Of a DNA stretch of 64,000 nucleotides, positions 1 through 64,000 are shown piece by piece. A model generated the notes under the pieces. The model did no database searches. It saw only the letters and a list, made by a program, of their open reading frames with translations, and had not been told where the DNA came from. The stretch's first letter is position 1. Every line of letters starts with the position of its first letter. This stretch comes from Bacteroidales bacterium (lineage in GTDB: Bacteria; Bacteroidota; Bacteroidia; Bacteroidales; ML635J-15), in contig JAGOLH010000003.1 of assembly GCA_017994175.1 (NCBI GenBank), forward strand, positions 1 through 64,000, written 5' to 3'. A program made the translations under genes and the position numbers.

Positions 1-50
1 AACTGTAATGAGGTATTATGAGAAAGGAGAAATCCAAAAAGAGTTAAGAT

Positions 51-941
51 TTGATATTGGAGAGAGAGAGTAACATAATACAAACAGCAAGATACTACTG
101 CAGCGATTTGAGTAGCTGGTTGAGTGTGGATCCGTTAGCTAGTCAATTTCCGTCCCATAGCCCCTATAATTTCTGTTTGAATAACCCAGTTCGTTTAGTT
201 GATCCTGACGGCAGAGCTCCGGGCAATCCATCAACAGATGTCAAGAGAAATGAAGATGGATCTTATACTGTTGTTGGCGCAAAAAATGATGGAGATAGAA
301 ATATTTATGTTGTTGGGGAAAATGGACAAAGAACAGGAGAGGTTATTGGAACAACCGTAACACCATTTGATTTTATGTCAACAAAGGATAAAACTGGGGA
401 GTTTTATTTTGATCCAAAATTTGGTGGAGAGGGTCCATTGACTTTTCGTATGGATAATCTTACTGTTTCTGGTACTGTAAATGTTAATGAGAATACTTCA
501 GCTACAATAAATTCAGCAGATGCCAGTGAATTAGCAAGTTGGGGATCAGGGCTATTTTTACAAGAATACATGAAAACATCAGGTTCAACACCAGATGGAC
601 TTTTACTTCTGTATAGAATGTCTCAAAATGGAGGACCTTTAGACTTTAAGGAAAGTCTAGGGTTGCATCCATATACTCCAATAACAGTTGGAAAATCAAA
701 TATGATAACCACATTACGAGGAATGGGCAATATGATTTTTGGTATGAATATTACGCATACAATCCCAATGATTAATTGGTTGGGGAATGAAAATTTTTAT
801 TCAGGGGTAATGCGTGTCGTTGGGGCTTACAATCAAAGTCAAAATAATGGTAATGGTTATAATGCTGGTTGGCCTTTTTATGGTGAACACACTTACTCTG
901 GAACTTATATTTATTTTGGTTATTTTGGACAAATGCCGTAA
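51..941 (+). CDS. RHS-repeat protein C-terminal end with variable tip, partial and probably frameshifted
   Basis: Residues about 17-56 match the end of the RHS repeat-associated core of Bacteroidota (ARYY-like start, WLSVDPLA, SPYNFCLNNPV, LVDPDGR). The remaining 240 residues form a non-RHS tip, as in polymorphic toxins where the tip is the effector. I do not recognise the tip; its end is aromatic- and glycine-rich (YGEHTYSGTYIYFGYFG). The frame is closed by a TAA at 45-47, so the TTG at 51 is only the formal start. Frame 2 upstream (from position 2) reads another RHS-like stretch up to the GA tract at 59-70, which suggests a frameshift there. The body of the gene lies outside the window. A small lipoprotein gene starts 1 nt after the stop and could be its immunity gene. 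Confidence 0.75.
   Translation: MILERESNIIQTARYYCSDLSSWLSVDPLASQFPSHSPYNFCLNNPVRLVDPDGRAPGNPSTDVKRNEDGSYTVVGAKNDGDRNIYVVGENGQRTGEVIGTTVTPFDFMSTKDKTGEFYFDPKFGGEGPLTFRMDNLTVSGTVNVNENTSATINSADASELASWGSGLFLQEYMKTSGSTPDGLLLLYRMSQNGGPLDFKESLGLHPYTPITVGKSNMITTLRGMGNMIFGMNITHTIPMINWLGNENFYSGVMRVVGAYNQSQNNGNGYNAGWPFYGEHTYSGTYIYFGYFGQMP
59..70. repeat. GA dinucleotide tract at RHS frameshift
   Basis: Five to six GA repeats sit exactly where the RHS reading changes from frame 2 to frame 3. In frame 2 the tract is followed at once by TAA (71-73). Slipped-strand change of the tract length could reconnect the two frames. This is a direct reading; that it acts as a phase switch is inference. Confidence 0.5.
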
Positions 942-942
942 T

Positions 943-1344
943 ATGAAGCTGTTATTTTGTATATTAGTACCAATATTGGTTTTCACTTCTTGTATTTCTA
1001 ATATTAAAATTGAAGACCCTGATAAACTATTCTTGAAAAAAATAGAAACTCCAAACATTAAATTGGAGTGGTATTTTCACTCGTTAATAACCTCGACTAC
1101 ATCTGATTATGTGGTGTTAGTAAAGGATGATAAAACTGATACTATTTGTGTTTCTGATAATATTTATGATGTAAATGTTTTTTCTGGAGATACAATACAA
1201 TTAATTTTTTATGGACAACCAAGTCTCTATTTAGAAAAAATTGAAATAGAGCAAGTCGTATTGGGCTGTCCCATAATTATTGACACTACAGCCATTTGGG
1301 GAGTATATACCTTTCGTAAATCATTTAAAGAAAAGAAAAATTAA
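943..1344 (+). CDS. Small lipoprotein, candidate immunity protein for the RHS tip
   Basis: This 133-residue protein begins with a lipoprotein signal peptide: MKLLF, a hydrophobic run, then FTSC, with Cys about residue 17. The mature part is short, with no domain I recognise and a predicted mix of strands (YVVLVKDDKTDTICV, TIQLIFYG). The frame is open back to 814, but that part overlaps the RHS gene. The ATG at 943, 1 nt after the RHS stop, gives the signal peptide and is preferred. A small gene directly behind a polymorphic RHS tip is the usual place for an immunity gene, and lipoprotein immunity proteins are known for envelope-acting toxins. The immunity role is inferred from position only. 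Confidence 0.6.
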   Translation: MKLLFCILVPILVFTSCISNIKIEDPDKLFLKKIETPNIKLEWYFHSLITSTTSDYVVLVKDDKTDTICVSDNIYDVNVFSGDTIQLIFYGQPSLYLEKIEIEQVVLGCPIIIDTTAIWGVYTFRKSFKEKKN

Positions 1345-1358
1345 AAACAACTGAATAT

Positions 1359-1637
1359 ATGAGTACAAGCAAAGCACAACTAATTGACGCCATGGCGAAG
1401 GAAGCCGACCTGAGCAAGGCAAAGGCAAAACAGGCAATAGACCTTACATTGTGGGCCATAAGCGAAGCATTGGCAAAAGGCGAAGATGTAACGCTAATTG
1501 GTTTTGGAACTTTTAAAGTAACTGAACTTGCAGAGCGTACAGGCAGAAACCCACAAACAGGTAAAGCGATGCAAATAGCTGCAAAAAAAGTAGTAAAGTT
1601 TAAACCTGGAAGTGTGTTATCTGGACAGGTAAAATAA
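1359..1637 (+). CDS. HU/IHF family DNA-binding protein
   Basis: At 92 residues this is a full-length bacterial histone-like protein. The N-terminal helices (KAQLIDAMAKEADLSKAKAK) form the dimer core. The signature GFGTFKV at about 49-55 leads into the beta arm, where RTGRNPQTG at about 60-68 carries the intercalating proline. The end FKPGSVLSGQV is typical of HU. It would bend and compact DNA as a dimer. It follows the RHS lipoprotein by 14 nt and is closed by a strong terminator, so it may be co-transcribed with the accessory genes or read alone. HU and IHF cannot be told apart here, so no symbol is given. Confidence 0.93.
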   Translation: MSTSKAQLIDAMAKEADLSKAKAKQAIDLTLWAISEALAKGEDVTLIGFGTFKVTELAERTGRNPQTGKAMQIAAKKVVKFKPGSVLSGQVK

Positions 1638-1660
1638 AACAAAAGGTTGAGAATAAAAGG

Positions 1661-1686
1661 AGCTCCGGAAACGGGGCTTTTTTTAT
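1661..1686 (+). terminator. Rho-independent terminator after HU gene
   Basis: The arms AGCTCCG and CGGGGCT (one G-T wobble) enclose a short A-rich loop and are followed by a run of seven T. It lies 24 nt after the HU stop and touches the end of the convergent XRE gene. Confidence 0.75.
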
Positions 1687-2021
1687 TTAGCAAAAGCCTG
1701 TTTAGTTTTAAAGTTCTGAATTATGTTATCAATCAGAAAAAACATTTTGTTTTTTGTCTCGTCATCGAGTTTTTCAATATCATCAATTCGTTTTAAAACT
1801 TCCTTGTCATATTGTGAAAGTACGCCTTCACCAATGATATAATCTACCGACACATTAAAAACCTTTGAAATTTTTATAATCATCTCAATGGATGGAGTAT
1901 TTTCATTTCGTTCATAGTTGCCAATAATGGTTCTTGATGCTTCAACCTTTTGGGCAAGGTCTGTTTGAGAAAGATTATGCAACTTTCTTAGCTGAATTAT
2001 TTTGTCTCCGATGTACAACAT
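1683..2021 (-). CDS. XRE-family helix-turn-helix regulator
   Basis: This 112-residue protein has a Cro/C1-type helix-turn-helix at about 3-62: IIQLRKLHNLSQTDLAQKV, then SRTIIGNYERNENTPS, then SKVFNVSVDYIIGE. A charged helical tail follows that may dimerise. The frame is open to 2219, but the extension is antisense to the lipoprotein gene and lacks domain features. MLYIGDK at 2021 is the usual start for this family. The sequence just upstream on the minus strand is a 7-bp repeat array (2020-2054), so its promoter is probably altered or further back. Such regulators often control phage or mobile genes; the target is unknown. Confidence 0.88.
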   Translation of the reverse strand: MLYIGDKIIQLRKLHNLSQTDLAQKVEASRTIIGNYERNENTPSIEMIIKISKVFNVSVDYIIGEGVLSQYDKEVLKRIDDIEKLDDETKNKMFFLIDNIIQNFKTKQAFAK

Positions 2022-2496
2022 ATCACATTTGACTTTTGACTTCAGACATCTGACATGGAAATGTAAACTTCTGTGTTTATTGGTAGTTGCAATGTTGTTT
2101 TCTTCATGCTCTGCAGAAAAGCGCTTACACAGACTGGTTGCCTTACATCCGGAATTGGCGACGAAGGACACCATCCGCATACAGGATACTACCCTGATCC
2201 CGGAAGTAAGGATTGACACCCTGGTTCATTTCAGCCGGCTGAAAGATACCGTCACCATCGAAAAGGAAAAGCTCACAGTGCGGATCCATCAGGTTCGCGA
2301 TACGGTGTACATCGAGGCAGTCCAAAAACCGGACACCATTGTTCACGTAAAAGAAATACCGGTGGAGAAGATCATCCATGAAAACCCCTATGCAAAAGAG
2401 AAACAGCAAAATGCCGGCTGGGTACAAGCACTCGCTTTAATACTAACCTGTGGAATAGTTTATCTGTTGATTAAGCTCGACAAAAAGGAGCTGTAA
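2011..2496 (+). CDS. Phage-type lipoprotein with C-terminal membrane segment, start probably frameshifted
   Basis: The body reads LLCLLVVAMLFSSCSAEKRLHRLVALHPEL, then a strand-rich or coiled stretch of DTI/DTV repeats (KDTIRIQDT, VRDTVYIEA, KPDTIVHVKEIPVEKI), and ends with one membrane helix (WVQALALILTCGIVYLLIKL). This pattern, lipobox Cys plus DT-rich stalk plus end helix, is familiar from small proteins in Bacteroidota prophages, possibly spanin-like, but the function is unproven. No good start exists in this frame; ATG 2011 is the first ATG. In the next frame ATG GAA ATG (2055-2063) runs into TAA, and removing the T at 2064 would give MEMKLLCLLVVAMLFSSC, a perfect lipoprotein start. A 1-nt insertion is therefore likely. 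Confidence 0.55.
   Translation: MYNISHLTFDFRHLTWKCKLLCLLVVAMLFSSCSAEKRLHRLVALHPELATKDTIRIQDTTLIPEVRIDTLVHFSRLKDTVTIEKEKLTVRIHQVRDTVYIEAVQKPDTIVHVKEIPVEKIIHENPYAKEKQQNAGWVQALALILTCGIVYLLIKLDKKEL
2020..2054. repeat. 7-bp tandem repeat array (locus 1)
   Basis: Five consecutive 7-mers are ATATCAC, ATTTGAC, TTTTGAC, TTCAGAC and ATCTGAC. On the minus strand they read as variants of GTCAGAA, the same unit as the array at 8306-8395. The array spans the start of the XRE gene and touches the disrupted start of the lipoprotein gene. Confidence 0.6.
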
Positions 2497-2515
2497 GTTT
2501 CCACCTTTACTTTAT

Positions 2516-2547
2516 GAAAAATGCCCTGAAAAGGACATTTTTTTATT
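2516..2547 (+). terminator. Terminator after phage-type lipoprotein gene
   Basis: The arms AAAATGCC and GGACATTTT (one bulged A) enclose TGAAAA and run into seven T. It sits about 20 nt after the stop at 2496. Confidence 0.6.
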
Positions 2548-2587
2548 TATACCGGTGATAAAGATGTTTAGTCAAATAAAACAAAGT

Positions 2588-2619
2588 GCCGATTAGACTA
2601 AAACAGATTTACAATCGGC
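2588..2619 (-). terminator. Weak hairpin at the end of the zinc-finger gene
   Basis: GCCGATT (2588-2594) pairs with AATCGGC (2613-2619) directly behind the stop codon at 2621. On the minus strand a moderately T-rich stretch (ACTTTGTTTTATTTG) follows, so it may act as a weak terminator. Confidence 0.35.
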
Positions 2620-2620
2620 G

Positions 2621-2944
2621 TTACTCATATCCGAAGCGATCCAATAAATCTTTCACTCGTTTTTCTTTTGTTAACCGGTCCATATTTGCCGGTGGTCTGT
2701 GCCCGCGTTTCAAAGCATAGGCAATGTTACTTCCACACTGGGGCGAACAGGCATACGAATCATAGCGTTTGCTCTCATAGACTTTACCACACATCCAGCA
2801 GACCTTTAGGTAATTTGTTCTCTTGATTTGCCGTGTCGTAAACCCATGCACCAGATCTGTAAACTGTCGGTTTTCCGGAATCACTTTTACACCTATGATA
2901 TTTTGCCGGCACATTTGGTTGGGGGTAATCATTTGTTTATTCAT
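2621..2944 (-). CDS. Small zinc-finger protein of unknown function
   Basis: In this 107-residue protein the centre carries CWMCGK (about 49-54) and, after 14 residues, CSPQC (about 67-71), a likely four-Cys zinc site. The tail is basic (KRGHRPPANMDRLTKEKRVKDLLDRFGYE). Similar short Cys4 proteins occur in phage and mobile regions of Bacteroidota and could bind DNA or RNA, but no family is recognised. The start is the ATG at 2944, with a TAGATTTA element resembling the -7 box a short way upstream on the minus strand. It stands alone between two terminator-like hairpins. Confidence 0.6.
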   Translation of the reverse strand: MNKQMITPNQMCRQNIIGVKVIPENRQFTDLVHGFTTRQIKRTNYLKVCWMCGKVYESKRYDSYACSPQCGSNIAYALKRGHRPPANMDRLTKEKRVKDLLDRFGYE

Positions 2945-3557
2945 GGTCTTTTTGTTGTAAATCTACATCACTCGTTTAAAGCGCTTTCCGTTAAGTGGTA
3001 TTAGCCGTATTAATTGTTGTTATTTACCGTTGTTTGCTGTTATCATCAATAAAAAGCGAAACTCAGGAAAGTCCTGGGTGACACCTGAACGATACTTGAA
3101 CGACATTTGGATAATACTTAGATAATATTTGTATGATATTTATAAGATAATTTGGTAATAATTTAAGAGAAGCTTAATGAATATTACATAGTAATAGCAA
3201 GGCTTTTACTGTATGAGCACAGCAGTAAAACGCACTCAAAAATAATAGCAATAATACATGAAAAATAGTAGCAACTTTCCGCATCACCCGCCTTACCTGT
3301 ATTATGGGTGTTTTGGCTATATTGGGGCGAATATGGTTGTGTTAAATAAGGGATAGTTGGGGAAATGTGCATTATGAGATTCTTTAAAATAATTGACTCA
3401 GTTTTTTAGTTAGTCTAATTAGTTTCACAGATGTGTGGTCGATTAACGAAAATATTTTTAGTTTTATTTGTAATAAATAAATAAATAAATGGAAATCATA
3501 CCTTTGTCTATAAGGTTTGTTTATGAGAGATATAATAACTGTTAATTCTCTATAATT
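2945..3557. other. 613-bp gene-free region with repeats
   Basis: No convincing gene lies here; a 62-codon minus frame (3184-3372) has no coding features. The region holds the 11-bp tandem array (3076-3163), a hairpin TTTTACTG/CAGTAAAA (3204-3230), repeated TAGCAA words, and at 3410-3419 an inverted copy of ATTAGACTAA also found at 2592-2601. It is clearly AT-rich. Confidence 0.6.
3076..3163. repeat. 11-bp tandem repeat array, eight units
   Basis: Eight head-to-tail 11-mers run without a gap: GGGTGACACCT, GAACGATACTT, GAACGACATTT, GGATAATACTT, AGATAATATTT, GTATGATATTT, ATAAGATAATT and TGGTAATAATT. Positions 6 and 8 are always A and the last position is always T. Most differences in the first five units are transitions. 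The period equals about one helical turn and is not a multiple of three, so it is a DNA-level repeat and not coding. Confidence 0.8.
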
Positions 3558-3932
3558 ATGAAAAAAACACTAATTTTTGTTGAAATCGCATTTCTGTTCG
3601 CAATTTTTATTTTTTACGCCAGTGCTTGCAATAAATTGCCGCAGTGCGAAAACCCACAAGCAGCAACCATAGTTTATTTTGGTGATGATTATGATACCTG
3701 TGCTTGCGATGAAGAAGTTTATATTGTTCTTGATGATATGCCAAATGATACATTTGTTATCGGAAATAAAATTCAAAATAAATACAAAAGGAATGGGCTT
3801 AATGTAGAAGTAGAATGGGATTGGGCTAATCATCTTATTGGACCTCAAATGGGTGATGAACCTTATCCTTCAAATTGGTGTGGGCCAAAATTTCCAATTA
3901 GAATTAATATTTTATGTATAAATAAATTATAG
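3558..3932 (+). CDS. Hypothetical secreted lipoprotein
   Basis: This 124-residue protein has an N-terminal hydrophobic segment (IFVEIAFLFAIFIFY) that ends in ASAC, a plausible lipobox with Cys about residue 24. The mature part is acidic and contains several Cys (LPQCENP, DTCACDEE, NWCGPK, NILCIN), which suggests disulphides in the periplasm or on the surface. I do not recognise a domain. It lies 8 nt before a decayed secreted-protein fragment, in an area of broken genes, and may itself be a remnant of a larger secreted family. Confidence 0.6.
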   Translation: MKKTLIFVEIAFLFAIFIFYASACNKLPQCENPQAATIVYFGDDYDTCACDEEVYIVLDDMPNDTFVIGNKIQNKYKRNGLNVEVEWDWANHLIGPQMGDEPYPSNWCGPKFPIRINILCINKL

Positions 3933-3940
3933 GTTTAATT

Positions 3941-4039
3941 ATGAAAAGAAAAATTTTGTTTGCTTTACTCCTGAGCCTTAGTGTAACAGCATTCACTCAA
4001 GTAAACTATACATACTATTCTAATAACAAACAGGCGTGA
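3941..4039 (+). pseudogene. N-terminal fragment of a secreted protein
   Basis: From the ATG at 3941 the frame reads MKRKILFALLLSLSVTAFTQ, a clean signal peptide of the type seen in T9SS cargo, and stops at TGA (4037-4039) after 32 codons. No continuation is visible in other frames before the next gene at 4072. It is likely the front end of a gene whose body was lost or replaced. Confidence 0.55.
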
Positions 4040-4071
4040 TTGATTAAAGTTAAATGCAAAGCTAAGGAAGC

Positions 4072-5112
4072 ATGAGATACTTAAGTAACTTACTATTATT
4101 GATTGCCACAGTTTGTTCCGGCAATGCCGGTTTTTCTCAGCATGGCACCAAAGACTGGGAATGGGAGTGGGCGCCAGTTGGGGCTGTATGGTTGTACGAA
4201 ACAGCCAACATGGGCACGAACAACATTTATGCACAATACTGGTATGTGCGGTCGGCAAAAGATACTCTTTTTCACGGGTTTAACTGCCGTAAATTAGAAG
4301 TCGAACGCCACTACTGGCTCGGTTTCGAGCCAGTAAAGATGCCCGATAGGTTTACTTATCAGGACGGTGGTGACATCTATTTTTACAATGCCGACATAAA
4401 TGAATTTGTACTATCGTTCAGCTACGATATTCAGCATGGCGATACGGTAACTTGGCAAATGCCTGTTTTTGAACATTGTGTTAATTCGTATTATTTAGAT
4501 ACAATTCTAAATTGGGACGTAGGTTATCTATCCGGTGCCGGAACCGCATATACACCTTATTCTGTTTTTATGTATAGCAATGTGCCTATAAGTTCATATA
4601 GAATACGGCGTGTTGAGAATAATTGTTTTGCAGGCGAATTATCAACAAATACTAATTATAGTCATGGACGTTATTTAGATTTCATCGGGACTGGTTCTGA
4701 TTTATATGAGCTTACAATTTTAGAAGAAATGCAAACAAGTTGCCAATGTTACTATGATGGAAGTGTAATAATAAATCTAGCAATCGTTTCAATAAATAAT
4801 GACACAATAATTTATGCTGAAGATTCCTGTCTGAACTATTACAACAAGTTTAACGGCATTTCATCGCATATCGGAAAAAAGTCGCTTAGAGTTTACCCTA
4901 ACCCCTTTACAGACCTTATTAATGTTGATCTTCCCGCTATAGAAGGCAACTACGACATCAGTGTCTACAATCTCATGGGACAACTCCTCTATTCAGATAA
5001 AACACGTAGCAACAACACTCCATTACATTTAAGCCGGCTTGTTAACGGAACCTATCTCCTGCAAATACGAACAAACGATAATGTCTTTAACCAACGTATA
5101 ATCAAAAACTAA
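4072..5112 (+). CDS. T9SS cargo protein with C-terminal sorting domain
   Basis: This 346-residue protein has a signal peptide at 1-23 (LLLLIATVCSGNAGFSQ). The middle is strand-rich with no recognised fold (VWLYETANMGTNNIYAQYWYV; DTLFHGFNCRKLE), a type found in many short Bacteroidota cargo proteins. Residues about 270-346 form the type A sorting domain: SLRVYPNPFTDLINVD, YDISVYNLMGQLLYSD, LVNGTYLLQIRTND. Such proteins cross the outer membrane by the type IX system and are cleaved or anchored at the surface. The genes on either side are broken secreted-protein fragments, so this may be the surviving member of a small array. Confidence 0.85.
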   Translation: MRYLSNLLLLIATVCSGNAGFSQHGTKDWEWEWAPVGAVWLYETANMGTNNIYAQYWYVRSAKDTLFHGFNCRKLEVERHYWLGFEPVKMPDRFTYQDGGDIYFYNADINEFVLSFSYDIQHGDTVTWQMPVFEHCVNSYYLDTILNWDVGYLSGAGTAYTPYSVFMYSNVPISSYRIRRVENNCFAGELSTNTNYSHGRYLDFIGTGSDLYELTILEEMQTSCQCYYDGSVIINLAIVSINNDTIIYAEDSCLNYYNKFNGISSHIGKKSLRVYPNPFTDLINVDLPAIEGNYDISVYNLMGQLLYSDKTRSNNTPLHLSRLVNGTYLLQIRTNDNVFNQRIIKN

Positions 5113-5118
5113 GGAATT

Positions 5119-5253
5119 ATGTAACGATTATTTATTTTGTCAGTATTGTTTCTTTATGCCGCAACATCAATGGCCCAAACCGTAAAACGATACGGTTATC
5201 ATCGCATGGAAGAAAAAAAACTTATCAATTTACAGCATCCCTATTCCAGTTGA
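5119..5253 (+). pseudogene. Decayed signal-peptide fragment with stop at codon 2
   Basis: ATG at 5119 is followed by TAA and then, in the same frame, by codons for RLFILSVLFLYAATSMAQ, a good signal peptide, and 24 more residues before TGA at 5251-5253. One A-to-T change in an AAA lysine codon would explain the stop. Nothing further of the gene is visible before the next gene at 5373. Confidence 0.55.
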
Positions 5254-5372
5254 GTCCTCTCTGAATGACTCGGCTGGAGAGGAGATTCATACAAATCGAA
5301 AAATATTTTTGGATAATTCAATTTGTTACTTTAAATTTACATTGTTTTTATTAACATATACTTTAATTTTAC

Positions 5373-6518
5373 ATGTATTTACGAAGGCAAATATTTGAAG
5401 GGATTGGCAAAGAATCGGCTTTTTTATGGGGAGCACGACAAACAGGAAAAACCACACTTCTGAAAATGATGTTTCCCGATTCAATGTATATTGATTTGTT
5501 GCTAAACTCCGAATTCCTAAGATTCAGCCAAAACTCAAATTTGCTACGAGAAATTGTTGAGGCCAACCCAACTGAAAAGCCAATAATAATTGACGAGATT
5601 CAAAGGATTCCCGAGTTGCTTAATGAGGTACATTGGTTAATAGTTAATAAAGGGACTCAGTTTATTTTGAGCGGCTCCAGTCCACGTAAAATTATTCGTT
5701 CCGGCGTTAATTTACTAGGTGGCAGGGCATTGCGTTACGAATTATATCCACTGGTTTATCCCGAAATTCACAATTTCGATCTTAACAAAATTTTGAATCG
5801 GGGAGCTTTGCCCCGTCATTATTTATCTGAAAATCCGAAACGTTTATTGGGTGCATATATTGGTTCATATTTGCGCGATGAGATCATTTCGGAGGCTCGG
5901 TTGAGAAACGTGTCAGCGTTTACAAAATTCCTCGAAAGTGCAGCATTCTCGAATGCTGAATTGGTAAATTATTCAAATATTGCAACTGATTGTGGCGTTA
6001 GCTCGGTAACGGTTAAAGAATATTTCGGCATACTCGAAGATACATTAATTGGTCGATTCGTTCCGGCTTTTACGCTGAGAGCCAAAAGAAGGGTTGTTGC
6101 TTCACCCAAATTTTATTTTTTCGACATTGCGGTTGCCAACTATTTATTAAACCAAAATCATTTAGCCGAAAAAAGCGAGGCATACGGTAAAGCTTTGGAG
6201 CAATTCATTTATCTTGAACTCTATGCACATAGCAGGTATTCCGGTTTACATTACAACATTAGTTACTGGCGGACTGCAACTCAAATTGAAGTTGATTTTA
6301 TTCTGGGTGATGGCGAAATAGCCATCGAAGTAAAATCGAATGAAAACATACAGGCAAAACATGTAAAAGGCCTCAGGCAATTTGCTTCGGAATATGATGT
6401 AAAACGATTGATTGTTGTCAGCAAAGATCCTTATTACCGTAAAATTGACAACATAGAAATTATGCCGGTCGAAAAGTTTTTACAAGAATTATGGTCGAAC
6501 AATGTAATAAAGGGATAA
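5373..6518 (+). CDS. AAA ATPase with DUF4143 domain
   Basis: This 381-residue protein has a Walker A at about 20-27 (GARQTGKTT) and a Walker B at about 70-75 (IIIDEIQ), followed by the ILSGSSPR sensor-like motif and GGRALRYELYPL, all typical of the AAA_14/DUF4143 family. The C-terminal DUF4143 part ends with EVDFILGDGEIAIEVKS (about 307-323), resembling a PD-(D/E)XK nuclease core. The length fits the family. Its role is unclear; these ATPases are scattered by horizontal transfer and some are thought to act in toxin-antitoxin or defence settings. It stands alone next to the tmRNA gene and is closed by a bidirectional terminator. Confidence 0.88.
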   Translation: MYLRRQIFEGIGKESAFLWGARQTGKTTLLKMMFPDSMYIDLLLNSEFLRFSQNSNLLREIVEANPTEKPIIIDEIQRIPELLNEVHWLIVNKGTQFILSGSSPRKIIRSGVNLLGGRALRYELYPLVYPEIHNFDLNKILNRGALPRHYLSENPKRLLGAYIGSYLRDEIISEARLRNVSAFTKFLESAAFSNAELVNYSNIATDCGVSSVTVKEYFGILEDTLIGRFVPAFTLRAKRRVVASPKFYFFDIAVANYLLNQNHLAEKSEAYGKALEQFIYLELYAHSRYSGLHYNISYWRTATQIEVDFILGDGEIAIEVKSNENIQAKHVKGLRQFASEYDVKRLIVVSKDPYYRKIDNIEIMPVEKFLQELWSNNVIKG

Positions 6519-6548
6519 AAAAACCTCACACCGAAGCGTGAGGGTTTT
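6517..6548. terminator. Bidirectional terminator between DUF4143 gene and tmRNA
   Basis: AAAACCTCAC and GTGAGGGTTTT form the stem around ACCGAAGC, with an A-run before and T-run after. It can stop the plus-strand ATPase gene and the minus-strand tmRNA gene. Confidence 0.8.
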
Positions 6549-6558
6549 CCTGAGTTTG

Positions 6559-6954
6559 TGGAGCTGGCGGGGATCGAACCCGCGTCCAAACAGGAGACAA
6601 AAGGGCTTTCTACATGCGTATCCTGTTATTGATTGTCGGGAATTGTCGCGAAAACAGGCATCCAAAACAACTCCGTATCTTCTGTTTCTCGCTGTGGTAA
6701 CGAAGCTTACCACAACCACCCCGGAATTTCTGCCACCTCCTTGTCGAACCGGAACCGGGTCTGTCCATCCGGGAGATGTCCCGCTCCAACACCTTGTGTC
6801 GGAATTAGGCTCATTTTACTGTCGTAAAATTAAGCTGCAAGAGCAAAGTTATCTGCGCCATTTGTTTGGTCGCGGATCAGTTTAACGGGTTAATCCACCT
6901 AGCCCGGCATGCTTACACAATCACCTCATCTGCTGTCAATACCATGTCAGCCCC
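6559..6954 (-). ncRNA. ssrA: tmRNA
   Basis: The minus strand begins GGGGCTGACATGG and ends GGTTCGATCCCCGCCAGCTCCA. The two ends pair as a seven-base alanine-type acceptor with a T-arm, and CCA is not encoded. The tag frame at 6859-6830 reads GGC GCA GAT AAC TTT GCT CTT GCA GCT TAA, giving the tag (A)GADNFALAA, close to known Bacteroidota tags such as GENNYALAA. It rescues stalled ribosomes and marks the product for Clp-type proteolysis. The 3' end faces the accessory region at 1-6518, and tmRNA 3' ends are common integration sites. The ends are accurate to about 1-2 nt. Confidence 0.95.
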
Positions 6955-6965
6955 AAACAAGGCTG

Positions 6966-6996
6966 CAAATATACAAAAATTGCACCGCTTTTGCAA
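6966..6996 (-). promoter_or_regulatory. Promoter of tmRNA
   Basis: On the minus strand TTG, 20 bp, then TATATTTG matches the Bacteroidota promoter form. The mature 5' end lies 11 nt downstream of the -7 box. Confidence 0.6.
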
Positions 6997-7080
6997 GAAA
7001 ATCTTTGATGTTGCACAAATTATGCAGGTTTTCGACCTAAAAATTGTATTTTTACCACCCTGAACTTAAAAATTTCGTAT

Positions 7081-8298
7081 ATGGCAACAAAAATCCGTAT
7101 CGGTATACTGAAAGAAACCAAAACTCCACCCGACAGAAGAGTAGTGTTGACACCTGAAAATGTTCTACAAGCAATGAAGCATTTTCCGGAAGCAGAATTT
7201 GTGGTTCAAAAAAGCACACTGCGCTGCTTTACCGATAATGAATATCTCGAAAAAGGCATAGCCATGGCTGATGATATGTCGGATTGCGACGTTCTGATGG
7301 GAGTTAAGGAAGTGCATATACCGGAACTGATACCAAACAAGCAATACCATTTTTTCTCGCACACTCACAAGAAACAAAGCTACAACCGCCCACTGCTTCA
7401 AGCGTTGGTAAAAAACCATATTACCATGGTCGACCATGAATGCCTGACATACGAAAACGGAGCCCGGGTAGTAGCATTTGGCCGCTGGGCCGGAATAGTG
7501 GGTGCGTATAACGCAATGCTGGGATGGGGGTTGCGCACCGGAGACTACCAGCTGAAGCGTGCCGTAGATTGTTTCGACCGTAACGAAATGATCGGTGAAC
7601 TGAAACATGTGAAACTGGCTAAAAATCTAAAAATTCTCATTACGGGCAAAGGTCGCGTTGGCATGGGAGCCATGGAAACACTTTCGGGACTGAAATTAAA
7701 AATGGTTACGGCAAAAGAATTTCTAACCCAACAGTTTAACGAACCTGTAATTTGTCAGATCGATGCTGATGAGTATGTGGAACACAAAGACGGCGGCTGG
7801 AAAGATTTTCCTTACTTTTTCAAACATCCGGCAGAATTTGTATCGACATTTTCTCCTTTCTCGAAAGTAACCGATATCTGGATCCCCTGCCATTTCTGGG
7901 ATCAGAATTCACCAGCTTTTTTAAAACCTGCCGATTACCACGCTCCGGATTTTCGCATTAAGCTGATTGCCGATGTAAGTTGCGACCTTATTGACCCGAT
8001 ACCTTCCACGCTGCGCGCTTCAACCATAAAGGAGCCTTTCTATGGATACAATCCGAAAACCGAAAAAGAATGTGCTGCCTTCGATAAGAATAACGTCACA
8101 GTGATGGCTGTTGATAACCTGCCCGGCGAACTGCCCCGCGATGCTTCAGGTGAGTTTGGGGCACGCTTTATCGAGGAAGTAATTCCGGCTATTGTAGGCA
8201 AAGACGAAAAGGGCATTATTATGCGGGGAACCATTTGCAGCCGCGGTAAACTTACCGAAAGGTATGCCTATCTTGAGGATTTTTTGAACGGGAAGTAG
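7081..8298 (+). CDS. NAD(P)-dependent oxidoreductase, alanine dehydrogenase/transhydrogenase-like
   Basis: This 405-residue protein begins KIRIGILKETKTPPDRRVVLTPE, the start of the AlaDH/PNT N-terminal fold, where Arg and Lys bind the carboxylate substrate. VDHECLTYENGARVVAFGRWAG follows. A nucleotide loop ITGKGRVGMGAME lies at about 186-198, and KLIADVSCDLIDPIP later. This layout is shared with lysine-forming saccharopine dehydrogenase and with a Bacteroidota group annotated only as NAD(P)-dependent oxidoreductase, so the substrate is uncertain. It probably acts in amino-acid metabolism in the cytoplasm. It is a single gene starting 126 nt from the divergent tmRNA gene, and a repeat array lies just after its stop. 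Confidence 0.85.
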   Translation: MATKIRIGILKETKTPPDRRVVLTPENVLQAMKHFPEAEFVVQKSTLRCFTDNEYLEKGIAMADDMSDCDVLMGVKEVHIPELIPNKQYHFFSHTHKKQSYNRPLLQALVKNHITMVDHECLTYENGARVVAFGRWAGIVGAYNAMLGWGLRTGDYQLKRAVDCFDRNEMIGELKHVKLAKNLKILITGKGRVGMGAMETLSGLKLKMVTAKEFLTQQFNEPVICQIDADEYVEHKDGGWKDFPYFFKHPAEFVSTFSPFSKVTDIWIPCHFWDQNSPAFLKPADYHAPDFRIKLIADVSCDLIDPIPSTLRASTIKEPFYGYNPKTEKECAAFDKNNVTVMAVDNLPGELPRDASGEFGARFIEEVIPAIVGKDEKGIIMRGTICSRGKLTERYAYLEDFLNGK

Positions 8299-8305
8299 TT
8301 AGGGT

Positions 8306-8395
8306 GAATACAGGAGTCAGAATACAGGAGTCAGAATACAGAAGTCAGAAGTCAGAAGTCAGAAGTCCAGAAGTCAGAAGTCCAGAAACCCGTTA
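8306..8395. repeat. 7-bp tandem repeat array (locus 2)
   Basis: About twelve 7-mers run in tandem: GTCAGAA alternates with TACAGGA or TACAGAA, then GTCAGAA repeats, twice with an extra C (GTCCAGAA). It lies between the oxidoreductase stop and the end of rpe. Related units are at 2020-2054 and 63471-63627. Confidence 0.8.
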
Positions 8396-8423
8396 TCTTT
8401 TATTGCTTGCATTACCCAAAAAA

Positions 8424-9077
8424 TTATCCCACCAGCTTCAGTTGCCGAATGGTTTCGACCGGATTTTTCGATGCAAACACAGTGTTACCTGCCACCAGTG
8501 CATTTACACCGGCTTTCACAAGTTCGGGAGCATTTTCGAGGGTAACGCCGCCATCCACTTCAATAATTAAATCAGGGTTGTCGAATTGCTTTAACTCCGA
8601 TAACAATTCCAGCTTGCGGTAGGTCGACTGAATAAAACTTTGCCCGCCAAAGCCGGGATTTACAGACATCACCAGCACCAGATCGATATCGGCAATCACA
8701 TTTTCGAGCATCTGAACCGGTGTATGTGGATTTAATGAGACGCCTGCTTTCATTCCTGCATTTTTAATCTCCTGAATAGTGCGGTGCAGGTGTGTACAGG
8801 CTTCAACATGAACCGTAAGGATATCGGCACCTGCATCACGAAAGGCCTGAATATATTTTTCGGGCGACACAATCATCAGATGCACATCGAGGGGTTTGTG
8901 CGCCTCTTTTTTAATAGCCTTAACCACAGGAAGCCCAAACGAAAGGTTCGGGACAAACACACCATCCATAACATCGAGATGAAACCAGTCGGCTTTGCTG
9001 TGGTTGATCATATCAATATCGGACGAGAGGTTCAGAAAGTTTGCCGACAACATCGAAGGAGCAACAATTACACTCAT
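8424..9077 (-). CDS. rpe: Ribulose-phosphate 3-epimerase
   Basis: This 217-residue TIM-barrel protein interconverts ribulose 5-phosphate and xylulose 5-phosphate in the pentose phosphate pathway. Family motifs are APSMLSANF near the start, FHLDVMDGVFVPNLSFG (metal-binding His and catalytic Asp), the VHLMI His, MSVNPGFGGQSF, and EVDGGVT with the second catalytic Asp. The frame is open to 9098; the ATG at 9077 (MSVIVAPS) is chosen because the family starts there, and 9083 is an alternative. It is followed upstream on the same strand, 78 nt away, by the primary sigma factor gene. Confidence 0.97.
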   Translation of the reverse strand: MSVIVAPSMLSANFLNLSSDIDMINHSKADWFHLDVMDGVFVPNLSFGLPVVKAIKKEAHKPLDVHLMIVSPEKYIQAFRDAGADILTVHVEACTHLHRTIQEIKNAGMKAGVSLNPHTPVQMLENVIADIDLVLVMSVNPGFGGQSFIQSTYRKLELLSELKQFDNPDLIIEVDGGVTLENAPELVKAGVNALVAGNTVFASKNPVETIRQLKLVG

Positions 9078-9155
9078 AAACATACCAATTTTATGCAATA
9101 AAGGTAATAATGATTATTCAGCAAAAAACAAATAGTGAATAATTCTGGCAATTTT

Positions 9156-10022
9156 TTACAAATTGTAGTATTTCAGCTTTTTATGCTTTGTGGATTGTTT
9201 CAGGCGCCGGATTGAGGCATCTTTAATCTGCCGTACGCGTTCACGTGTCAGACAGAAATATTCGGCAATTTCATCAAGTGTTTTTGCATGTTCTCCACCC
9301 AATCCATAATACATTTTCAGGATTTCTGACTCCCGCTTTCCCAATACACTCAATGTGCTGTTGATTTCACGCATTAACGATTCTTTCAGCAGAGAATAAT
9401 CGGGTGGATTATCGGTATTAATATCAATAAGATCTGCCAATGTTCCATCATCAGGATCAGACCCCACAGGAGCATCCATCGACACATGGCGGACATTATT
9501 CTTCAGGTTGTCTTTTATCTCGTACGCAGTCATTTCTATTTCTTCGGCAATCTCTTCAGCGGTAGGCTCCCTTTGGAACTGCTGTTCAAGCTTTGAGCTA
9601 ATTGTGTGAATTTTATTGATGGCACCAATCTTATTCAAAGGCAACCGTACCATACGTCCCTGCTCGGCAAGAGAATGCAGAATTGATTGTCTTATCCACC
9701 ATACAGCATAAGAAATAAACTTAAAACCGCGTGTTTCGTCGAAACGTAAGGCAGCCTTAATAAGGCCCAGATTGCCTTCGTTTACAAGATCCTGTAGGCT
9801 CAATCCCTGATTTTGATACTGCTTTGCCACGGAAACAACAAAACGGAGGTTGGAGGTTACCAGTTTCTCCAAAGCTGCTCTGTCGCCCATTTTTATTTTG
9901 CGCGCAAGTTCTATCTCTTCTTCCGGTGTAATCATCACTTTTCGTCCGATTTCCTGAAGATATTTCTCGAACGCAGGCGTATCGCGGTTAGTAACTTGCT
10001 TAACTATCTTTAACTGACGCAT
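9156..10022 (-). CDS. rpoD: Primary RNA polymerase sigma factor, RpoD/SigA type
   Basis: This 288-residue protein is the short Bacteroidota form without region 1.1. Region 1.2 is PAFEKYLQEIGRKVMITPEEE. Region 2 has LVTSNLRFVVSVAKQY, LSLQDLVNEGNLGLIKAA and FISYAVWWIRQSI, the last contacting the -10 element. Region 3 includes VRLPLNKIGAINKIH. Region 4 ends with TLDEIAEYFCLTRERVRQIKDASIRRLK. It directs housekeeping transcription from TTTG / TAnnTTTG promoters, which are seen at several places in this window. It is divergent from rho across a 236-bp AT-rich gap that holds nothing else I can identify. Confidence 0.96.
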   Translation of the reverse strand: MRQLKIVKQVTNRDTPAFEKYLQEIGRKVMITPEEEIELARKIKMGDRAALEKLVTSNLRFVVSVAKQYQNQGLSLQDLVNEGNLGLIKAALRFDETRGFKFISYAVWWIRQSILHSLAEQGRMVRLPLNKIGAINKIHTISSKLEQQFQREPTAEEIAEEIEMTAYEIKDNLKNNVRHVSMDAPVGSDPDDGTLADLIDINTDNPPDYSLLKESLMREINSTLSVLGKRESEILKMYYGLGGEHAKTLDEIAEYFCLTRERVRQIKDASIRRLKQSTKHKKLKYYNL

Positions 10023-10258
10023 TTCATTTCGATTTTACACACATTTATAAAACGCTTTTCTTCATAAAAAGGTTGCTTTAGCTAAACAACAAATCGCTTG
10101 AAATGTTTTTAACATTTTATTAGGGCTAATAATTTTCATTTTTTTTAATCGTATTATTATTTTTATTATCATTGCACTGAAATGTTGGATTCTCCTCGTA
10201 GAGATTAAGATTTACCCACAAAAGAAAATTTTTATTTTATCATTTAAACATATTTTTA

Positions 10259-12256
10259 ATGTACGACATTAATCAACTTAACGAAAAGCTGTTACCTGAG
10301 CTTAAACTTATAGCACGTGACCTTGGACTTGTAAGAACCGACATGCTGAAAAAAGAAGAACTTGTTTATAAAATTCTTGACCAGCAGGCTATAAATGCAT
10401 CGGCTATACCTGACGAAAAAAAGCAACGACCACCCAGACAACGTCGCAGAGCTGAAAAAATTACGATAAATACCCCTTCGTACCGCGACTTCACATTGTT
10501 TCCCACAAGCAAACCCGAGGAAGCAACAAAAATCTCGTCAGAAGATGCAAAGTCAGAAAACTCCGGCACTCCCGATAACAAAGATGTGATTATTCCTCAT
10601 CGTAAACGCAGGCCTGTGCTTCCGGAAGAAAAAACCCAAGACGAAAGTGCTTTAATTACTAAGATAAATCAATCGATCGAACCGGAGAAGAAGGAGAAAA
10701 AAGAAAACCCAGAAGCTCCTGAAAATAAAAAACGTAAGAAGCGTTTTAGAAAAAAATATGAAAATGTAAGCGTTTCTTCCAATCCACCTGCAGTTAACCC
10801 TGTGACTGCACCAAGTGAAATAATTGCTAATACTCATATTGTTAATGATCAGGTAATACATCAACCTTCAATTATAGCTGACGTTGTATCAGAAGCTGAG
10901 CCTATTGTTGACCGGAAGGAACTAACTCCTCCTGTAAAACATGTAGCCAGCGTTGAACCTCTTCAAGCAAAACGGCAGGAAATCCGTTTGCCTGAACGCG
11001 AAGTAAAAAAAGAAATTTCTGACTCTGCAGATAAAAATGAAGTGAATTCACTTCATGAAAATCAGAAAAACACTGAAACAAGCGAAATAGCAAATCACAC
11101 CGAAGAGCCAGTAAAAGAGACACAATCATTCGAATTTAATGGAATTGTTAACATCGACGGAGTACTCGAAATCGTACCGGACGGGTATGGCTTTCTTCGT
11201 TCGTCCGACTACAATTATTTGAACTCTCCCGACGACGTATATGTAAGTCAATCGCAAATAAAACTTTTTGGGCTGAAAACCGGCGATACTGTCGAAGGAA
11301 GCATACGTCCTCCCCGTGAAGGTGAAAAATATTTTCCGTTGATTAAAATCAATAAAATCAATGGCCGCGACCCTTCAGTAATGCGCGACCGCATTCCTTT
11401 CGATCATCTTACTCCATTATTCCCAACTGAAAAATTCAATATTACAGGGCAGGGAAAAGCCACTTTATCGACAAGAATTGTTGATTTATTCTCTCCCATA
11501 GGCAAAGGCCAGAGAGGTTTGATTGTAGCGCAGCCTAAAACCGGTAAAACGGTACTGCTACAGGAAATCGCCAATGCAATTGCTGCCAATCACCCGGAAG
11601 TATACCTTATGATTCTTCTTATTGATGAGCGTCCGGAAGAAGTTACTGATATGGCGCGAAATGTAAACGCTGAAGTTATTGCTTCAACATTTGATGAACC
11701 GGCAGAACGCCATGTAAGGGTTAGCACGATCGTCTTAGAGAAAGCAAAACGCCTGGTGGAATGCGGTCATGACGTGATAATTCTACTCGATTCCATAACC
11801 CGTCTGGCAAGGGCTTACAACACTGTTGCTCCTGCATCCGGCAGGGTTTTATCGGGTGGTGTCGACAGCAATGCATTGCATAAGCCAAAGCGTTTCTTCG
11901 GAGCCGCACGAAATATCGAAGGGGGTGGTTCGCTGACGATACTTGCAACAGCTTTAACCGAGACCGGTTCAAAAATGGACGATGTCATCTTTGAAGAATT
12001 CAAAGGAACTGGCAATATGGAACTGCAGCTTGATCGTAAACTGTCGAACCGCAGAATTTATCCTGCTGTTGATATCACAGCTTCAAGCACACGCCGTGAA
12101 GATTTGCTCATTCCGGCAGAAGTACTCAATAGGGTGTGGATACTCAGAGAGTTTCTGGCAGATATGAATTCGCTTGAAGCGATGGATTTTATGAGACAAC
12201 GGCTTCCAAACACCAAAGATAATCTCGAATTCCTGATGACAATGGATAAATTATAA
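10259..12256 (+). CDS. rho: Transcription termination factor Rho
   Basis: At 665 residues it is longer than the usual 420, as is typical of Bacteroidota. The Rho N-terminal helical domain lies at about 1-45 ([20 protein letters not shown]). About 230 disordered residues rich in Lys, Glu, Pro and Asn follow. The RNA-binding OB fold is at about 298-365 ([19 protein letters not shown]), and the ATPase carries Walker [12 protein letters not shown] (about 422), [28 protein letters not shown], and the R-loop [22 protein letters not shown]. It forms a hexameric RNA helicase that ends transcripts. The long insertion has been linked in other phyla to RNA binding and phase separation. It is closed by its own hairpin terminator. 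Confidence 0.98.
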
Positions 12257-12271
12257 TGTGTACCTGAAAAC

Positions 12272-12308
12272 AAAAAGGGTAGCAATGTTATTATTGTTAC
12301 CCTTTTTT
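12272..12308. terminator. Bidirectional terminator between rho and S9 peptidase gene
   Basis: AAAAAGGGTAGCAAT pairs with ATTGTTACCCTTTTTT (one G-T), with A-run and T-run on both sides, so it can serve rho and the convergent S9 peptidase gene. Confidence 0.8.
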
Positions 12309-12326
12309 ATTGTGCTTTGGTTAACA

Positions 12327-14429
12327 CTATTTTTTTAAATATGTATCAAGCCACGATCTGAACTCGCGCTGCCATAGAATGGCATTCTGCGGTTTTAGAA
12401 CAAAATGGGTTTCTTCAGGGAATATAAGCAGTTTCGACGGAATACCCCGAAGCTGTGCAGCATTAAATGCCTGCATACTTTCGGTGTATGGTATTCTAAA
12501 GTCTTTGCCTCCGCTGATAATTAATATGGGTGTATCCCATTTGTCCACAAAGCGATGGGGTGAGTTTGCATACGATTTTTGTGCGATAGCATTGTTTTTA
12601 TCCCAATAAGGTCCGCCAAGGTCGAAGTTGGCAAAGAACATTTCTTCGGTGGCTCCGTATTGGCTTTCGAGGTTGAACATACCGCAATGGGCAATAAAAG
12701 CTTTAAACCTGCCCTCATGATGCCCTGCCAACCAGAATACTGAAAAACCCCCATAGCTCGCACCCACTGCTCCCAACCGGTTCTCATCGATATACGGTTC
12801 TTTTGCGAGGGCATCGATTGCCGAAAGATAATCTTTCATATTTTGTCCGCCATAATCACCACTGATCTGCCGGTTCCATTCCTGCCCGAATCCGGGAACA
12901 CCTCTCCTGTTGGGAGCAACTACAATATAACCTCCTGCTGCCATGATCTGAAAATTCCAGCGGAATGAAAAAAACTGACTCACAGCACTCTGAGGACCAC
13001 CCTGACAATACAATAACGCCGGATAGGTTTTTGTGGAATCAAAGTCGGGTGGATAGATAACCCATGTTAGCATCTTTTTATTGTCGGTGGTTGTAATCCA
13101 TCGTTCCTGAACCTTTCCGAAAGTAATATTATCGTATATTTCCTTATTTACAAAGCTCAGCTGTGTCTCTGATCCATCCGGGTTGATCCTGAACAATTCC
13201 GTCGCCATACTCATGCTCATCTTGGCTCCTAATAGCACGTTCTCTGCTTTTGCTATCATTGTGTAATCGTGGATACCTTCAGTGACTTTCCGGATGCTGC
13301 CATCTTCGATATTCAGAGTATAAATCTGATGTGTTCCATTAATTACACTAATAAAATACAAGAATTTTCCATTCTCATCCCAGAGCAGACTCGATGCTGG
13401 CTGATCAAAGTTTGCACTCATATTTTTAATTTCGCCGGTAGCCAAATTTTTAATTATAATTCGGTCCTTATCCGATTCATATCCTGGAGTTTCCATGCTC
13501 AGCCATGCAAGATATTTCAAATCTGGCGAATAAACAGGGTACTTATCGTAACCGTTCATACCATTGCTTACATTGAGCGTTGTTTTACCGGCCAGGTCAT
13601 ATTCATAAATATCGGAATTTGTGCTTAGAGCATACTCCTTGCCGGTAAGCTTCTTACATGTATAGGCAATTTTTCTGGAATCGCTGCTCCACACCATTTC
13701 AGTATTGTCAAAATAAGGGCTCAGTGGGGCATCCCAGGCTTCATCAGGCATAATATCAGTAGCATTATCAATTTTGCCATTATTGAAACCTGCAACAAAA
13801 ATATGGCTCCATAAGTTGTCGTTCCAATGGTTCCAATGCCTATACATCAAATCTTCAGCAATAACAACATTTACCTTAGGCAAATCGGTATATAAATCTT
13901 TGGCCGACTTTCCAACAGCCACCTCTTTGCAAAAGAGAATTTTAGTACCATCAGGCGAAATTTCAAAACTCGAAAGGCCGTTCAGCAATGTGTCACAAAC
14001 CTCTTTATTACTGCCATCGGCATTCATTGACAGCAATTGAGGAGTTTCAGTTTTATCGCTGATATAAAATATTTTTTTTGCATCGGGTGCCCATCTTACA
14101 TTGTAGCAATTGTAAGGGCCTGATGTTAAAGCAACAGGAGCAGGTTTTTCGGTGCTCATTTTAAAGATATGTGTATAGCCTCTGTTTTCTTCGATATTGT
14201 AGAAAGTTACTGTATACAGTACCTCTTTGCCATCATGCGATAGCTGCATTTCACCAATCCTGCCAAATTTCCACATTATTTCCGGTGTTAATACAGCTGC
14301 TTTTTTTTCAGCATCAGTAAGGGAAACATTTACTGGAGTTTTTTCAGATTTTTCGACCGGATTCTGAATACAGGATTCAAAAACCAGAAAAATCGAAAAC
14401 AATAACACGGAAAATGCAATTGACCTCAT
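12327..14429 (-). CDS. S9 family serine peptidase (dipeptidyl/acylaminoacyl peptidase type), lipoprotein
   Basis: This 700-residue protein has a lipoprotein signal ending in FESC at about residue 20. Residues 40-430 form a beta-propeller with PD40-type blades (VRWAPDAKKIFYISDKT, FEISPDGTKILFCKE, PVYSPDLKYLAWLS). The C-terminal alpha/beta hydrolase carries Ser in GASYGGF (about 557), Asp in GGKDFRIPY (about 640) and His in EETHFVLKP (about 672). It should cleave short peptides at the cell envelope. It is the last gene of a bcp-recA-TPR-S9 cluster on the minus strand, 24 nt after the TPR gene, and ends at the shared rho terminator. Confidence 0.93.
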   Translation of the reverse strand: MRSIAFSVLLFSIFLVFESCIQNPVEKSEKTPVNVSLTDAEKKAAVLTPEIMWKFGRIGEMQLSHDGKEVLYTVTFYNIEENRGYTHIFKMSTEKPAPVALTSGPYNCYNVRWAPDAKKIFYISDKTETPQLLSMNADGSNKEVCDTLLNGLSSFEISPDGTKILFCKEVAVGKSAKDLYTDLPKVNVVIAEDLMYRHWNHWNDNLWSHIFVAGFNNGKIDNATDIMPDEAWDAPLSPYFDNTEMVWSSDSRKIAYTCKKLTGKEYALSTNSDIYEYDLAGKTTLNVSNGMNGYDKYPVYSPDLKYLAWLSMETPGYESDKDRIIIKNLATGEIKNMSANFDQPASSLLWDENGKFLYFISVINGTHQIYTLNIEDGSIRKVTEGIHDYTMIAKAENVLLGAKMSMSMATELFRINPDGSETQLSFVNKEIYDNITFGKVQERWITTTDNKKMLTWVIYPPDFDSTKTYPALLYCQGGPQSAVSQFFSFRWNFQIMAAGGYIVVAPNRRGVPGFGQEWNRQISGDYGGQNMKDYLSAIDALAKEPYIDENRLGAVGASYGGFSVFWLAGHHEGRFKAFIAHCGMFNLESQYGATEEMFFANFDLGGPYWDKNNAIAQKSYANSPHRFVDKWDTPILIISGGKDFRIPYTESMQAFNAAQLRGIPSKLLIFPEETHFVLKPQNAILWQREFRSWLDTYLKK

Positions 14430-14453
14430 AATATTAGATTTTATAATTAATTT

Positions 14454-15497
14454 TTATCTTTTGTCTAGCTTATTCAGTGCTTCCACAGCAAGGTCGTAAT
14501 TCGGTGCAATTTCAAGCGCTTTGTTATAGTCGTTTCTTGCTTCTGTCTCATTCCCGGAGAGCTCATAGGCCAGTCCTCTGTTATAATATGCATTCACAGC
14601 CTTCGGGTCGATCTCAACAGCCTTTGAAAAATAACCTATAGCAGCTTTGACATCATCGCCATACACCAATAAATAATATCCCATATTATAATTGGCCTGA
14701 TAATCGGTACTATCTACACTGATTGCCTTTTCAAAAACCTGACGTGTTTTATCGTTTAATCCAAATTTTTCGTACACCAGACCAGCATTGAGAAGTATTT
14801 GCAGATTATCGGGAAAAAGCAATACGGCAGTATTAAAGTAATCGACGGCCAGTTTATTATCAGCCTCGTAATAAATCATACCAATCATGTTATATGCTTC
14901 AGCATGTTTCGGATTGTATTCAAGCACAGAAAGAAGGCTTTCAACAGCTTTTACCGTCATATTATTTTCTTTAAAAATCAGCGCCTTCAGAAAATACGTT
15001 TTATCGCTCTGCTGGTTCATGCCCTCAATAAAGGCTATTTCTTTGATTGCATCATCGTATTGTTTCACATAATAATACAACTGAGCAAGCTTGAAGTGGG
15101 CTTCTTTGTCCTGCGGATGGTGCTTTATACATAGCAACAATGCATCTCTCGAGCGTTCCGATTTTCCAAGCAACAGAAAATAGTCAGCAGCTGTGTGCAG
15201 GTAAACCGGATTGATTGAATCGAGTTTTAAGGCAATTTCGATATCGTTTACGGCTTCCTGAAGGTTACCATTCCCGTAATTCAGCAAGGCTCTTTTATAA
15301 AAGAGTGAATGCTGTCTTGGGTTACTTCTGATTTGAGCAGACAATATTTTTATAGAATCAACAGAATCGTTTGCAACGGTTAAAGCTTTTTGTTTTCCCG
15401 AATTACATGAACAGCTGTTGAGTGCAAGGAATATGAGAACATAAGATATTAAAATCCCAGATACGACAAAAATATTCCGGAGCTTAGTCATTGGCAA
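14454..15497 (-). CDS. TPR-repeat lipoprotein
   Basis: This 347-residue protein has a hydrophobic segment ending in ALNSC, a lipobox with Cys about residue 29. The rest is a solenoid of about eight tetratricopeptide repeats (for example KAVNAYYNRGLAYELSGNETEARNDYNKALEIAPN, split over two helices). Such lipoproteins act as scaffolds in the envelope; the partner is unknown. It starts 12 nt after the recA stop, and ATG at 15491 is an equally good start. The close spacing suggests it is read with recA, although no functional link to DNA repair is evident. Confidence 0.88.
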   Translation of the reverse strand: MPMTKLRNIFVVSGILISYVLIFLALNSCSCNSGKQKALTVANDSVDSIKILSAQIRSNPRQHSLFYKRALLNYGNGNLQEAVNDIEIALKLDSINPVYLHTAADYFLLLGKSERSRDALLLCIKHHPQDKEAHFKLAQLYYYVKQYDDAIKEIAFIEGMNQQSDKTYFLKALIFKENNMTVKAVESLLSVLEYNPKHAEAYNMIGMIYYEADNKLAVDYFNTAVLLFPDNLQILLNAGLVYEKFGLNDKTRQVFEKAISVDSTDYQANYNMGYYLLVYGDDVKAAIGYFSKAVEIDPKAVNAYYNRGLAYELSGNETEARNDYNKALEIAPNYDLAVEALNKLDKR

Positions 15498-15509
15498 CCC
15501 AAAGAATTA

Positions 15510-16523
15510 TTAGTTGGCTTCGAGCCTTGCAACAACCTTCTTCTCGAGTTCTTCGGCGAGTTCCGGATTATCAAGAAGTAGCTGTTTCACAGCATCACGT
15601 CCCTGTCCAAGTTTGGTGTCACCATAGCTGAACCACGATCCGCTTTTCTTGATTATTTCATAATCAACGCTTAAATCAATAATCTCACCTATCTTACTTA
15701 TGCCTTCACCGTACACAATGTCGAATTCTGCTTTCTTAAACGGCGGAGCCATTTTGTTTTTAACTACTTTCACTCTGGTACGACTACCCGTTACATCTTC
15801 GCTCTCTTTAATCTGGGAAATTCTCCGGATATCGAGGCGGATGCTGGCATAGAATTTAAGTGCGTTTCCACCCGTAGTAGTTTCGGGGCTGCCAAACATC
15901 ACTCCAATTTTATCGCGTAGTTGATTGATAAATATACAGCAGGTCTGCGTTTTGCTGATATTTGCAGTAAGTTTTCGTAAAGCCTGCGACATTAAACGGG
16001 CCTGCAGCCCCATTTTACTGTCGCCCATTTCACCTTCGATCTCTGCTTTTGGGGTAAGTGCAGCAACTGAGTCGATAACTATAATATCTATAGCGCCCGA
16101 ACGTATCAAATTATCAGCAATTTCGAGGGCTTGCTCTCCGTTATCGGGTTGTGATATAAACAGATTCTGTGTATCAACACCCAGTTTCTCAGCATAGGTT
16201 CTATCGAAAGCATGCTCTGCATCAATAATGGCAGCAATGCCACCACTTTTCTGTGCTTCAGCAATAGCATGAATCGCTAAGGTTGTTTTTCCCGATGATT
16301 CAGGGCCGTATATTTCAATTACTCTTCCACGGGGATACCCTCCTACTCCCAATGCATAGTTCAATGTTACCGATCCAGAAGGTATAATGGGTACATTTTC
16401 CACAACCTTATCGCCAAGCTTCATGATGGCTCCTTTACCGTAGTCTTTTTCTATTTTACCCAGCGTGAGCTGTAACGCTTTCAGTTTTTCAAGCTTAATA
16501 TCTTCGTTTGTGTTCTTTGCCAT
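15510..16523 (-). CDS. recA: Recombinase A
   Basis: This 337-residue protein has full family length. Walker [10 protein letters not shown] lies at about 68-76, [11 protein letters not shown] follows, Walker [21 protein letters not shown] comes next, and loop L2 has [29 protein letters not shown]. It forms filaments on single-stranded DNA, promotes strand exchange and triggers SOS-type responses. It starts 5 nt after the bcp stop, so the two are translated from one mRNA. No SOS box could be recognised in the short upstream sequence. Confidence 0.98.
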
Positions 16524-16528
16524 ATAAT

Positions 16529-16987
16529 TTAAAGGTTTTTAATTATTTGCTGACTATGATTTTTTGTATCAACTTTCTCAAATATTTGTTCAATAATACC
16601 ATTCTCCGATATAATGTAAGTTGTTCTCAGTACACCTTCATAGCTTTTACCATAAAGTTTTTTTTCCCCCCAGGCTCCATAGGCTTTGAGAATTTGCTTC
16701 TCGGTGTCTGAAATCAGGTCGAAAGGCAGATTATATTTTTCGGCAAACCCCTGATGGCTTTTAGTGCTGTCGGCACTAACACCTAAAACCTGATACCCTT
16801 TATGCTGCCACATTTCGTAGTTATCCCGAAGGTCGCAGGCTTCTGCAGTACAACCGGGGGTATTGTCTTTCGGATAAAAATATAATATCAGCTTTTTCCC
16901 ACTATAGTCTGATAGCGCAACAATCTTTCCTGACTGTGTAATTCCCTTAAAATCAGGAGCTTTATCGCCAAGCTTTAATTTTTGCAT
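16529..16987 (-). CDS. bcp: Thioredoxin-dependent thiol peroxidase (Bcp/PrxQ)
   Basis: This 152-residue peroxiredoxin reduces hydroperoxides with thioredoxin. The peroxidatic Cys lies in [19 protein letters not shown] (about 45), and the resolving Cys five residues later is present, as in the 2-Cys PrxQ type. [22 protein letters not shown] and [13 protein letters not shown] complete the fold. It is the first gene of the bcp-recA-TPR-S9 cluster, and divergent from the giant gene across 207 bp. Confidence 0.95.
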
Positions 16988-17100
16988 AAATACATTTCTT
17001 TGTACAAATATATTTTTTTCAGTGCAGAATCAGGGGTTTGAAAATAAAAGTTTATTAACAATCGTGCGATTTTACATCCCAAATATCAAAAACAGAGGCT

Positions 17101-17134
17101 TTTGTTAGGCTGACACTATTTTTATGTATCTTTA
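17101..17134 (+). promoter_or_regulatory. Candidate promoter of the giant envelope-protein gene
   Basis: TTTG (17101-17104), a 22-bp spacer and TATCTTTA (17127-17134) resemble the Bacteroidota promoter. A 12-codon frame (17143-17181) with four His codons lies in the leader; its meaning is unclear. Confidence 0.4.
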
Positions 17135-17194
17135 TAGGTTTTATGGAATTGCACAAACATAACCATCATTGCTTTTGTTAAAGGCTTACCGAAA

Positions 17195-20100
17195 TTGACG
17201 CAGGTATATAAAATAGTATGGCTCTTTTCCATCTTCACCCTGATAATTTTTCGTTTCAGTGGTTTTTCACAGGAATTGAGTGTAAAACTACTACCCGGAG
17301 AACAAAAGGTGTTCGAACAAGCTGTTTATGAATTTGAGAGTGAATCGTATCTTTCGGCAAAAGAACGATTCTCGCAGCTTCTGAGCCTATATCCAAGAGA
17401 AATATATTTCAATTATGCCTACGGGGCATGTCTTGTTTGTTTGAATACTGAATTTACAAAAAGCATAGATTATTTGGAATATGCCTTAGACGGGGGTATG
17501 TATCAGGCAAACTACTTTCTTGGAATGGCCTATCATCTGCGTTATATGTTCGACAACGCTATTCGTTACTACGAAGATTATCAGCAAAGGGCAACGGGAA
17601 AGGACATAAAGCTGCTGCCGGTGGACCGGCAGATTAAAATGGCGCAAAACGGAATTGACCTGATTCGGTATAGCTATGATTTGCAAGTTGTTGAATCGAA
17701 AAACGTAAAAACTGACAATTTTTACTACTCCTACAACTCAAACTCCAGAAGTGGAGAAATAGTTGTTATCCCCGAAGCCTTTAAAACTAAAAACGACAAG
17801 AAACGAAACTATTCAGGTTTGATGTATGTTTCAAAGTTGTACAATATTGCATTTTTCAGCAGCTATGGTACAGAAAAGAAAAGTAATCTTGACTTGTATA
17901 TGGTAGTTAAAGAAGGTGATGCATGGAGTGCTCCCAAAAAGCTGCCGAAAATTGTAAATTCCGTTGAAGATGAGTCATTTCCGTTTTTTCACCCTAATGG
18001 AGAATTCTTGTATTTTAGTTCAAAAGGTCACAACAGCATGGGCGGTTACGATATTTTCAGAGTTGCCTATAACCGCGAATCGGATAAATGGTCGGAACCG
18101 GAGAACCTCGATTTTCCTATCAACACTCCACTTGAAGATATTATGTACATAACAGACGATAGGGACCTTACTGCCTTTTTTGCATCAACCAGAGAGGCTG
18201 AAGCCGGAAGAATCGGAGTGTATCAGATATTGATTGAAAAAAATCCGGCCCAACGGCAGATTGCAAACATCGATGACGTAAGAAAGACTTCACATTTGCA
18301 AATTAACCCTATAGCAGTAAAAGAATTCGAAAAAAGGTCGCAGGCGCTGATTGCCTTGAATAACGATACTGCTTCTGAGTTCAATAATCAAATCCCTGAC
18401 ATTAACACCCCATCAAATGATACCGCCACTACTGATAAACTCCATGAAGCAAACACCAACATTGATAGTTTACAAAAAAGAGCTGAATTTTACACAATTA
18501 AAAACGAAGCGACCCTGTCGCAAATTCAGCAGTACATGGATGAAATCGATAGGCTCGAGGTGGAGAAACAACTAATTGCTGGTAAAAACATCCCTGCCGA
18601 AGAAAAAAACAAGCAAATTTCAAATATTGACGCGAAAATATATGTCTACACCGACAGCCTTGCTGTTTTAAAGGACCTATCTGACAATTACGAGCTTACC
18701 ATTAATGAAATGAAGCAGAAATCAGACTATTACAATACCCAAATAACTGAAATCGAAAATCATAATACCGAAAACCCTACCAACGAAAAAAGTCTGGATA
18801 TTATAAATACCGAAGTCAAGAAAGAACTTACTGTTAATCCGGGGTCAGATTTTCTGGAAAACCTGCAAAAGGAAATTGAAGCCAAAAACAATCAAATCAG
18901 AACAAACCACGACTATCTACAGTCAGTTGAGAGGAGAATTAACGAAATTGATTCGCAAATCATGGATTTGAACGACAGCTTGCTGTTTACGAATGACCCT
19001 GAAAAACAACAGGCAGCAAGGAAACAAATTGAAATGCTTAAAACGGAGCGGAATCGCCTGGTTGTAGATTACAAAGAACGGTTTCTCCAACAGGAATTCC
19101 TTATAAAAGAAACCCGGCAGCTCGAAAAAGAACAGGCAATTGCAGCATCATTAGTAAATGAACCGAATGTCAATTACCCTAAAACAGGGCTCAGTGCTGA
19201 AATTGTGCTGAATAAGGCAGAAAAATATATTGCTCGCCGCGATCAGCGAAACCTGAAAGATCTTGCTGTAATGCAGAACCAGGTGCTCGATTCTGTGTTT
19301 TTCGACAATTCAACTCTGGCAAATAATAGGATATTGGCTGAAAACAATATGTTGCACGAGAAAACCCTGCACGAGAAAAATAATATCCAGAAAATACATA
19401 TAATCACCGAAAGCCCTCTTTTTGATGAAAGCCTTGTAAACACTTACCTTGCAACAGCCGATTCTCTCGGAGCAGAACTTGAACATACCCAAAAAATGTT
19501 TGAGTCGGAAACCAATATCGAAAAGAGGAACGAACTCCTGAACAATTATAATAACACCCTTGCTGAACTTAATGAAGTTTATACCCACATCAACGATGAA
19601 ATTACTGTAGTAAACAACACGATTGCTGTTAATAATGTTTCGAATGAAAATGTTGATGACATCAGAGATAAAACCGAAAGCCAGATTGCTATTCAAAAAG
19701 AAAAGGGACTCTCAAATGATGTAATACTCGCAGAAGATTACCTTACAACTGCTGATTCATTATATGCAATGGCAGCGGAAGCGGATGACAAATTGCCGGC
19801 CTTGCAGGATTATTACCTGAAAGAAGCAATAATATATGAAGCAAAAGCATTCGAAATTACACACAACAACCTTACGGCAAATAATCAGAATAATTTTAAT
19901 AACACAAACCAAAACGAAACGATAAATTCTGACACTTTATTGGTTTATCAACCTGACTCCTTATCAATTGATAGCATTATCAATGAAACCAAGCAACAGA
20001 TCCAGATTATTGAAAACACATATAGCAACCAAAACAACGACAGCATCTGGGATAAAACTATTGCCGGTTACAACGAGCTTGATGAAATAAATTCTGCCAT

Positions 20101-23100
20101 CAGGAATACATCTGATGACAATACAAAAATAAGCTTGCAGGATTATGCAACTCAAATTTTTAAGGAAACCCGCGACCTGCATGCACAGGCTGCTGAGCAA
20201 CTGCTAAATAAGAACCTTGAAGAATATCTAATTTTTGATAAATCATTCAGGGAAACAAGTGACCATAGCATTTCGAAGGCGAACACCCCTGAAGCTTTAG
20301 ACCGTCGTAATTCGGCAATAGCACTGCATAACCAGGCAGCAAACCTGCTGATTGCTGCAGAAGAAACAACCAACGACAGTTTGAAAAATGAATTGATAAT
20401 TGAAGCTGCCCAGCTCGAGAGTCAGGCCGTGCAAGAATATAAAAAGGCTTTCGAAATTGCCATAGACACCAACTTCTATACATCAGTTAAAGAACCTGAA
20501 TACAGCTTCGTTACCAGTAATTTAACCATAGACACGATTGTATCGGAATACATCGAAATTAGAAATGAATTGCCACAATCAAATACCAACCTTCAGTCAA
20601 CCAACGAAGAAGAGATTGTGATGCAGCAAATCGACTCTTTGCTAATAAAAGCAGAAAACATAAATACTTCCATTGCTTCGTTACAAACGGAATATGAAAA
20701 AACAGACATTCCATCGGAGCAAAACCGTATAATCAATGAAATTGATTCGCTCAGGAATGAGCAGGAGATTATTGTGGACTCAGCCTACAGTACGCTCGTT
20801 GATTTACAGCAACAGAAAATCAGAAAAAACAGAGATTTTATTGAAGCAAATAAAGCCAATTACACTGACCGTAAAAAGTTGTACCTCGAAATTGAAGATG
20901 ATTATCTAAGTTACAGCAAAGCCATCAGCGATAAAGCATACCGGAGCGAAACCAATTACTTCTACCTGCTTCAGGAAATTGTAGTTTTTGGCGACAGCAT
21001 TCTTGCAAAACAACAGCAGTTAATTTCGGAAAAAACAAACAATACTCAACCTGAAAACAAAACAATTACCAGCCGCATCGAAGAAATTGGCAGGAAAATG
21101 CTGAAAACGGATAATTGGGTTGCCGAAAACGTGCAACGCCAGGCCACTAGTTTTGAAAATCAGCGCAATAACCTGACTGTTCCTTCCGAGGCTCAAAAAA
21201 ATTACATGCAGAATAGCGAAAGAACACTTACTTCGAATATGCATATTATTAATAACAACCCGGAAATCAAATCAATAGTAACCCGGGCTGATAGTGCTAT
21301 GAATGAGGCTGCTACAATTCGAAAGGAGCTATCCGACAATTTTCAGACCTACTCAAACAATGAAATTGAAGCCCGTGTGGCCCGGGCCGATTCACTCGAA
21401 ACCCTAGGACTGGCATACCAGAACAAAGCAATTGAGTTAATTGAAGTTGATAAACAGCTTGCTATTGCGCGCGAAGACAGTGTACGGTATGCTCAAAAAG
21501 AAGCTGCATGGAACGACACGTTTAATGTAAACCGTAACTTGCTCGACACAATTTCTACAACGAGCACCGAAATAAATTCGGCTATAGAAAAAGCAATTAT
21601 TGTTTCGGACAGTTTGATGAATGAAGCTACCAAGATTCGGGATAATATTAGCGATAACAATAACAGGTTTACAGAGAATGAGAAAAATCAACTGCAACAA
21701 CATGCAGATTCGCTAACTACTGCCGCAATCGATTTACAAAATCAAGCGATTAAATTTTCAACCAACAACGATATTCAATCCGCACAGCTGATTAATTCCA
21801 ACTACAGTTATTTAATTGAGAATCCAATTAGGGATAGCATTGTTATGACATACCGGCCTATAAGCAAAGAAAGCCTATTCCTCCTGCCTGAAAATGAAAT
21901 TGATGCAAACAAGTTCCTGAACAATACAACTGATAGAGAAGTAATCGATAAATTAACAAAGGAACGTGAAGAATTACGGTTGCAAATAAAATCAATTGAC
22001 GAAGAAATCCTGCTTGTTCAGGACTATATCTCAAAAACCAGTAACGCTACGGACAAAACCAAACTTATTGCCGAACGTGACAGTCTACTTACCGACAGAA
22101 GCCAAAAGGTGGAAAAGTACTTAGCAACAAATGACGATATTCTGAATTATTCCATTTCGAAACTTGAAGAAAAGCGATTGAAATTAAAAACAGATTCCCC
22201 TGCTTTAAAACAGCAGGCTGATAGTCTGACAAAGGATGCAAGGCGCAAGGAACAACAAGCCGATTCGTTGCGGATAGCAGCTATGCAGAGCAATGATATA
22301 ATTAATTCGAAAAGCGACCTGCTGGCTCAGGCAAATGCCTTAGATGAAGAGGCACTTTCGCAACGAAGTGAGGCAATCATGATACTTGAAAGCCCTGCTG
22401 CTGATACTGTTCAACAAAACACGGTTCTTAATGGTAATAATACAAATAATACCCCTGCATCAGAAAATGTTCTTGTTTTCAGAATCCAATTTGCTGCATA
22501 TAACCGAATTGTTGGAGATGAATACACAAAAGGCCTAAGCCCTCTGTTCACAGAGAAAGTCCCTGATAGACAGCTGATACGGTATATGACCGGCGATTAT
22601 CCCAATTTCGAAACGGCTGCCCGTGCGCTTCCCGGTGTTAAAAATGTTGGCTTCAACGATGCTTTTATTGTTGCTTACTTGAATGGGAAACGGATTACCA
22701 TATTTGAAGCGAACCAATACCTTGCACAACAAAAAGTATCAAAGAACGAGATTATTGCTGTAAATGACCAGCAACAAGCGACAAACCAAAATGTAACAGA
22801 CTCCGTTGAAAAAGCGAACTCACAATATGGCATAATAGATGTAAAAGCCGTAGAAGGGGTTTTTCTCTGTGTGCAATTTGCTGCAGCAAAAAGGATTTTA
22901 CTACCCGGTGAGATTTTCGGGTTAAGTGCTGATTTTCTGGAATTTTTAGACAATGGTTATATCAGGCACCTGAGCGGAAAATTCTATTCAATGAACGATG
23001 CTGCCAATGCCCGAAACATAATACGAGCTACAGGGGCAAACGATGCATTTATTACCGCTTATCGAAACGGGGTAAGGATACCGGTTAACGAAGCTCTTCA

Positions 23101-23461
23101 GCTAATTGCCTCACAGCCATCCGGCTCCACCGATACTGCAACAATTGCTGTTCATAAAACAAATACACCAAATCCGGCCATTAACACTGAGAGTTTTGTC
23201 ATTGAAATTTATGTACAGATAGGTGCTTATCGTTCTGAAGTGAATACAGAAATTTACAACATGTTCAAAAATATAGCTGGAACTAACAACATTACCACTG
23301 TTCAAAGAAACAATCTTATCATATATCGTATTGGTCCTCTACAATCAAAAGCCACTGCTAACGAAGTGCGTATAACAGCAGTTGAAGCGGGAATAACAGA
23401 TGCCTTTATTGTTGCTTATAAAAACGGGAAACAAATACCATTACGTGAAATAAATGATTAG
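17195..23461 (+). CDS. Giant envelope protein: TPR, PD40 propeller, helical ADSL repeats, three SPOR-like repeats
   Basis: This 2088-residue protein has a signal peptide at 1-26 (FTLIIFRFSGFSQ) and TPR-like helices at about 30-160. PD40 blades at about 185-345 include SFPFFHPNGEFLYFSSKGHN and SMGGYDIFRV, the form seen in PorE-like and OmpA-linked proteins. About 1400 residues follow, rich in Asn, Glu, Gln and Ile, predicted helical, with a recurring ADSL motif. Three related repeats end the protein (about 1757-1845, 1885-1972, 1999-2088), each with a VQ(F/I)(A/G)A start and (T/N)DAFI(V/T)AY near the end, similar to SPOR peptidoglycan-binding domains. It could link the outer membrane to peptidoglycan. 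No ATG exists at the front; TTG at 17195 is the only start that keeps the signal peptide. clpS follows by 21 nt. Confidence 0.85.
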   Translation: MTQVYKIVWLFSIFTLIIFRFSGFSQELSVKLLPGEQKVFEQAVYEFESESYLSAKERFSQLLSLYPREIYFNYAYGACLVCLNTEFTKSIDYLEYALDGGMYQANYFLGMAYHLRYMFDNAIRYYEDYQQRATGKDIKLLPVDRQIKMAQNGIDLIRYSYDLQVVESKNVKTDNFYYSYNSNSRSGEIVVIPEAFKTKNDKKRNYSGLMYVSKLYNIAFFSSYGTEKKSNLDLYMVVKEGDAWSAPKKLPKIVNSVEDESFPFFHPNGEFLYFSSKGHNSMGGYDIFRVAYNRESDKWSEPENLDFPINTPLEDIMYITDDRDLTAFFASTREAEAGRIGVYQILIEKNPAQRQIANIDDVRKTSHLQINPIAVKEFEKRSQALIALNNDTASEFNNQIPDINTPSNDTATTDKLHEANTNIDSLQKRAEFYTIKNEATLSQIQQYMDEIDRLEVEKQLIAGKNIPAEEKNKQISNIDAKIYVYTDSLAVLKDLSDNYELTINEMKQKSDYYNTQITEIENHNTENPTNEKSLDIINTEVKKELTVNPGSDFLENLQKEIEAKNNQIRTNHDYLQSVERRINEIDSQIMDLNDSLLFTNDPEKQQAARKQIEMLKTERNRLVVDYKERFLQQEFLIKETRQLEKEQAIAASLVNEPNVNYPKTGLSAEIVLNKAEKYIARRDQRNLKDLAVMQNQVLDSVFFDNSTLANNRILAENNMLHEKTLHEKNNIQKIHIITESPLFDESLVNTYLATADSLGAELEHTQKMFESETNIEKRNELLNNYNNTLAELNEVYTHINDEITVVNNTIAVNNVSNENVDDIRDKTESQIAIQKEKGLSNDVILAEDYLTTADSLYAMAAEADDKLPALQDYYLKEAIIYEAKAFEITHNNLTANNQNNFNNTNQNETINSDTLLVYQPDSLSIDSIINETKQQIQIIENTYSNQNNDSIWDKTIAGYNELDEINSAIRNTSDDNTKISLQDYATQIFKETRDLHAQAAEQLLNKNLEEYLIFDKSFRETSDHSISKANTPEALDRRNSAIALHNQAANLLIAAEETTNDSLKNELIIEAAQLESQAVQEYKKAFEIAIDTNFYTSVKEPEYSFVTSNLTIDTIVSEYIEIRNELPQSNTNLQSTNEEEIVMQQIDSLLIKAENINTSIASLQTEYEKTDIPSEQNRIINEIDSLRNEQEIIVDSAYSTLVDLQQQKIRKNRDFIEANKANYTDRKKLYLEIEDDYLSYSKAISDKAYRSETNYFYLLQEIVVFGDSILAKQQQLISEKTNNTQPENKTITSRIEEIGRKMLKTDNWVAENVQRQATSFENQRNNLTVPSEAQKNYMQNSERTLTSNMHIINNNPEIKSIVTRADSAMNEAATIRKELSDNFQTYSNNEIEARVARADSLETLGLAYQNKAIELIEVDKQLAIAREDSVRYAQKEAAWNDTFNVNRNLLDTISTTSTEINSAIEKAIIVSDSLMNEATKIRDNISDNNNRFTENEKNQLQQHADSLTTAAIDLQNQAIKFSTNNDIQSAQLINSNYSYLIENPIRDSIVMTYRPISKESLFLLPENEIDANKFLNNTTDREVIDKLTKEREELRLQIKSIDEEILLVQDYISKTSNATDKTKLIAERDSLLTDRSQKVEKYLATNDDILNYSISKLEEKRLKLKTDSPALKQQADSLTKDARRKEQQADSLRIAAMQSNDIINSKSDLLAQANALDEEALSQRSEAIMILESPAADTVQQNTVLNGNNTNNTPASENVLVFRIQFAAYNRIVGDEYTKGLSPLFTEKVPDRQLIRYMTGDYPNFETAARALPGVKNVGFNDAFIVAYLNGKRITIFEANQYLAQQKVSKNEIIAVNDQQQATNQNVTDSVEKANSQYGIIDVKAVEGVFLCVQFAAAKRILLPGEIFGLSADFLEFLDNGYIRHLSGKFYSMNDAANARNIIRATGANDAFITAYRNGVRIPVNEALQLIASQPSGSTDTATIAVHKTNTPNPAINTESFVIEIYVQIGAYRSEVNTEIYNMFKNIAGTNNITTVQRNNLIIYRIGPLQSKATANEVRITAVEAGITDAFIVAYKNGKQIPLREIND

Positions 23462-23470
23462 TTTTTTGCG

Positions 23471-23478
23471 TATATTTG
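23471..23478 (+). promoter_or_regulatory. Perfect -7 box very close to clpS start
   Basis: TATATTTG matches the TAnnTTTG box exactly but ends only 4 nt before the clpS ATG, with no clear TTTG at the expected distance upstream. If used, the clpS mRNA would be almost leaderless. Confidence 0.3.
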
Positions 23479-23482
23479 CAGT

Positions 23483-23761
23483 ATGACAAAAAAGGATACA
23501 CAAATACAAAATTCAGGCAATCCGAGCGAGAATTTGTCTCTGGATAACATTCTTGTTTTGCATAACGACGATTTCAACACATTTGATTTTGTTATTGAAT
23601 GTCTGGTTACCATTTGCGATCACGATGACCTTCAAGCTGAGCAATGTGCTTTTCTCACGCATTATAAAGGAAAGTGTGAAATTAAGAAAGGAAAATTCGA
23701 CATTTTGAAGCCAATGAAGGACTCTCTGGTTGAGAAGGGGCTTAGTGTTACATTAGAATAA
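23483..23761 (+). CDS. clpS: ATP-dependent Clp protease adaptor ClpS
   Basis: This 92-residue protein shows ILVLHNDDFNTFDFVIECLVTIC, the ClpS core with the NDD substrate-binding Asn and Asp residues. QAEQCAFLTHYKGKCEIKKGKFD supplies the His of the N-degron pocket and the ClpA/C contact surface. It delivers N-end-rule substrates to the Clp protease. The N-terminal 18 residues are a flexible tail, as is usual. It lies 21 nt behind the giant gene and ends at a strong terminator. Confidence 0.92.
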   Translation: MTKKDTQIQNSGNPSENLSLDNILVLHNDDFNTFDFVIECLVTICDHDDLQAEQCAFLTHYKGKCEIKKGKFDILKPMKDSLVEKGLSVTLE

Positions 23762-23795
23762 AAAAAGGCTGCGATTGTTAAAGGCAGCCTTTTTC
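23762..23795. terminator. Bidirectional terminator between clpS and DUF3467 gene
   Basis: AAAAAGGCTGC and GGCAGCCTTTTT form the stem around GATTGTTAAA, with A and T runs suited to both strands. It closes clpS and, on the minus strand, the long rpoBC gene run. Confidence 0.85.
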
Positions 23796-23811
23796 AATTT
23801 CATATACAATT

Positions 23812-24135
23812 TCAGGCCTGAGCTGTAGGTCCTCCGAATGTCATTGGAATTACAGGTCCCTGACTCGATTCATTTACTTTAATAGGCCCGTTCATTTGCT
23901 CGTATTTTTGAATATTGTCCTTTAAAGCCATCATTAGTCTTTTGGCATGCTCCGGAGTGAGAATGACTCTTGATTTCACCTGAGCTTTCGGAACACCGGG
24001 CATAATCCTTACGAAATCGATTACAAACTCTGAACTGCTATGTGTTATCACAGCGAGATTCGAGTAGGTACCCTGAGCGACATCTTCCTTAAGTTCGATG
24101 CTGATCTGATTTTGTTTAAGGTTTTTATCTTCCAT
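23812..24135 (-). CDS. DUF3467 domain protein
   Basis: This 107-residue protein matches the DUF3467 pattern: IELKEDVAQGTYSNLAVITHSSSEFVIDF, RIMPGVPKAQVKSRVILTPEHAKRLMMAL. The family is short, conserved in Bacteroidota and of unknown function. It starts 5 nt after the rpoC stop and is the last gene before the terminator, so it is almost surely made together with the RNA polymerase subunits. A role near transcription or translation is an inference from position. Confidence 0.88.
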   Translation of the reverse strand: MEDKNLKQNQISIELKEDVAQGTYSNLAVITHSSSEFVIDFVRIMPGVPKAQVKSRVILTPEHAKRLMMALKDNIQKYEQMNGPIKVNESSQGPVIPMTFGGPTAQA

Positions 24136-24140
24136 ATTTC

Positions 24141-27100
24141 TTATTCATTGACGTGTTCGTATTTCTCACTGACCTGAGCCATTTCTTCTTTGTTGCCAAC
24201 CAAATATGTACTGTATTCGCGCAATCCTGTTCCGGCAGGAATCAGGTGTCCGACAATTACATTTTCTTTCAATCCATCGAGAGGATCTACTTTTCCGCTA
24301 ATAGCAGCCTCATTCAGAACCTTTGTTGTTTCCTGGAATGAAGCGGCTGACATGAAGCTCTTTGTTTGCAATGCAGCTCTTGTAATACCCTGCAACACTT
24401 GGCTTGAAGTTGCCGGAACGGCATCGCGGGCCATTATTGGCTGAAGGTCTTTACGTTTCAAAATAGAATTCTCATCGCGCAGTTTTCTGGCGGAAATAAT
24501 CTGTCCAGCTTTCGCAGTAGATGAATCACCGGGCTCAATAACCACTTTTTTATCGAAGATAGCGTCGTTAACTTCCCGGAATTCCCATTTATCAACAATT
24601 TGCTTCTCGAGGAAACGGGTATCACCCGGGTCTTCTATTTCGACTTTTCGCATCATTTGCCGAACAATTACTTCGAAATGTTTATCGTTAATTTTCACAC
24701 CCTGCATACGGTAAACTTCCTGAACCTCACTTACAATATATTCCTGAACCATTGTGGGTCCTTTAATATTCAGTATATCGATTGGCGTAATAGCTCCTTC
24801 CGACAATGGTGTTCCGGCACGAACAAAATCGCTGTCTTGTACGAGAATTTGTTTTGATAATGGTACCAGATAGCGTTTCTCCTCATTTTCCTTTGAACGG
24901 ATAATGATTTCCCTGTTACCACGTTTAATTTTTCCGAATTCTACCTGACCATTGATTTCACAAACAACTGCCGGGTTCGACGGATTTCGTGCTTCGAAAA
25001 GTTCGGTAACACGTGGCAAACCACCGGTGATGTCACCACCTTTACCAACAACTCTCGGTATCTTAACAAGAATTTTACCTGCGACTACTTTTTCGTTCTC
25101 CTGAACAATGATATGTGCACCCACAGGGAGGTTATAAGTTTTCAGGACTTCGTTTTTACCGGTAATAATCTTTACAACTGGTATTTTCGACTTATCTCTG
25201 GTTTCGATAATTACTTTTTCGCGATAGCCTGTCTGATCATCCGCTTCTTCTCGATAAGTAATCCCTTCAATAACATTTTCAAAGTCAACTTTACCGGCAA
25301 CTTCAGTAATGATTACTGAGTTGAACGGATCCCAGCTGCAAACCACAGTGTTTTTCTCAACAAACTGACCTGGTTTTACGAATAGTTTCGACCCATAAGG
25401 AATATTGTTAGTCATAATAATGATGCCTGTGTTTTTATCAACCAGTCTCATTTCGCCCATACGACCAATAACAATATCATATTTTTCACCTTGTTCATTA
25501 ACGTATTCAACTGTTCTGAGATCCTCAATCTCAACAATACCTTCGTATTTCACAAAAATAGTTGATTCAGTTGCAATGTTACCTGCAACCCCGCCGACGT
25601 GGAAAGTACGAAGGGTAAGCTGTGTTCCCGGCTCACCAATTGATTGAGCCGCTATCACACCAACAGCTTCACCTTTTTGCACCATTCGTCCAGTTGCCAG
25701 ATTTCGGCCATAGCATTTTGCACAAACACCTCGTTTCGATTCGCAAGTTAACACCGACCTGATTTCAACCTCTTCGATAGGAGATGAATCAATAATATCG
25801 GCTACGTCTTCTGTGATTTCCTGCCCGGCAGCAACAATAAGTTCTCCCGTCTGAGGATGATATACATCATGAACTGTTGTACGACCCAGTATTCTTTCAT
25901 AGAGTGTTTCAACCACTTCTTCGTTTTTCTTGATTGTGGTTGCCACAAGTCCTCTCAGCGTTCCGCAGTCTTCTTCGTTGATTACAATGTCCTGAGCCAC
26001 GTCAACAAGTCGTCGTGTGAGGTAACCAGCGTCTGCAGTTTTAAGAGCTGTGTCGGCAAGACCCTTACGTGCGCCGTGAGTTGAAATAAAATACTCCAGA
26101 ATCGACAAGCCTTCTTTGAAGTTGGAAAGAATCGGGTTTTCAATAATTTCAGCTCCGGTTGAGATTGATTTCTGCGGTTTACCCATCAAACCCCTCATAC
26201 CACACAACTGCCTAATCTGTTCGTTAGAACCGCGGGCACCGGAGTCAAGCATCATATATACTGAATTAAAGCCCTGATTGTCTTCCGACAACTGCTTCAT
26301 AACTTCTTTTGCAAGGTTTGCATTTACGTGAGTCCATACGTCGATAACCTGATTGTACCTTTCATTATTGGTAATAAACCCTGATTCGTAATTAGATCGT
26401 ATTTCCTCAACAGCACGATAGCCTTCTTCAATCATTTTCTGTTTGCTTTCAGGTACTATCACATTATCGAGGTTAAACGACAGACCTCCTTTGAAAGCCA
26501 TGCTGAAACCAAGATCTTTAATATCGTCGAGGAATTTTGCAGTGGCAGCTGTTCCTGCCTTTTTGAGCACTGTTCCAATAATCGAACGTAAGGATTTTTT
26601 TGTCAGTACTTCGTTCAAATAGCCAACTTCTCTGGGAACTGACTGGTTAAAAATAACGCGTCCGGTTGTTGTTTCAATCAAATGATTGATGTAGTTGCCA
26701 TCTTTATCAATATCATCAACCTTAACTTTAATGATTGCATGCAAGCCAAGTTTTGCCTCGTTGTATGCAATAATTACTTCTTTAGGTCCATAGAACGTCA
26801 GCCCTTCTCCCAAAGCGCCCCTGCGTTTTTTGGTGATATAATACAATCCAAGTACCATGTCCTGAGATGGAACAGTAATTGGAGCACCGTTTGCAGGGTT
26901 AAGTATATTATGTGAAGCCAACATCAGCAGTTGCGCTTCGATGATAGCTTCGTTTCCAAGTGGCAGGTGAACTGCCATCTGGTCACCGTCGAAGTCAGCA
27001 TTGAAAGCAGTGCAGACTAATGGGTGCAATTGAATAGCCTTTCCTTCAATAAGTTTGGGTTGAAAAGCCTGAATTCCCAAACGGTGCAGTGTTGGGGCCC

Positions 27101-28409
27101 GGTTAAGCATAACAGGATGCCCTTTGAGAACGTTTTCGAGAATGTCCCAAATTACTGAGTCACGACGTTCAACAATTTTTTTTGCCGATTTTACGGTTTT
27201 AACAATACCACGTTCAATCAATTTCCTGATAATAAACGGTTTGTATAACTCAGCTGCCATATCTTTTGGCAGACCACACTCATGCATTTTCAGCTCAGGA
27301 CCAACCACAATAACCGATCGTGCAGAATAATCGACACGTTTCCCCAGCAGATTCTGACGGAAACGTCCCTGCTTCCCTTTCAAGCTGTCGCTTAGCGATT
27401 TCAGAGGTCTGTTAGCTTCGGTTTTAACGGCGTTTGATTTTCTGGAATTATCAAAAAGTGAATCAACGGCTTCCTGCAACATACGTTTTTCGTTACGCAG
27501 AATAACTTCTGGAGCTTTAATTTCGAGAAGCCTTTTGAGGCGGTTATTTCTAATAATTACGCGGCGATATAAATCATTCAGGTCGGAAGTTGCAAATCTG
27601 CCACCATCAAGCGGAACCAATGGTCTTAGTTCCGGAGGGATTACCGGTACAACCTTTACAATCATCCATTCCGGTTTATTTCTTCCTTCCGATTCACGGA
27701 AGGCTTCTACAACGCTCAAGCGTTTAAGAGCTTCGCTTTTACGTTGAAGAGACGTTTCTTTACCGGCTTTATCGCGTAAATCGTACGATAATTCGTCGAG
27801 ATTTATTTTTGTAAGCAGATCAAAAATAGCTTCTGCACCCATTTTTGCGATGAACTTATTGGGGTCATCATCAGGGAGCATCTGGTTTTCCTTGGGCAAA
27901 GTATCCAGAATTGCAAGATATTCTTCTTCAGAAAGAAAGTCGAGCTGATTTACTCCATCGGCATTTTTAATACCTGGTTGTATTACAACATAACGTTCGT
28001 AATACACAATAGAGTCCATCTTCTTTGATGGAATTCCCAGCAGGTAACCAATTTTATTTGGCAGGGTTTTGAAATACCAGATGTGTGCAACCGGCACTTC
28101 TAGTTTTATATGCCCCATTCTTTCACGGCGCACTTTCTTCTCGGTAACTTCAACACCGCATCTGTCACATACAATACCTTTGTATCGTATTCTTTTGTAT
28201 TTACCGCAATGGCATTCATAATCCTTTACAGGACCGAATATTCTTTCGCAAAACAAACCATCGCGTTCAGGCTTATAGGTGCGGTAATTGATGGTTTCAG
28301 GTTTTGTGACTTCACCGCTCGACCTGTCGAGAATATCTTCGGGCGAAGCAAGGCTGATACTTATTTTTGTGAAGTTCGATTTTACTTTTAAGTCTTTTCT
28401 GAAAGCCAT
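24141..28409 (-). CDS. rpoC: DNA-directed RNA polymerase subunit beta'
   Basis: This 1422-residue protein carries the Zn site near the start (CHCGKYK and CDRCGVEV, about 67-89), the rudder and clamp region, the active-site [15 protein letters not shown] at about 468-482 whose three Asp bind magnesium, the bridge helix and trigger loop ([20 protein letters not shown]), and a second Zn site ([14 protein letters not shown]). It is part of the core enzyme. The length is normal for the phylum. It follows rpoB by 28 nt and is followed by the DUF3467 gene. Confidence 0.99.
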
Positions 28410-28437
28410 AATAAATTATATATTCAATTTAATAATA

Positions 28438-31400
28438 CTATTCCAATTCAACATTTAATCCAAGGCCACGCATTTCGTGGAGCAAAACGTTCAGCGATTC
28501 AGGAACACCTGGGTCCGGCATGGGATCACCCTTAACAATAGCTTCGTAAGTTTTAGCCCTGCCGATAACATCATCCGATTTAATGGTAAGAATTTCTCTT
28601 AAAATATTGGATGCCCCAAATGCTTCAAGAGCCCAAACTTCCATTTCACCAAAGCGTTGTCCTCCGAACTGTGCCTTACCGCCAAGGGGTTGCTGTGTAA
28701 TCAGCGAATATGGACCTATGGAACGGGCGTGCATTTTGTCTTCAACCATGTGCCCAAGCTTCAGCATATATATTACGCCAACTGTGGCAGGCTGATCGAA
28801 TTTCATTCCGGTACCACCATCATAGAGGTAGCATTTGCCAAATCGCGGGATTCCGGCTTTCTCAGTGTAATCGTTTATCTGTTCAATAGTTGCCCCATCG
28901 AAAATCGGTGTGGCAAATTTCAGCCCCAGATTAACACCTGCCCATCCAAGAACAGTTTCGTAAATCTGTCCAAGGTTCATACGCGAAGGCACACCCAAAG
29001 GATTCAACACAATATCAACAGGAGTTCCATCTTCGAGGAATGGCATATCTTCCTGACGAACGATTTTAGCAACAATACCTTTGTTCCCATGCCGTCCGGC
29101 AAGTTTATCACCAACCGTGATCTTACGTTTACTAGCAAGATACACTTTTGCAAGCTGTACAATCCCTGCAGGTAGTTCATCGCCAATCGAGATGTTCAGT
29201 CGTTTACGACGGGCCTCTCCTTCGATTTTCTTATATTCTATCGAGTAATTGAAAAGGAGCTTTTCAATAATATCGTTTTTCTTTTTATCGGTGGTCCATT
29301 TGCAGGGGTTAACATTGATGTAATCCACCTCAAACAGCAGCTTCTGTGTAAATTTATTACCTTTAGGTATTACATCGTTATTCAGGTTGTCTTTCACTCC
29401 CTGCGAGGTTTTACCGTTTACAATAAAGAACAGTTTATCAACAAGGGCTTCTTTCAGAGCGTCGGCTTTTTTATTGAACTCACTCTCTATAGCATCGAGA
29501 AGCACTTTATCCTGATTCTTTGTTTTTCGGTCTTTAATAGTTTTTGAGAACAACTTCTTATTAATAACGACTCCATTGGTTGACGGAGATGCTTTAAGTG
29601 AAGCATCTTTAACATCACCTGCCTTTTCACCAAAAATTGCACGCAGCAACTTTTCTTCCGGCGATGGGTCTGATTCACCCTTTGGAGTAATTTTACCAAT
29701 AAGTATATCCCCCGGTTTCACATATGCACCAATACGGATAATACCATTCTCATCAAGATCTTTAGTAGCAATTTCGCTTACGTTCGGAATGTCGGAAGTC
29801 AGTTCCTCAAGACCACGTTTCGTATCTCGAACCTCCAGCTGATGTTCTTCAATATGAATTGACGTGAAATAGTCATCACGGACTACCTTTTCTGAGATCA
29901 CAATTGCATCCTCAAAGTTGTAGCCTTTCCATGGCATAAATGCCACTTTAAGATTTCTTCCCAACGCGAGTTCCCCATTTCGGGTAGCATAACCTTCGGA
30001 AAGTATCTGACCTTTAACAACCCTCTCTCCTTTTTTAACCAAGGGTTTCTGATTTACACAAGTGTTTTGGTTGGTTTTCTGAAATTTCTGAAGATTGTAA
30101 GCAGTAACGTCATCATGGAACGAAACAAATCTTTCCTCGTCGGTCAGGTCGTATCGTACAATTATTTCCTTTGCATCAACATACTCAACTACGCCATTTC
30201 CTTCGGCAATAACAAGTATTCTTGAGTCACGGGCTACTTCATATTCAATTCCGGTTCCCACGATGGGAGCTTCGGGATTTAACAACGGGACAGCCTGCCT
30301 CATCATGTTTGAGCCCATCAGAGCACGGTTTGCGTCGTCGTGTTCCAAAAATGGTATCAAGGATGCTGCTATCGAAGCAATCTGATTTGGAGCTACGTCC
30401 ATCAGATGTACGCTTTCTTTTTCCGCCAATGGATAATCCGCTTCCAATCGGGCTTTTACTCTGGTGTTGGAAAATGTTCCATCAGGATCAAGCTTTGCAT
30501 TTGCCTGTGCAATAATTTTTCTTTCTTCTTCTTCTGCGCTTAAAAACAGAACATCACCATCAATCTGAACTTTCCCGTTTTCAACCTGACGATATGGTGT
30601 TTCGATGAATCCCAATTTATTGATTTTGGCAAACACGCACAGAGATGAAATCAGACCGATATTCGGACCTTCGGGTGTTTCAATCGGGCAAAGACGTCCA
30701 TAGTGTGTATAATGTACGTCGCGGACTTCGAACCCTGCTCTTTCTCTCGAAAGCCCACCTGGTCCCAATGCTGACATACGGCGTTTGTGTGTCATCTCAG
30801 CAAGTGGATTGGTTTGGTCCATGAACTGCGACAATTGGTTTGTCCCGAAAAATGAGTTGATTACCGAAGAAAGGGTTTTTGAATTAATCAGGTCGATAGG
30901 ATGAAAAACTTCGTTATCGCGAACATTCATTCTTTCGCGTATTGTTCTTGCCATACGAGCAAGGCCAACGCCAAACTGGCTGGCAAGCTGCTCACCTACT
31001 GTCCTAACGCGACGATTACTCAAATGGTCGATATCATCGATATCGGCTTTTGAATTGATAAGCTTAATGAGGTATTTTATAATAGCGATTATATCGTCTC
31101 TGGTGAGCACTTTTGTTTCCATAGGGATTTCTAGGTTGAGTTTTTTATTCAGCCTGTACCGTCCTACTTCACCTAGATCATATCTTTTATCGGAGAAAAA
31201 CAGCTTATCAATAACATCACGAGCGGTAGCTTCATCGGGGGGTTCACTGTTGCGGAGCTGGTGATAAATGTACACTACTGCTTCGTTTTCCGAATTGCAG
31301 GGGTCTTTTTGCAAAGTATTGTAAATAATTGCGTAGTCGGATGTTTTCTGATTTTCTTTATGGAGAAGAACCATTTTGGCCCCGGCGTCCACGATTAAAT

Positions 31401-32244
31401 CAACATGTTCGTTGGTAAGAACCACTTCGCGGTCAACAATAACTTCGTTACGCTCTATTGAAACTACTTCACCTGTATCTTCGTCAACGAAATCTTCTGT
31501 CCAGGTTCTCAGTACTCTGGCAGCAAGGCGACGTCCAACAACTTTTTTTAGTGCAGTTTTACTAACTTTAATTTCTTCGGCAAGGTCGAAAATTTCAAGA
31601 ATATCTTTGTCACTTTCAAAACCAATTGCCCTGAGTAATGTAGTAACTGGTAATTTCTTTTTTCTGTCGATATAGGCATACATCACCGAATTTATATCAG
31701 TTGCAAATTCAATCCATGAGCCCTTGAAAGGAATTATTCTGGCTGAATACAACTTTGTACCATTGGTATGAATGCTTTGACCGAAAAACACACCGGGTGA
31801 GCGGTGAAGCTGCGAAACTACAACTCGTTCGGCACCGTTTATCACAAATGTTCCGAAAGGTGTCATATATGGCACCGTGCCTAGCCACACATCCTGTATG
31901 GTTGTTTCAAAATCTTCGTGATCGGGGTCGGTGCAATATAATTTTAATTTTGCCTTTAGGGGAACACAATAGGTTAAACCTCTTTCAACACACTCCTGAA
32001 TAGAATAACGGGGCAGGTCGACCGAATAATCGAGAAATTCAAGCACAAAATTATTTCGGGTATCCGAAATAGGAAAGTTTTCTTGAAAAACCTGAAAAAG
32101 TAATTCGTTTTTACGCTGCTCAGCTGTTGATTCTATCTGGAAAAACTCGCGGAATGATTTCAATTGAATTTCTAAGAAATCAGGATATTCCAGCTGATTT
32201 TGATTAGAACTAAAATTGATTCGTTCATTTCTTTTAATAGCCAT
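28438..32244 (-). CDS. rpoB: DNA-directed RNA polymerase subunit beta
   Basis: This 1268-residue protein contains the rifampicin-binding region, with [19 protein letters not shown] and [13 protein letters not shown]; no common resistance change is obvious. Also seen are [17 protein letters not shown], the basic catalytic site region [15 protein letters not shown], and the C-terminal clamp [20 protein letters not shown]. It follows rplL across 96 nt that hold a strong hairpin (32285-32316), and precedes rpoC. Confidence 0.99.
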
Positions 32245-32284
32245 TGATAATATTTTAATAAAGAACTAAATCAATAACAACGAA

Positions 32285-32316
32285 AGGTTTAAAACCCGTA
32301 TATGGGTTTTAAACCT
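32285..32316 (-). promoter_or_regulatory. Hairpin between rplL and rpoB, possible attenuator or processing site
   Basis: AGGTTTAAAACCC pairs perfectly over 13 bp with GGGTTTTAAACCT around a 6-nt loop. On the coding (minus) strand only three T follow, so full termination is unlikely; partial attenuation or RNase processing is possible, as known between rplL and rpoB in Escherichia coli. Confidence 0.6.
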
Positions 32317-32340
32317 AAAATTCAAATGCCAAAAGCCAAT

Positions 32341-32721
32341 TTATTTAACCTCAACTTCAGCTCCTGCTTCTTCGAGTTTAGCTTTTAATGAACTGGCTTC
32401 GTCTTTCGATACTTTTTCTTTCACCGGTTTTGGTGCAGCGTCAACAAGGTCTTTTGCTTCTTTGAGCCCCAGGCCTGTAAGTTCTTTTACAAGTTTAACA
32501 ACCTGTAATTTTGCAGCACCGGCGGCTTTCAAAATAACATCAAACTCGGTTTGTTCTTCAACAACTGCGGCAGCGGCACCACCGGCAGTGGGAGCAGCAA
32601 CTACTGCAGCTGCAGCAGCGGGTTCAATACCATATTCATTTTTAAGAATACTTGCCAACTCATTTACGTCTTTTACACTAAGATTAACTAATTCTTCAGC
32701 TAATTTTTTCAGATCTGCCAT
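32341..32721 (-). CDS. rplL: Ribosomal protein bL12 (L7/L12)
   Basis: This 126-residue protein has an N-terminal dimer domain ([23 protein letters not shown]) that binds L10, then an Ala/Val/Gly-rich hinge ([12 protein letters not shown]) and a C-terminal factor-binding domain, [44 protein letters not shown]. It recruits GTPase factors to the ribosome. It follows rplJ by 35 nt. Confidence 0.98.
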
Positions 32722-32756
32722 TTTTTTATAATTTTAATAATGAATCACTTTTGTTA

Positions 32757-33275
32757 TTACTCTCTTTCAGCCAGTGTTTTTACAACTCCGGCTACAATGT
32801 GTTTACCTGAATTCAACTGACTTAGAAGCTGCTTCATTGGAGATTGCAGCAAGAAGATCAAATCGCCAATCAATTCATCTTTCGTTTTGATTGTTGCAAG
32901 TGCATCTAACTGGTCTTCTCCGATAAATACCATTTCCTCGGCATAAGCTGCTTTAAATACGGGCTTTTCATGGTTTTTTCTGAATTCCTTAATAAGTTTT
33001 CCCGGAGTGGAGGCAGTATTGCAAAACAAAACAGCTGTGTTATTCTGCAACGCAGGGTATAACTCTTCGTAATGTTTGCCTGCCCTCTCCAGTGCAAGCT
33101 TAAACAAGGTGTTTTTCACAACCACCATTTTTATGTCGGATTCAAAACATTTGCGCCTGAGGTCTGATACTTCCTGGGCATTCAATTCGGCTGCATCAGT
33201 CAGATAAAAGTGACTATACATACCGATTTGTTCTTTCAGTTGCTCAATCAGGACATCTTTTTCTTCACGTTTCAT
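32757..33275 (-). CDS. rplJ: Ribosomal protein uL10
   Basis: This 172-residue protein begins MKREEKDVLIEQLKEQIG and contains the conserved LRRKCFESDIKMVVVKNTLFKLAL, which binds 23S rRNA at the stalk base. The C-terminal helix anchors the L12 dimers. It lies 19 nt downstream of rplA in the same run. The usual autoregulation through an L10-binding leader could not be confirmed in the short gap. Confidence 0.97.
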   Translation of the reverse strand: MKREEKDVLIEQLKEQIGMYSHFYLTDAAELNAQEVSDLRRKCFESDIKMVVVKNTLFKLALERAGKHYEELYPALQNNTAVLFCNTASTPGKLIKEFRKNHEKPVFKAAYAEEMVFIGEDQLDALATIKTKDELIGDLIFLLQSPMKQLLSQLNSGKHIVAGVVKTLAERE

Positions 33276-33294
33276 ACATTCTTAATTCTAAAAG

Positions 33295-33990
33295 TTACTG
33301 AACTATAGATTTTGGGTCTATTTCGATACCTGGGCTCATAGTGCTCGACAGGAAAATACTTTGAATGTATGTTCCTTTAGCTGTGCTGGGTTTCAGTTTT
33401 ACAATTGTCTGAACCAGTTCGCTGGCATTATCTACGATTTTTTCGGTCTCGAACGAAACTTTACCAATTCCAGCATGGATTATACCATACTTATCGACTT
33501 TAAAATCTATTTTACCTTTTTTCACATCAAGAACAGCTTTTCCGATTTCCTGAGTAACAGTACCTGATTTCGGATTGGGCATCAGACCACGCGGACCCAG
33601 TACGCGTCCGAGTTTACCAATTTTACCCATAATCATAGGTTGTGTTATTATGATATCCACATCAGTCCATCCGTTGGTTATCTTTTCGATGTAATCATCA
33701 AGTCCGACATAATCGGCTCCTGCTTCTTTGGCCTCCTGCTCTTTGTCGGGATTGCACAACACAAGCACCCTGATTTGCTTACCGGTTCCATGAGGCAGTG
33801 TAGTTATACCGCGAACCATTTGATTGGCTTTACGCGGGTCAACACCCAGTTTCACGTCAATATCAACGGAAGCATCGAATTTTGTATAGGTAATTTCCTT
33901 TACAAGTTTTGCAGCTTCTTTGATATCGTACTTTCTGGTTTTGTCAAGTTTCGATAAAGCTTCTTTTTTGTTTTTACTTATTCTTGCCAT
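33295..33990 (-). CDS. rplA: Ribosomal protein uL1
   Basis: This 231-residue protein shows the L1 fold: [38 protein letters not shown], the insert [20 protein letters not shown], and [18 protein letters not shown]. It lines the E-site stalk and in many bacteria represses its own operon. The spacing to rplK is 20 nt. Confidence 0.98.
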
Positions 33991-34010
33991 TTTAAAAAAA
34001 GTGCTTAAGT

Positions 34011-34454
34011 TTAATTTTTAAATGGTGACTCTCCACTAACAGTAATTCCCATACTCCTTGCAGTACCGGCAACCATTTTCATGGCAGATTCAATAGTAAA
34101 AGCATTTAGGTCGGGCATTTTGTCCGTTGCTATTGCTTTAACATCTTCCCATGAAACTGAGCCAACTTTGTTACGGTTGGGTTCAGCCGATCCTTTTTTA
34201 AGTTTTGCAATTTCGATGAGTTGCACGGCCACAGGGGGAGTTTTCACTATAAAGTCGAACGACTTATCAGAATACACCGTGATAATGACCGGTAATACTT
34301 TTCCGGCTCTATCCTGGGTTCTGGCGTTAAACTGTTTGCAGAACTCCATAATATTCACACCCTTTGAACCAAGTGCGGGTCCTACCGGCGGTGAAGGATT
34401 TGCAGCGCCACCTTTAATTTGTAATTTAATAAAATTCTCAATTTGTTTTGCCAT
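34011..34454 (-). CDS. rplK: Ribosomal protein uL11
   Basis: This 147-residue protein begins [27 protein letters not shown], the proline-rich N-terminal domain, and ends with the rRNA-binding domain ([38 protein letters not shown]). It forms the GTPase-associated centre. It lies 23 nt after nusG. Confidence 0.98.
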
Positions 34455-34477
34455 AACACTAATTGAATAAGTGATTT

Positions 34478-35023
34478 TTACTCTTTTTCTACTTGCATAA
34501 AGCTCAATTCGAGCGGAGTTTTACGGCCAAATATTTTAACCATAACCTTCAGCTTTTTCTTTTCTTCATGCACTTCTTCAATAATTCCGTTAAAACCGTT
34601 AAACGGACCATCAATCACTTTAACCGCTTCGCCGGTATAGAAGGGAACGTTGATTTCTTCTGAGCTTTCGGTCAGTTCATCAACTTTTCCAAGAATACGG
34701 GCGACTTCGTTTGGTCGTAAAGGAATCGGTTTACCGTCGTTGGCACCAAGGAAGCCAAGCACACCGGGGACAGCTCTGATTATATGCTCTACCTCTCCAT
34801 CAAGTATTGCTTCAATCAGAATATAGCCCGGAAAGAAATTTCTTTCTTTGCTTATTTTTTTGCCTTTCCGAACTTGGTAAACTTTTTCGGTTGGAATAAG
34901 CACCTGAGTAATTTGGTTTGTTAGTTTGGTTTTAGCAACTTCGTTTTCGAGGTATTCTTTTACCTTTTTTTCTTTGCCGCTAAGTGCTTTAACTACATAC
35001 CATTTTTTTTCAAGATCACCCAT
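34478..35023 (-). CDS. nusG: Transcription elongation/termination factor NusG
   Basis: This 181-residue protein has an N-terminal NGN domain starting [21 protein letters not shown] and [11 protein letters not shown], which binds the polymerase clamp. The KOW domain follows at about 125-165: [20 protein letters not shown], with [23 protein letters not shown] after it. It couples transcription to Rho and to the ribosome. It follows secE by 23 nt, the standard order. Confidence 0.98.
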
Positions 35024-35046
35024 AATGTTCCTCCAGCCTCTATTTA

Positions 35047-35241
35047 TTAATAAAACAAGCCATATAGGAACTCAAGACCATTACGGAAAATAAGGTCCAT
35101 TGCGAGCACCACGATAGCTATGATTACGGAAGCCACCATAACAACAATTGCACTAGTCTGCAATTCACTCCAAGTCGGCCATGTAACTTTATGGGCCAAC
35201 TCATCGTATGTTTCTTTAAAGTATGCTGATATCTTTGCCAT
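35047..35241 (-). CDS. secE: Preprotein translocase subunit SecE
   Basis: This 64-residue protein is the short one-helix type. AYFKETYDELAHKVTWPTWSEL is the conserved amphipathic part, followed by one membrane helix (IVVMVASVIIAIVVLAMDLIF). It clamps SecY in the membrane. The frame extends to 35259, but MAKISAYF at 35241 is the usual start. A tRNA-Trp lies 15 nt upstream. Confidence 0.95.
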   Translation of the reverse strand: MAKISAYFKETYDELAHKVTWPTWSELQTSAIVVMVASVIIAIVVLAMDLIFRNGLEFLYGLFY

Positions 35242-35256
35242 ACACTTTATAATTTG

Positions 35257-35329
35257 CACGGGTGGCAGGCTTCGAACCCACAGCCTATGGTTTTGGAGAC
35301 CATCGCTCTACCAATTGAGCTACACCCGT
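35257..35329 (-). tRNA. tRNA-Trp (CCA)
   Basis: A 73-nt cloverleaf with acceptor ACGGGTG/CACCCGT, D-arm GTAGCTCAATTGGTAGAGC, anticodon loop CTCCAAA giving anticodon CCA, and T-loop GTTCGAA. CCA is not encoded. It lies between tuf and secE, as in other Bacteroidota. Confidence 0.95.
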
Positions 35330-35376
35330 AAGTTTACAGAGTTGGCTTTGCAGCCAACCCTGAACCTACTTTATTC

Positions 35377-36564
35377 TCATTCAATAATTTCAATAATCTG
35401 ACCGGCACCCACTGTGCGACCACCTTCGCGGATAGCAAACCTTAAACCAACGTTGCAAGCAACTTCGTAAATAAGGTTAATGGTAATGGTTACATTATCG
35501 CCGGGCATAACCATTTCAACGCCTTCTGGCAATTGAATTTCGCCGGTAATATCAAGGGTTCTGATATAGAACTGCGGACGGTAGTTATTGTGGAAAGGAG
35601 TGTGACGACCACCTTCTTCTTTTTTCAATACATAAACCTCAGCTTTCACCTTAGTATGCGGTTTGATGCTACCGGGCTTGGCAACAACCATACCCCTTTT
35701 AATTTCATTTTTATCGATACCGCGAAGCAACAGACCAACATTATCACCAGCTTCTCCTCTGTCGAGAATTTTGCGGAACATTTCCACACCAGTAACAACA
35801 GTTTTACGGTTTTCAGCACCCAGTCCGATAATGTGAACTTCATCACCTGTGTTAACAACACCGGTTTCAATACGACCAGTGGCAACAGTACCACGACCTG
35901 TAATTGAGAACACATCTTCAACCGGCATCAGGAATGGTTTTTCGATATCACGCGGAGGAATCGGAATCCATTCATCAACAGCTGCCATCAGCTCATATAC
36001 TTTCTCAACCCATTTGGGTTCTGAATTCAGAGCGCCCAGAGCTGATCCGCGAATAACCGGACCTGTGCCACCTTCAAATTCGTAGAAATCTAGAAGTTCG
36101 CGAACTTCCATTTCAACCAATTCAATTAATTCTTCATCATCAACCATATCCACTTTATTCAGGAAAACAACGATTTTCGGTACGTTTACCTGACGAGCGA
36201 GCAAAATGTGTTCGCGTGTTTGTGGCATCGGACCATCGGTAGCAGCAACAACGAGTATTGCGCCGTCCATCTGGGCAGCACCGGTAACCATGTTCTTTAC
36301 ATAGTCGGCGTGACCCGGACAGTCAACGTGTGCATAGTGACGATTTTTTGTTTCATACTCAACGTGAGCGGTATTAATGGTAATACCTCTTTCTTTTTCT
36401 TCAGGAGCGTTGTCAATCGAATCGAAATCCCTGTAAACAGCCAGACCATCTGTTGCCAGCGCTTTGGTTATAGCAGCGGTCAGAGTGGTTTTTCCATGGT
36501 CAACGTGACCAATGGTTCCGATGTTAACGTGCGGTTTCGTTCTTGAGAATTTTTCTTTAGCCAT
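35377..36564 (-). CDS. tuf: Translation elongation factor Tu
   Basis: This 395-residue protein has the G1 motif [17 protein letters not shown] at about 16-32, the effector [38 protein letters not shown] and the later SALGAL. Domains 2 and 3 include [15 protein letters not shown] and [13 protein letters not shown]. It delivers aminoacyl-tRNA to the ribosome. It is preceded by four tRNA genes and followed by tRNA-Trp on the same strand, so it is part of a mixed tRNA-tuf transcript. Confidence 0.99.
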
Positions 36565-36614
36565 GGGTTAAAAATTTACTAGTTATATTTGTTATACAAT
36601 AAAAAAAATATTCG

Positions 36615-36686
<72 letters not shown>

Positions 36687-36695
36687 AAAATTAAG

Positions 36696-36768
36696 AGCGG
36701 GAAACGAGACTCGGACTCGCGACCCCAACCTTGGAAGGGTTGTGCTCTACCAACTGAGCTATTCCCGC
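36696..36768 (-). tRNA. tRNA-Gly (TCC)
   Basis: A 73-nt cloverleaf with acceptor GCGGGAA/TTCCCGC, anticodon stem CAACC/GGTTG, loop CTTCCAA giving TCC. It lies 9 nt from the neighbouring tRNA-Thr. Confidence 0.93.
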
Positions 36769-36778
36769 TTTCTTAACG

Positions 36779-36861
36779 TGGGGAGAGCAGGATTCGAACC
36801 TACGAAGGCGTACGCCAACAGATTTACAGTCTGCCCCAGTTGGCCACTTTGGTATCTCCCC
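36779..36861 (-). tRNA. tRNA-Tyr (GTA)
   Basis: An 83-nt tRNA with a long variable arm, acceptor GGGGAGA/TCTCCCC, and anticodon loop CTGTAAA giving GTA. The T-loop is GTTCGAA. Confidence 0.94.
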
Positions 36862-36878
36862 ATTTTAGAGTAATCACG

Positions 36879-36951
36879 AGCCAATGGACGGACTCGAACC
36901 GCCGACCGGCTGATTACAAATCAGCTGCTCTACCAACTGAGCTACATTGGC
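36879..36951 (-). tRNA. tRNA-Thr (TGT)
   Basis: A 73-nt cloverleaf with acceptor GCCAATG/CATTGGC, anticodon stem CTGAT/ATCAG, loop TTTGTAA giving TGT. It is the first gene of the tRNA-tuf transcript. Confidence 0.93.
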
Positions 36952-37010
36952 ATTTTACTCACAATAATAACACATTAAAGAACGTTTTGGACAGTTTCCA
37001 AAAAGGTCTG

Positions 37011-37041
37011 CAAATGTAGTTATTATTTGATTATATCCAAA
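37011..37041 (-). promoter_or_regulatory. Promoter of the tRNA-tuf operon
   Basis: On the minus strand TTTG, exactly 19 bp, then TACATTTG match the Bacteroidota consensus fully. Transcription would begin about 50 nt before tRNA-Thr (TGT). Confidence 0.7.
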
Positions 37042-37059
37042 TAAATGAAATTATTTTTT

Positions 37060-37368
37060 TCATTTTTTTTGCGTACGCTGTTTTTCTTTGGTCTTGCGTA
37101 GCTGCCGGCGAAGTGCATTTGTTGCACTGTCAATGGATTCCTCAAATGTACGGCTTTGTTTTTTTGCGAATATTTCGTTTGCTCCGGGTATCTTTAGTTT
37201 TATCTCTGCAACCTTATTTTCGTTTGTCTCCGAGTTTTCAATCCGTAAAACAACATCCGATGATATTATTTCATCGGATATCTGACTCAGTTTTGTAATT
37301 TTTCCATCAATAAAATCAAGCAACTTCTTGTCTGCATCAAAATGCAAGGAATGAATAGTAACTTTCAT
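37060..37368 (-). CDS. hpf: Ribosome hibernation-promoting factor, HPF/RaiA (short form)
   Basis: This 102-residue protein begins MKVTIHSLHFDADKKLLDFIDGKITKL and has KVAEIKLKIPGANEIFAKKQSRTFEESIDSATNAL, the ribosome-binding fold. The C-terminal dimer domain of long HPF is absent. It binds the 30S decoding centre in slow growth. It lies 21 nt behind the xer gene. The tail KEKQRTQKK is basic. Confidence 0.93.
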   Translation of the reverse strand: MKVTIHSLHFDADKKLLDFIDGKITKLSQISDEIISSDVVLRIENSETNENKVAEIKLKIPGANEIFAKKQSRTFEESIDSATNALRRQLRKTKEKQRTQKK

Positions 37369-37389
37369 GATTTTTCCTCCTGTTGATTT

Positions 37390-38283
37390 TTATGCCCTAG
37401 GATGGGCTTGTTTATAAATTTCTTTCAGTTTTTCGAATGAACTGTGGGTGTAAACCTGTGTTGCCGCAAGATTGGCATGACCCAGTAATTCTTTTATTGC
37501 ATTCAGGTCGGCACCGTTATTTAACATGTGTGTGGCAAAGGTATGGCGAAGAACATGCGGACTTTTCTTTTTATTTGTAGAAACCATACCAATGTAGTGC
37601 CGCACCTTGTGATATATGAACTTCACATATACTGGCTTTCCCTTGTCGGTAACAAAAAAACGGTCTTCTGCTGAAATACCTATCCCCATTTCGTTTTTTC
37701 GGTTAATATACTTTATAATTATCTCACCAAGGTATTTATTAAACGGAATAATTCGTTCCTTATTACGCTTTCCTAACACTTTAAGTTGGTTGGATTTTAA
37801 ATCAATATCGATGTGCTTCATTTGCGCTGCTTCCGACAGACGCATCCCTGTGTTGTAAAGCATTTCTATTATGGCACGATCGCGTGCTCCACTGAAATCG
37901 TCGCCAAAACAGTCTTCATCAATAAAAAAATCGGTTTGCGATTGTGTGAGAAATACAGGAAGCTTCTTTTCGGTTTTTGGCGGGTGAATACCCACAGTCG
38001 GATTTTTCTGAATAACTCCTTCCCGTAGCAGGTATTTGTAAAAACTGCGAAGACTGGTTACTTTCCGCTGAATTGACCGGGGGCTATCTTTTTTTTCCGA
38101 TGCCAGACTAACTATCCAGCTTCGAATTATATTACGTGAAGCATTCTCAACAGAAATTCCTGCTGTTTCCGACTCGATAAAGCTATTGAACTGCAACAAA
38201 TCGTTGTTGTAGGCACTTATTGTGTTTTCGGAGTATCGCTTTTCGAATTTCAGGTATTTCAGGAACAAACCTATGTGCATCAT
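37390..38283 (-). CDS. Tyrosine recombinase of the XerC/XerD type
   Basis: This 297-residue protein has the length of Xer recombinases. The N-terminal SAM-like domain is FLKYLKFEKRYSENTISAYNNDLLQF. Catalytic residues are Arg in YNTGMRLSEAAQM, Lys in KVLGKRNKER, His and Arg in PHVLRHTFATHM, and Tyr in TQVYTHSSFEKLKEIY. It resolves chromosome dimers. The place between rpsU and hpf is typical of the housekeeping copy in Bacteroidota, so this is not a sign of an island. XerC is more likely than XerD from context, but this is not certain. Confidence 0.92.
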   Translation of the reverse strand: MMHIGLFLKYLKFEKRYSENTISAYNNDLLQFNSFIESETAGISVENASRNIIRSWIVSLASEKKDSPRSIQRKVTSLRSFYKYLLREGVIQKNPTVGIHPPKTEKKLPVFLTQSQTDFFIDEDCFGDDFSGARDRAIIEMLYNTGMRLSEAAQMKHIDIDLKSNQLKVLGKRNKERIIPFNKYLGEIIIKYINRKNEMGIGISAEDRFFVTDKGKPVYVKFIYHKVRHYIGMVSTNKKKSPHVLRHTFATHMLNNGADLNAIKELLGHANLAATQVYTHSSFEKLKEIYKQAHPRA

Positions 38284-38310
38284 CTTTAATCAACATCATT
38301 CTATTTTACG

Positions 38311-38350
38311 AAAAATGCCTCTGTAATGTTTCATCATTACAGAGACATTT
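38311..38350 (-). terminator. Terminator after rpsU
   Basis: A 16-bp stem (one mismatch) of AAATGCCTCTGTAATG with CATTACAGAGACATTT around TTTCAT; on the minus strand five T follow. It separates rpsU from the xer gene. Confidence 0.8.
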
Positions 38351-38372
38351 CAAAATTAAATACGCTAATTTC

Positions 38373-38567
38373 TTATTTCTGAACCTCTTCCTGCAAATGC
38401 TGAATATAGATGGCTTTCAGTTTTTGCTGACGTTTTTCAATAGAAGGTTTTGTAAATGCCTGACGTACACGTAATTCCTTTACAACTCCGGTTTTTTCGA
38501 ATTTACGTTTAAAACGTTTCAGCGCTTTGTCGATGTTTTCGCCTTCTTTTACAGGTATCACTATCAT
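38373..38567 (-). CDS. rpsU: Ribosomal protein bS21
   Basis: This 64-residue protein, MIVIPVKEGENIDKALKRFKRKFEKTGV then RQAFTKPSIEKRQQK, is the standard bS21, an rRNA-binding protein next to the anti-SD region of 16S rRNA. It has its own promoter (38598-38627) and terminator (38311-38350) and so is probably read alone. Confidence 0.97.
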   Translation of the reverse strand: MIVIPVKEGENIDKALKRFKRKFEKTGVVKELRVRQAFTKPSIEKRQQKLKAIYIQHLQEEVQK

Positions 38568-38597
38568 GATGCAAATATTTAATTATAATTTGGGTTG

Positions 38598-38627
38598 CAA
38601 AAATAGTGTATTTTTTAAAAGAACAAA
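38598..38627 (-). promoter_or_regulatory. Promoter of rpsU
   Basis: On the minus strand TTTG, 18 bp, then TATTTTTG, with the -7 box about 30 nt before the ATG. Confidence 0.6.
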
Positions 38628-38686
38628 TAAAATTTCAGGTTATTTTTCACGCTTTTGCGATTATTCATAAAAATCTGTTTTTTTTC

Positions 38687-38715
38687 TTTGCTGAATTTCA
38701 CGAATTATATATTTG
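38687..38715 (+). promoter_or_regulatory. Promoter of glmM
   Basis: TTTG (38687-38690), 17 bp and TATATTTG (38708-38715) lie 22 nt before the ATG at 38738. The spacer is 2 bp shorter than usual. Confidence 0.55.
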
Positions 38716-38737
38716 CATTTTATTAAATAAATAAATC

Positions 38738-40126
38738 ATGACGCTAATCAAATCAATCTCAGGCATCAGGGGTACCATAGGCGGTGTTCAGGGAGAAGGA
38801 CTCACCCCTGTTGATATATGCAAATTTACTGCAGCATATGCCCAGTGGATGCAACACAGTAATTCCGCGAAAGTTGGCTTAACCATAGTAGTCGGGCGCG
38901 ATGCCAGAATTTCGGGACCGGTAGTGCACAATTTTGTGTGCAACACACTCATATCAATGGGAATATCTGTTATTGACCTGGGCCTTGCCACAACACCAAC
39001 AACCGAAATGGCTGTTATTCTCGAAAAAGCCGATGGTGGTATTATCATTACTGCCAGCCACAACCCACGCCAATGGAATGCACTTAAAATGCTTAACAGC
39101 AAAGGAGAATTCCTAACCGCTGAAGAAGGAATTCTGATACTGGAACTTGCAAATAAATCGGATTTTTCGTTTGCCGCAATTGATTCTCTTGGGAAAATAA
39201 CTGAAATACTAAACTACGAAAATAAACACATCGATGAAATATTGAAGCTAACGCTTGTTCAACCCGAAGTCATCCGTAAGGCCCGTTTTAAAGTGGTGAT
39301 CGACTGTGTAAATTCAGTAGGCGGCATTGTAATACCGAAACTCCTCAAAGCACTTGGAGTCATTGACGTTGTTGAACTATACTGCAATCCCAACGGAGAA
39401 TTTCCGCACAACCCGGAACCGTTGCCCGAACATCTCAACGCTATCTCGCAGAAAATGACTGAAACCGGAGCCGATGTGGGCTTCGTGGTGGATCCGGATG
39501 TCGACAGGCTGGCGATTGTTTGCGAAGATGGAAGTATGTTCGGCGAAGAATACACCCTCGTTTCGGTTGCAGATTATGTCTTACAATACACCCCCGGCAC
39601 AACAGTAAGTAATATGTCGTCGACACAAGCATTGCGCGACGTGTCCGCTGCCTACGGCTGCTCTTGTTTTTCGTCGGCAGTAGGCGAAGTGAACGTGGTT
39701 GCTATGATGAAACAACATCAGGCGGTAATCGGTGGTGAAGGCAACGGCGGTGTGATATATCCTGAACTGCATTACGGACGTGATGCACTGGTTGGTATCG
39801 CATTGTTTCTGACAAATCTTGCCAAGAGAGGAACCAAGGTATCGCAACTGCGCAACGGGTACCCTGCATATGTGATCTCTAAAAATAAAATTGAACTCAA
39901 CCTCGGTGTTGATGTGGATAAGGTGCTTGAAAATGTAAAAAAACATTACTCAAACCACAACATCAGCACTATCGACGGAGTTAAAGTTGATTTTGGGAGT
40001 GAGTGGGTGCACCTGCGTAAGTCGAACACAGAGCCCATTATCAGAATATATGCCGAAAGCCAGACCCGAGAACAGGCCGACAATCTTGCACTGTCGGTAA
40101 TAGAAAAAATAAAAAGCTATATGTAA
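38738..40126 (+). CDS. glmM: Phosphoglucosamine mutase
   Basis: This 462-residue protein of the alpha-D-phosphohexomutase family has the active Ser in IIITASHNPRQWNALKML (about 104), the magnesium loop VDPDVDRLAIV (about 248-258), the sugar loop GEGNGGV, and the phosphate loop RKSNTEPIIRIYAE near the end. It starts SGIRGTIGG. It should convert glucosamine 6-phosphate to glucosamine 1-phosphate for cell wall synthesis. A phosphomannomutase role cannot be ruled out by sequence alone. Confidence 0.9.
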   Translation: MTLIKSISGIRGTIGGVQGEGLTPVDICKFTAAYAQWMQHSNSAKVGLTIVVGRDARISGPVVHNFVCNTLISMGISVIDLGLATTPTTEMAVILEKADGGIIITASHNPRQWNALKMLNSKGEFLTAEEGILILELANKSDFSFAAIDSLGKITEILNYENKHIDEILKLTLVQPEVIRKARFKVVIDCVNSVGGIVIPKLLKALGVIDVVELYCNPNGEFPHNPEPLPEHLNAISQKMTETGADVGFVVDPDVDRLAIVCEDGSMFGEEYTLVSVADYVLQYTPGTTVSNMSSTQALRDVSAAYGCSCFSSAVGEVNVVAMMKQHQAVIGGEGNGGVIYPELHYGRDALVGIALFLTNLAKRGTKVSQLRNGYPAYVISKNKIELNLGVDVDKVLENVKKHYSNHNISTIDGVKVDFGSEWVHLRKSNTEPIIRIYAESQTREQADNLALSVIEKIKSYM

Positions 40127-40175
40127 TACCAATTTTTGTAGAATCCTGCTTATTGTGGCAGAAAAGCAAATGTTT

Positions 40176-41084
40176 CTACATGTTTAAATCTTTGGTATAT
40201 AGTTCTGTTTTTGTATTGCTGACCTCAAAAACCGTGTCGGCACCAAAAACAATACTGCGGTTGTCGTCGGTATGGCCTGCCGGAAAGCCAAAACAAACCG
40301 GGTAGGAATAGTCTGCAACATGTTCGGCAACGATCTGGTAAGCATTTTTTCCAAAAGGGTTTTTATTGTCAAGCATGTCGCTGAAACTGCCCACGATAAG
40401 CCCTGAAATATGTTGCAGCACACCCGCCAGTTTCAGGCTGATCATCATTCTGTCGATATGATACAAATATTCGTTAAGGTCTTCTATAAATAGTATCTTA
40501 CCCTTCGTTTCAGGGAAATATGGTGTTCCAAGAAGCGAATACAGCACCGACAGATTTCCGCCGGTCACGACTGCCTCTGTTTTTCCGGCGCGGTTCATTT
40601 CGTGATGCGGCAATAGATAGTACATTCCCAATCCTTTCAGGGCGTTCAGGGCAGTATCGGTTGAAAGGGTTCCTGCAACCGAAAGGCTTTTGGTCATGGC
40701 TCCGTGAACCGATGCCACCCCTGCATTTCCAACATGTGCATGGAGTATGGTAATATCGCTGAAACCGAGCAGCCATTTAGGCTTCTTCATAAAGCCGTCC
40801 AACCTGATTGAAGGCAACAGTCTGATTGTACCATATCCACCCCGCGAGCAGATAATACAGGCAGCTTCGCTGTCGTCGAAGGCAGCCTGCACATCCATCA
40901 GGCGTTGAGCATCGGTCCCCGAGTACTGAAAATGCTGCGAAAGAACATGCTCACCCACCCGAATGTGAAAGCCGTTCCTTTCGAGGTTTTCAACAGCCGG
41001 GTAGAATTGTTTCGGGTCAATTTTTCCTGCAGGACTCACAATATGTATGGTATCGCCTTTCTGAAGCGGTGCCGGTATTATCAT
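40176..41084 (-). CDS. LD-carboxypeptidase, peptidase family S66
   Basis: This 302-residue protein begins LQKGDTIHIVSPAGKIDP and has ICSRGGYGTIRLLP and the nucleophile Ser in LLGFSDITILHA (about 109). Glu lies in FIEDLNEYLYHIDRM, and His in FPAGHTDDNRSIVFG near the end. Such enzymes remove the terminal D-Ala from tetrapeptides in murein recycling in the cytoplasm (LdcA type). It is convergent with glmM and is a single gene. Confidence 0.92.
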   Translation of the reverse strand: MIIPAPLQKGDTIHIVSPAGKIDPKQFYPAVENLERNGFHIRVGEHVLSQHFQYSGTDAQRLMDVQAAFDDSEAACIICSRGGYGTIRLLPSIRLDGFMKKPKWLLGFSDITILHAHVGNAGVASVHGAMTKSLSVAGTLSTDTALNALKGLGMYYLLPHHEMNRAGKTEAVVTGGNLSVLYSLLGTPYFPETKGKILFIEDLNEYLYHIDRMMISLKLAGVLQHISGLIVGSFSDMLDNKNPFGKNAYQIVAEHVADYSYPVCFGFPAGHTDDNRSIVFGADTVFEVSNTKTELYTKDLNM

Positions 41085-41223
41085 AATTTGTATTTCAACA
41101 TATTTACAGTGTAAAATTCATTAATTTTTAATCACTTACAAAATTAAACTGCCTGTTTCATAACAGATTGTGATTTTTTACAATTCATTCGAATTAAAGC
41201 TTTTTTTGACAAAAAAACATCTC

Positions 41224-41328
41224 GACCTCGTTTGTAACGAGGTCGCATTTATGATAAGCATTTATAATGCGTTAATTGTAGTGCATTAGAAATGCACCAA
41301 TAAATAAGTCCTCGTTGCAAACGAGGAC
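41224..41328. repeat. REPIN-like element with four small hairpins
   Basis: The outer hairpins are GACCTCGTT-TGT-AACGAGGTC (41224-41244) and GTCCTCGTT-GCA-AACGAGGAC (41308-41328), each with a 9-bp stem and 3-nt loop. Two inner hairpins lie between: GCATT-TAT-AATGC (41258-41270) and GTGCATT-AGA-AATGCAC (41281-41297). The design resembles REP doublets moved by Y1 (RAYT) transposases. No transposase is present nearby. Confidence 0.7.
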
Positions 41329-41385
41329 TAGATTACGGAAAAACAGGCGGCAAAACCTCTTTTCGAAAACTCGCAGCGTTTGATT

Positions 41386-41393
41386 ATATTTGC
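41386..41393 (+). promoter_or_regulatory. -7 box of metG
   Basis: TATATTTG is a full match; TTCG lies at the -33 distance (41363-41366). It falls before the ATG at 41414 and supports that start over 41390. Confidence 0.5.
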
Positions 41394-41413
41394 GCAGTTT
41401 TACAAATTGCATC

Positions 41414-43447
41414 ATGAAAGAATTCAAACGATACCTGATAACTTCGGCACTGCCTTATGCCAACGGACCGGTACATATCGGACATCTGGCCGGTGTATAT
41501 GTGCCTGCCGACATTTATGTGCGCTATCTCCGTGCCCGCAACCACGATGTGGTTTTCATCGGCGGAAGCGACGAACACGGGGTTCCCATTACCCTGCGTG
41601 CCCGTAAAGAAGGGCTTACACCCCAGAAGATTGTTGATCGTTATCACGAAATCATAAAAAAATCCTTTGCCGATTTTGGCATTTCGTTCGACATTTACAG
41701 CCGCACTAGCAATGCAATGCACCACGAAACTGCGGCAGAATTTTTTACCACACTTTACGAAAAAGGCGAATTTGTGGAACAGGCCAACCGCCAGTATTTC
41801 GACGAGCAGGAGCAACAGTTTCTTGCCGACCGCTACATCATGGGTACCTGCCCCAAATGCGGTGCCGAAAATGCCTATGGCGACCAATGCGAAAAATGCG
41901 GATCTGCCCTCAGCCCCGACGAACTCATCAACCCGCGTTCCACCATCAGCGGTCAGGCTCCGGTTCTGAAAGAAACCAAACACTGGTATCTGCCTCTCGA
42001 CAAATACGAAGGCTGGCTACGCCAATGGATACTCGAAGAGCACAAGGAGTGGAAACCCAATGTGTATGGTCAGTGCAAGTCGTGGATCGATGCAGGACTG
42101 AAACCCCGCGCCGTTACCCGCGACCTCGACTGGGGCGTTCCCGTTCCCCTCGACGAAGCCAAAGGCAAGGTGCTGTATGTGTGGTTTGATGCACCCATAG
42201 GATACATTTCGGCCACCCGTGAACTTACCCCCGACTGGGAAAAATACTGGAAAGACGAAGACACCCGTATGATTCACTTCATCGGGAAAGACAATATCGT
42301 GTTCCATTGCATTATATTCCCGGCCATGCTGAAGCATGAAGGCAGCTACATTCTGCCCGACAATGTGCCTGCCAACGAATTTCTGAATCTCGAAGGCGAT
42401 AAAATCAGTACCTCGCGCAACTGGGCGGTATGGCTGCACGAGTATCTCAACGATTTTCCGGGGCAACAGGATGTGTTGCGCTACGTGCTCACCGCCAATG
42501 CTCCCGAAACCAAGGACAACGACTTCACGTGGAAAGATTTTCAGGCACGCAACAACAACGAACTGGTAGCCATTTTAGGCAACTTCGTGAACCGAGCCCT
42601 GGTGCTTACGCAGAAATATTTTGATGGCAAAGTACCCGAAGCCGACGGCAACAATGAATATGATTTTCAGCTCCGGCAGCTTTGCAGCGATTATAAAACA
42701 AACATCGAGGAAAATATCGGGCAGTTTAAGTTCCGCGAAGCCCTGAAAGAACTGATGAATATTGCCCGCCTCGGGAATAAATACCTGGCCGACACCGAGC
42801 CATGGAAGCTGATAAAAAAGGACGAAGATGCGGTGAAAACCATCTTGTATAACTCGCTGCAATTGTGTGCCCGTCTGGCGGTGCTGATGGAGCCTTTCCT
42901 GCCTTTCAGTGCTCAGAAGCTGAAAGATATGCTGTGCCTGCCGCAACTGAGTTGGGACGATTGTAAGAATTTCGACCTGTTGCTGTCGGGTCACAGTCTG
43001 GGTGAACCCGGTTTGCTTTTCGCTAAAATCGAAGATGCTGCCATCGAAGCCCAGATAAACAAACTGATGCAGACCAAAGCCGCCAACGAAGCCGCGGCAC
43101 TGAAACCGGCTCCATCCAAAGAAAGCATCGAATACGACGATTTCATCAAACTCGATATTCGTATTGCCACCATTAAGGAAGCCGAAAAAGTACCCAAAGC
43201 CGATAAACTTCTCAAAATAGTTCTCGAAACCGGCCTCGACACCCGGGTTGTGGTGAGCGGAATAGCCCAGTACTACAAACCCGAAGACATTATTGGCAGA
43301 CAGGTATGCCTGCTGGCCAATCTGGCACCCCGCAAACTCCGCGGCATCGAGTCGCAGGGTATGATTTTGATGGCCTCGGAACCCGATGGAACCCTGAAAT
43401 TTGTGAGTCCGGAAAGCATAATGGTGAATGGTTCAACGGTGAGTTGA
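41414..43447 (+). CDS. metG: Methionyl-tRNA synthetase
   Basis: This 677-residue protein has the class I motif HIGH in [12 protein letters not shown] (about 16-26), the zinc knuckle [17 protein letters not shown] at about 140-158, and the KMSKS loop as KISTSRNW (about 330). The C-terminal EMAP/Trbp111-type tRNA-binding domain ([20 protein letters not shown]) runs from about 575 to the end. It charges tRNA-Met and initiator tRNA. The frame is open to 41390; ATG at 41414 ([17 protein letters not shown]) fits the family and promoter. Confidence 0.98.
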
Positions 43448-43522
43448 AGCTATCAGGCAATTAAGCAAAATACATAATGCTTTTTGCAATTTAGTAACGT
43501 GATATTCAGTACAGTATATCCT

Positions 43523-45823
43523 TTATTTAACAATAAACTTTTGTACTGAATCGTGTTCGCGGGTTTTTAAATGAACCAGATAGCTACCAGGGGCAAGCAT
43601 CTCGGTGTTGACAGACTTGGTGTTTTGCCCGTGAAACATTTCTTTTCCGTTAATATCTGTAATGTAAACCTCGAATTCGGTATGGCTTGTTTCAATTAGA
43701 AGTACATCGTGTGCCGGATTGGGATATAACGAAAAATCTAATTCTGACTGCAAGGCCGGAGCGGAAACCTGAAAATTGACTGTGCCGTTCATCCAGCGAT
43801 CGCAGTCGGGTACTTCGGCTTTAGCCAACACATGATAATCACCATTGAGATAATGGGTACCCAAGCTCATGGGCAGCCCAGTGCCATAGAAAACATTTAA
43901 AAGCGTATCGGTTCCGCAAAGGTTACAATAGAGCTTATACAGAACACTAAGTTCACTGCCGTCCATACTGATTTCGAGAGACTGGCTTTCTTCGTCAAAG
44001 CATCCAATAAGGTTCACAACCGCAGGGGCATCGATAACATGTAGATATAAAACATCTTCCCCTTCATGATAATATACACCCGTCTGTGAATAATTATTAT
44101 TGAAAAACGAGTAAGTTTCTCCTTCACAGATATAAGCTTCGTAATGTATCTGTCCAACAAAAAAGCTATCCACAAAACGGATCGCAACCCCGGAATAATT
44201 CCAGTTTGATAAAGTAATCAACTCATTCTGAGCAACATCATCTTTAAACATCCAATAACTACCCCATTTACTGCTATGTACATTGTTGTCGGTTCCTAAA
44301 TAAATGATATTGTTATCTTCTTTGTCACCATAATTAAATTCAATACCAAAAACCAGTAGCATCATATCTTGATATCCAACTTCGATTTGCCCAAAATCTT
44401 CTGAAGAATATAGTGTCACCCATTCCCCAATATTTGTACTATTAATAGGATAAAATGTAGTCTGCACAATATCGTCCCATGATTCAGAGTTAATGTTAAA
44501 CTTAAAAACATGCCCCCTAATTGAAGTACTGTCGCTGGTGAGTGAGTCTATAAAAACCTGCAAAGAAACCGGGTTCCAAACTGTTGACGAAATTATATAT
44601 GCATTGCCCAGCATCTCTCCATTCTTATGTCCAATATCGAAGCTGGATGGACCGATATGCCCATTTATACAATTATTATCGCGGGCAAAATAATTAGAAA
44701 TTACCATCATTGTAGTATCAGCATTGTTTAGCGGAGAATAATCGCTGGCTGCTACCGGGTTTGAGCCTAAAATTATTTTAAGGGTGTCGAAACATTCTAT
44801 TTCTGAAATATCGAAGCTGTTGAGATAATCAATAGTATCAACACAACCTGACATCAATACACCTCCCTGCACATTATCGTAAAATAATAGCTCATCGTTT
44901 TTGTTATAAACATATACAAAACATGAAGGAGTCACTTCGGAATATCCATTGTTTTTTACAATCCAGGAAAAGGATATTGCAGATAAAAAAGAAGTACAAA
45001 GAACAGCACCATAGTACGACGAAATATATGTATATTCGGGATAATTGAAAACTGCGTCATTATAATGAATAAAAAAATCCACTAATCTCAAATCATATTC
45101 TGGCAACTCGCTAAAAGCTACGTCGTCGATTTGCCAACCATAACCACTGCCAACCAGTGTGGCATCTGTCGTGAGCATCCTGAATCTAAGGCTCACATTG
45201 TCCTGCCCGGCAATAAATACAGGGGCAGTCATTTGATAATAATTATCACCATAAGCACCTACATTGACCTCTGTATTTACTTCCATTGAAGTCCAGGTTT
45301 CACCGTTGTCAGTACTGAAATCAACAAAAGTTTTATCACCGTTGAATGCCTTGTAGTTCTGATAAAAGCTAAGTTTAGGATGAATTGCTTCCGATAGATT
45401 AATGGAGTTGAAACATATACTTGCTTCAAATATCTCGGGATTACCTGTTACAAGGTCCGAAACACCATCGATATAGGCAAAACGGTCTCCTGAACCCGAA
45501 TAGTCGCTAACATAGCGCCGGCCCATGTAAACCCAAAGCGGTGGAGCAGTTTCGGTGACTCCGTCTCCATCTATATCGTATTCAAATCCGTTGTCAGGGG
45601 TTGTATCGCCAACCTGCCAGTCATGCGTACCCATCGAATGCTCAAACGACCATAAAGGTATTTCTTCCTCGAAGTTTGCTTGCCAATGACAGTTGTCGAG
45701 CAATACAGGTCCGTTTTGCTGATGTGATTTGTGTGACCAAGTCGATGCTTCTGGAACCAGCACCTGAGAAAAACAGCTATAAGATATTAAGAAAGAAATC
45801 AATATTAATATAGCCTTTTTCAT
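43523..45823 (-). CDS. Large T9SS cargo protein with MAM/choice-of-anchor-like domain
   Basis: This 766-residue protein has a signal peptide at 1-19 (ILILISFLISYSCFSQ). Residues about 45-235 resemble a MAM or choice-of-anchor J domain: LSFYQNYKAFNGDKTFVDFSTDNGETW and GSGYGWQIDDVAFSE. The middle is beta-rich and unassigned. The type A sorting domain closes the protein: FSLYPNPAHDVLLIE, FEVYITDINGKEMFHG, LAPGSYLVHLKTRE. It should be exported to the cell surface; the ligand is unknown. It is convergent with metG. Confidence 0.87.
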   Translation of the reverse strand: MKKAILILISFLISYSCFSQVLVPEASTWSHKSHQQNGPVLLDNCHWQANFEEEIPLWSFEHSMGTHDWQVGDTTPDNGFEYDIDGDGVTETAPPLWVYMGRRYVSDYSGSGDRFAYIDGVSDLVTGNPEIFEASICFNSINLSEAIHPKLSFYQNYKAFNGDKTFVDFSTDNGETWTSMEVNTEVNVGAYGDNYYQMTAPVFIAGQDNVSLRFRMLTTDATLVGSGYGWQIDDVAFSELPEYDLRLVDFFIHYNDAVFNYPEYTYISSYYGAVLCTSFLSAISFSWIVKNNGYSEVTPSCFVYVYNKNDELLFYDNVQGGVLMSGCVDTIDYLNSFDISEIECFDTLKIILGSNPVAASDYSPLNNADTTMMVISNYFARDNNCINGHIGPSSFDIGHKNGEMLGNAYIISSTVWNPVSLQVFIDSLTSDSTSIRGHVFKFNINSESWDDIVQTTFYPINSTNIGEWVTLYSSEDFGQIEVGYQDMMLLVFGIEFNYGDKEDNNIIYLGTDNNVHSSKWGSYWMFKDDVAQNELITLSNWNYSGVAIRFVDSFFVGQIHYEAYICEGETYSFFNNNYSQTGVYYHEGEDVLYLHVIDAPAVVNLIGCFDEESQSLEISMDGSELSVLYKLYCNLCGTDTLLNVFYGTGLPMSLGTHYLNGDYHVLAKAEVPDCDRWMNGTVNFQVSAPALQSELDFSLYPNPAHDVLLIETSHTEFEVYITDINGKEMFHGQNTKSVNTEMLAPGSYLVHLKTREHDSVQKFIVK

Positions 45824-46064
45824 AGCAACTAAATTAGTGTTTCTACAAATTTAATGATAATTAAAACAAAATTACACTAAATATAACAAAAAAAGTAGGC
45901 ATCTATCCTGTAGTATATAAACACGTTATATTGCAGTTGTAAGTTTTTATTACTTTCAGTCAGTATTTATTTGACATGTTTTTCAATTTGTCTGATTATA
46001 TGCAGTTTGCTAAAATCATATCATAATATTTTGTAATTTTAGCTCATTGAACAAACCCTGCCAG

Positions 46065-46556
46065 ATGAAGCTACTCACCCTTGTGCGACATGCCAAAAGC
46101 GACTGGGACAATGATTTCCAGGACTTCGACAGACCGCTGAACCATCGGGGTATGCATGATGCGCCTGCCATGGGGCAATGGATGAAGCAAATGCTTCCGC
46201 CGGCTGATCTGTTTCTGTCGAGCAGCGCACTGCGGGCAAAAACAACCGCTCTTTTAATTGCTTCGGCCTGTGGATTTCCGGAAGACAACATTGTTTTTAC
46301 CGATAGTTTGTATCATTGCGGTGTGAGGGATTATTTAAAAATTCTTGAAATACAGCCGGAAAACATACAGCATATTGTTGTCTTTTCACACAATCCAGGC
46401 ATCTCCACTTTTTCGACATATCTCTGTCCGAGATATCCCATAAGTTTCCCGACTTGCGGTGTAGTGCATTTGAATATATATGCCAATTCCTGGAGCGAAA
46501 TAACGAAGAATAGCGGAAAAATTGAACAATATTGTTTTCCATCGATGATAAAATAA
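46065..46556 (+). CDS. SixA-type phosphohistidine phosphatase
   Basis: This 163-residue protein of the histidine phosphatase superfamily begins MKLLTLVRHAKSDWDN, with the catalytic RHA. PLNHRGMHDAPAMGQWM and SSALRAKTTALLIA follow, and the second His lies in IVVFSHNPGISTF. It may remove phosphate from His-phosphorylated proteins. The frame is open to 46047, but ATG at 46065 gives the core fold. It ends 56 nt before the T9SS protease start. Confidence 0.9.
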   Translation: MKLLTLVRHAKSDWDNDFQDFDRPLNHRGMHDAPAMGQWMKQMLPPADLFLSSSALRAKTTALLIASACGFPEDNIVFTDSLYHCGVRDYLKILEIQPENIQHIVVFSHNPGISTFSTYLCPRYPISFPTCGVVHLNIYANSWSEITKNSGKIEQYCFPSMIK

Positions 46557-46612
46557 ATGTAAAGCAAACTAAAAACAATCCAAAACGTCTATATGCGCAT
46601 AAACTCTCAACA

Positions 46613-49600
46613 ATGAAAAGAATACCTTTGGTTTTATTTGTTTTTGTTCTGATGTTGCAAGCAGCATTACTGTATTCGCAAAACAGGGAACTCAGTCAGC
46701 AGGAACAACAACAACTCATGAGTTACCCTGAACTGAAAATGCCTGAATCATACAAGAATAAATCGATACCCTACATGGTCGACAATTCGCAACTGGAATA
46801 TTTCAGACCTATGTTTTCACAGGCAGGGATGAGTTGTGGGCAGGCTTCGAGCACTGGCATTTTGTTTACTTACGAAATGAACAGGGCAAGGGATGTTGCG
46901 GCAAACGTAAACGAGCACCTGTATCCCACGCATTTTGTTTACGACTGGGCTGCCGGCGATTGGGGTTCTAATGGCGTAAGCTACTACCATACGCTCGAAG
47001 TTCTCAGAACGGTAGGAACTCCGAATCAGGAAGAATACGGGGGCACCATCGATGCAGGCGGGAATCTGAGATGGATGACAGGTTACGATTTGTATTACAG
47101 TGCCATGCACAACCGAGTTAACTCTGTATATTGCATAAAGAATCTGAATACTGCAGCAGGTATTCAGACTCTGAAAAACTGGATGAACGACCATATGGAC
47201 GGCTCAGAGCACGGTGGTTGCGCCATTTTCTATTCTACCGTACCCTACCCTGATGCAAATTTACCTGCCGGAACCGAAGAAGCAGGGAAGTATGTGATTA
47301 CCGAGCTCTATGCAGGCACTTCTCATTCTATGGCCTTACTGGGATATAACGACAGCATACGTTACGATTATAATGGAGACGGGCAGTACACCAACAACCT
47401 TGATATCAACAACGACGGAGTTGTAAACGTAAACGACTGGGAAATTGGTGGGTTTAAAATGTGTAATACCTATTCAGGCGGACCATCATGGGCTGATGGC
47501 GGATTTTGCTATTTAACCTATAAGGCAGTTGCAGGAGGAGCTTTCTGGAATGCTGTGGTTCACGTAATGTATATCAATCCAACTTATGAACCAACCCTGA
47601 CTATTAAATCAACCGTAACCTACGATAAGCGCAAACGTATTAAAATTGTAGCAGGTATGACAACCGACCTACTCTCTACTGTTCCTGAATATTACATCGA
47701 TTTTCCGATTTTCGATTTTCAGGGGGGTGAACGTTACATGACCGGAGGTACCGCCGAGATTGATAAAACCCTTGAATTTGGTTTGGATATCACAGCTTTT
47801 CTGAATTATCTCCAACCCGGGCAACAGGCTAAATTTTTTCTCAAGGTAATGGAAAACGATGTGGAAGCCTATGGAAACGGTCAGATAAACTCATTTTCGG
47901 TAATCGACTATTCGTCGGGCACTGCAAGCGAAACCATATGCCCTCAAACCAATGTTACTATTACCAACAACACGGCAACCGCTGTAAGTCTGACGAAGAC
48001 AGTAAATCATCATCCGCCTGAGTTGGATGATGATTTTCTACCTCCCGGTGCAATTTTATCGGATTATTCCCATACACTGACGGCTTCTTCAGGTACACCT
48101 CCCTACACTTTCAGTTTTGATACCGAATACGATATTCACTCCTCAACAGGAACTTTTCCAACAGGAGGTAGCAGTCTATCGATAAGCGGATTCACAGCAG
48201 TGAATCCGGGATTCAGCTTTCCGTTTGCCGGAAGCACCTATTCTACAATATATGTTTCAAACACGGGTTTGATCGTATTTCAGTCCGGCTTCAGCACGTC
48301 GCTGCCCTACAACGTTGACGACGACATCGTATTTGCGCATGCAAAATGTATTGCCCCGTATTATAACGCAGGCATAACTTCAACGGTAAAGAAACAAACC
48401 GGCAGTGGCTGGATTATTTTAACTTTCGATAACAGCGTGCTTGATTATTCGGTAAAACTGTTCGAAAACGGCGATATTGAGTTCATATACCAGAACAATG
48501 CCATGTCAGCGTCGAGCATATATTCCATTGGCGTTTCGCAAGGCGATATCAGGAATGTACAGCGTTTGATTTTCCCGAATCAGACCAATATTCCCAATGG
48601 ATTTTCGTATTACCTAACAGCCCGTCAGGCACCCACCGAGTTTCAGCTTTCACCGGAAGGCGTTTTAACCGGCATACCCACACAAGAATATGTTTCGGAA
48701 GATTTTTACTTTAAAGTTACCGACAACCATAACCTTATCGACCGGAAAACACTGCCTTTTGTTACTGACGGACTGATTATGCAGTTCATACCCCACACTC
48801 CCGATGACGACATTCCTGAATATAACGAAACCGTTGATATCGAAATTACTGCAACAAACCCAATGACTTCTGCAGTCACAGGTATATCAGTAACAATGAC
48901 CAGTGCCGATTCTTATATTATCATCACCGATGCCAATGCCACGCTGCCAAATATTAACCCTGGAGCAAATACGAATCTACTTAATGCACTCCAATTTCAA
49001 ATTAATGCAAACACCCCCGACCAACACACGGCGCTATTTAATTTCTCTGTATCATCCGATCAGGACACGTGGAATTACGCCAAAACTTTTACAGTAAATT
49101 CGCCGAAAATTCAGCCCGGAGACGTTACCATTACTGATGGGAACGACAATGTGCTTGGTGCAGGTGAAAATGCTACGGTTACGGTTGAGATATTTAACAG
49201 CGGCCATGCTCCGGCAAGCCACATAAATATCAGTTTGTCGACAAGCGACCCATACCTGACTTTAAACTCTGACCCAGCGGATATTGCCAATCTGGCGGCT
49301 TCAGGTATGGCGGAAAGCAGTTTTTCAGTTTCGGCTGCTTCCATTATCCCTGAAACACATATAGCGGTAATTACAATGCAGGTTGTGGCCGATAACGGAT
49401 ATACCTGTTCCGAGAGCTTCGAAGTAACCATACATACGCCGGTAATTACCGCAGGTAGCCTCACAGTAAACGACGGATCTAACTTTTGTCTTGATGCAGG
49501 GGAAACCACCGAGATAAACATACCACTGAACAATGTAGGCCAGATATCAGCTCATAATGTCGTTGCTCAGCTCTCAACCTACGATGAATTCGTAACAATA

Positions 49601-51208
49601 AATGAAGCGACTTATTCCACTCCTTCCATCAATTTCGGAGAGTCGGCAATTTCATCGTTCAATATTTCGGTTTCATCTGATGCACCATTGGCACACTATG
49701 TTGTTTTCAACCTTCATATAACAGCGGCTGATGGTTTTGACGTAACCATACAGGTTGCCACCATTGTGGGTTTGATGATTGAAAATTTTGAATCTGGCGA
49801 TTTAACGCTTTTCGATTGGATAACCACAGCCCCTGCCCCATGGTTTATTACAACCGAAGAGCCTTATGAAGGTTCCTATTGCTTGCGTTCGGGCGACATT
49901 AACGACAGTCAGTCAACAACACTGAGCATTGAAAACACTGTGGTTGTAGAAGGTGATATAAGTTTCTATTATAAAGTTTCCAGTGAAAATTATTACGATT
50001 TCCTTGAATTTTTAATCGACAATGTTGTGATTGCCTCATGGTCAGGAACTCATCCATGGTCACAATACAACTACACCGTTGCAACAGGCACACACACGTT
50101 TGCATGGCGATACAGAAAAGATGGTTCAATCAGTAATAATTCCGACTGCGCATGGATAGACTATATTGTTTTTCCGGCAGTTAACGGGTTACCACCAGTT
50201 TTTGCACTGGAACCCGCCAGCGTTGAAAAATGGATGTACTCCGACGAAACCGACACCGATACAATACTTATTTCAAACGCAGGGGGTGGTATTATTGATT
50301 ACACCGTTGGTGTTGACTTCATCGATGTAAAAAGTACAAAAAACATAACCGGATCCACGCTAACTTGCAATACAAACAGCTTTATGGCAGGCGGAACTTA
50401 CGATTTTGTATTCACTGCACATAATGCTTCAAATGATTCGGAATGGCTTAAAAGCATTACTATCGATTTTCCAGCCGGTTTTATAGTGAACAGTTATACC
50501 GATTTCATAGGTGGAAGCGGTGGAAATCTCATTTCGACCGATCCTGTTGGAGATGGGGCATCTGTAACATGGACTACAGCCAATCAGTGGGGAGTAATAT
50601 ACGATGGAGAGTCGGCAGTTGTTACCGTAAATGTTACCATAAGCAGCGGATTTGGGAATATGCTGGCTGATATCGACTATACACTTACCGGCGACATCTA
50701 CGGTGCAGAACCCCACACCCTTGAAGGAGTGATACTTATGGCAAACCAGGGCAATTTTTGGCTGACGGTGATTCCATTTTCAGGACAACTTCTTTCACAG
50801 TCGGAAACCGAACTTTATCTTAACTTCAATACTGAGGGAATGGATAACGGGTACTATTATGCAAATCTGAGCATTACCCACAATAATGAAGTAAGCGTTG
50901 TTCCCATTACTCTGCATATTGTTACTGTGGACGTTCCCGAATCTGTTCAGGAAAATGTACAAATTTACCCGAATCCTTTCAGCAATACGGTGTATATTAA
51001 TACAGCCAATCTGACAGAGCCAATACATCGTATCGAAATTACCGATGTTCAGGGCAGACTTCTTTATGTGTGCAGCAATCGCGAAATCTCTGCAAATGGC
51101 AATTGTATATGGTTAAATACACAAGGATTCATCAGCAGCACGGGAATATATTTTGTAAAAATTGTAATGGAACAGAAAACCGAAATCTACAAGCTGATAA
51201 AGGAATAA
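46613..51208 (+). CDS. Papain-like (C1) T9SS cargo protease with dockerin-like insert
   Basis: This 1531-residue protein has a signal peptide at 1-23. A C1-type peptidase fold lies at about 65-330: Cys in AGMSCGQASSTGILF, His in AGTSHSMALLGYND, Asn in FKMCNTYSGGPSWADGGF. Between His and Asn sit two Asp/Asn-rich loops (YNGDGQYTNNLD and INNDGVVNVNDWE) like a dockerin or EF-hand calcium site. Beta-rich Ig-like and CARDB-like repeats follow (ITDGNDNVLGAGENATVTVEI; VNDGSNFCLDAGETTEINI). A later FESGDLTLFDWITT part looks like a carbohydrate or MAM-type module. The end is the sorting domain (VQIYPNPFSNTVYIN). The frame opens at 46532; ATG at 46613 gives the signal peptide. Confidence 0.85.
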   Translation: MKRIPLVLFVFVLMLQAALLYSQNRELSQQEQQQLMSYPELKMPESYKNKSIPYMVDNSQLEYFRPMFSQAGMSCGQASSTGILFTYEMNRARDVAANVNEHLYPTHFVYDWAAGDWGSNGVSYYHTLEVLRTVGTPNQEEYGGTIDAGGNLRWMTGYDLYYSAMHNRVNSVYCIKNLNTAAGIQTLKNWMNDHMDGSEHGGCAIFYSTVPYPDANLPAGTEEAGKYVITELYAGTSHSMALLGYNDSIRYDYNGDGQYTNNLDINNDGVVNVNDWEIGGFKMCNTYSGGPSWADGGFCYLTYKAVAGGAFWNAVVHVMYINPTYEPTLTIKSTVTYDKRKRIKIVAGMTTDLLSTVPEYYIDFPIFDFQGGERYMTGGTAEIDKTLEFGLDITAFLNYLQPGQQAKFFLKVMENDVEAYGNGQINSFSVIDYSSGTASETICPQTNVTITNNTATAVSLTKTVNHHPPELDDDFLPPGAILSDYSHTLTASSGTPPYTFSFDTEYDIHSSTGTFPTGGSSLSISGFTAVNPGFSFPFAGSTYSTIYVSNTGLIVFQSGFSTSLPYNVDDDIVFAHAKCIAPYYNAGITSTVKKQTGSGWIILTFDNSVLDYSVKLFENGDIEFIYQNNAMSASSIYSIGVSQGDIRNVQRLIFPNQTNIPNGFSYYLTARQAPTEFQLSPEGVLTGIPTQEYVSEDFYFKVTDNHNLIDRKTLPFVTDGLIMQFIPHTPDDDIPEYNETVDIEITATNPMTSAVTGISVTMTSADSYIIITDANATLPNINPGANTNLLNALQFQINANTPDQHTALFNFSVSSDQDTWNYAKTFTVNSPKIQPGDVTITDGNDNVLGAGENATVTVEIFNSGHAPASHINISLSTSDPYLTLNSDPADIANLAASGMAESSFSVSAASIIPETHIAVITMQVVADNGYTCSESFEVTIHTPVITAGSLTVNDGSNFCLDAGETTEINIPLNNVGQISAHNVVAQLSTYDEFVTINEATYSTPSINFGESAISSFNISVSSDAPLAHYVVFNLHITAADGFDVTIQVATIVGLMIENFESGDLTLFDWITTAPAPWFITTEEPYEGSYCLRSGDINDSQSTTLSIENTVVVEGDISFYYKVSSENYYDFLEFLIDNVVIASWSGTHPWSQYNYTVATGTHTFAWRYRKDGSISNNSDCAWIDYIVFPAVNGLPPVFALEPASVEKWMYSDETDTDTILISNAGGGIIDYTVGVDFIDVKSTKNITGSTLTCNTNSFMAGGTYDFVFTAHNASNDSEWLKSITIDFPAGFIVNSYTDFIGGSGGNLISTDPVGDGASVTWTTANQWGVIYDGESAVVTVNVTISSGFGNMLADIDYTLTGDIYGAEPHTLEGVILMANQGNFWLTVIPFSGQLLSQSETELYLNFNTEGMDNGYYYANLSITHNNEVSVVPITLHIVTVDVPESVQENVQIYPNPFSNTVYINTANLTEPIHRIEITDVQGRLLYVCSNREISANGNCIWLNTQGFISSTGIYFVKIVMEQKTEIYKLIKE

Positions 51209-51230
51209 AAAAAGCAGGTTAACCCTGCTT
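51209..51230 (-). terminator. Terminator after efp
   Basis: AAAGCAGG and CCTGCTTT pair around GTTAA. On the minus strand six or more T follow, so it best serves efp, and may weakly stop the convergent protease gene. Confidence 0.65.
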
Positions 51231-51251
51231 TACGATTGCGAAATCAAAAAA

Positions 51252-51815
51252 TTATTTAACCCTTTCCACGTATTCGCGTGTCGATGTATCGATTTTAATT
51301 TTGTCGCCAACATTCACAAACAAAGGTACCATAATGGTAGCTCCTGTTTCGATGGTAGCCTGTTTAAGGGTATTGGTGGCAGTGTCGCCTTTAATCCCCG
51401 GCTCTGTGTAAACAATTTCCATTTCCACGGTTGGGAGCAACTCGCATGTGAGTACCTGATCGTTTTCGGCATGAAACATCATTTCGACATTCTGACCTTC
51501 TTTTAGCAAATCGGCATTTTCGATAAGTTCTTGACTCAGTGCAATTTGCTCATAGGTTTCGTTGTGCATAAAATGAAAACCCATATCATCTTTATATAAA
51601 TACTGATAGGGTCTTCTTTCGATACGAACTGTGTTGATTTTAACACCCGAATTGAATGTATTGTCTATTACACGCCCATTTTCGAGACTTTTCAGTTTTG
51701 TACGTACAAATGCACCACCCTTGCCGGGTTTTACATGCTGAAAATACACAATCTGGTACAGTTTCCCATTAAACTCTATGGTAAGGCCTCTTTTTATGTC
51801 TGCAGTAGTTGCCAT
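51252..51815 (-). CDS. efp: Translation elongation factor P
   Basis: This 187-residue, three-domain protein has the N-terminal KOW-like part TADIKRGLTIEFNGKLYQIV and the tip loop VKPGKGGAFVRTK, whose Lys is the usual modification site, then two OB folds ending IKIDTSTREYVERVK. It helps ribosomes through polyproline stretches. The frame extends to 51851, but MATTADIKRG at 51815 is the family start. A TATTTTTG box lies 33 nt upstream. Confidence 0.97.
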   Translation of the reverse strand: MATTADIKRGLTIEFNGKLYQIVYFQHVKPGKGGAFVRTKLKSLENGRVIDNTFNSGVKINTVRIERRPYQYLYKDDMGFHFMHNETYEQIALSQELIENADLLKEGQNVEMMFHAENDQVLTCELLPTVEMEIVYTEPGIKGDTATNTLKQATIETGATIMVPLFVNVGDKIKIDTSTREYVERVK

Positions 51816-51848
51816 AATTATTGTTTTTTCTGAATATAAATTTCGGTG

Positions 51849-51856
51849 CAAAAATA
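51849..51856 (-). promoter_or_regulatory. -7 box of efp
   Basis: On the minus strand TATTTTTG is a full match to TAnnTTTG, with TTCG at 19 bp upstream as a weak -33 element. Confidence 0.45.
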
Positions 51857-51982
51857 ATATTTCAACGGAATTTTACGAATTATAAGCACGAAATATATGG
51901 TAATTATCAATTCTTGTTTAACTTTGTTGTTCCGCAACCAAAATTTATGGATTGCGTCATGTATTCGTAAAATGCTTAGAAT

Positions 51983-54424
51983 ATGAAAATTAGGTTTACT
52001 ATTTTAATAATTTTTTTACTCTTTCTGGGGTATTCACTTTCTGCGAGTATCATTTATCACAATGTAAACCCCGACGAAGTAATCACACCACTTGCCGCTG
52101 AATATTTCATTGATATGAACAGCGATGCCGGCAACGATTTCTCGATACAAAACAATGTGGACGCAGGAAACAACATTTTTGAAATATTATTCGGATGTAT
52201 TGGGGCTGGAGCAGATGTAGTTGGTACCGACATAGGCGGAGTTTTTTGTGTATCGGTTCTCACCAACGGTACAAATATCGGCGCAGGCAGTGGGTTCAGT
52301 GGTCAGGCCCCCATTTCGTATCCGTCGCTCAGAACTGCTTCGTACACTTCATGGCTGGGGCAGACCAACAAATTTATCGGTGTAAAATTCATGATTGGTG
52401 CAAATACATACTATGGATGGATACGTATTACTGTTTCAGGAACCAATGTGGTTACCGTTGTCGACTGGGCATACAACGACATTGCTGACGGAACCATCGC
52501 TGCAGGCGATATGGGCGGTGGAGGCACTGAAACCCTCGAGGCAAATTTTCTCGCATCATCTTACAATATCAACATTGGCGAGTGTATCAGTTTTCAGGAT
52601 AATTCAATGGGAAATCCTACATTCTGGAGCTGGACTTTCGACGGGGCCGAAACACCCACCTCAAACCTGCAGAACCCGGAGGGCATTTGCTATTACACAC
52701 CCGGAGTGTATGATGTAACCCTGAATATTCAGAACGCAACGAATACCGATACCTATATCTGCGTTGGTTGCATCACAGTTATTGACCAAACTATTGTACC
52801 CATTGCCAACTTCATTGCCGATCAGTTGGTGATACCAGCAGGTTCATCGGTGCAGTTCACCAGTACTTCTCAGAACGGACCATTCACCTCGTTTGCATGG
52901 GCATTTGAAGGCGGATTGCCATTCAGCTCAACCGATGAAACGCCGATGCTTATTTCGTACTCCACTCCCGGTGTTTATGACGTTCAGCTCACAGTAGTAA
53001 ACACTCAGGGCAACGAAGATACCGAACTGAAGCAGGATTATATTAAAGTAGTACCGCTATCGACAGAACTACCAACGGTTAATTTCATTGCAGACCGAAC
53101 CCTGATAGCTCCAGGAGAGTCGGTAAACTTTCATGATTTAAGCCACGGTCACCCGTATCAATGGGAGTGGAATTTTCAGGGAGGACTTCCTGTGATTTCA
53201 TATGACCCAAATCCGGAGGGCATAGTATTCCCAAACCCCGGCACTTACAACGTTCAGCTGATTGCCATCAACAGTCTGGGATCAGATACACTTATCCGCA
53301 ATGCATACATCACTGTCACAGATAATCCCACATGCACCGCACCTCCCGTACCGAATTTCAGGGCATCGAACAGATTGATTGTTGCCAGCAATAAAGTATA
53401 TTTCGAAGATTTTACCACAAATAACCCATTTACATGGAATTGGTATTTCGAAGGCGGTTATCCAAGCTATTCCGACAACAGCAATATCACTGAAGGGATT
53501 GAATATAATGTTCCGGGAATTTACGACGTAACTTTGGCGGTAAACAATAGTTGCGGAAGTAATTACCTGATTAAAAACGATTATATCTATGTGTTCACAG
53601 GTCCGGTTTCGGTATATTGCGACTCGTTGAGAAATCTGGGGCCTGATGAAGTAGTAACCACGGTACCGGTAACAGGCTGGGGACACATTGCAGGCCATAA
53701 CAGTCAGCGTGTAAAAGCTTATGCCGATTACTTCGAAGACCATAGTTTCACTCAAATTGAAGGTCTGGTGGTTCCAGTGCGTTTTTCTGATTACGGGTCG
53801 ATTTTTTCGTATGTGAAGTTTTTCATCTGGGATGGAAGTACCACTTACCCCGATTCGGTTCTTGCAGAAAAGAAAGTGCTTATAAAGGATATTCCCGATA
53901 ATTTCTACTCTGTAATTACCTTCGATGAACCTGTCGAAATAAATGGTCCTTTTTATGCAGGATTCAGTATTAATTATCCCGACGACGATGGAGACGGCAT
54001 CAGCGACGACCGGTTTGTTGTAAGTGTTGCCGAACCACGTGGCGGATCGATTGTTTATAACACACTATATGTACAGGTAACGGGTGTTTGGTACACCTGT
54101 ACTGAAAAATTCGGATTCTCGACTTCGACCGACATTCGGCCTGTGGCTTGCCTGGTTGATGTGGAAGACATTCTTGCCGATATGAAAATTAACATATATC
54201 CGAATCCCTGTCATGACGATGTTAATATCGATCTAAGCGGGTTTAGTTTCAACGAAGCAAGCATTGAGATTCTTGATATTACCGGCCGAACAATACAAAG
54301 TATCATAGCCGGATATCCCGATATTTACCAGTGTAGCATTTCGGGTGAACCTGCCGGTTTGTATTTTATCCAAATCACAATGGATGGCAAGCGCCTTACA
54401 CGGAAGCTTTCTGTTGCGCGCTGA
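51983..54424 (+). CDS. T9SS cargo protein with four PKD-like domains
   Basis: This 813-residue protein has a signal peptide at 1-21. Residues about 25-185 form a domain that I do not know by name (VITPLAAEYFIDMNSD; IGVKFMIGANTYYGWIRI). Four PKD-type repeats follow, at about 185-268, 270-358, 360-450 and 455-545, each with a W(A/S/E/N)(W/F)xF(D/E/Q)G-like strand and PGVYDV(T/Q)L or PGTYNVQL. A domain at 546-725 is unassigned, with a calcium-like DDDGDGISDD loop. The sorting domain ends the protein (INIYPNPCHDDVNID, ILDITGRTIQSI). It is a likely cell-surface adhesin or exoenzyme scaffold and is divergent from efp. Confidence 0.88.
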   Translation: MKIRFTILIIFLLFLGYSLSASIIYHNVNPDEVITPLAAEYFIDMNSDAGNDFSIQNNVDAGNNIFEILFGCIGAGADVVGTDIGGVFCVSVLTNGTNIGAGSGFSGQAPISYPSLRTASYTSWLGQTNKFIGVKFMIGANTYYGWIRITVSGTNVVTVVDWAYNDIADGTIAAGDMGGGGTETLEANFLASSYNINIGECISFQDNSMGNPTFWSWTFDGAETPTSNLQNPEGICYYTPGVYDVTLNIQNATNTDTYICVGCITVIDQTIVPIANFIADQLVIPAGSSVQFTSTSQNGPFTSFAWAFEGGLPFSSTDETPMLISYSTPGVYDVQLTVVNTQGNEDTELKQDYIKVVPLSTELPTVNFIADRTLIAPGESVNFHDLSHGHPYQWEWNFQGGLPVISYDPNPEGIVFPNPGTYNVQLIAINSLGSDTLIRNAYITVTDNPTCTAPPVPNFRASNRLIVASNKVYFEDFTTNNPFTWNWYFEGGYPSYSDNSNITEGIEYNVPGIYDVTLAVNNSCGSNYLIKNDYIYVFTGPVSVYCDSLRNLGPDEVVTTVPVTGWGHIAGHNSQRVKAYADYFEDHSFTQIEGLVVPVRFSDYGSIFSYVKFFIWDGSTTYPDSVLAEKKVLIKDIPDNFYSVITFDEPVEINGPFYAGFSINYPDDDGDGISDDRFVVSVAEPRGGSIVYNTLYVQVTGVWYTCTEKFGFSTSTDIRPVACLVDVEDILADMKINIYPNPCHDDVNIDLSGFSFNEASIEILDITGRTIQSIIAGYPDIYQCSISGEPAGLYFIQITMDGKRLTRKLSVAR

Positions 54425-54471
54425 TAAAATAATGCGCTACAGGGAAATCCCTTAAGAATCCATATTCCCAT

Positions 54472-55719
54472 TTATTTCCCGGTTGAAATATATTTATATA
54501 GCTTGTCATTCCTACGCACAGGTTCGAAAAGTTTCACCGAAAACCGTACTCCCCTTTCAACGCTATGTACAGGTTGGTCATCAACCCTGATTTCATCTAT
54601 CATGATTTCTACTACACCAGTTGTCGGACCAATGATGAGAATGGTCTCTCCGGGCATTAACGTATCGGGTGTTTCGATAATAAACTCTGCCACCTTGCTT
54701 TTTGAAAAATAGTTGCTGCATTTCCCTATGTGCTTTTTAGTGCGAGAAGCAGAAGATCCATAGTGCATACTCCATTCTCCCATCGGCTGTCCAAGATAAT
54801 AGCCGTTCCAGAAGCCACGATTAAACACCAGCGTCAAACGCTTATTCCAGTTATGTATTCTTTCATCGGAATAGGTTCCATCGAAGCAGGCATTAATTGC
54901 TTCACGATAGCATTGGGTAACAGTTTTTACATATTCCGGTGCCCTGGCTCGTCCTTCAATTTTCAGAACCTTAACGCCGGCATTCAGTATTTTATTCAGG
55001 AAACCAATAGTATTCAAATCTTTAGGCGACATAATATATTCATTGTCGATTTCGAGTTGATAGCCGGTTTCCTTGTCGAAAACTTCGTATGCCCGCCTGC
55101 ACGTCTGAAAGCACTCGCCGCGGTTTGCCGACTTGTTGAATTCATGCAGACTGAGATAACATTTTCCCGAAACAGCCATGCATAATGCACCATGAACAAA
55201 GATTTCGGTCTTAATTAAATTCCCAGAGGGGCCTTTGACTTGTTGTTCAGTAATTTTCCGGTTAATTTCGGCAACTTGCTTAAGACTCAACTCTCGGGCA
55301 AGCACCATTACATCGCACCATTGCGAAAAAAACTTCACTGCTTCGAAATTACTGATATTCAGTTGTGTTGACGCATGGACTTCAATGCCATTGCTGCGGG
55401 CATACTCCACAACAGCCATATCACTGGCAATGATCGCTGAAATATTATTGTTTTTTGCAGCAATAATCAACTCATGCATTTCGTCAATTTCGTCATCATA
55501 AATAACCGTATTAACAGTGAGATAGGTTCTTACCTTATGGTTGCCGCAAATACGACTGATCTCCTGCAAATCGTTCAACGTAAAATTGATCGCTGACCGG
55601 GAACGCATATTCAGCTTGCCGACTCCAAAATACACTGAAGTGGCTCCCGCCTGAATGGCAGCCATCAGGCTCTCGAAAGAGCCTACCGGCGACATCAGGT
55701 CAATATCGTTTGTAAACAT
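54472..55719 (-). CDS. Peptidase U32 family protein, TrhP-like
   Basis: This 415-residue protein begins DIDLMSPVGSFESLMAAIQAGATSVYFG, the U32 start, and has HASTQLNISNFEAVKFF, VHGALCMAVSGKCYLS and the Cys cluster CFQTCRRAYEV, YIMSPKDLNTIGFL and VLKIEGRARAPEYVKTV. The Cys residues match the Fe-S type site of the family. Several members make hydroxyuridine in tRNA (TrhP type), so a protease role is doubtful. The frame is open to 55758, but MFTNDIDLMSP at 55719 is preferred. Confidence 0.9.
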   Translation of the reverse strand: MFTNDIDLMSPVGSFESLMAAIQAGATSVYFGVGKLNMRSRSAINFTLNDLQEISRICGNHKVRTYLTVNTVIYDDEIDEMHELIIAAKNNNISAIIASDMAVVEYARSNGIEVHASTQLNISNFEAVKFFSQWCDVMVLARELSLKQVAEINRKITEQQVKGPSGNLIKTEIFVHGALCMAVSGKCYLSLHEFNKSANRGECFQTCRRAYEVFDKETGYQLEIDNEYIMSPKDLNTIGFLNKILNAGVKVLKIEGRARAPEYVKTVTQCYREAINACFDGTYSDERIHNWNKRLTLVFNRGFWNGYYLGQPMGEWSMHYGSSASRTKKHIGKCSNYFSKSKVAEFIIETPDTLMPGETILIIGPTTGVVEIMIDEIRVDDQPVHSVERGVRFSVKLFEPVRRNDKLYKYISTGK

Positions 55720-55803
55720 TGTATTTTTTTGCAAAGCTATTAAAACATACCGATACAAAAGAAAGTATCGTTAAAAAAGCAATTCCAACATGCATCGTTA
55801 AAG

Positions 55804-55836
55804 AAAAGGGGCTGCCGGAAGAACCCGGCAAACCCC
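55804..55836 (-). terminator. Terminator of the ECF sigma operon
   Basis: GGGG-CT-GCCGG pairs with CCGGC-AAA-CCCC, giving a two-part GC stem; on the minus strand TTTTCTTT follows. It lies about 110 nt after the stop at 55946. Confidence 0.5.
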
Positions 55837-55945
55837 TGACAAACACGCTAAATTTATGATGTAGACTTGCACATTTCAAAGACTACAAAACAGAGAATAA
55901 GGTTGCATCTTTATTAAAAAAAATTAGCTTCTCAAAAGATAGCTG

Positions 55946-57487
55946 TTATAACCTGACAGATAAACCAAACCGTATCCCATAATGAAAATCGCTACGGTTG
56001 ATGTCGATTTCTTTTTTGTATAAACTTTGCATATCAGCCGTAAACCAAGGCTCTGCCAATACTCCGAAATTGCCTGCAAAATACCAGCGCAAGTTCAGGC
56101 CTGCGTACCATCGAGGAATAAACTGCCGCAATGGGTACAGATTATTAACAGCATAAGACTGCTCCAATGAAGTCGGATAACTCCCGGAAGCGCCATTCAA
56201 AAACCCGAAGATAAAACCGGTTTGTGGTGTAATAATCAATCCGGCAGTATTGAAAGAATAGCCAACGATTAATGGGATTTCAACATAAGTAAACCTATTT
56301 CTGTACGAAACCGTATCGAAAGTAAATGATGTATCGGAAAGCATTAACAAGCTGGAATCAGTGATGTTGCACAACACAGAATCGACTCTCACAAAATATA
56401 CAGTATCGCCTTGTATCCACGCCTCAAGATCGAGAATCCAGGTTGTATCGTTCACCCATGCTGTGTAGTTGTTGTATTCATATTCAAAACTATTGTGAAC
56501 CATCATTTTTGTTTCAGGCTGCCGGTATGTTTCGTTATACTGTGCATAATTAATCCCTCCGATAAACCGCAGATGATGCTCCTGTAATGCTACATTTAAG
56601 CCAAACATATAGGAGTACTCCGGTTTATATGGCAATTTTTCACGATAGTGCGAATCGATTTCAGGGTTTGAGCTCTTCAGCTGTGTTCTGCCGGAAATAA
56701 GACTATATCCAGGTTCCAGACTTAAATAAGAGCCGGCGACAACAATGGGATCTCCCTTGAAATCAACCCCGATGGTATCGGGTATAACCGGTTGCCGAAA
56801 CTCATAGTCCAGAAAGTTCAGGTTTGACCAGTATGCAGGGTCGGGTCGGTAATTCTGAAATGGAAATATTTTTCTGAACATCATGCGTTCTGGCGTTGGG
56901 TGAAATGATTTTTCGGCAGCGGCTGAACTTGCATTGGGTATGGGAGTATCAAAACCCTCATGAGCGGAGACAGCCAACTGTGCAACAGAATTATGGTGCA
57001 GATAGGCTGATTCTTTTGATAGTTGTGTTTGCTCAATAGATTCGGAAGCAGACAGTATATTTGCACTTCCGGTCTGCGATTGAGTAGTATATTTTAACCT
57101 CTGATTTTCAGGTGAGAATGAGTTTATTGGCTGAACATAATGCGAATGACTTATTACTTTTTCAATTTTCTCTTCTTTTTGTCGGGTAAGGTTGAACGCA
57201 GTAATCGTTCCGGCTGTAATTGTAACTATAGCTGCAACATTATATATGTTAAAAGAATAGGGTTTAAAGTACAAAAAGCGGTGCCAAACGAGTTTTGCAT
57301 TTATTTTGCCCCAAATTTTCGAACCGGGAGTTGATCTGAAACCGGAAAAAGTTGATTTAACGATATATTTTATTCGCGCTGGCATAACTCCATGCTGTAC
57401 TTTAGTCCACACTTTTTCTGAAGGCTTTGCATTAAAACCACCCAGCGACTCCTTAAAAAGGCTCTCTATATTGTTTTTATCATTCAT
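55946..57487 (-). CDS. Sigma-linked trans-envelope protein with N-terminal cytoplasmic part and C-terminal beta-barrel-like domain
   Basis: In this 513-residue protein, residues 1-70 have the IESLFKESLGGFNAKPSEKVW pattern common to anti-sigma-like proteins of Bacteroidota, and one membrane helix (YNVAAIVTITAGTITAF) lies at about 82-98. A disordered stretch rich in Ser and Gln follows. Residues about 260-513 look like an outer-membrane barrel of the PorT/OMP_b-brl type (FGLNVALQEHHLRFIGGINYAQY, RWYAGLNLRWYFAGNFGVLAEPWF, YGIRFGLSVRL). The gene overlaps the ECF sigma gene by 8 nt. It probably senses envelope state and holds or frees the sigma factor, by inference. Confidence 0.75.
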   Translation of the reverse strand: MNDKNNIESLFKESLGGFNAKPSEKVWTKVQHGVMPARIKYIVKSTFSGFRSTPGSKIWGKINAKLVWHRFLYFKPYSFNIYNVAAIVTITAGTITAFNLTRQKEEKIEKVISHSHYVQPINSFSPENQRLKYTTQSQTGSANILSASESIEQTQLSKESAYLHHNSVAQLAVSAHEGFDTPIPNASSAAAEKSFHPTPERMMFRKIFPFQNYRPDPAYWSNLNFLDYEFRQPVIPDTIGVDFKGDPIVVAGSYLSLEPGYSLISGRTQLKSSNPEIDSHYREKLPYKPEYSYMFGLNVALQEHHLRFIGGINYAQYNETYRQPETKMMVHNSFEYEYNNYTAWVNDTTWILDLEAWIQGDTVYFVRVDSVLCNITDSSLLMLSDTSFTFDTVSYRNRFTYVEIPLIVGYSFNTAGLIITPQTGFIFGFLNGASGSYPTSLEQSYAVNNLYPLRQFIPRWYAGLNLRWYFAGNFGVLAEPWFTADMQSLYKKEIDINRSDFHYGIRFGLSVRL

Positions 57488-58046
57488 ACGCCAAGGTTTC
57501 TTTTTCTTTGCTAAGTAATGCAAGGTTATGCTGCAGAAACACTCTAGCACGGTGGTACTGCGATTTCGAAGTTCCCACATCAATACCAAGCATTTCGGCT
57601 ATTTCCTTATGCTTAAGCCCTTCAATCGCAAAAAGGTTGAAAACTATTCTGAATCCATCGGGCATTCTATTCATTACAAATAGTAGCTCCTCTCTTGTGT
57701 AATCATCTCGTAAACTCAAAGAAGTGCTGTCGTCAGCACGTATTTCTTCAATTTCATCGTAGTCTTTATGGAAAAGATATTTACTATTTTTACGATAATA
57801 AGTGATTGCCGTGTTAGTAATTATTCTCCGCAACCAGCCCTCGAAAGAGCCAACATCAGTGTACTGATCGATATGTGTAAAAATTCTCACAAAAGCATCC
57901 TGCAAAATATCTTCGGCATCTTCACGATTTTTTGAATACCGCAATGCAACCCCCATTAAAACAGGTGCATACATGTCGTACAACGACTTTTGCGCCCGCT
58001 TTTCCATGCGTTTGCAGCCTTCAATAATTTCTAGCATGTTTGTCAT
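57480..58046 (-). CDS. ECF-type RNA polymerase sigma factor
   Basis: In this 188-residue protein, region 2 is QKSLYDMYAPVLMGVALRYSKNREDAEDILQDAFVRIFTHIDQY and region 4 is MPDGFRIVFNLFAIEGLKHKEIAEMLGIDVGTSKSQYHRAR. The linker carries FHKDYDEIEEIRADDS. It would direct RNA polymerase to a stress or envelope regulon. Its ATG is at 58046, with a second Met four codons in. The downstream partner overlaps its stop. A TATTTTTG box lies upstream on the minus strand at 58095-58102. Confidence 0.93.
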   Translation of the reverse strand: MTNMLEIIEGCKRMEKRAQKSLYDMYAPVLMGVALRYSKNREDAEDILQDAFVRIFTHIDQYTDVGSFEGWLRRIITNTAITYYRKNSKYLFHKDYDEIEEIRADDSTSLSLRDDYTREELLFVMNRMPDGFRIVFNLFAIEGLKHKEIAEMLGIDVGTSKSQYHRARVFLQHNLALLSKEKETLAYE

Positions 58047-58169
58047 AATCTACTTTTTATAGACTTCGTATTAGAAAAAAAGGTTGCATACAGGCAAAAA
58101 TAAACAAGAGTTTTGAACCAGGCTAAGGTTTTACTACATTTGAAATGATTTTCGTAATTCTTTTCAACT

Positions 58170-58763
58170 ATGAATATTCTCGATTGGGCTGAGCTTAAGC
58201 TGGAAGTAAATGATTGCAGAAAATGTCGCCTTGCCAAAACGCGTAAAAAAATTGTTTTTGGAATGGGCAATCCCTATGCCGGCATAATGATTATCGGAGA
58301 AGGACCCGGACAACAGGAGGATGAGCAGGGTTTACCTTTCGTTGGGAAATCGGGACAGCTTCTTGATAAGATACTTGATGCTTGTGGGTTTACCCGCAGT
58401 GAACACGTTTTTATTGCAAACATTGTTAAATGCCGGCCTCCTGAAAACCGTGAGCCCGCCCCTGATGAAAGAGAAGCTTGCATAGGTTATCTGCTGCGTC
58501 AGATTGAAATGATTGACCCTAAAATAATAATACTTTTAGGCAGAACAGCTCTGCAGGGATTAATTGGCGGTGGTCTAAAAGTTACCCAGCAACGAGGTCA
58601 ATGGCTAACGTGGAAAAACATCGAAATAATGACAACTTATCACCCTTCGGCATTGCTCCGAAATCCCAATCTCAAACCGGAAGCATGGAACGACTTTAAA
58701 AAGGTGGTCGAAAAATACATTGATCTTATTGACAGCGAATTTGTTCCGCCCTATTCCAAATAA
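58170..58763 (+). CDS. Uracil-DNA glycosylase, type IV-like
   Basis: This 197-residue protein begins NDCRKCRLAKTRKKIVFGMGN, two Cys of the 4Fe-4S site, and has the catalytic motif GEGPGQQEDEQGLPFVGKSG. NIVKCRPPENREPAPDE and ACIGYL supply the other Cys ligands. The second active motif is TYHPSALLRNP. Such enzymes remove uracil from DNA in base excision repair. It is read alone, divergent from the ECF gene. Confidence 0.93.
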   Translation: MNILDWAELKLEVNDCRKCRLAKTRKKIVFGMGNPYAGIMIIGEGPGQQEDEQGLPFVGKSGQLLDKILDACGFTRSEHVFIANIVKCRPPENREPAPDEREACIGYLLRQIEMIDPKIIILLGRTALQGLIGGGLKVTQQRGQWLTWKNIEIMTTYHPSALLRNPNLKPEAWNDFKKVVEKYIDLIDSEFVPPYSK

Positions 58764-58867
58764 TCTGGTCAAGTGAGAGGTTTCTCCCAGTATGGCTAAT
58801 TCAGGAGAGGCTCGCCAGAAAATTCCTAAAACGATTTCAGTCTGATTAATTATAAGCCAAATCTTTA

Positions 58868-58875
58868 TAACTTTG
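58868..58875 (+). promoter_or_regulatory. -7 box of the MBL hydrolase gene
   Basis: TAACTTTG fully matches TAnnTTTG and lies 9 nt before the ATG at 58885, so the leader would be very short. A TTTG is not seen at the usual distance. Confidence 0.4.
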
Positions 58876-58884
58876 CAGCCGAAA

Positions 58885-59733
58885 ATGCCAACAATGAAAG
58901 TTATCAGTATCGAAACAATGCGGTTCAGGGTTGATGGTGGTGCCATGTTTGGGGTAATTCCCAAAACCATGTGGAGCAAGCATCATTCTGCCGACCAAAA
59001 TAATATGGTTGAACTGGCATGCCGTTCCCTGCTGATCGACAACGGAGAACGCAGGATATTGGTGGATACCGGACTGGGAAAAAAAATGAATTTTCAGGAG
59101 CTGAAGCACTATGCTGCCGAAAACTGCTATTCCCTTGACCTCTCGCTGAACGAAGCAGGATATACTAGCTCCGATATAACTGATGTAATAAACACACATT
59201 ACCATTTCGACCATTGCGGAGGCAATACAATTATCGACCCGATAAGTGGCAATATCATCCCCGCTTTCGAAAATGCTGTGTACTATATCAGCAAATCTCA
59301 TTTCGAAACCAGTATCGGTCCAAACTACAGGGAGAAAACATCGTTTATGCAGGAAAATTTCGTACCTCTGAAAGAAGCCGGGAAACTTCGATTTCTTGAT
59401 AACGAATGTGAGCTCATTCCAGGAGTATCAGTAAGGTTTTTTAACGGGCACACCAGGGGGCTGACTGCAGTTATGATAACCAAAAATTCGAAAACCCTTG
59501 TTTTTACTGGTGACATGTTGCCTGCTGCAGCATTTGTACCTTTATCATGGATTTCGGCTTACGATATCGAACCATTGAAAACACTCGAAGAAAAACAACA
59601 ATTCTTTAAAGAAGCCATAGAAAAAGATTATACGCTATTTTTTCAGCATGATGCATTGCATGAGTGTGGTTCACTTATTGCCACTGAAAGGGGAGTCAGA
59701 ATAAACAAAACTTTTGACCTAGCAACATGGTGA
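58885..59733 (+). CDS. Metallo-beta-lactamase fold hydrolase
   Basis: This 282-residue protein has the metal motif NTHYHFDHCGGN (about 108-118), an earlier LIDNGERRILVDTGLGKKM, and the later His of NGHTRGLTAVMI, with Asp in VFTGDMLPAA. It is of the general hydrolase type; the substrate is unknown. The frame opens at 58873, but the -7 box overlaps that TTG, so ATG at 58885 or 58894 is more likely. It overlaps the next lipoprotein gene by 7 nt. Confidence 0.88.
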   Translation: MPTMKVISIETMRFRVDGGAMFGVIPKTMWSKHHSADQNNMVELACRSLLIDNGERRILVDTGLGKKMNFQELKHYAAENCYSLDLSLNEAGYTSSDITDVINTHYHFDHCGGNTIIDPISGNIIPAFENAVYYISKSHFETSIGPNYREKTSFMQENFVPLKEAGKLRFLDNECELIPGVSVRFFNGHTRGLTAVMITKNSKTLVFTGDMLPAAAFVPLSWISAYDIEPLKTLEEKQQFFKEAIEKDYTLFFQHDALHECGSLIATERGVRINKTFDLATW

Positions 59734-60101
59734 AAAACCTTTATATAGCATTGATTTTTGCATTTGCCTTATTATTCATGCAAGGGTGCAGTGTTTTCCA
59801 GAATAAACAGCAGATCCTTACCGAAAAAATTACCCGACACCAGTGGGTTGTAAACTCCTATGTTGACAACAGTATTAATGAGATGCTCGAAATGCCCGAA
59901 GTAATTTACGAATTTCAACGCGATGGGACTTTTTCGAAAACCTATGAAAATGGTGAAATTTATATTGCCGAGTGGAGCTTTTCGGAAGATGCTGATTATA
60001 TAAGCATCGGAAACAATACTTTTAAAGTGAATACACTTACAAATAGACTGATGGGATTTAGCTACGGTGACATTGATATATTTTTTGTTCCCGTAAAATA
60101 G
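59727..60101 (+). CDS. Small lipoprotein, lipocalin-like
   Basis: This 124-residue protein has a signal peptide ending in FMQGC (lipobox, Cys about residue 21). The mature part, RHQWVVNSYVDNSIN, VIYEFQRDGTFSKTYENGE and YIAEWSFSEDADYISIG, follows the short lipocalin-like pattern of Bacteroidota periplasmic proteins. The ligand is unknown. Start and upstream stop share ATGGTGA, so translation is coupled to the hydrolase. Confidence 0.75.
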   Translation: MVKNLYIALIFAFALLFMQGCSVFQNKQQILTEKITRHQWVVNSYVDNSINEMLEMPEVIYEFQRDGTFSKTYENGEIYIAEWSFSEDADYISIGNNTFKVNTLTNRLMGFSYGDIDIFFVPVK

Positions 60102-60136
60102 TTTGCAAGGCATTGAAAATATTACATACAACAAAC

Positions 60137-60910
60137 ATGAAAAAAGAAATAAAACTTACCCGCAGAACCGAAAAAGAAAAAACTCAGAAAAGCGATGGCC
60201 TTATCCGCCTGAACAAATACATTTCCAATTCTGGAATATGCTCAAGACGGGAGGCTGACAACCATATTCAAAATGGGTCTGTTATGGTGAACGGGACTGT
60301 AGTTACCGACCTAGGAGTAAAGGTGAAACCCGGAGATGAAATACGTTTCAAAGGAAAAAAAATAGCCCCTGAACGCAAAGTGTATATTTTACTTAACAAA
60401 CCCAAGGATTTTGTTACTACAACCGACGATCCGCAAGGGCGAAATATTGTAACCGACCTGATAAAAGACGCCTGCAGTGAAAGGATATATCCGGTAGGTC
60501 GGCTCGACCGTGAAACAACAGGCTTGCTATTGCTTACCAACGATGGAGAACTTGCAAAAGTACTTACTCACCCCTCATATGCAAAAGTAAAAATCTATCG
60601 GGCTGTTCTCGATAAGCCCCTAAGTAAAAGCGATCTCGAAGCCATTCGCGCCGGGTTTGAGCTTGAAGATGGGTTCATTGCTGCCGACCAGATTGATTAT
60701 GTTTCGGAAGACAAATTAGAAGTTGGTATAGAGCTACATTCCGGAAGAAACCGTATTGTGCGTCGCATTTTTGAACACCTTGGATATCGGTTAAAAAAAT
60801 TAGACCGCGTGTACTATGCCGGACTCACTAAGAAAGACCTGCCTAGGGGCAAATGGCGTTTTCTCACACCTGCCGAAATTTCGATGCTTAAAATGGGGGC
60901 TTACCGCTAA
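60137..60910 (+). CDS. rRNA pseudouridine synthase, RluB/RsuA family
   Basis: In this 257-residue protein, an S4 RNA-binding domain (IRLNKYISNSGICSRREADNHIQNGSVMVNG) precedes the synthase domain with the catalytic Asp in YPVGRLDRETTGLLLLTNDGE and the ending SGRNRIVRRIFEHLGY. The N-terminal basic stretch KEIKLTRRTEKEK may add RNA affinity. It should modify 23S rRNA. The frame opens at 60113; ATG at 60137 is the better start. It lies 35 nt after the lipoprotein gene. Confidence 0.92.
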   Translation: MKKEIKLTRRTEKEKTQKSDGLIRLNKYISNSGICSRREADNHIQNGSVMVNGTVVTDLGVKVKPGDEIRFKGKKIAPERKVYILLNKPKDFVTTTDDPQGRNIVTDLIKDACSERIYPVGRLDRETTGLLLLTNDGELAKVLTHPSYAKVKIYRAVLDKPLSKSDLEAIRAGFELEDGFIAADQIDYVSEDKLEVGIELHSGRNRIVRRIFEHLGYRLKKLDRVYYAGLTKKDLPRGKWRFLTPAEISMLKMGAYR

Positions 60911-60926
60911 AGCATCAAGGGCGTTT

Positions 60927-63425
60927 ATGAAAAATTTACTGCTGATAATACCTTTGTTGATGTTGTCGGCATTTGCTTTTTCCCAACAAAAAGTAAAGGG
61001 GTCTGTTTATGATTCCAATACAAAAGAGCCACTTGCTTTTGTGAATATTGTTTACAACGATCGTCAGCAGGGAACCACAACCGATATGGATGGGCATTTC
61101 AGTATTGATAGCAAAGAGCCGGTTCAATATCTAATAGTGAGTTATATCGGCTACCAGAAAGACACCATTCTAAAAAATGAATTCAGCGGTAAAACAGACT
61201 TGAAAATATTTATGAGTCCGGTTGCAACAACTTTGGGAGAAGTAACCGTACTACCCGGTGAAAATCCGGCACATAGGATCATTCAACTGGTAATTGATAA
61301 CCGCGACTTGAATAATCCTGAAAAAATGCAGTCGTTCGCTTACACCTCCTATAATAAACTATACGCTACCGTTGACCTGACTTCGATTCCTGTTATCGAT
61401 ACCTTGAGCAACTATACTGACAGCATTGTGTTTACTCCCGGAGCAGCCGATACCATTCCCGACTCAACCATTAACAGCCTCAACCGCGCCAAACAGATTA
61501 CCGACAGCATGTACTTCTTTATGATGGAATCGGTAAGTGAACGCAAGTTCAGGTCTCCTGACAAGAACAGTGAGGTGGTGATTGCAAATAAAATGTCAGG
61601 ATTGAAAAATCCGTTGTTTTTCATGCTTGCCACGCAAATGCAGTCGTTTTCGTTTTACAGCGACCTTATCACGGTTTACGATAAGACTTATCTGAGTCCG
61701 GTAAGCAAAGGCAGCACCGAAAAGTATCTCTTCATTATTGAGGACACACTTTTTAGCGAAGAATACGACACCATTTTTGTAATTTCGTTTCGCCCACGAA
61801 AAAACAAAAACTTTGAAGGACTGAAAGGGATTTTGCACATCAACTCTCGTAGGTATGCACTACAAAACGTAATGGCAGAGCCAGATGCGCAGGATCCAAT
61901 GCTTTCGGTGTCGATTCAGCAGAAATATGAGTTCGTTGATGGCACGCAGTGGTTTCCGGTGCAACTGAATACCAATTTTACCTTTAACTCGCTTCAGCTG
62001 ATGGTAGATAACTATTCTGTCCCGTTGCTTGGTATCGGCAAAAGCTACATCAGTAACATACAAATAAATCCTGTTTTCAATAAAAACACATTTGACCATG
62101 TAGTAATTGAAAGTGATAAAAATGCCAATAAAAAAACTGATGATTTCTGGAATGAGCACCGGCCTGACAGCCTGAGCCAACGCGAGCAGCTTACCTATCA
62201 GTTTATCGACAGCGTGGGCGAAGCAGAAAAATTTGACAAAAAAATTGCAATACTAGAATATGTGGCAAGCGGTTGCATTCCTGTTGGGTTTGTAAGCATC
62301 GACCTGAACCGTATTATGTGGTACAACAACTACGAAGGATATCGGCTGGGGTTTGGCCTTAAAACCAACGACAGAATCCTTCATTGGTTTTCTACTGGCG
62401 GGTATGCTGCTTATGGATTTAAAGACAAGGCAGTCAAATATGGAGGGCAGCTAGAGTTTTATCCTTATAAACCTGCAGAAATATTGCTTGGTTTGTACTA
62501 TTCCAACGACGTTGAAATAAGCGATTATTACCGCTTCAGATGGAGCAACGGTTTTTTGAGTACCGAATCATACCGCGACCTACTAATTACAGAGATTGAT
62601 CCGGTTGAAAAATACTTGTTCAGCGCTGAAGCTCGTGTTTTCCGATATATTAAAGCAAACTTGTATTGTTCTTACAACAACAAGCATGTTGTCGATTTCA
62701 ACCGGTACTTTCTTGCTGATAACCCATTTCAAACCGGAATCACCGAGAACTCATTGCCCTTTGGCTTTTCATATTATGAAGCAGGAATCGCTATAAAATT
62801 TGCTTACAAAGAAAAATTCCTGCAAACACCGAAGAATAACAAGATCAGCCTTGGTACGGATTATCCGATACTATGGTTAAACTATTCCGCAGGAATTCCA
62901 TCCTTTGATAACGCACAGATTTATCATAAATTTCAAGCACGGCTGAGCAAAAAATTTAAAACCACTGTTTACGGGAACTCCTATGCAACCCTAGTAGCAG
63001 GCTGGGCAAGCGAGACAACTCCATACACCCTGCTTTACAAGGGTCCTGGAACACAAGGATGGCTTGATGTTTCTACTACCTTCAATACTATGGGTGTAAA
63101 TGAATTTATCTCTGATCGATTTGCGCATTTGTTTCTTAAGCACGATTTTGGGAGCCTGTTGTTCCGTACAAAAAAATGGAAACCCGAATTATGTGTACTC
63201 ACCAATATAGGTTGGAGCGATTACTCCGATAAAACCCCTATCGTAACATCGCTACCCGGTTATAATAAACTGTACTATGAATCGGGTATTCAGATAAACT
63301 ACATACTACGTGCTTTTTTTATCGGATATGGGTTCTCGGTGTATTACCGCTACGGGCCTTACCACCTACCGGAAACAATCGACAACTTTGCTTTTAAACT
63401 AACATTAACTTATAGTTTTGAATAG
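60927..63425 (+). CDS. DUF5686 outer-membrane protein with carboxypeptidase-regulatory-like domain
   Basis: This 832-residue protein has a signal peptide at 1-20 (LLIIPLLMLSAFAFSQQ). A CarboxypepD_reg-like domain follows at about 21-105 (VKGSVYDSNTKEPLAFVNI, GTTTDMDGHFSID, LIVSYIGYQKD). The remainder matches DUF5686, a large beta-barrel-like family of Bacteroidota outer membranes (RRYALQNVMAEPDAQD; GFGLKTNDRILHW; KFQARLSKKFKTT). The function is unknown; transport or surface assembly is possible. The frame opens at 60816 inside rluB; ATG at 60927 fits the signal peptide. Confidence 0.87.
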   Translation: MKNLLLIIPLLMLSAFAFSQQKVKGSVYDSNTKEPLAFVNIVYNDRQQGTTTDMDGHFSIDSKEPVQYLIVSYIGYQKDTILKNEFSGKTDLKIFMSPVATTLGEVTVLPGENPAHRIIQLVIDNRDLNNPEKMQSFAYTSYNKLYATVDLTSIPVIDTLSNYTDSIVFTPGAADTIPDSTINSLNRAKQITDSMYFFMMESVSERKFRSPDKNSEVVIANKMSGLKNPLFFMLATQMQSFSFYSDLITVYDKTYLSPVSKGSTEKYLFIIEDTLFSEEYDTIFVISFRPRKNKNFEGLKGILHINSRRYALQNVMAEPDAQDPMLSVSIQQKYEFVDGTQWFPVQLNTNFTFNSLQLMVDNYSVPLLGIGKSYISNIQINPVFNKNTFDHVVIESDKNANKKTDDFWNEHRPDSLSQREQLTYQFIDSVGEAEKFDKKIAILEYVASGCIPVGFVSIDLNRIMWYNNYEGYRLGFGLKTNDRILHWFSTGGYAAYGFKDKAVKYGGQLEFYPYKPAEILLGLYYSNDVEISDYYRFRWSNGFLSTESYRDLLITEIDPVEKYLFSAEARVFRYIKANLYCSYNNKHVVDFNRYFLADNPFQTGITENSLPFGFSYYEAGIAIKFAYKEKFLQTPKNNKISLGTDYPILWLNYSAGIPSFDNAQIYHKFQARLSKKFKTTVYGNSYATLVAGWASETTPYTLLYKGPGTQGWLDVSTTFNTMGVNEFISDRFAHLFLKHDFGSLLFRTKKWKPELCVLTNIGWSDYSDKTPIVTSLPGYNKLYYESGIQINYILRAFFIGYGFSVYYRYGPYHLPETIDNFAFKLTLTYSFE

Positions 63426-63470
63426 TACCCGGCAATAATCAACAACTACCAATGACGTATTATTACTACT

Positions 63471-63627
63471 GGGAATACAGAATGCAGAATACAGAAGGGG
63501 CGAATGGCAATTCAACCGCATAATTCTCTTGCTGGAGTTTTCGTTCACTCTCGTAACATCATGCCTCTATCGACCAACGAAATGCCCCCTTCTGAATTCT
63601 GTATTCTGTCTCCTGTATTCTGATTCC
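63471..63627. repeat. Inverted 7-bp repeat pair (locus 3), MITE-like
   Basis: The left arm (63471-63501) is built of CAGAATN 7-mers and ends AGAAGGGGC. The right arm (63584-63627) is its imperfect reverse complement, beginning GCCCCC TTCTG and ending TGTATTCTGATTCC. They flank 82 bp with no visible gene. The 7-mers match the family of 8306-8395. Confidence 0.7.
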
Positions 63628-63721
63628 AGATACCAGGTCATTTTATATTGCTTTTATTGCCGCAATAATTAGCCCTCAACAAGGCAGAGATTGGGCTAAA
63701 ATGTGTATAACTGAGTCCTTT

Positions 63722-64000
63722 TTAATTCGAAATAATCTTTAGCAGATCTCCTTCGATTGATGTTTGAGGAGTTTCGATAATACGTCCGAGCTCTGTATCG
63801 CCATCATAGAAAATAAATGTGGGAACAAGTTCAATTTTGTATGAAGCAACGTCGATTCCAGACAGCATCTTTTTATGGTCGAGGCAATACACTTCGAAGT
63901 TATCGGGGCACCAACCTGCAAGTTCTACAATTTTAAAAAAACGAGGAACTTCGCGCCTTGAATCGCTGCACCAGGTTCCTAGAAAAATAATTCCCGAAGC
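63722..64000 (-). CDS. Thioredoxin-like protein, 5' end cut by window
   Basis: The last 92 residues of a minus-strand gene run off the window end. The visible start ASGIIFLGTWCSDSRREVPRF shows a thioredoxin-like active-site strand in which the second Cys is replaced by Ser (WCSDS). The fold continues with a strand (NFEVYCLDHKK), the cis-Pro loop as KIELVPTFIFYDGD and the end GRIIETPQTSIEGDLLKII. It could be a thiol reductase-like or binding protein. The C-to-S change means the usual dithiol reaction is not possible at this site. Confidence 0.82.
   Translation of the reverse strand, partial: ASGIIFLGTWCSDSRREVPRFFKIVELAGWCPDNFEVYCLDHKKMLSGIDVASYKIELVPTFIFYDGDTELGRIIETPQTSIEGDLLKIISN

Follow-up and report, generated by a model that had tools for sequence, protein, structure and literature searches.

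A long Bacteroidota envelope protein that joins a PorE-like front to a triple SPOR tail: a candidate link between outer envelope and cell wall at the division septum

We report that a 2088-aa protein encoded on a Bacteroidales contig is one member of a large Bacteroidota envelope family, as yet undescribed, in which a TPR-PD40 front is followed by a long helical stalk and a C-terminal tail of SPOR domains. The gene lies in a window (the whole stretch of DNA that was analysed) of 64,000 nucleotides, from a 3.17-Mb genome in 129 contigs that is 95% complete. We propose, with a probability of about one half, that the protein is a septal scaffold or tether that couples the outer envelope to the cell wall at division.

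The reading frame is stop-free throughout from its TTG start (Table 1), and the N-terminal hydrophobic stretch is followed by the signal-peptide-like end 'FSGFSQ'. The signal region contains no cysteine, and lipobox-like matches were found in only 3 of 113 relatives. Neither Pfam nor the predicted structure revealed an OmpA or OmpA_C domain or a CRD in the protein. The first-pass annotation had described a 2088-residue envelope protein with TPR, PD40 and SPOR parts and no OmpA domain, and the reading frame, signal peptide, Pfam matches and models bear this out. It had also called for structure prediction, which we carried out: TPR helices, strands, a helical stalk and three SPOR folds were all modelled. 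The AlphaFold model that covers the front used 32 aligned sequences; pTM was low in the models (0.43 and 0.32), so that the relative placement of the domains is meaningless. No Rfam family was found within positions 12000-24500, and promoter-like sites did not exceed the number expected by chance.

Table 1. Coordinates of the gene, its encoded domains and its neighbours in the window.
Feature	Position	Strand	Evidence
Whole gene, TPR-PD40-stalk-triple-SPOR protein	17195..23461	+	ORF, TTG start; 92 complete relatives
Signal peptide, residues 1-26, lacking a cysteine of lipobox type	17195..17272	+	sequence; hydrophobic helix 2-22 in model
TPR domain, residues 34-158	17294..17668	+	AlphaFold helices; Foldseek and structural alignment
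Shortened PD40 beta-domain, residues 164-346, ~3 blade-like units	17684..18232	+	Pfam PD40, model strands, partial NCBIfam CHU_0125/PorE matches
Helical stalk, residues 359-1756, Asn-rich linkers, low conservation	18269..22462	+	model and alignment
Stalk repeat, residues 1041-1085	20315..20449	+	iterated profile
Stalk repeat, residues 1471-1518	21605..21748	+	iterated profile
Stalk repeat, residues 1682-1727	22238..22375	+	iterated profile
SPOR domain 1, residues 1760-1839	22472..22711	+	family profile, weak Pfam, model, motif
SPOR domain 2, residues 1889-1967	22859..23095	+	family profile, model, motif
SPOR domain 3, residues 2003-2085	23201..23449	+	Pfam, family profile, model, structural alignment
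clpS	23483..23761	+	Pfam ClpS; start 22 bases past stop codon of the 2088-aa gene
AhpC/TSA-family peroxiredoxin (bcp-like), divergent	16529..16987	-	conserved neighbour in part of Bacteroidales
recA	15510..16523	-	conserved neighbour in part of Bacteroidales

Searches with the whole protein returned no matches in NCBIfam or the PDB. Pfam placed a PD40 match over cut-off at residues 250-289 (E 3.8e-5) and a TPR match below threshold (E 0.024). In the AlphaFold model, the TPR helices are followed by eleven strands (residues 164-346) and by helices from residue 359 onward. The TPR helices matched solved TPR domains (Foldseek probability 1.00; VIA Z 17.0, rmsd 2.1, 117 residues). For residues 164-346, the PDB fold search gave no clear beta-propeller match, its match list being filled by TPR. 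This region spans ~183 residues, about 86 fewer than the 269-residue propeller of PorE, whose domain boundaries have been reported (PMC7192894); the N-terminal TPR typical of PorE is present, a full propeller of that length is not. Against NCBIfam, the first 400 residues scored 65 bits with PorE (NF052230, cut-off 600) and 76.7 bits with the CHU_0125 family (NF053607, residues 211-369), the best named match, also below its cut-off of 620. Some members of the family carry a CRD after the PD40 region, as PorE does (relative L111, for example, has a CarboxypepD_reg match).

In the C-terminal tail, only the third SPOR domain passed the Pfam cut-off (E 3.7e-7), the first giving a weak match (E 0.0065), and the family profile recovered all three. 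Each was modelled with the order beta-alpha-beta-beta-alpha-beta and a pLDDT mostly of 83-95. The top two PDB matches of the C-terminal half were the SPOR domains of RlpA (6i05) and CwlC (1x60), both with a Foldseek probability of 1.00, and SPOR3 aligned to the RlpA SPOR domain solved with denuded glycan over 72 residues (Z 8.7, rmsd 2.0). In RlpA, Q270 is the glutamine that contacts the glycan (PMC6895207). The corresponding strand-1 glutamine is present in all three SPOR domains of the 2088-aa protein, and a VQ[IVFL][GA] motif with this ligand Gln occurs in 59, 60 and 52 of 62 sequences at SPOR domains 1, 2 and 3, respectively. The profile used to call SPOR domains in relatives was trained on the family itself; independent support comes from Pfam, in 29 of 36 C-termini, and from the folds. 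The three SPOR-like domains originally suggested are therefore confirmed by the family profile, the folds and the PDB matches. Across the family, conservation is highest in the N-terminal domain and next highest at the triple-SPOR end, the stalk being free in both length and sequence.

About 1400 mostly helical residues lie between the PD40 region and the SPOR tail. The length and helical character first assigned to this part were correct; it is not one rod, being modelled as helices of ~20-80 residues separated by low-confidence Asn-rich linkers. Self-BLAST gave no matches within the stalk, and a loose 46-residue helical unit (consensus EADKLFKQAKKLREKANATKDPKEKEALLEKAEELEKEAIEKQKEA) surfaced with an iterated profile, in three copies here and in up to seven in relatives, often at a spacing of ~87 residues. 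Because the heptad signal is weak (z 2.6), we do not call the stalk a coiled coil. Among the 65 members with at least three SPOR domains, its median length is 1358 residues and its range 422-2072, about fivefold.

Relatives were not found when contigs were scanned with the single protein as query, and alignments were needed. A profile scan of genome contigs then gave at least 587 sequences related to the N-terminal domain, some of them perhaps PorE-type paralogues; the best 80 of these come mostly from metagenome-assembled genomes (MAGs) named Bacteroidales, Flavobacteriales, Chitinophagaceae and Crocinitomicaceae, and the nearest named relatives are Bacteroidales MAGs. The N-terminal profile separates the family from PorE-type paralogues, giving one contiguous match of 300-370 residues as opposed to fragments, and the 2088-aa protein shows this contiguous match followed by the stalk and three SPOR domains. 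A search for the same architecture, also called for in the first-pass annotation, found exactly three SPOR domains in 61 of 92 complete Bacteroidota relatives, more in 4, one or two in 16 and none in 11. The design had been called uncommon; it is indeed absent from annotation libraries, but common in Bacteroidota. No curated family model describing a TPR-PD40-stalk-SPOR architecture was found, and the open-access literature on SPOR with PD40, Bacteroidetes or Flavobacterium yielded no account of the family, although an earlier description is possible. In a phylum-wide sample of 247 genomes there were four matches with 8 candidates per genome scored, and the negatives of this sample were not used; closer scoring of 20 of these genomes revealed no copy in them.

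One Bacteroidales branch is reduced to one or two SPOR domains, or to a SPOR-less form of 472-508 aa. In a quick tree of uncertain root, long forms fell on either side of the deepest split, and almost all forms of short or middle length grouped within a Bacteroidales part. This pattern suggests an old long form that underwent a single reduction, although the branch concerned has a support of only 89. MAG contigs may contain frame errors; in four of them (L126, L153, L147, L085) the orthologue is spread over two or three neighbouring frames, which probably reflects sequence errors, possibly a real split.

The genomic context is partly conserved. The family gene is directly followed by clpS in 49 of 90 loci. 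A frequent order in Bacteroidales is S9 peptidase/recA/bcp, divergent from gene-clpS-nfeD-floA, and a frequent order in Flavobacteriales MAGs is prmA, an unknown protein of ~1490 aa, plsY, the family gene, clpS and an M48 protease. The protein encoded between prmA and plsY, immediately ahead of the family gene in many Flavobacteriales-type loci, is exported and of ~1480-1540 aa (for example L108:5369-9805 (+), L095:4621-9201 (+) and L056:13834-18399 (-)); no Pfam or NCBIfam family was found for it. Elsewhere in the window, positions 40176-41084 (-) encode an LD-carboxypeptidase of family S66, of the peptidoglycan-recycling type.

The signal peptide, the NCBIfam matches of the front and the SPOR folds support the early description: the envelope protein is exported, its front resembles PorE, and a tail of peptidoglycan-binding type replaces OmpA. 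In the mechanism that we propose, the protein would be a non-lipidated, soluble periplasmic scaffold. Its TPR-PD40 front would engage a partner protein of the outer envelope, the long, flexible and segmented stalk would supply reach, and the three SPOR domains would bind the peptide-stripped glycan strands that amidases generate at the septum of dividing cells. Septa are enriched in SPOR ligands, and glycan that keeps its peptide stems is not bound (PMC6895207). Two Amidase_3 genes are present in the genome, thus the SPOR ligand can be made there. Because its tail is predicted to bind amidase-made, denuded septal glycan, the protein would most likely collect at the division site and couple the outer membrane, or a partner bound to it, to septal peptidoglycan; this coupling could act in constriction or in daughter-cell separation. 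Since the protein has no lipid anchor, its attachment to the outer membrane would rest wholly on the putative partner. Several findings count against this proposal. The SPOR-less front is kept in one Bacteroidales branch, and therefore SPOR binding is dispensable for the job of the front in that branch. Many genomes have no detected copy, thus the protein is not a universal division part. Moreover, the clpS neighbour gives no mechanistic clue, and Pfam recognizes one of the three SPOR domains only.

Other roles have to be weighed against the septal tether. The protein could be a general tether between outer membrane and peptidoglycan, distributed cell-wide like Pal or OmpA, its SPOR domains sitting on residual denuded stretches anywhere and with no special part in division. 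The PorE-like front, the CRD shared by PorE and some members and the tether role proposed for PorE itself (PMC12204202) speak for such a function, but the tail is SPOR and not OmpA, the ligands of SPOR domains are enriched at the septum and bound only when free of peptide stems, and a lipid anchor is lacking; we find this reading rather unlikely. The missing lipid anchor would also fit a periplasmic protein that organises or activates cell-wall enzymes at the septum; its front would bind a hydrolase or synthase that the SPOR tail only delivers, with no link to the outer membrane. TPR domains bind proteins, and E. coli SPOR proteins are described as stimulating class A PBPs (PMC7642682); the front, however, groups with the outer-membrane-associated PorE and CHU_0125 proteins, and we hold this possibility to be unlikely. 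A ruler of fixed length from outer membrane to peptidoglycan was also considered, the long helical stalk lying between two binding ends and having a median of well over a thousand residues. It was rejected on the variation in stalk length and is very improbable; this variation and the segmentation of the stalk by disordered linkers favour reach and flexibility over measurement. The suggestion that the protein spans the periplasm is thus weakened in the sense of a ruler.

A role as an accessory of type IX secretion (T9SS) or gliding, like that of PorE, was suggested by the T9SS cargo genes in the window. These are indeed four (sorting-domain genes at 4072, 43523, 46532 and 51983), but all lie at least 12 kb from the 2088-aa gene. 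The N-terminal kinship to PorE and the presence of SprA in the genome would also fit; this SprA (G000:C8:3091-10229 (-)) is divided between two adjacent open frames (profile 3-986 and 1046-2318), probably through a frame break or assembly error. In contrast, co-occurrence across the order argues against such a role: among 149 genomes, with 13 candidates per genome scored so that some absences may be false, SprA was found in 140 and the SPOR-tailed family, by its contiguous N-terminal match, in 65, two of which lack SprA, and 77 SprA-positive genomes had no detected copy. The genome of the window also has separate PorE-like genes of its own, the two best scoring 592 and 563 bits, a little short of the cut-off of 600. 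Furthermore, the 20 genomes of the phylum-wide sample in which (nearly) all candidates were scored, all of high quality and from the same class, had PorE-like fragments and no family copy, and no T9SS gene was seen as a conserved neighbour in the loci compared. All together, we conclude that presence of the family is not tied to T9SS, and a secretion or gliding function appears improbable.

The septal tether bears on how the outer membrane is constricted and held at division in Bacteroidota, an open question in a phylum reported to have no identifiable tol-pal loci and in which further systems that stabilise the outer membrane remain to be revealed (PMC12204202). A broadly distributed family that pairs a PorE-like front with a glycan-binding tail of the division type is a concrete candidate for such a system. 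One front module would be combined with two domains that read the cell wall: OmpA, for normal peptidoglycan, and SPOR, for denuded glycan. Only tentatively do we go further and picture the family as a septal device for outer-membrane constriction or coupling in Bacteroidota, partly replacing Tol-Pal with one giant triple-SPOR polypeptide beside PorE-type tethers.

Among known systems, PorE (P. gingivalis PG1058) shares the order of TPR, PD40/WD40 and peptidoglycan-binding tail, but the 2088-aa protein has neither lipobox, CRD nor OmpA domain, and carries the stalk and three SPOR domains in place of OmpA. The CHU_0125 family, annotated as an OmpA-like outer membrane integrity protein, is likewise of the OmpA type, with no SPOR domain or stalk. 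A second exported protein of the window's genome, of ~880 aa (G000:C41:29496-32108; L161:5482-8118, -), combines TPR, PD40, CRD and OmpA with a C-terminal SPOR match, an architecture that, judged from its sequence, stands between PorE and the SPOR-tailed family. RlpA, FtsN, DamX, DedD and CwlC, the SPOR proteins of division, have the same C-terminal fold and ligand glutamine; the 2088-aa protein differs from them in its tandem of three SPOR domains on a TPR-PD40 front, and it has neither a transmembrane anchor nor a lipoprotein signal, and no catalytic domain. The TPR domain recalls CpoB and the PD40 units TolB, and the cell-wall-binding tail and the possible septal role between outer membrane and peptidoglycan also recall Tol-Pal (CpoB, TolB, Pal). 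Here, however, a single chain is found, with a SPOR instead of a Pal/OmpA tail and no TolB N-terminal domain; in the genome search, TolB (TIGR02800) did not match the 2088-aa gene and reached only scores below cut-off elsewhere, and TolA had no match. PorE has been described as a fusion of CpoB-, TolB- and Pal-like domains and proposed to tether the outer membrane to peptidoglycan (PMC12204202); the SPOR-tailed protein may be its septum-addressed counterpart and, in part, that of Tol-Pal/CpoB.
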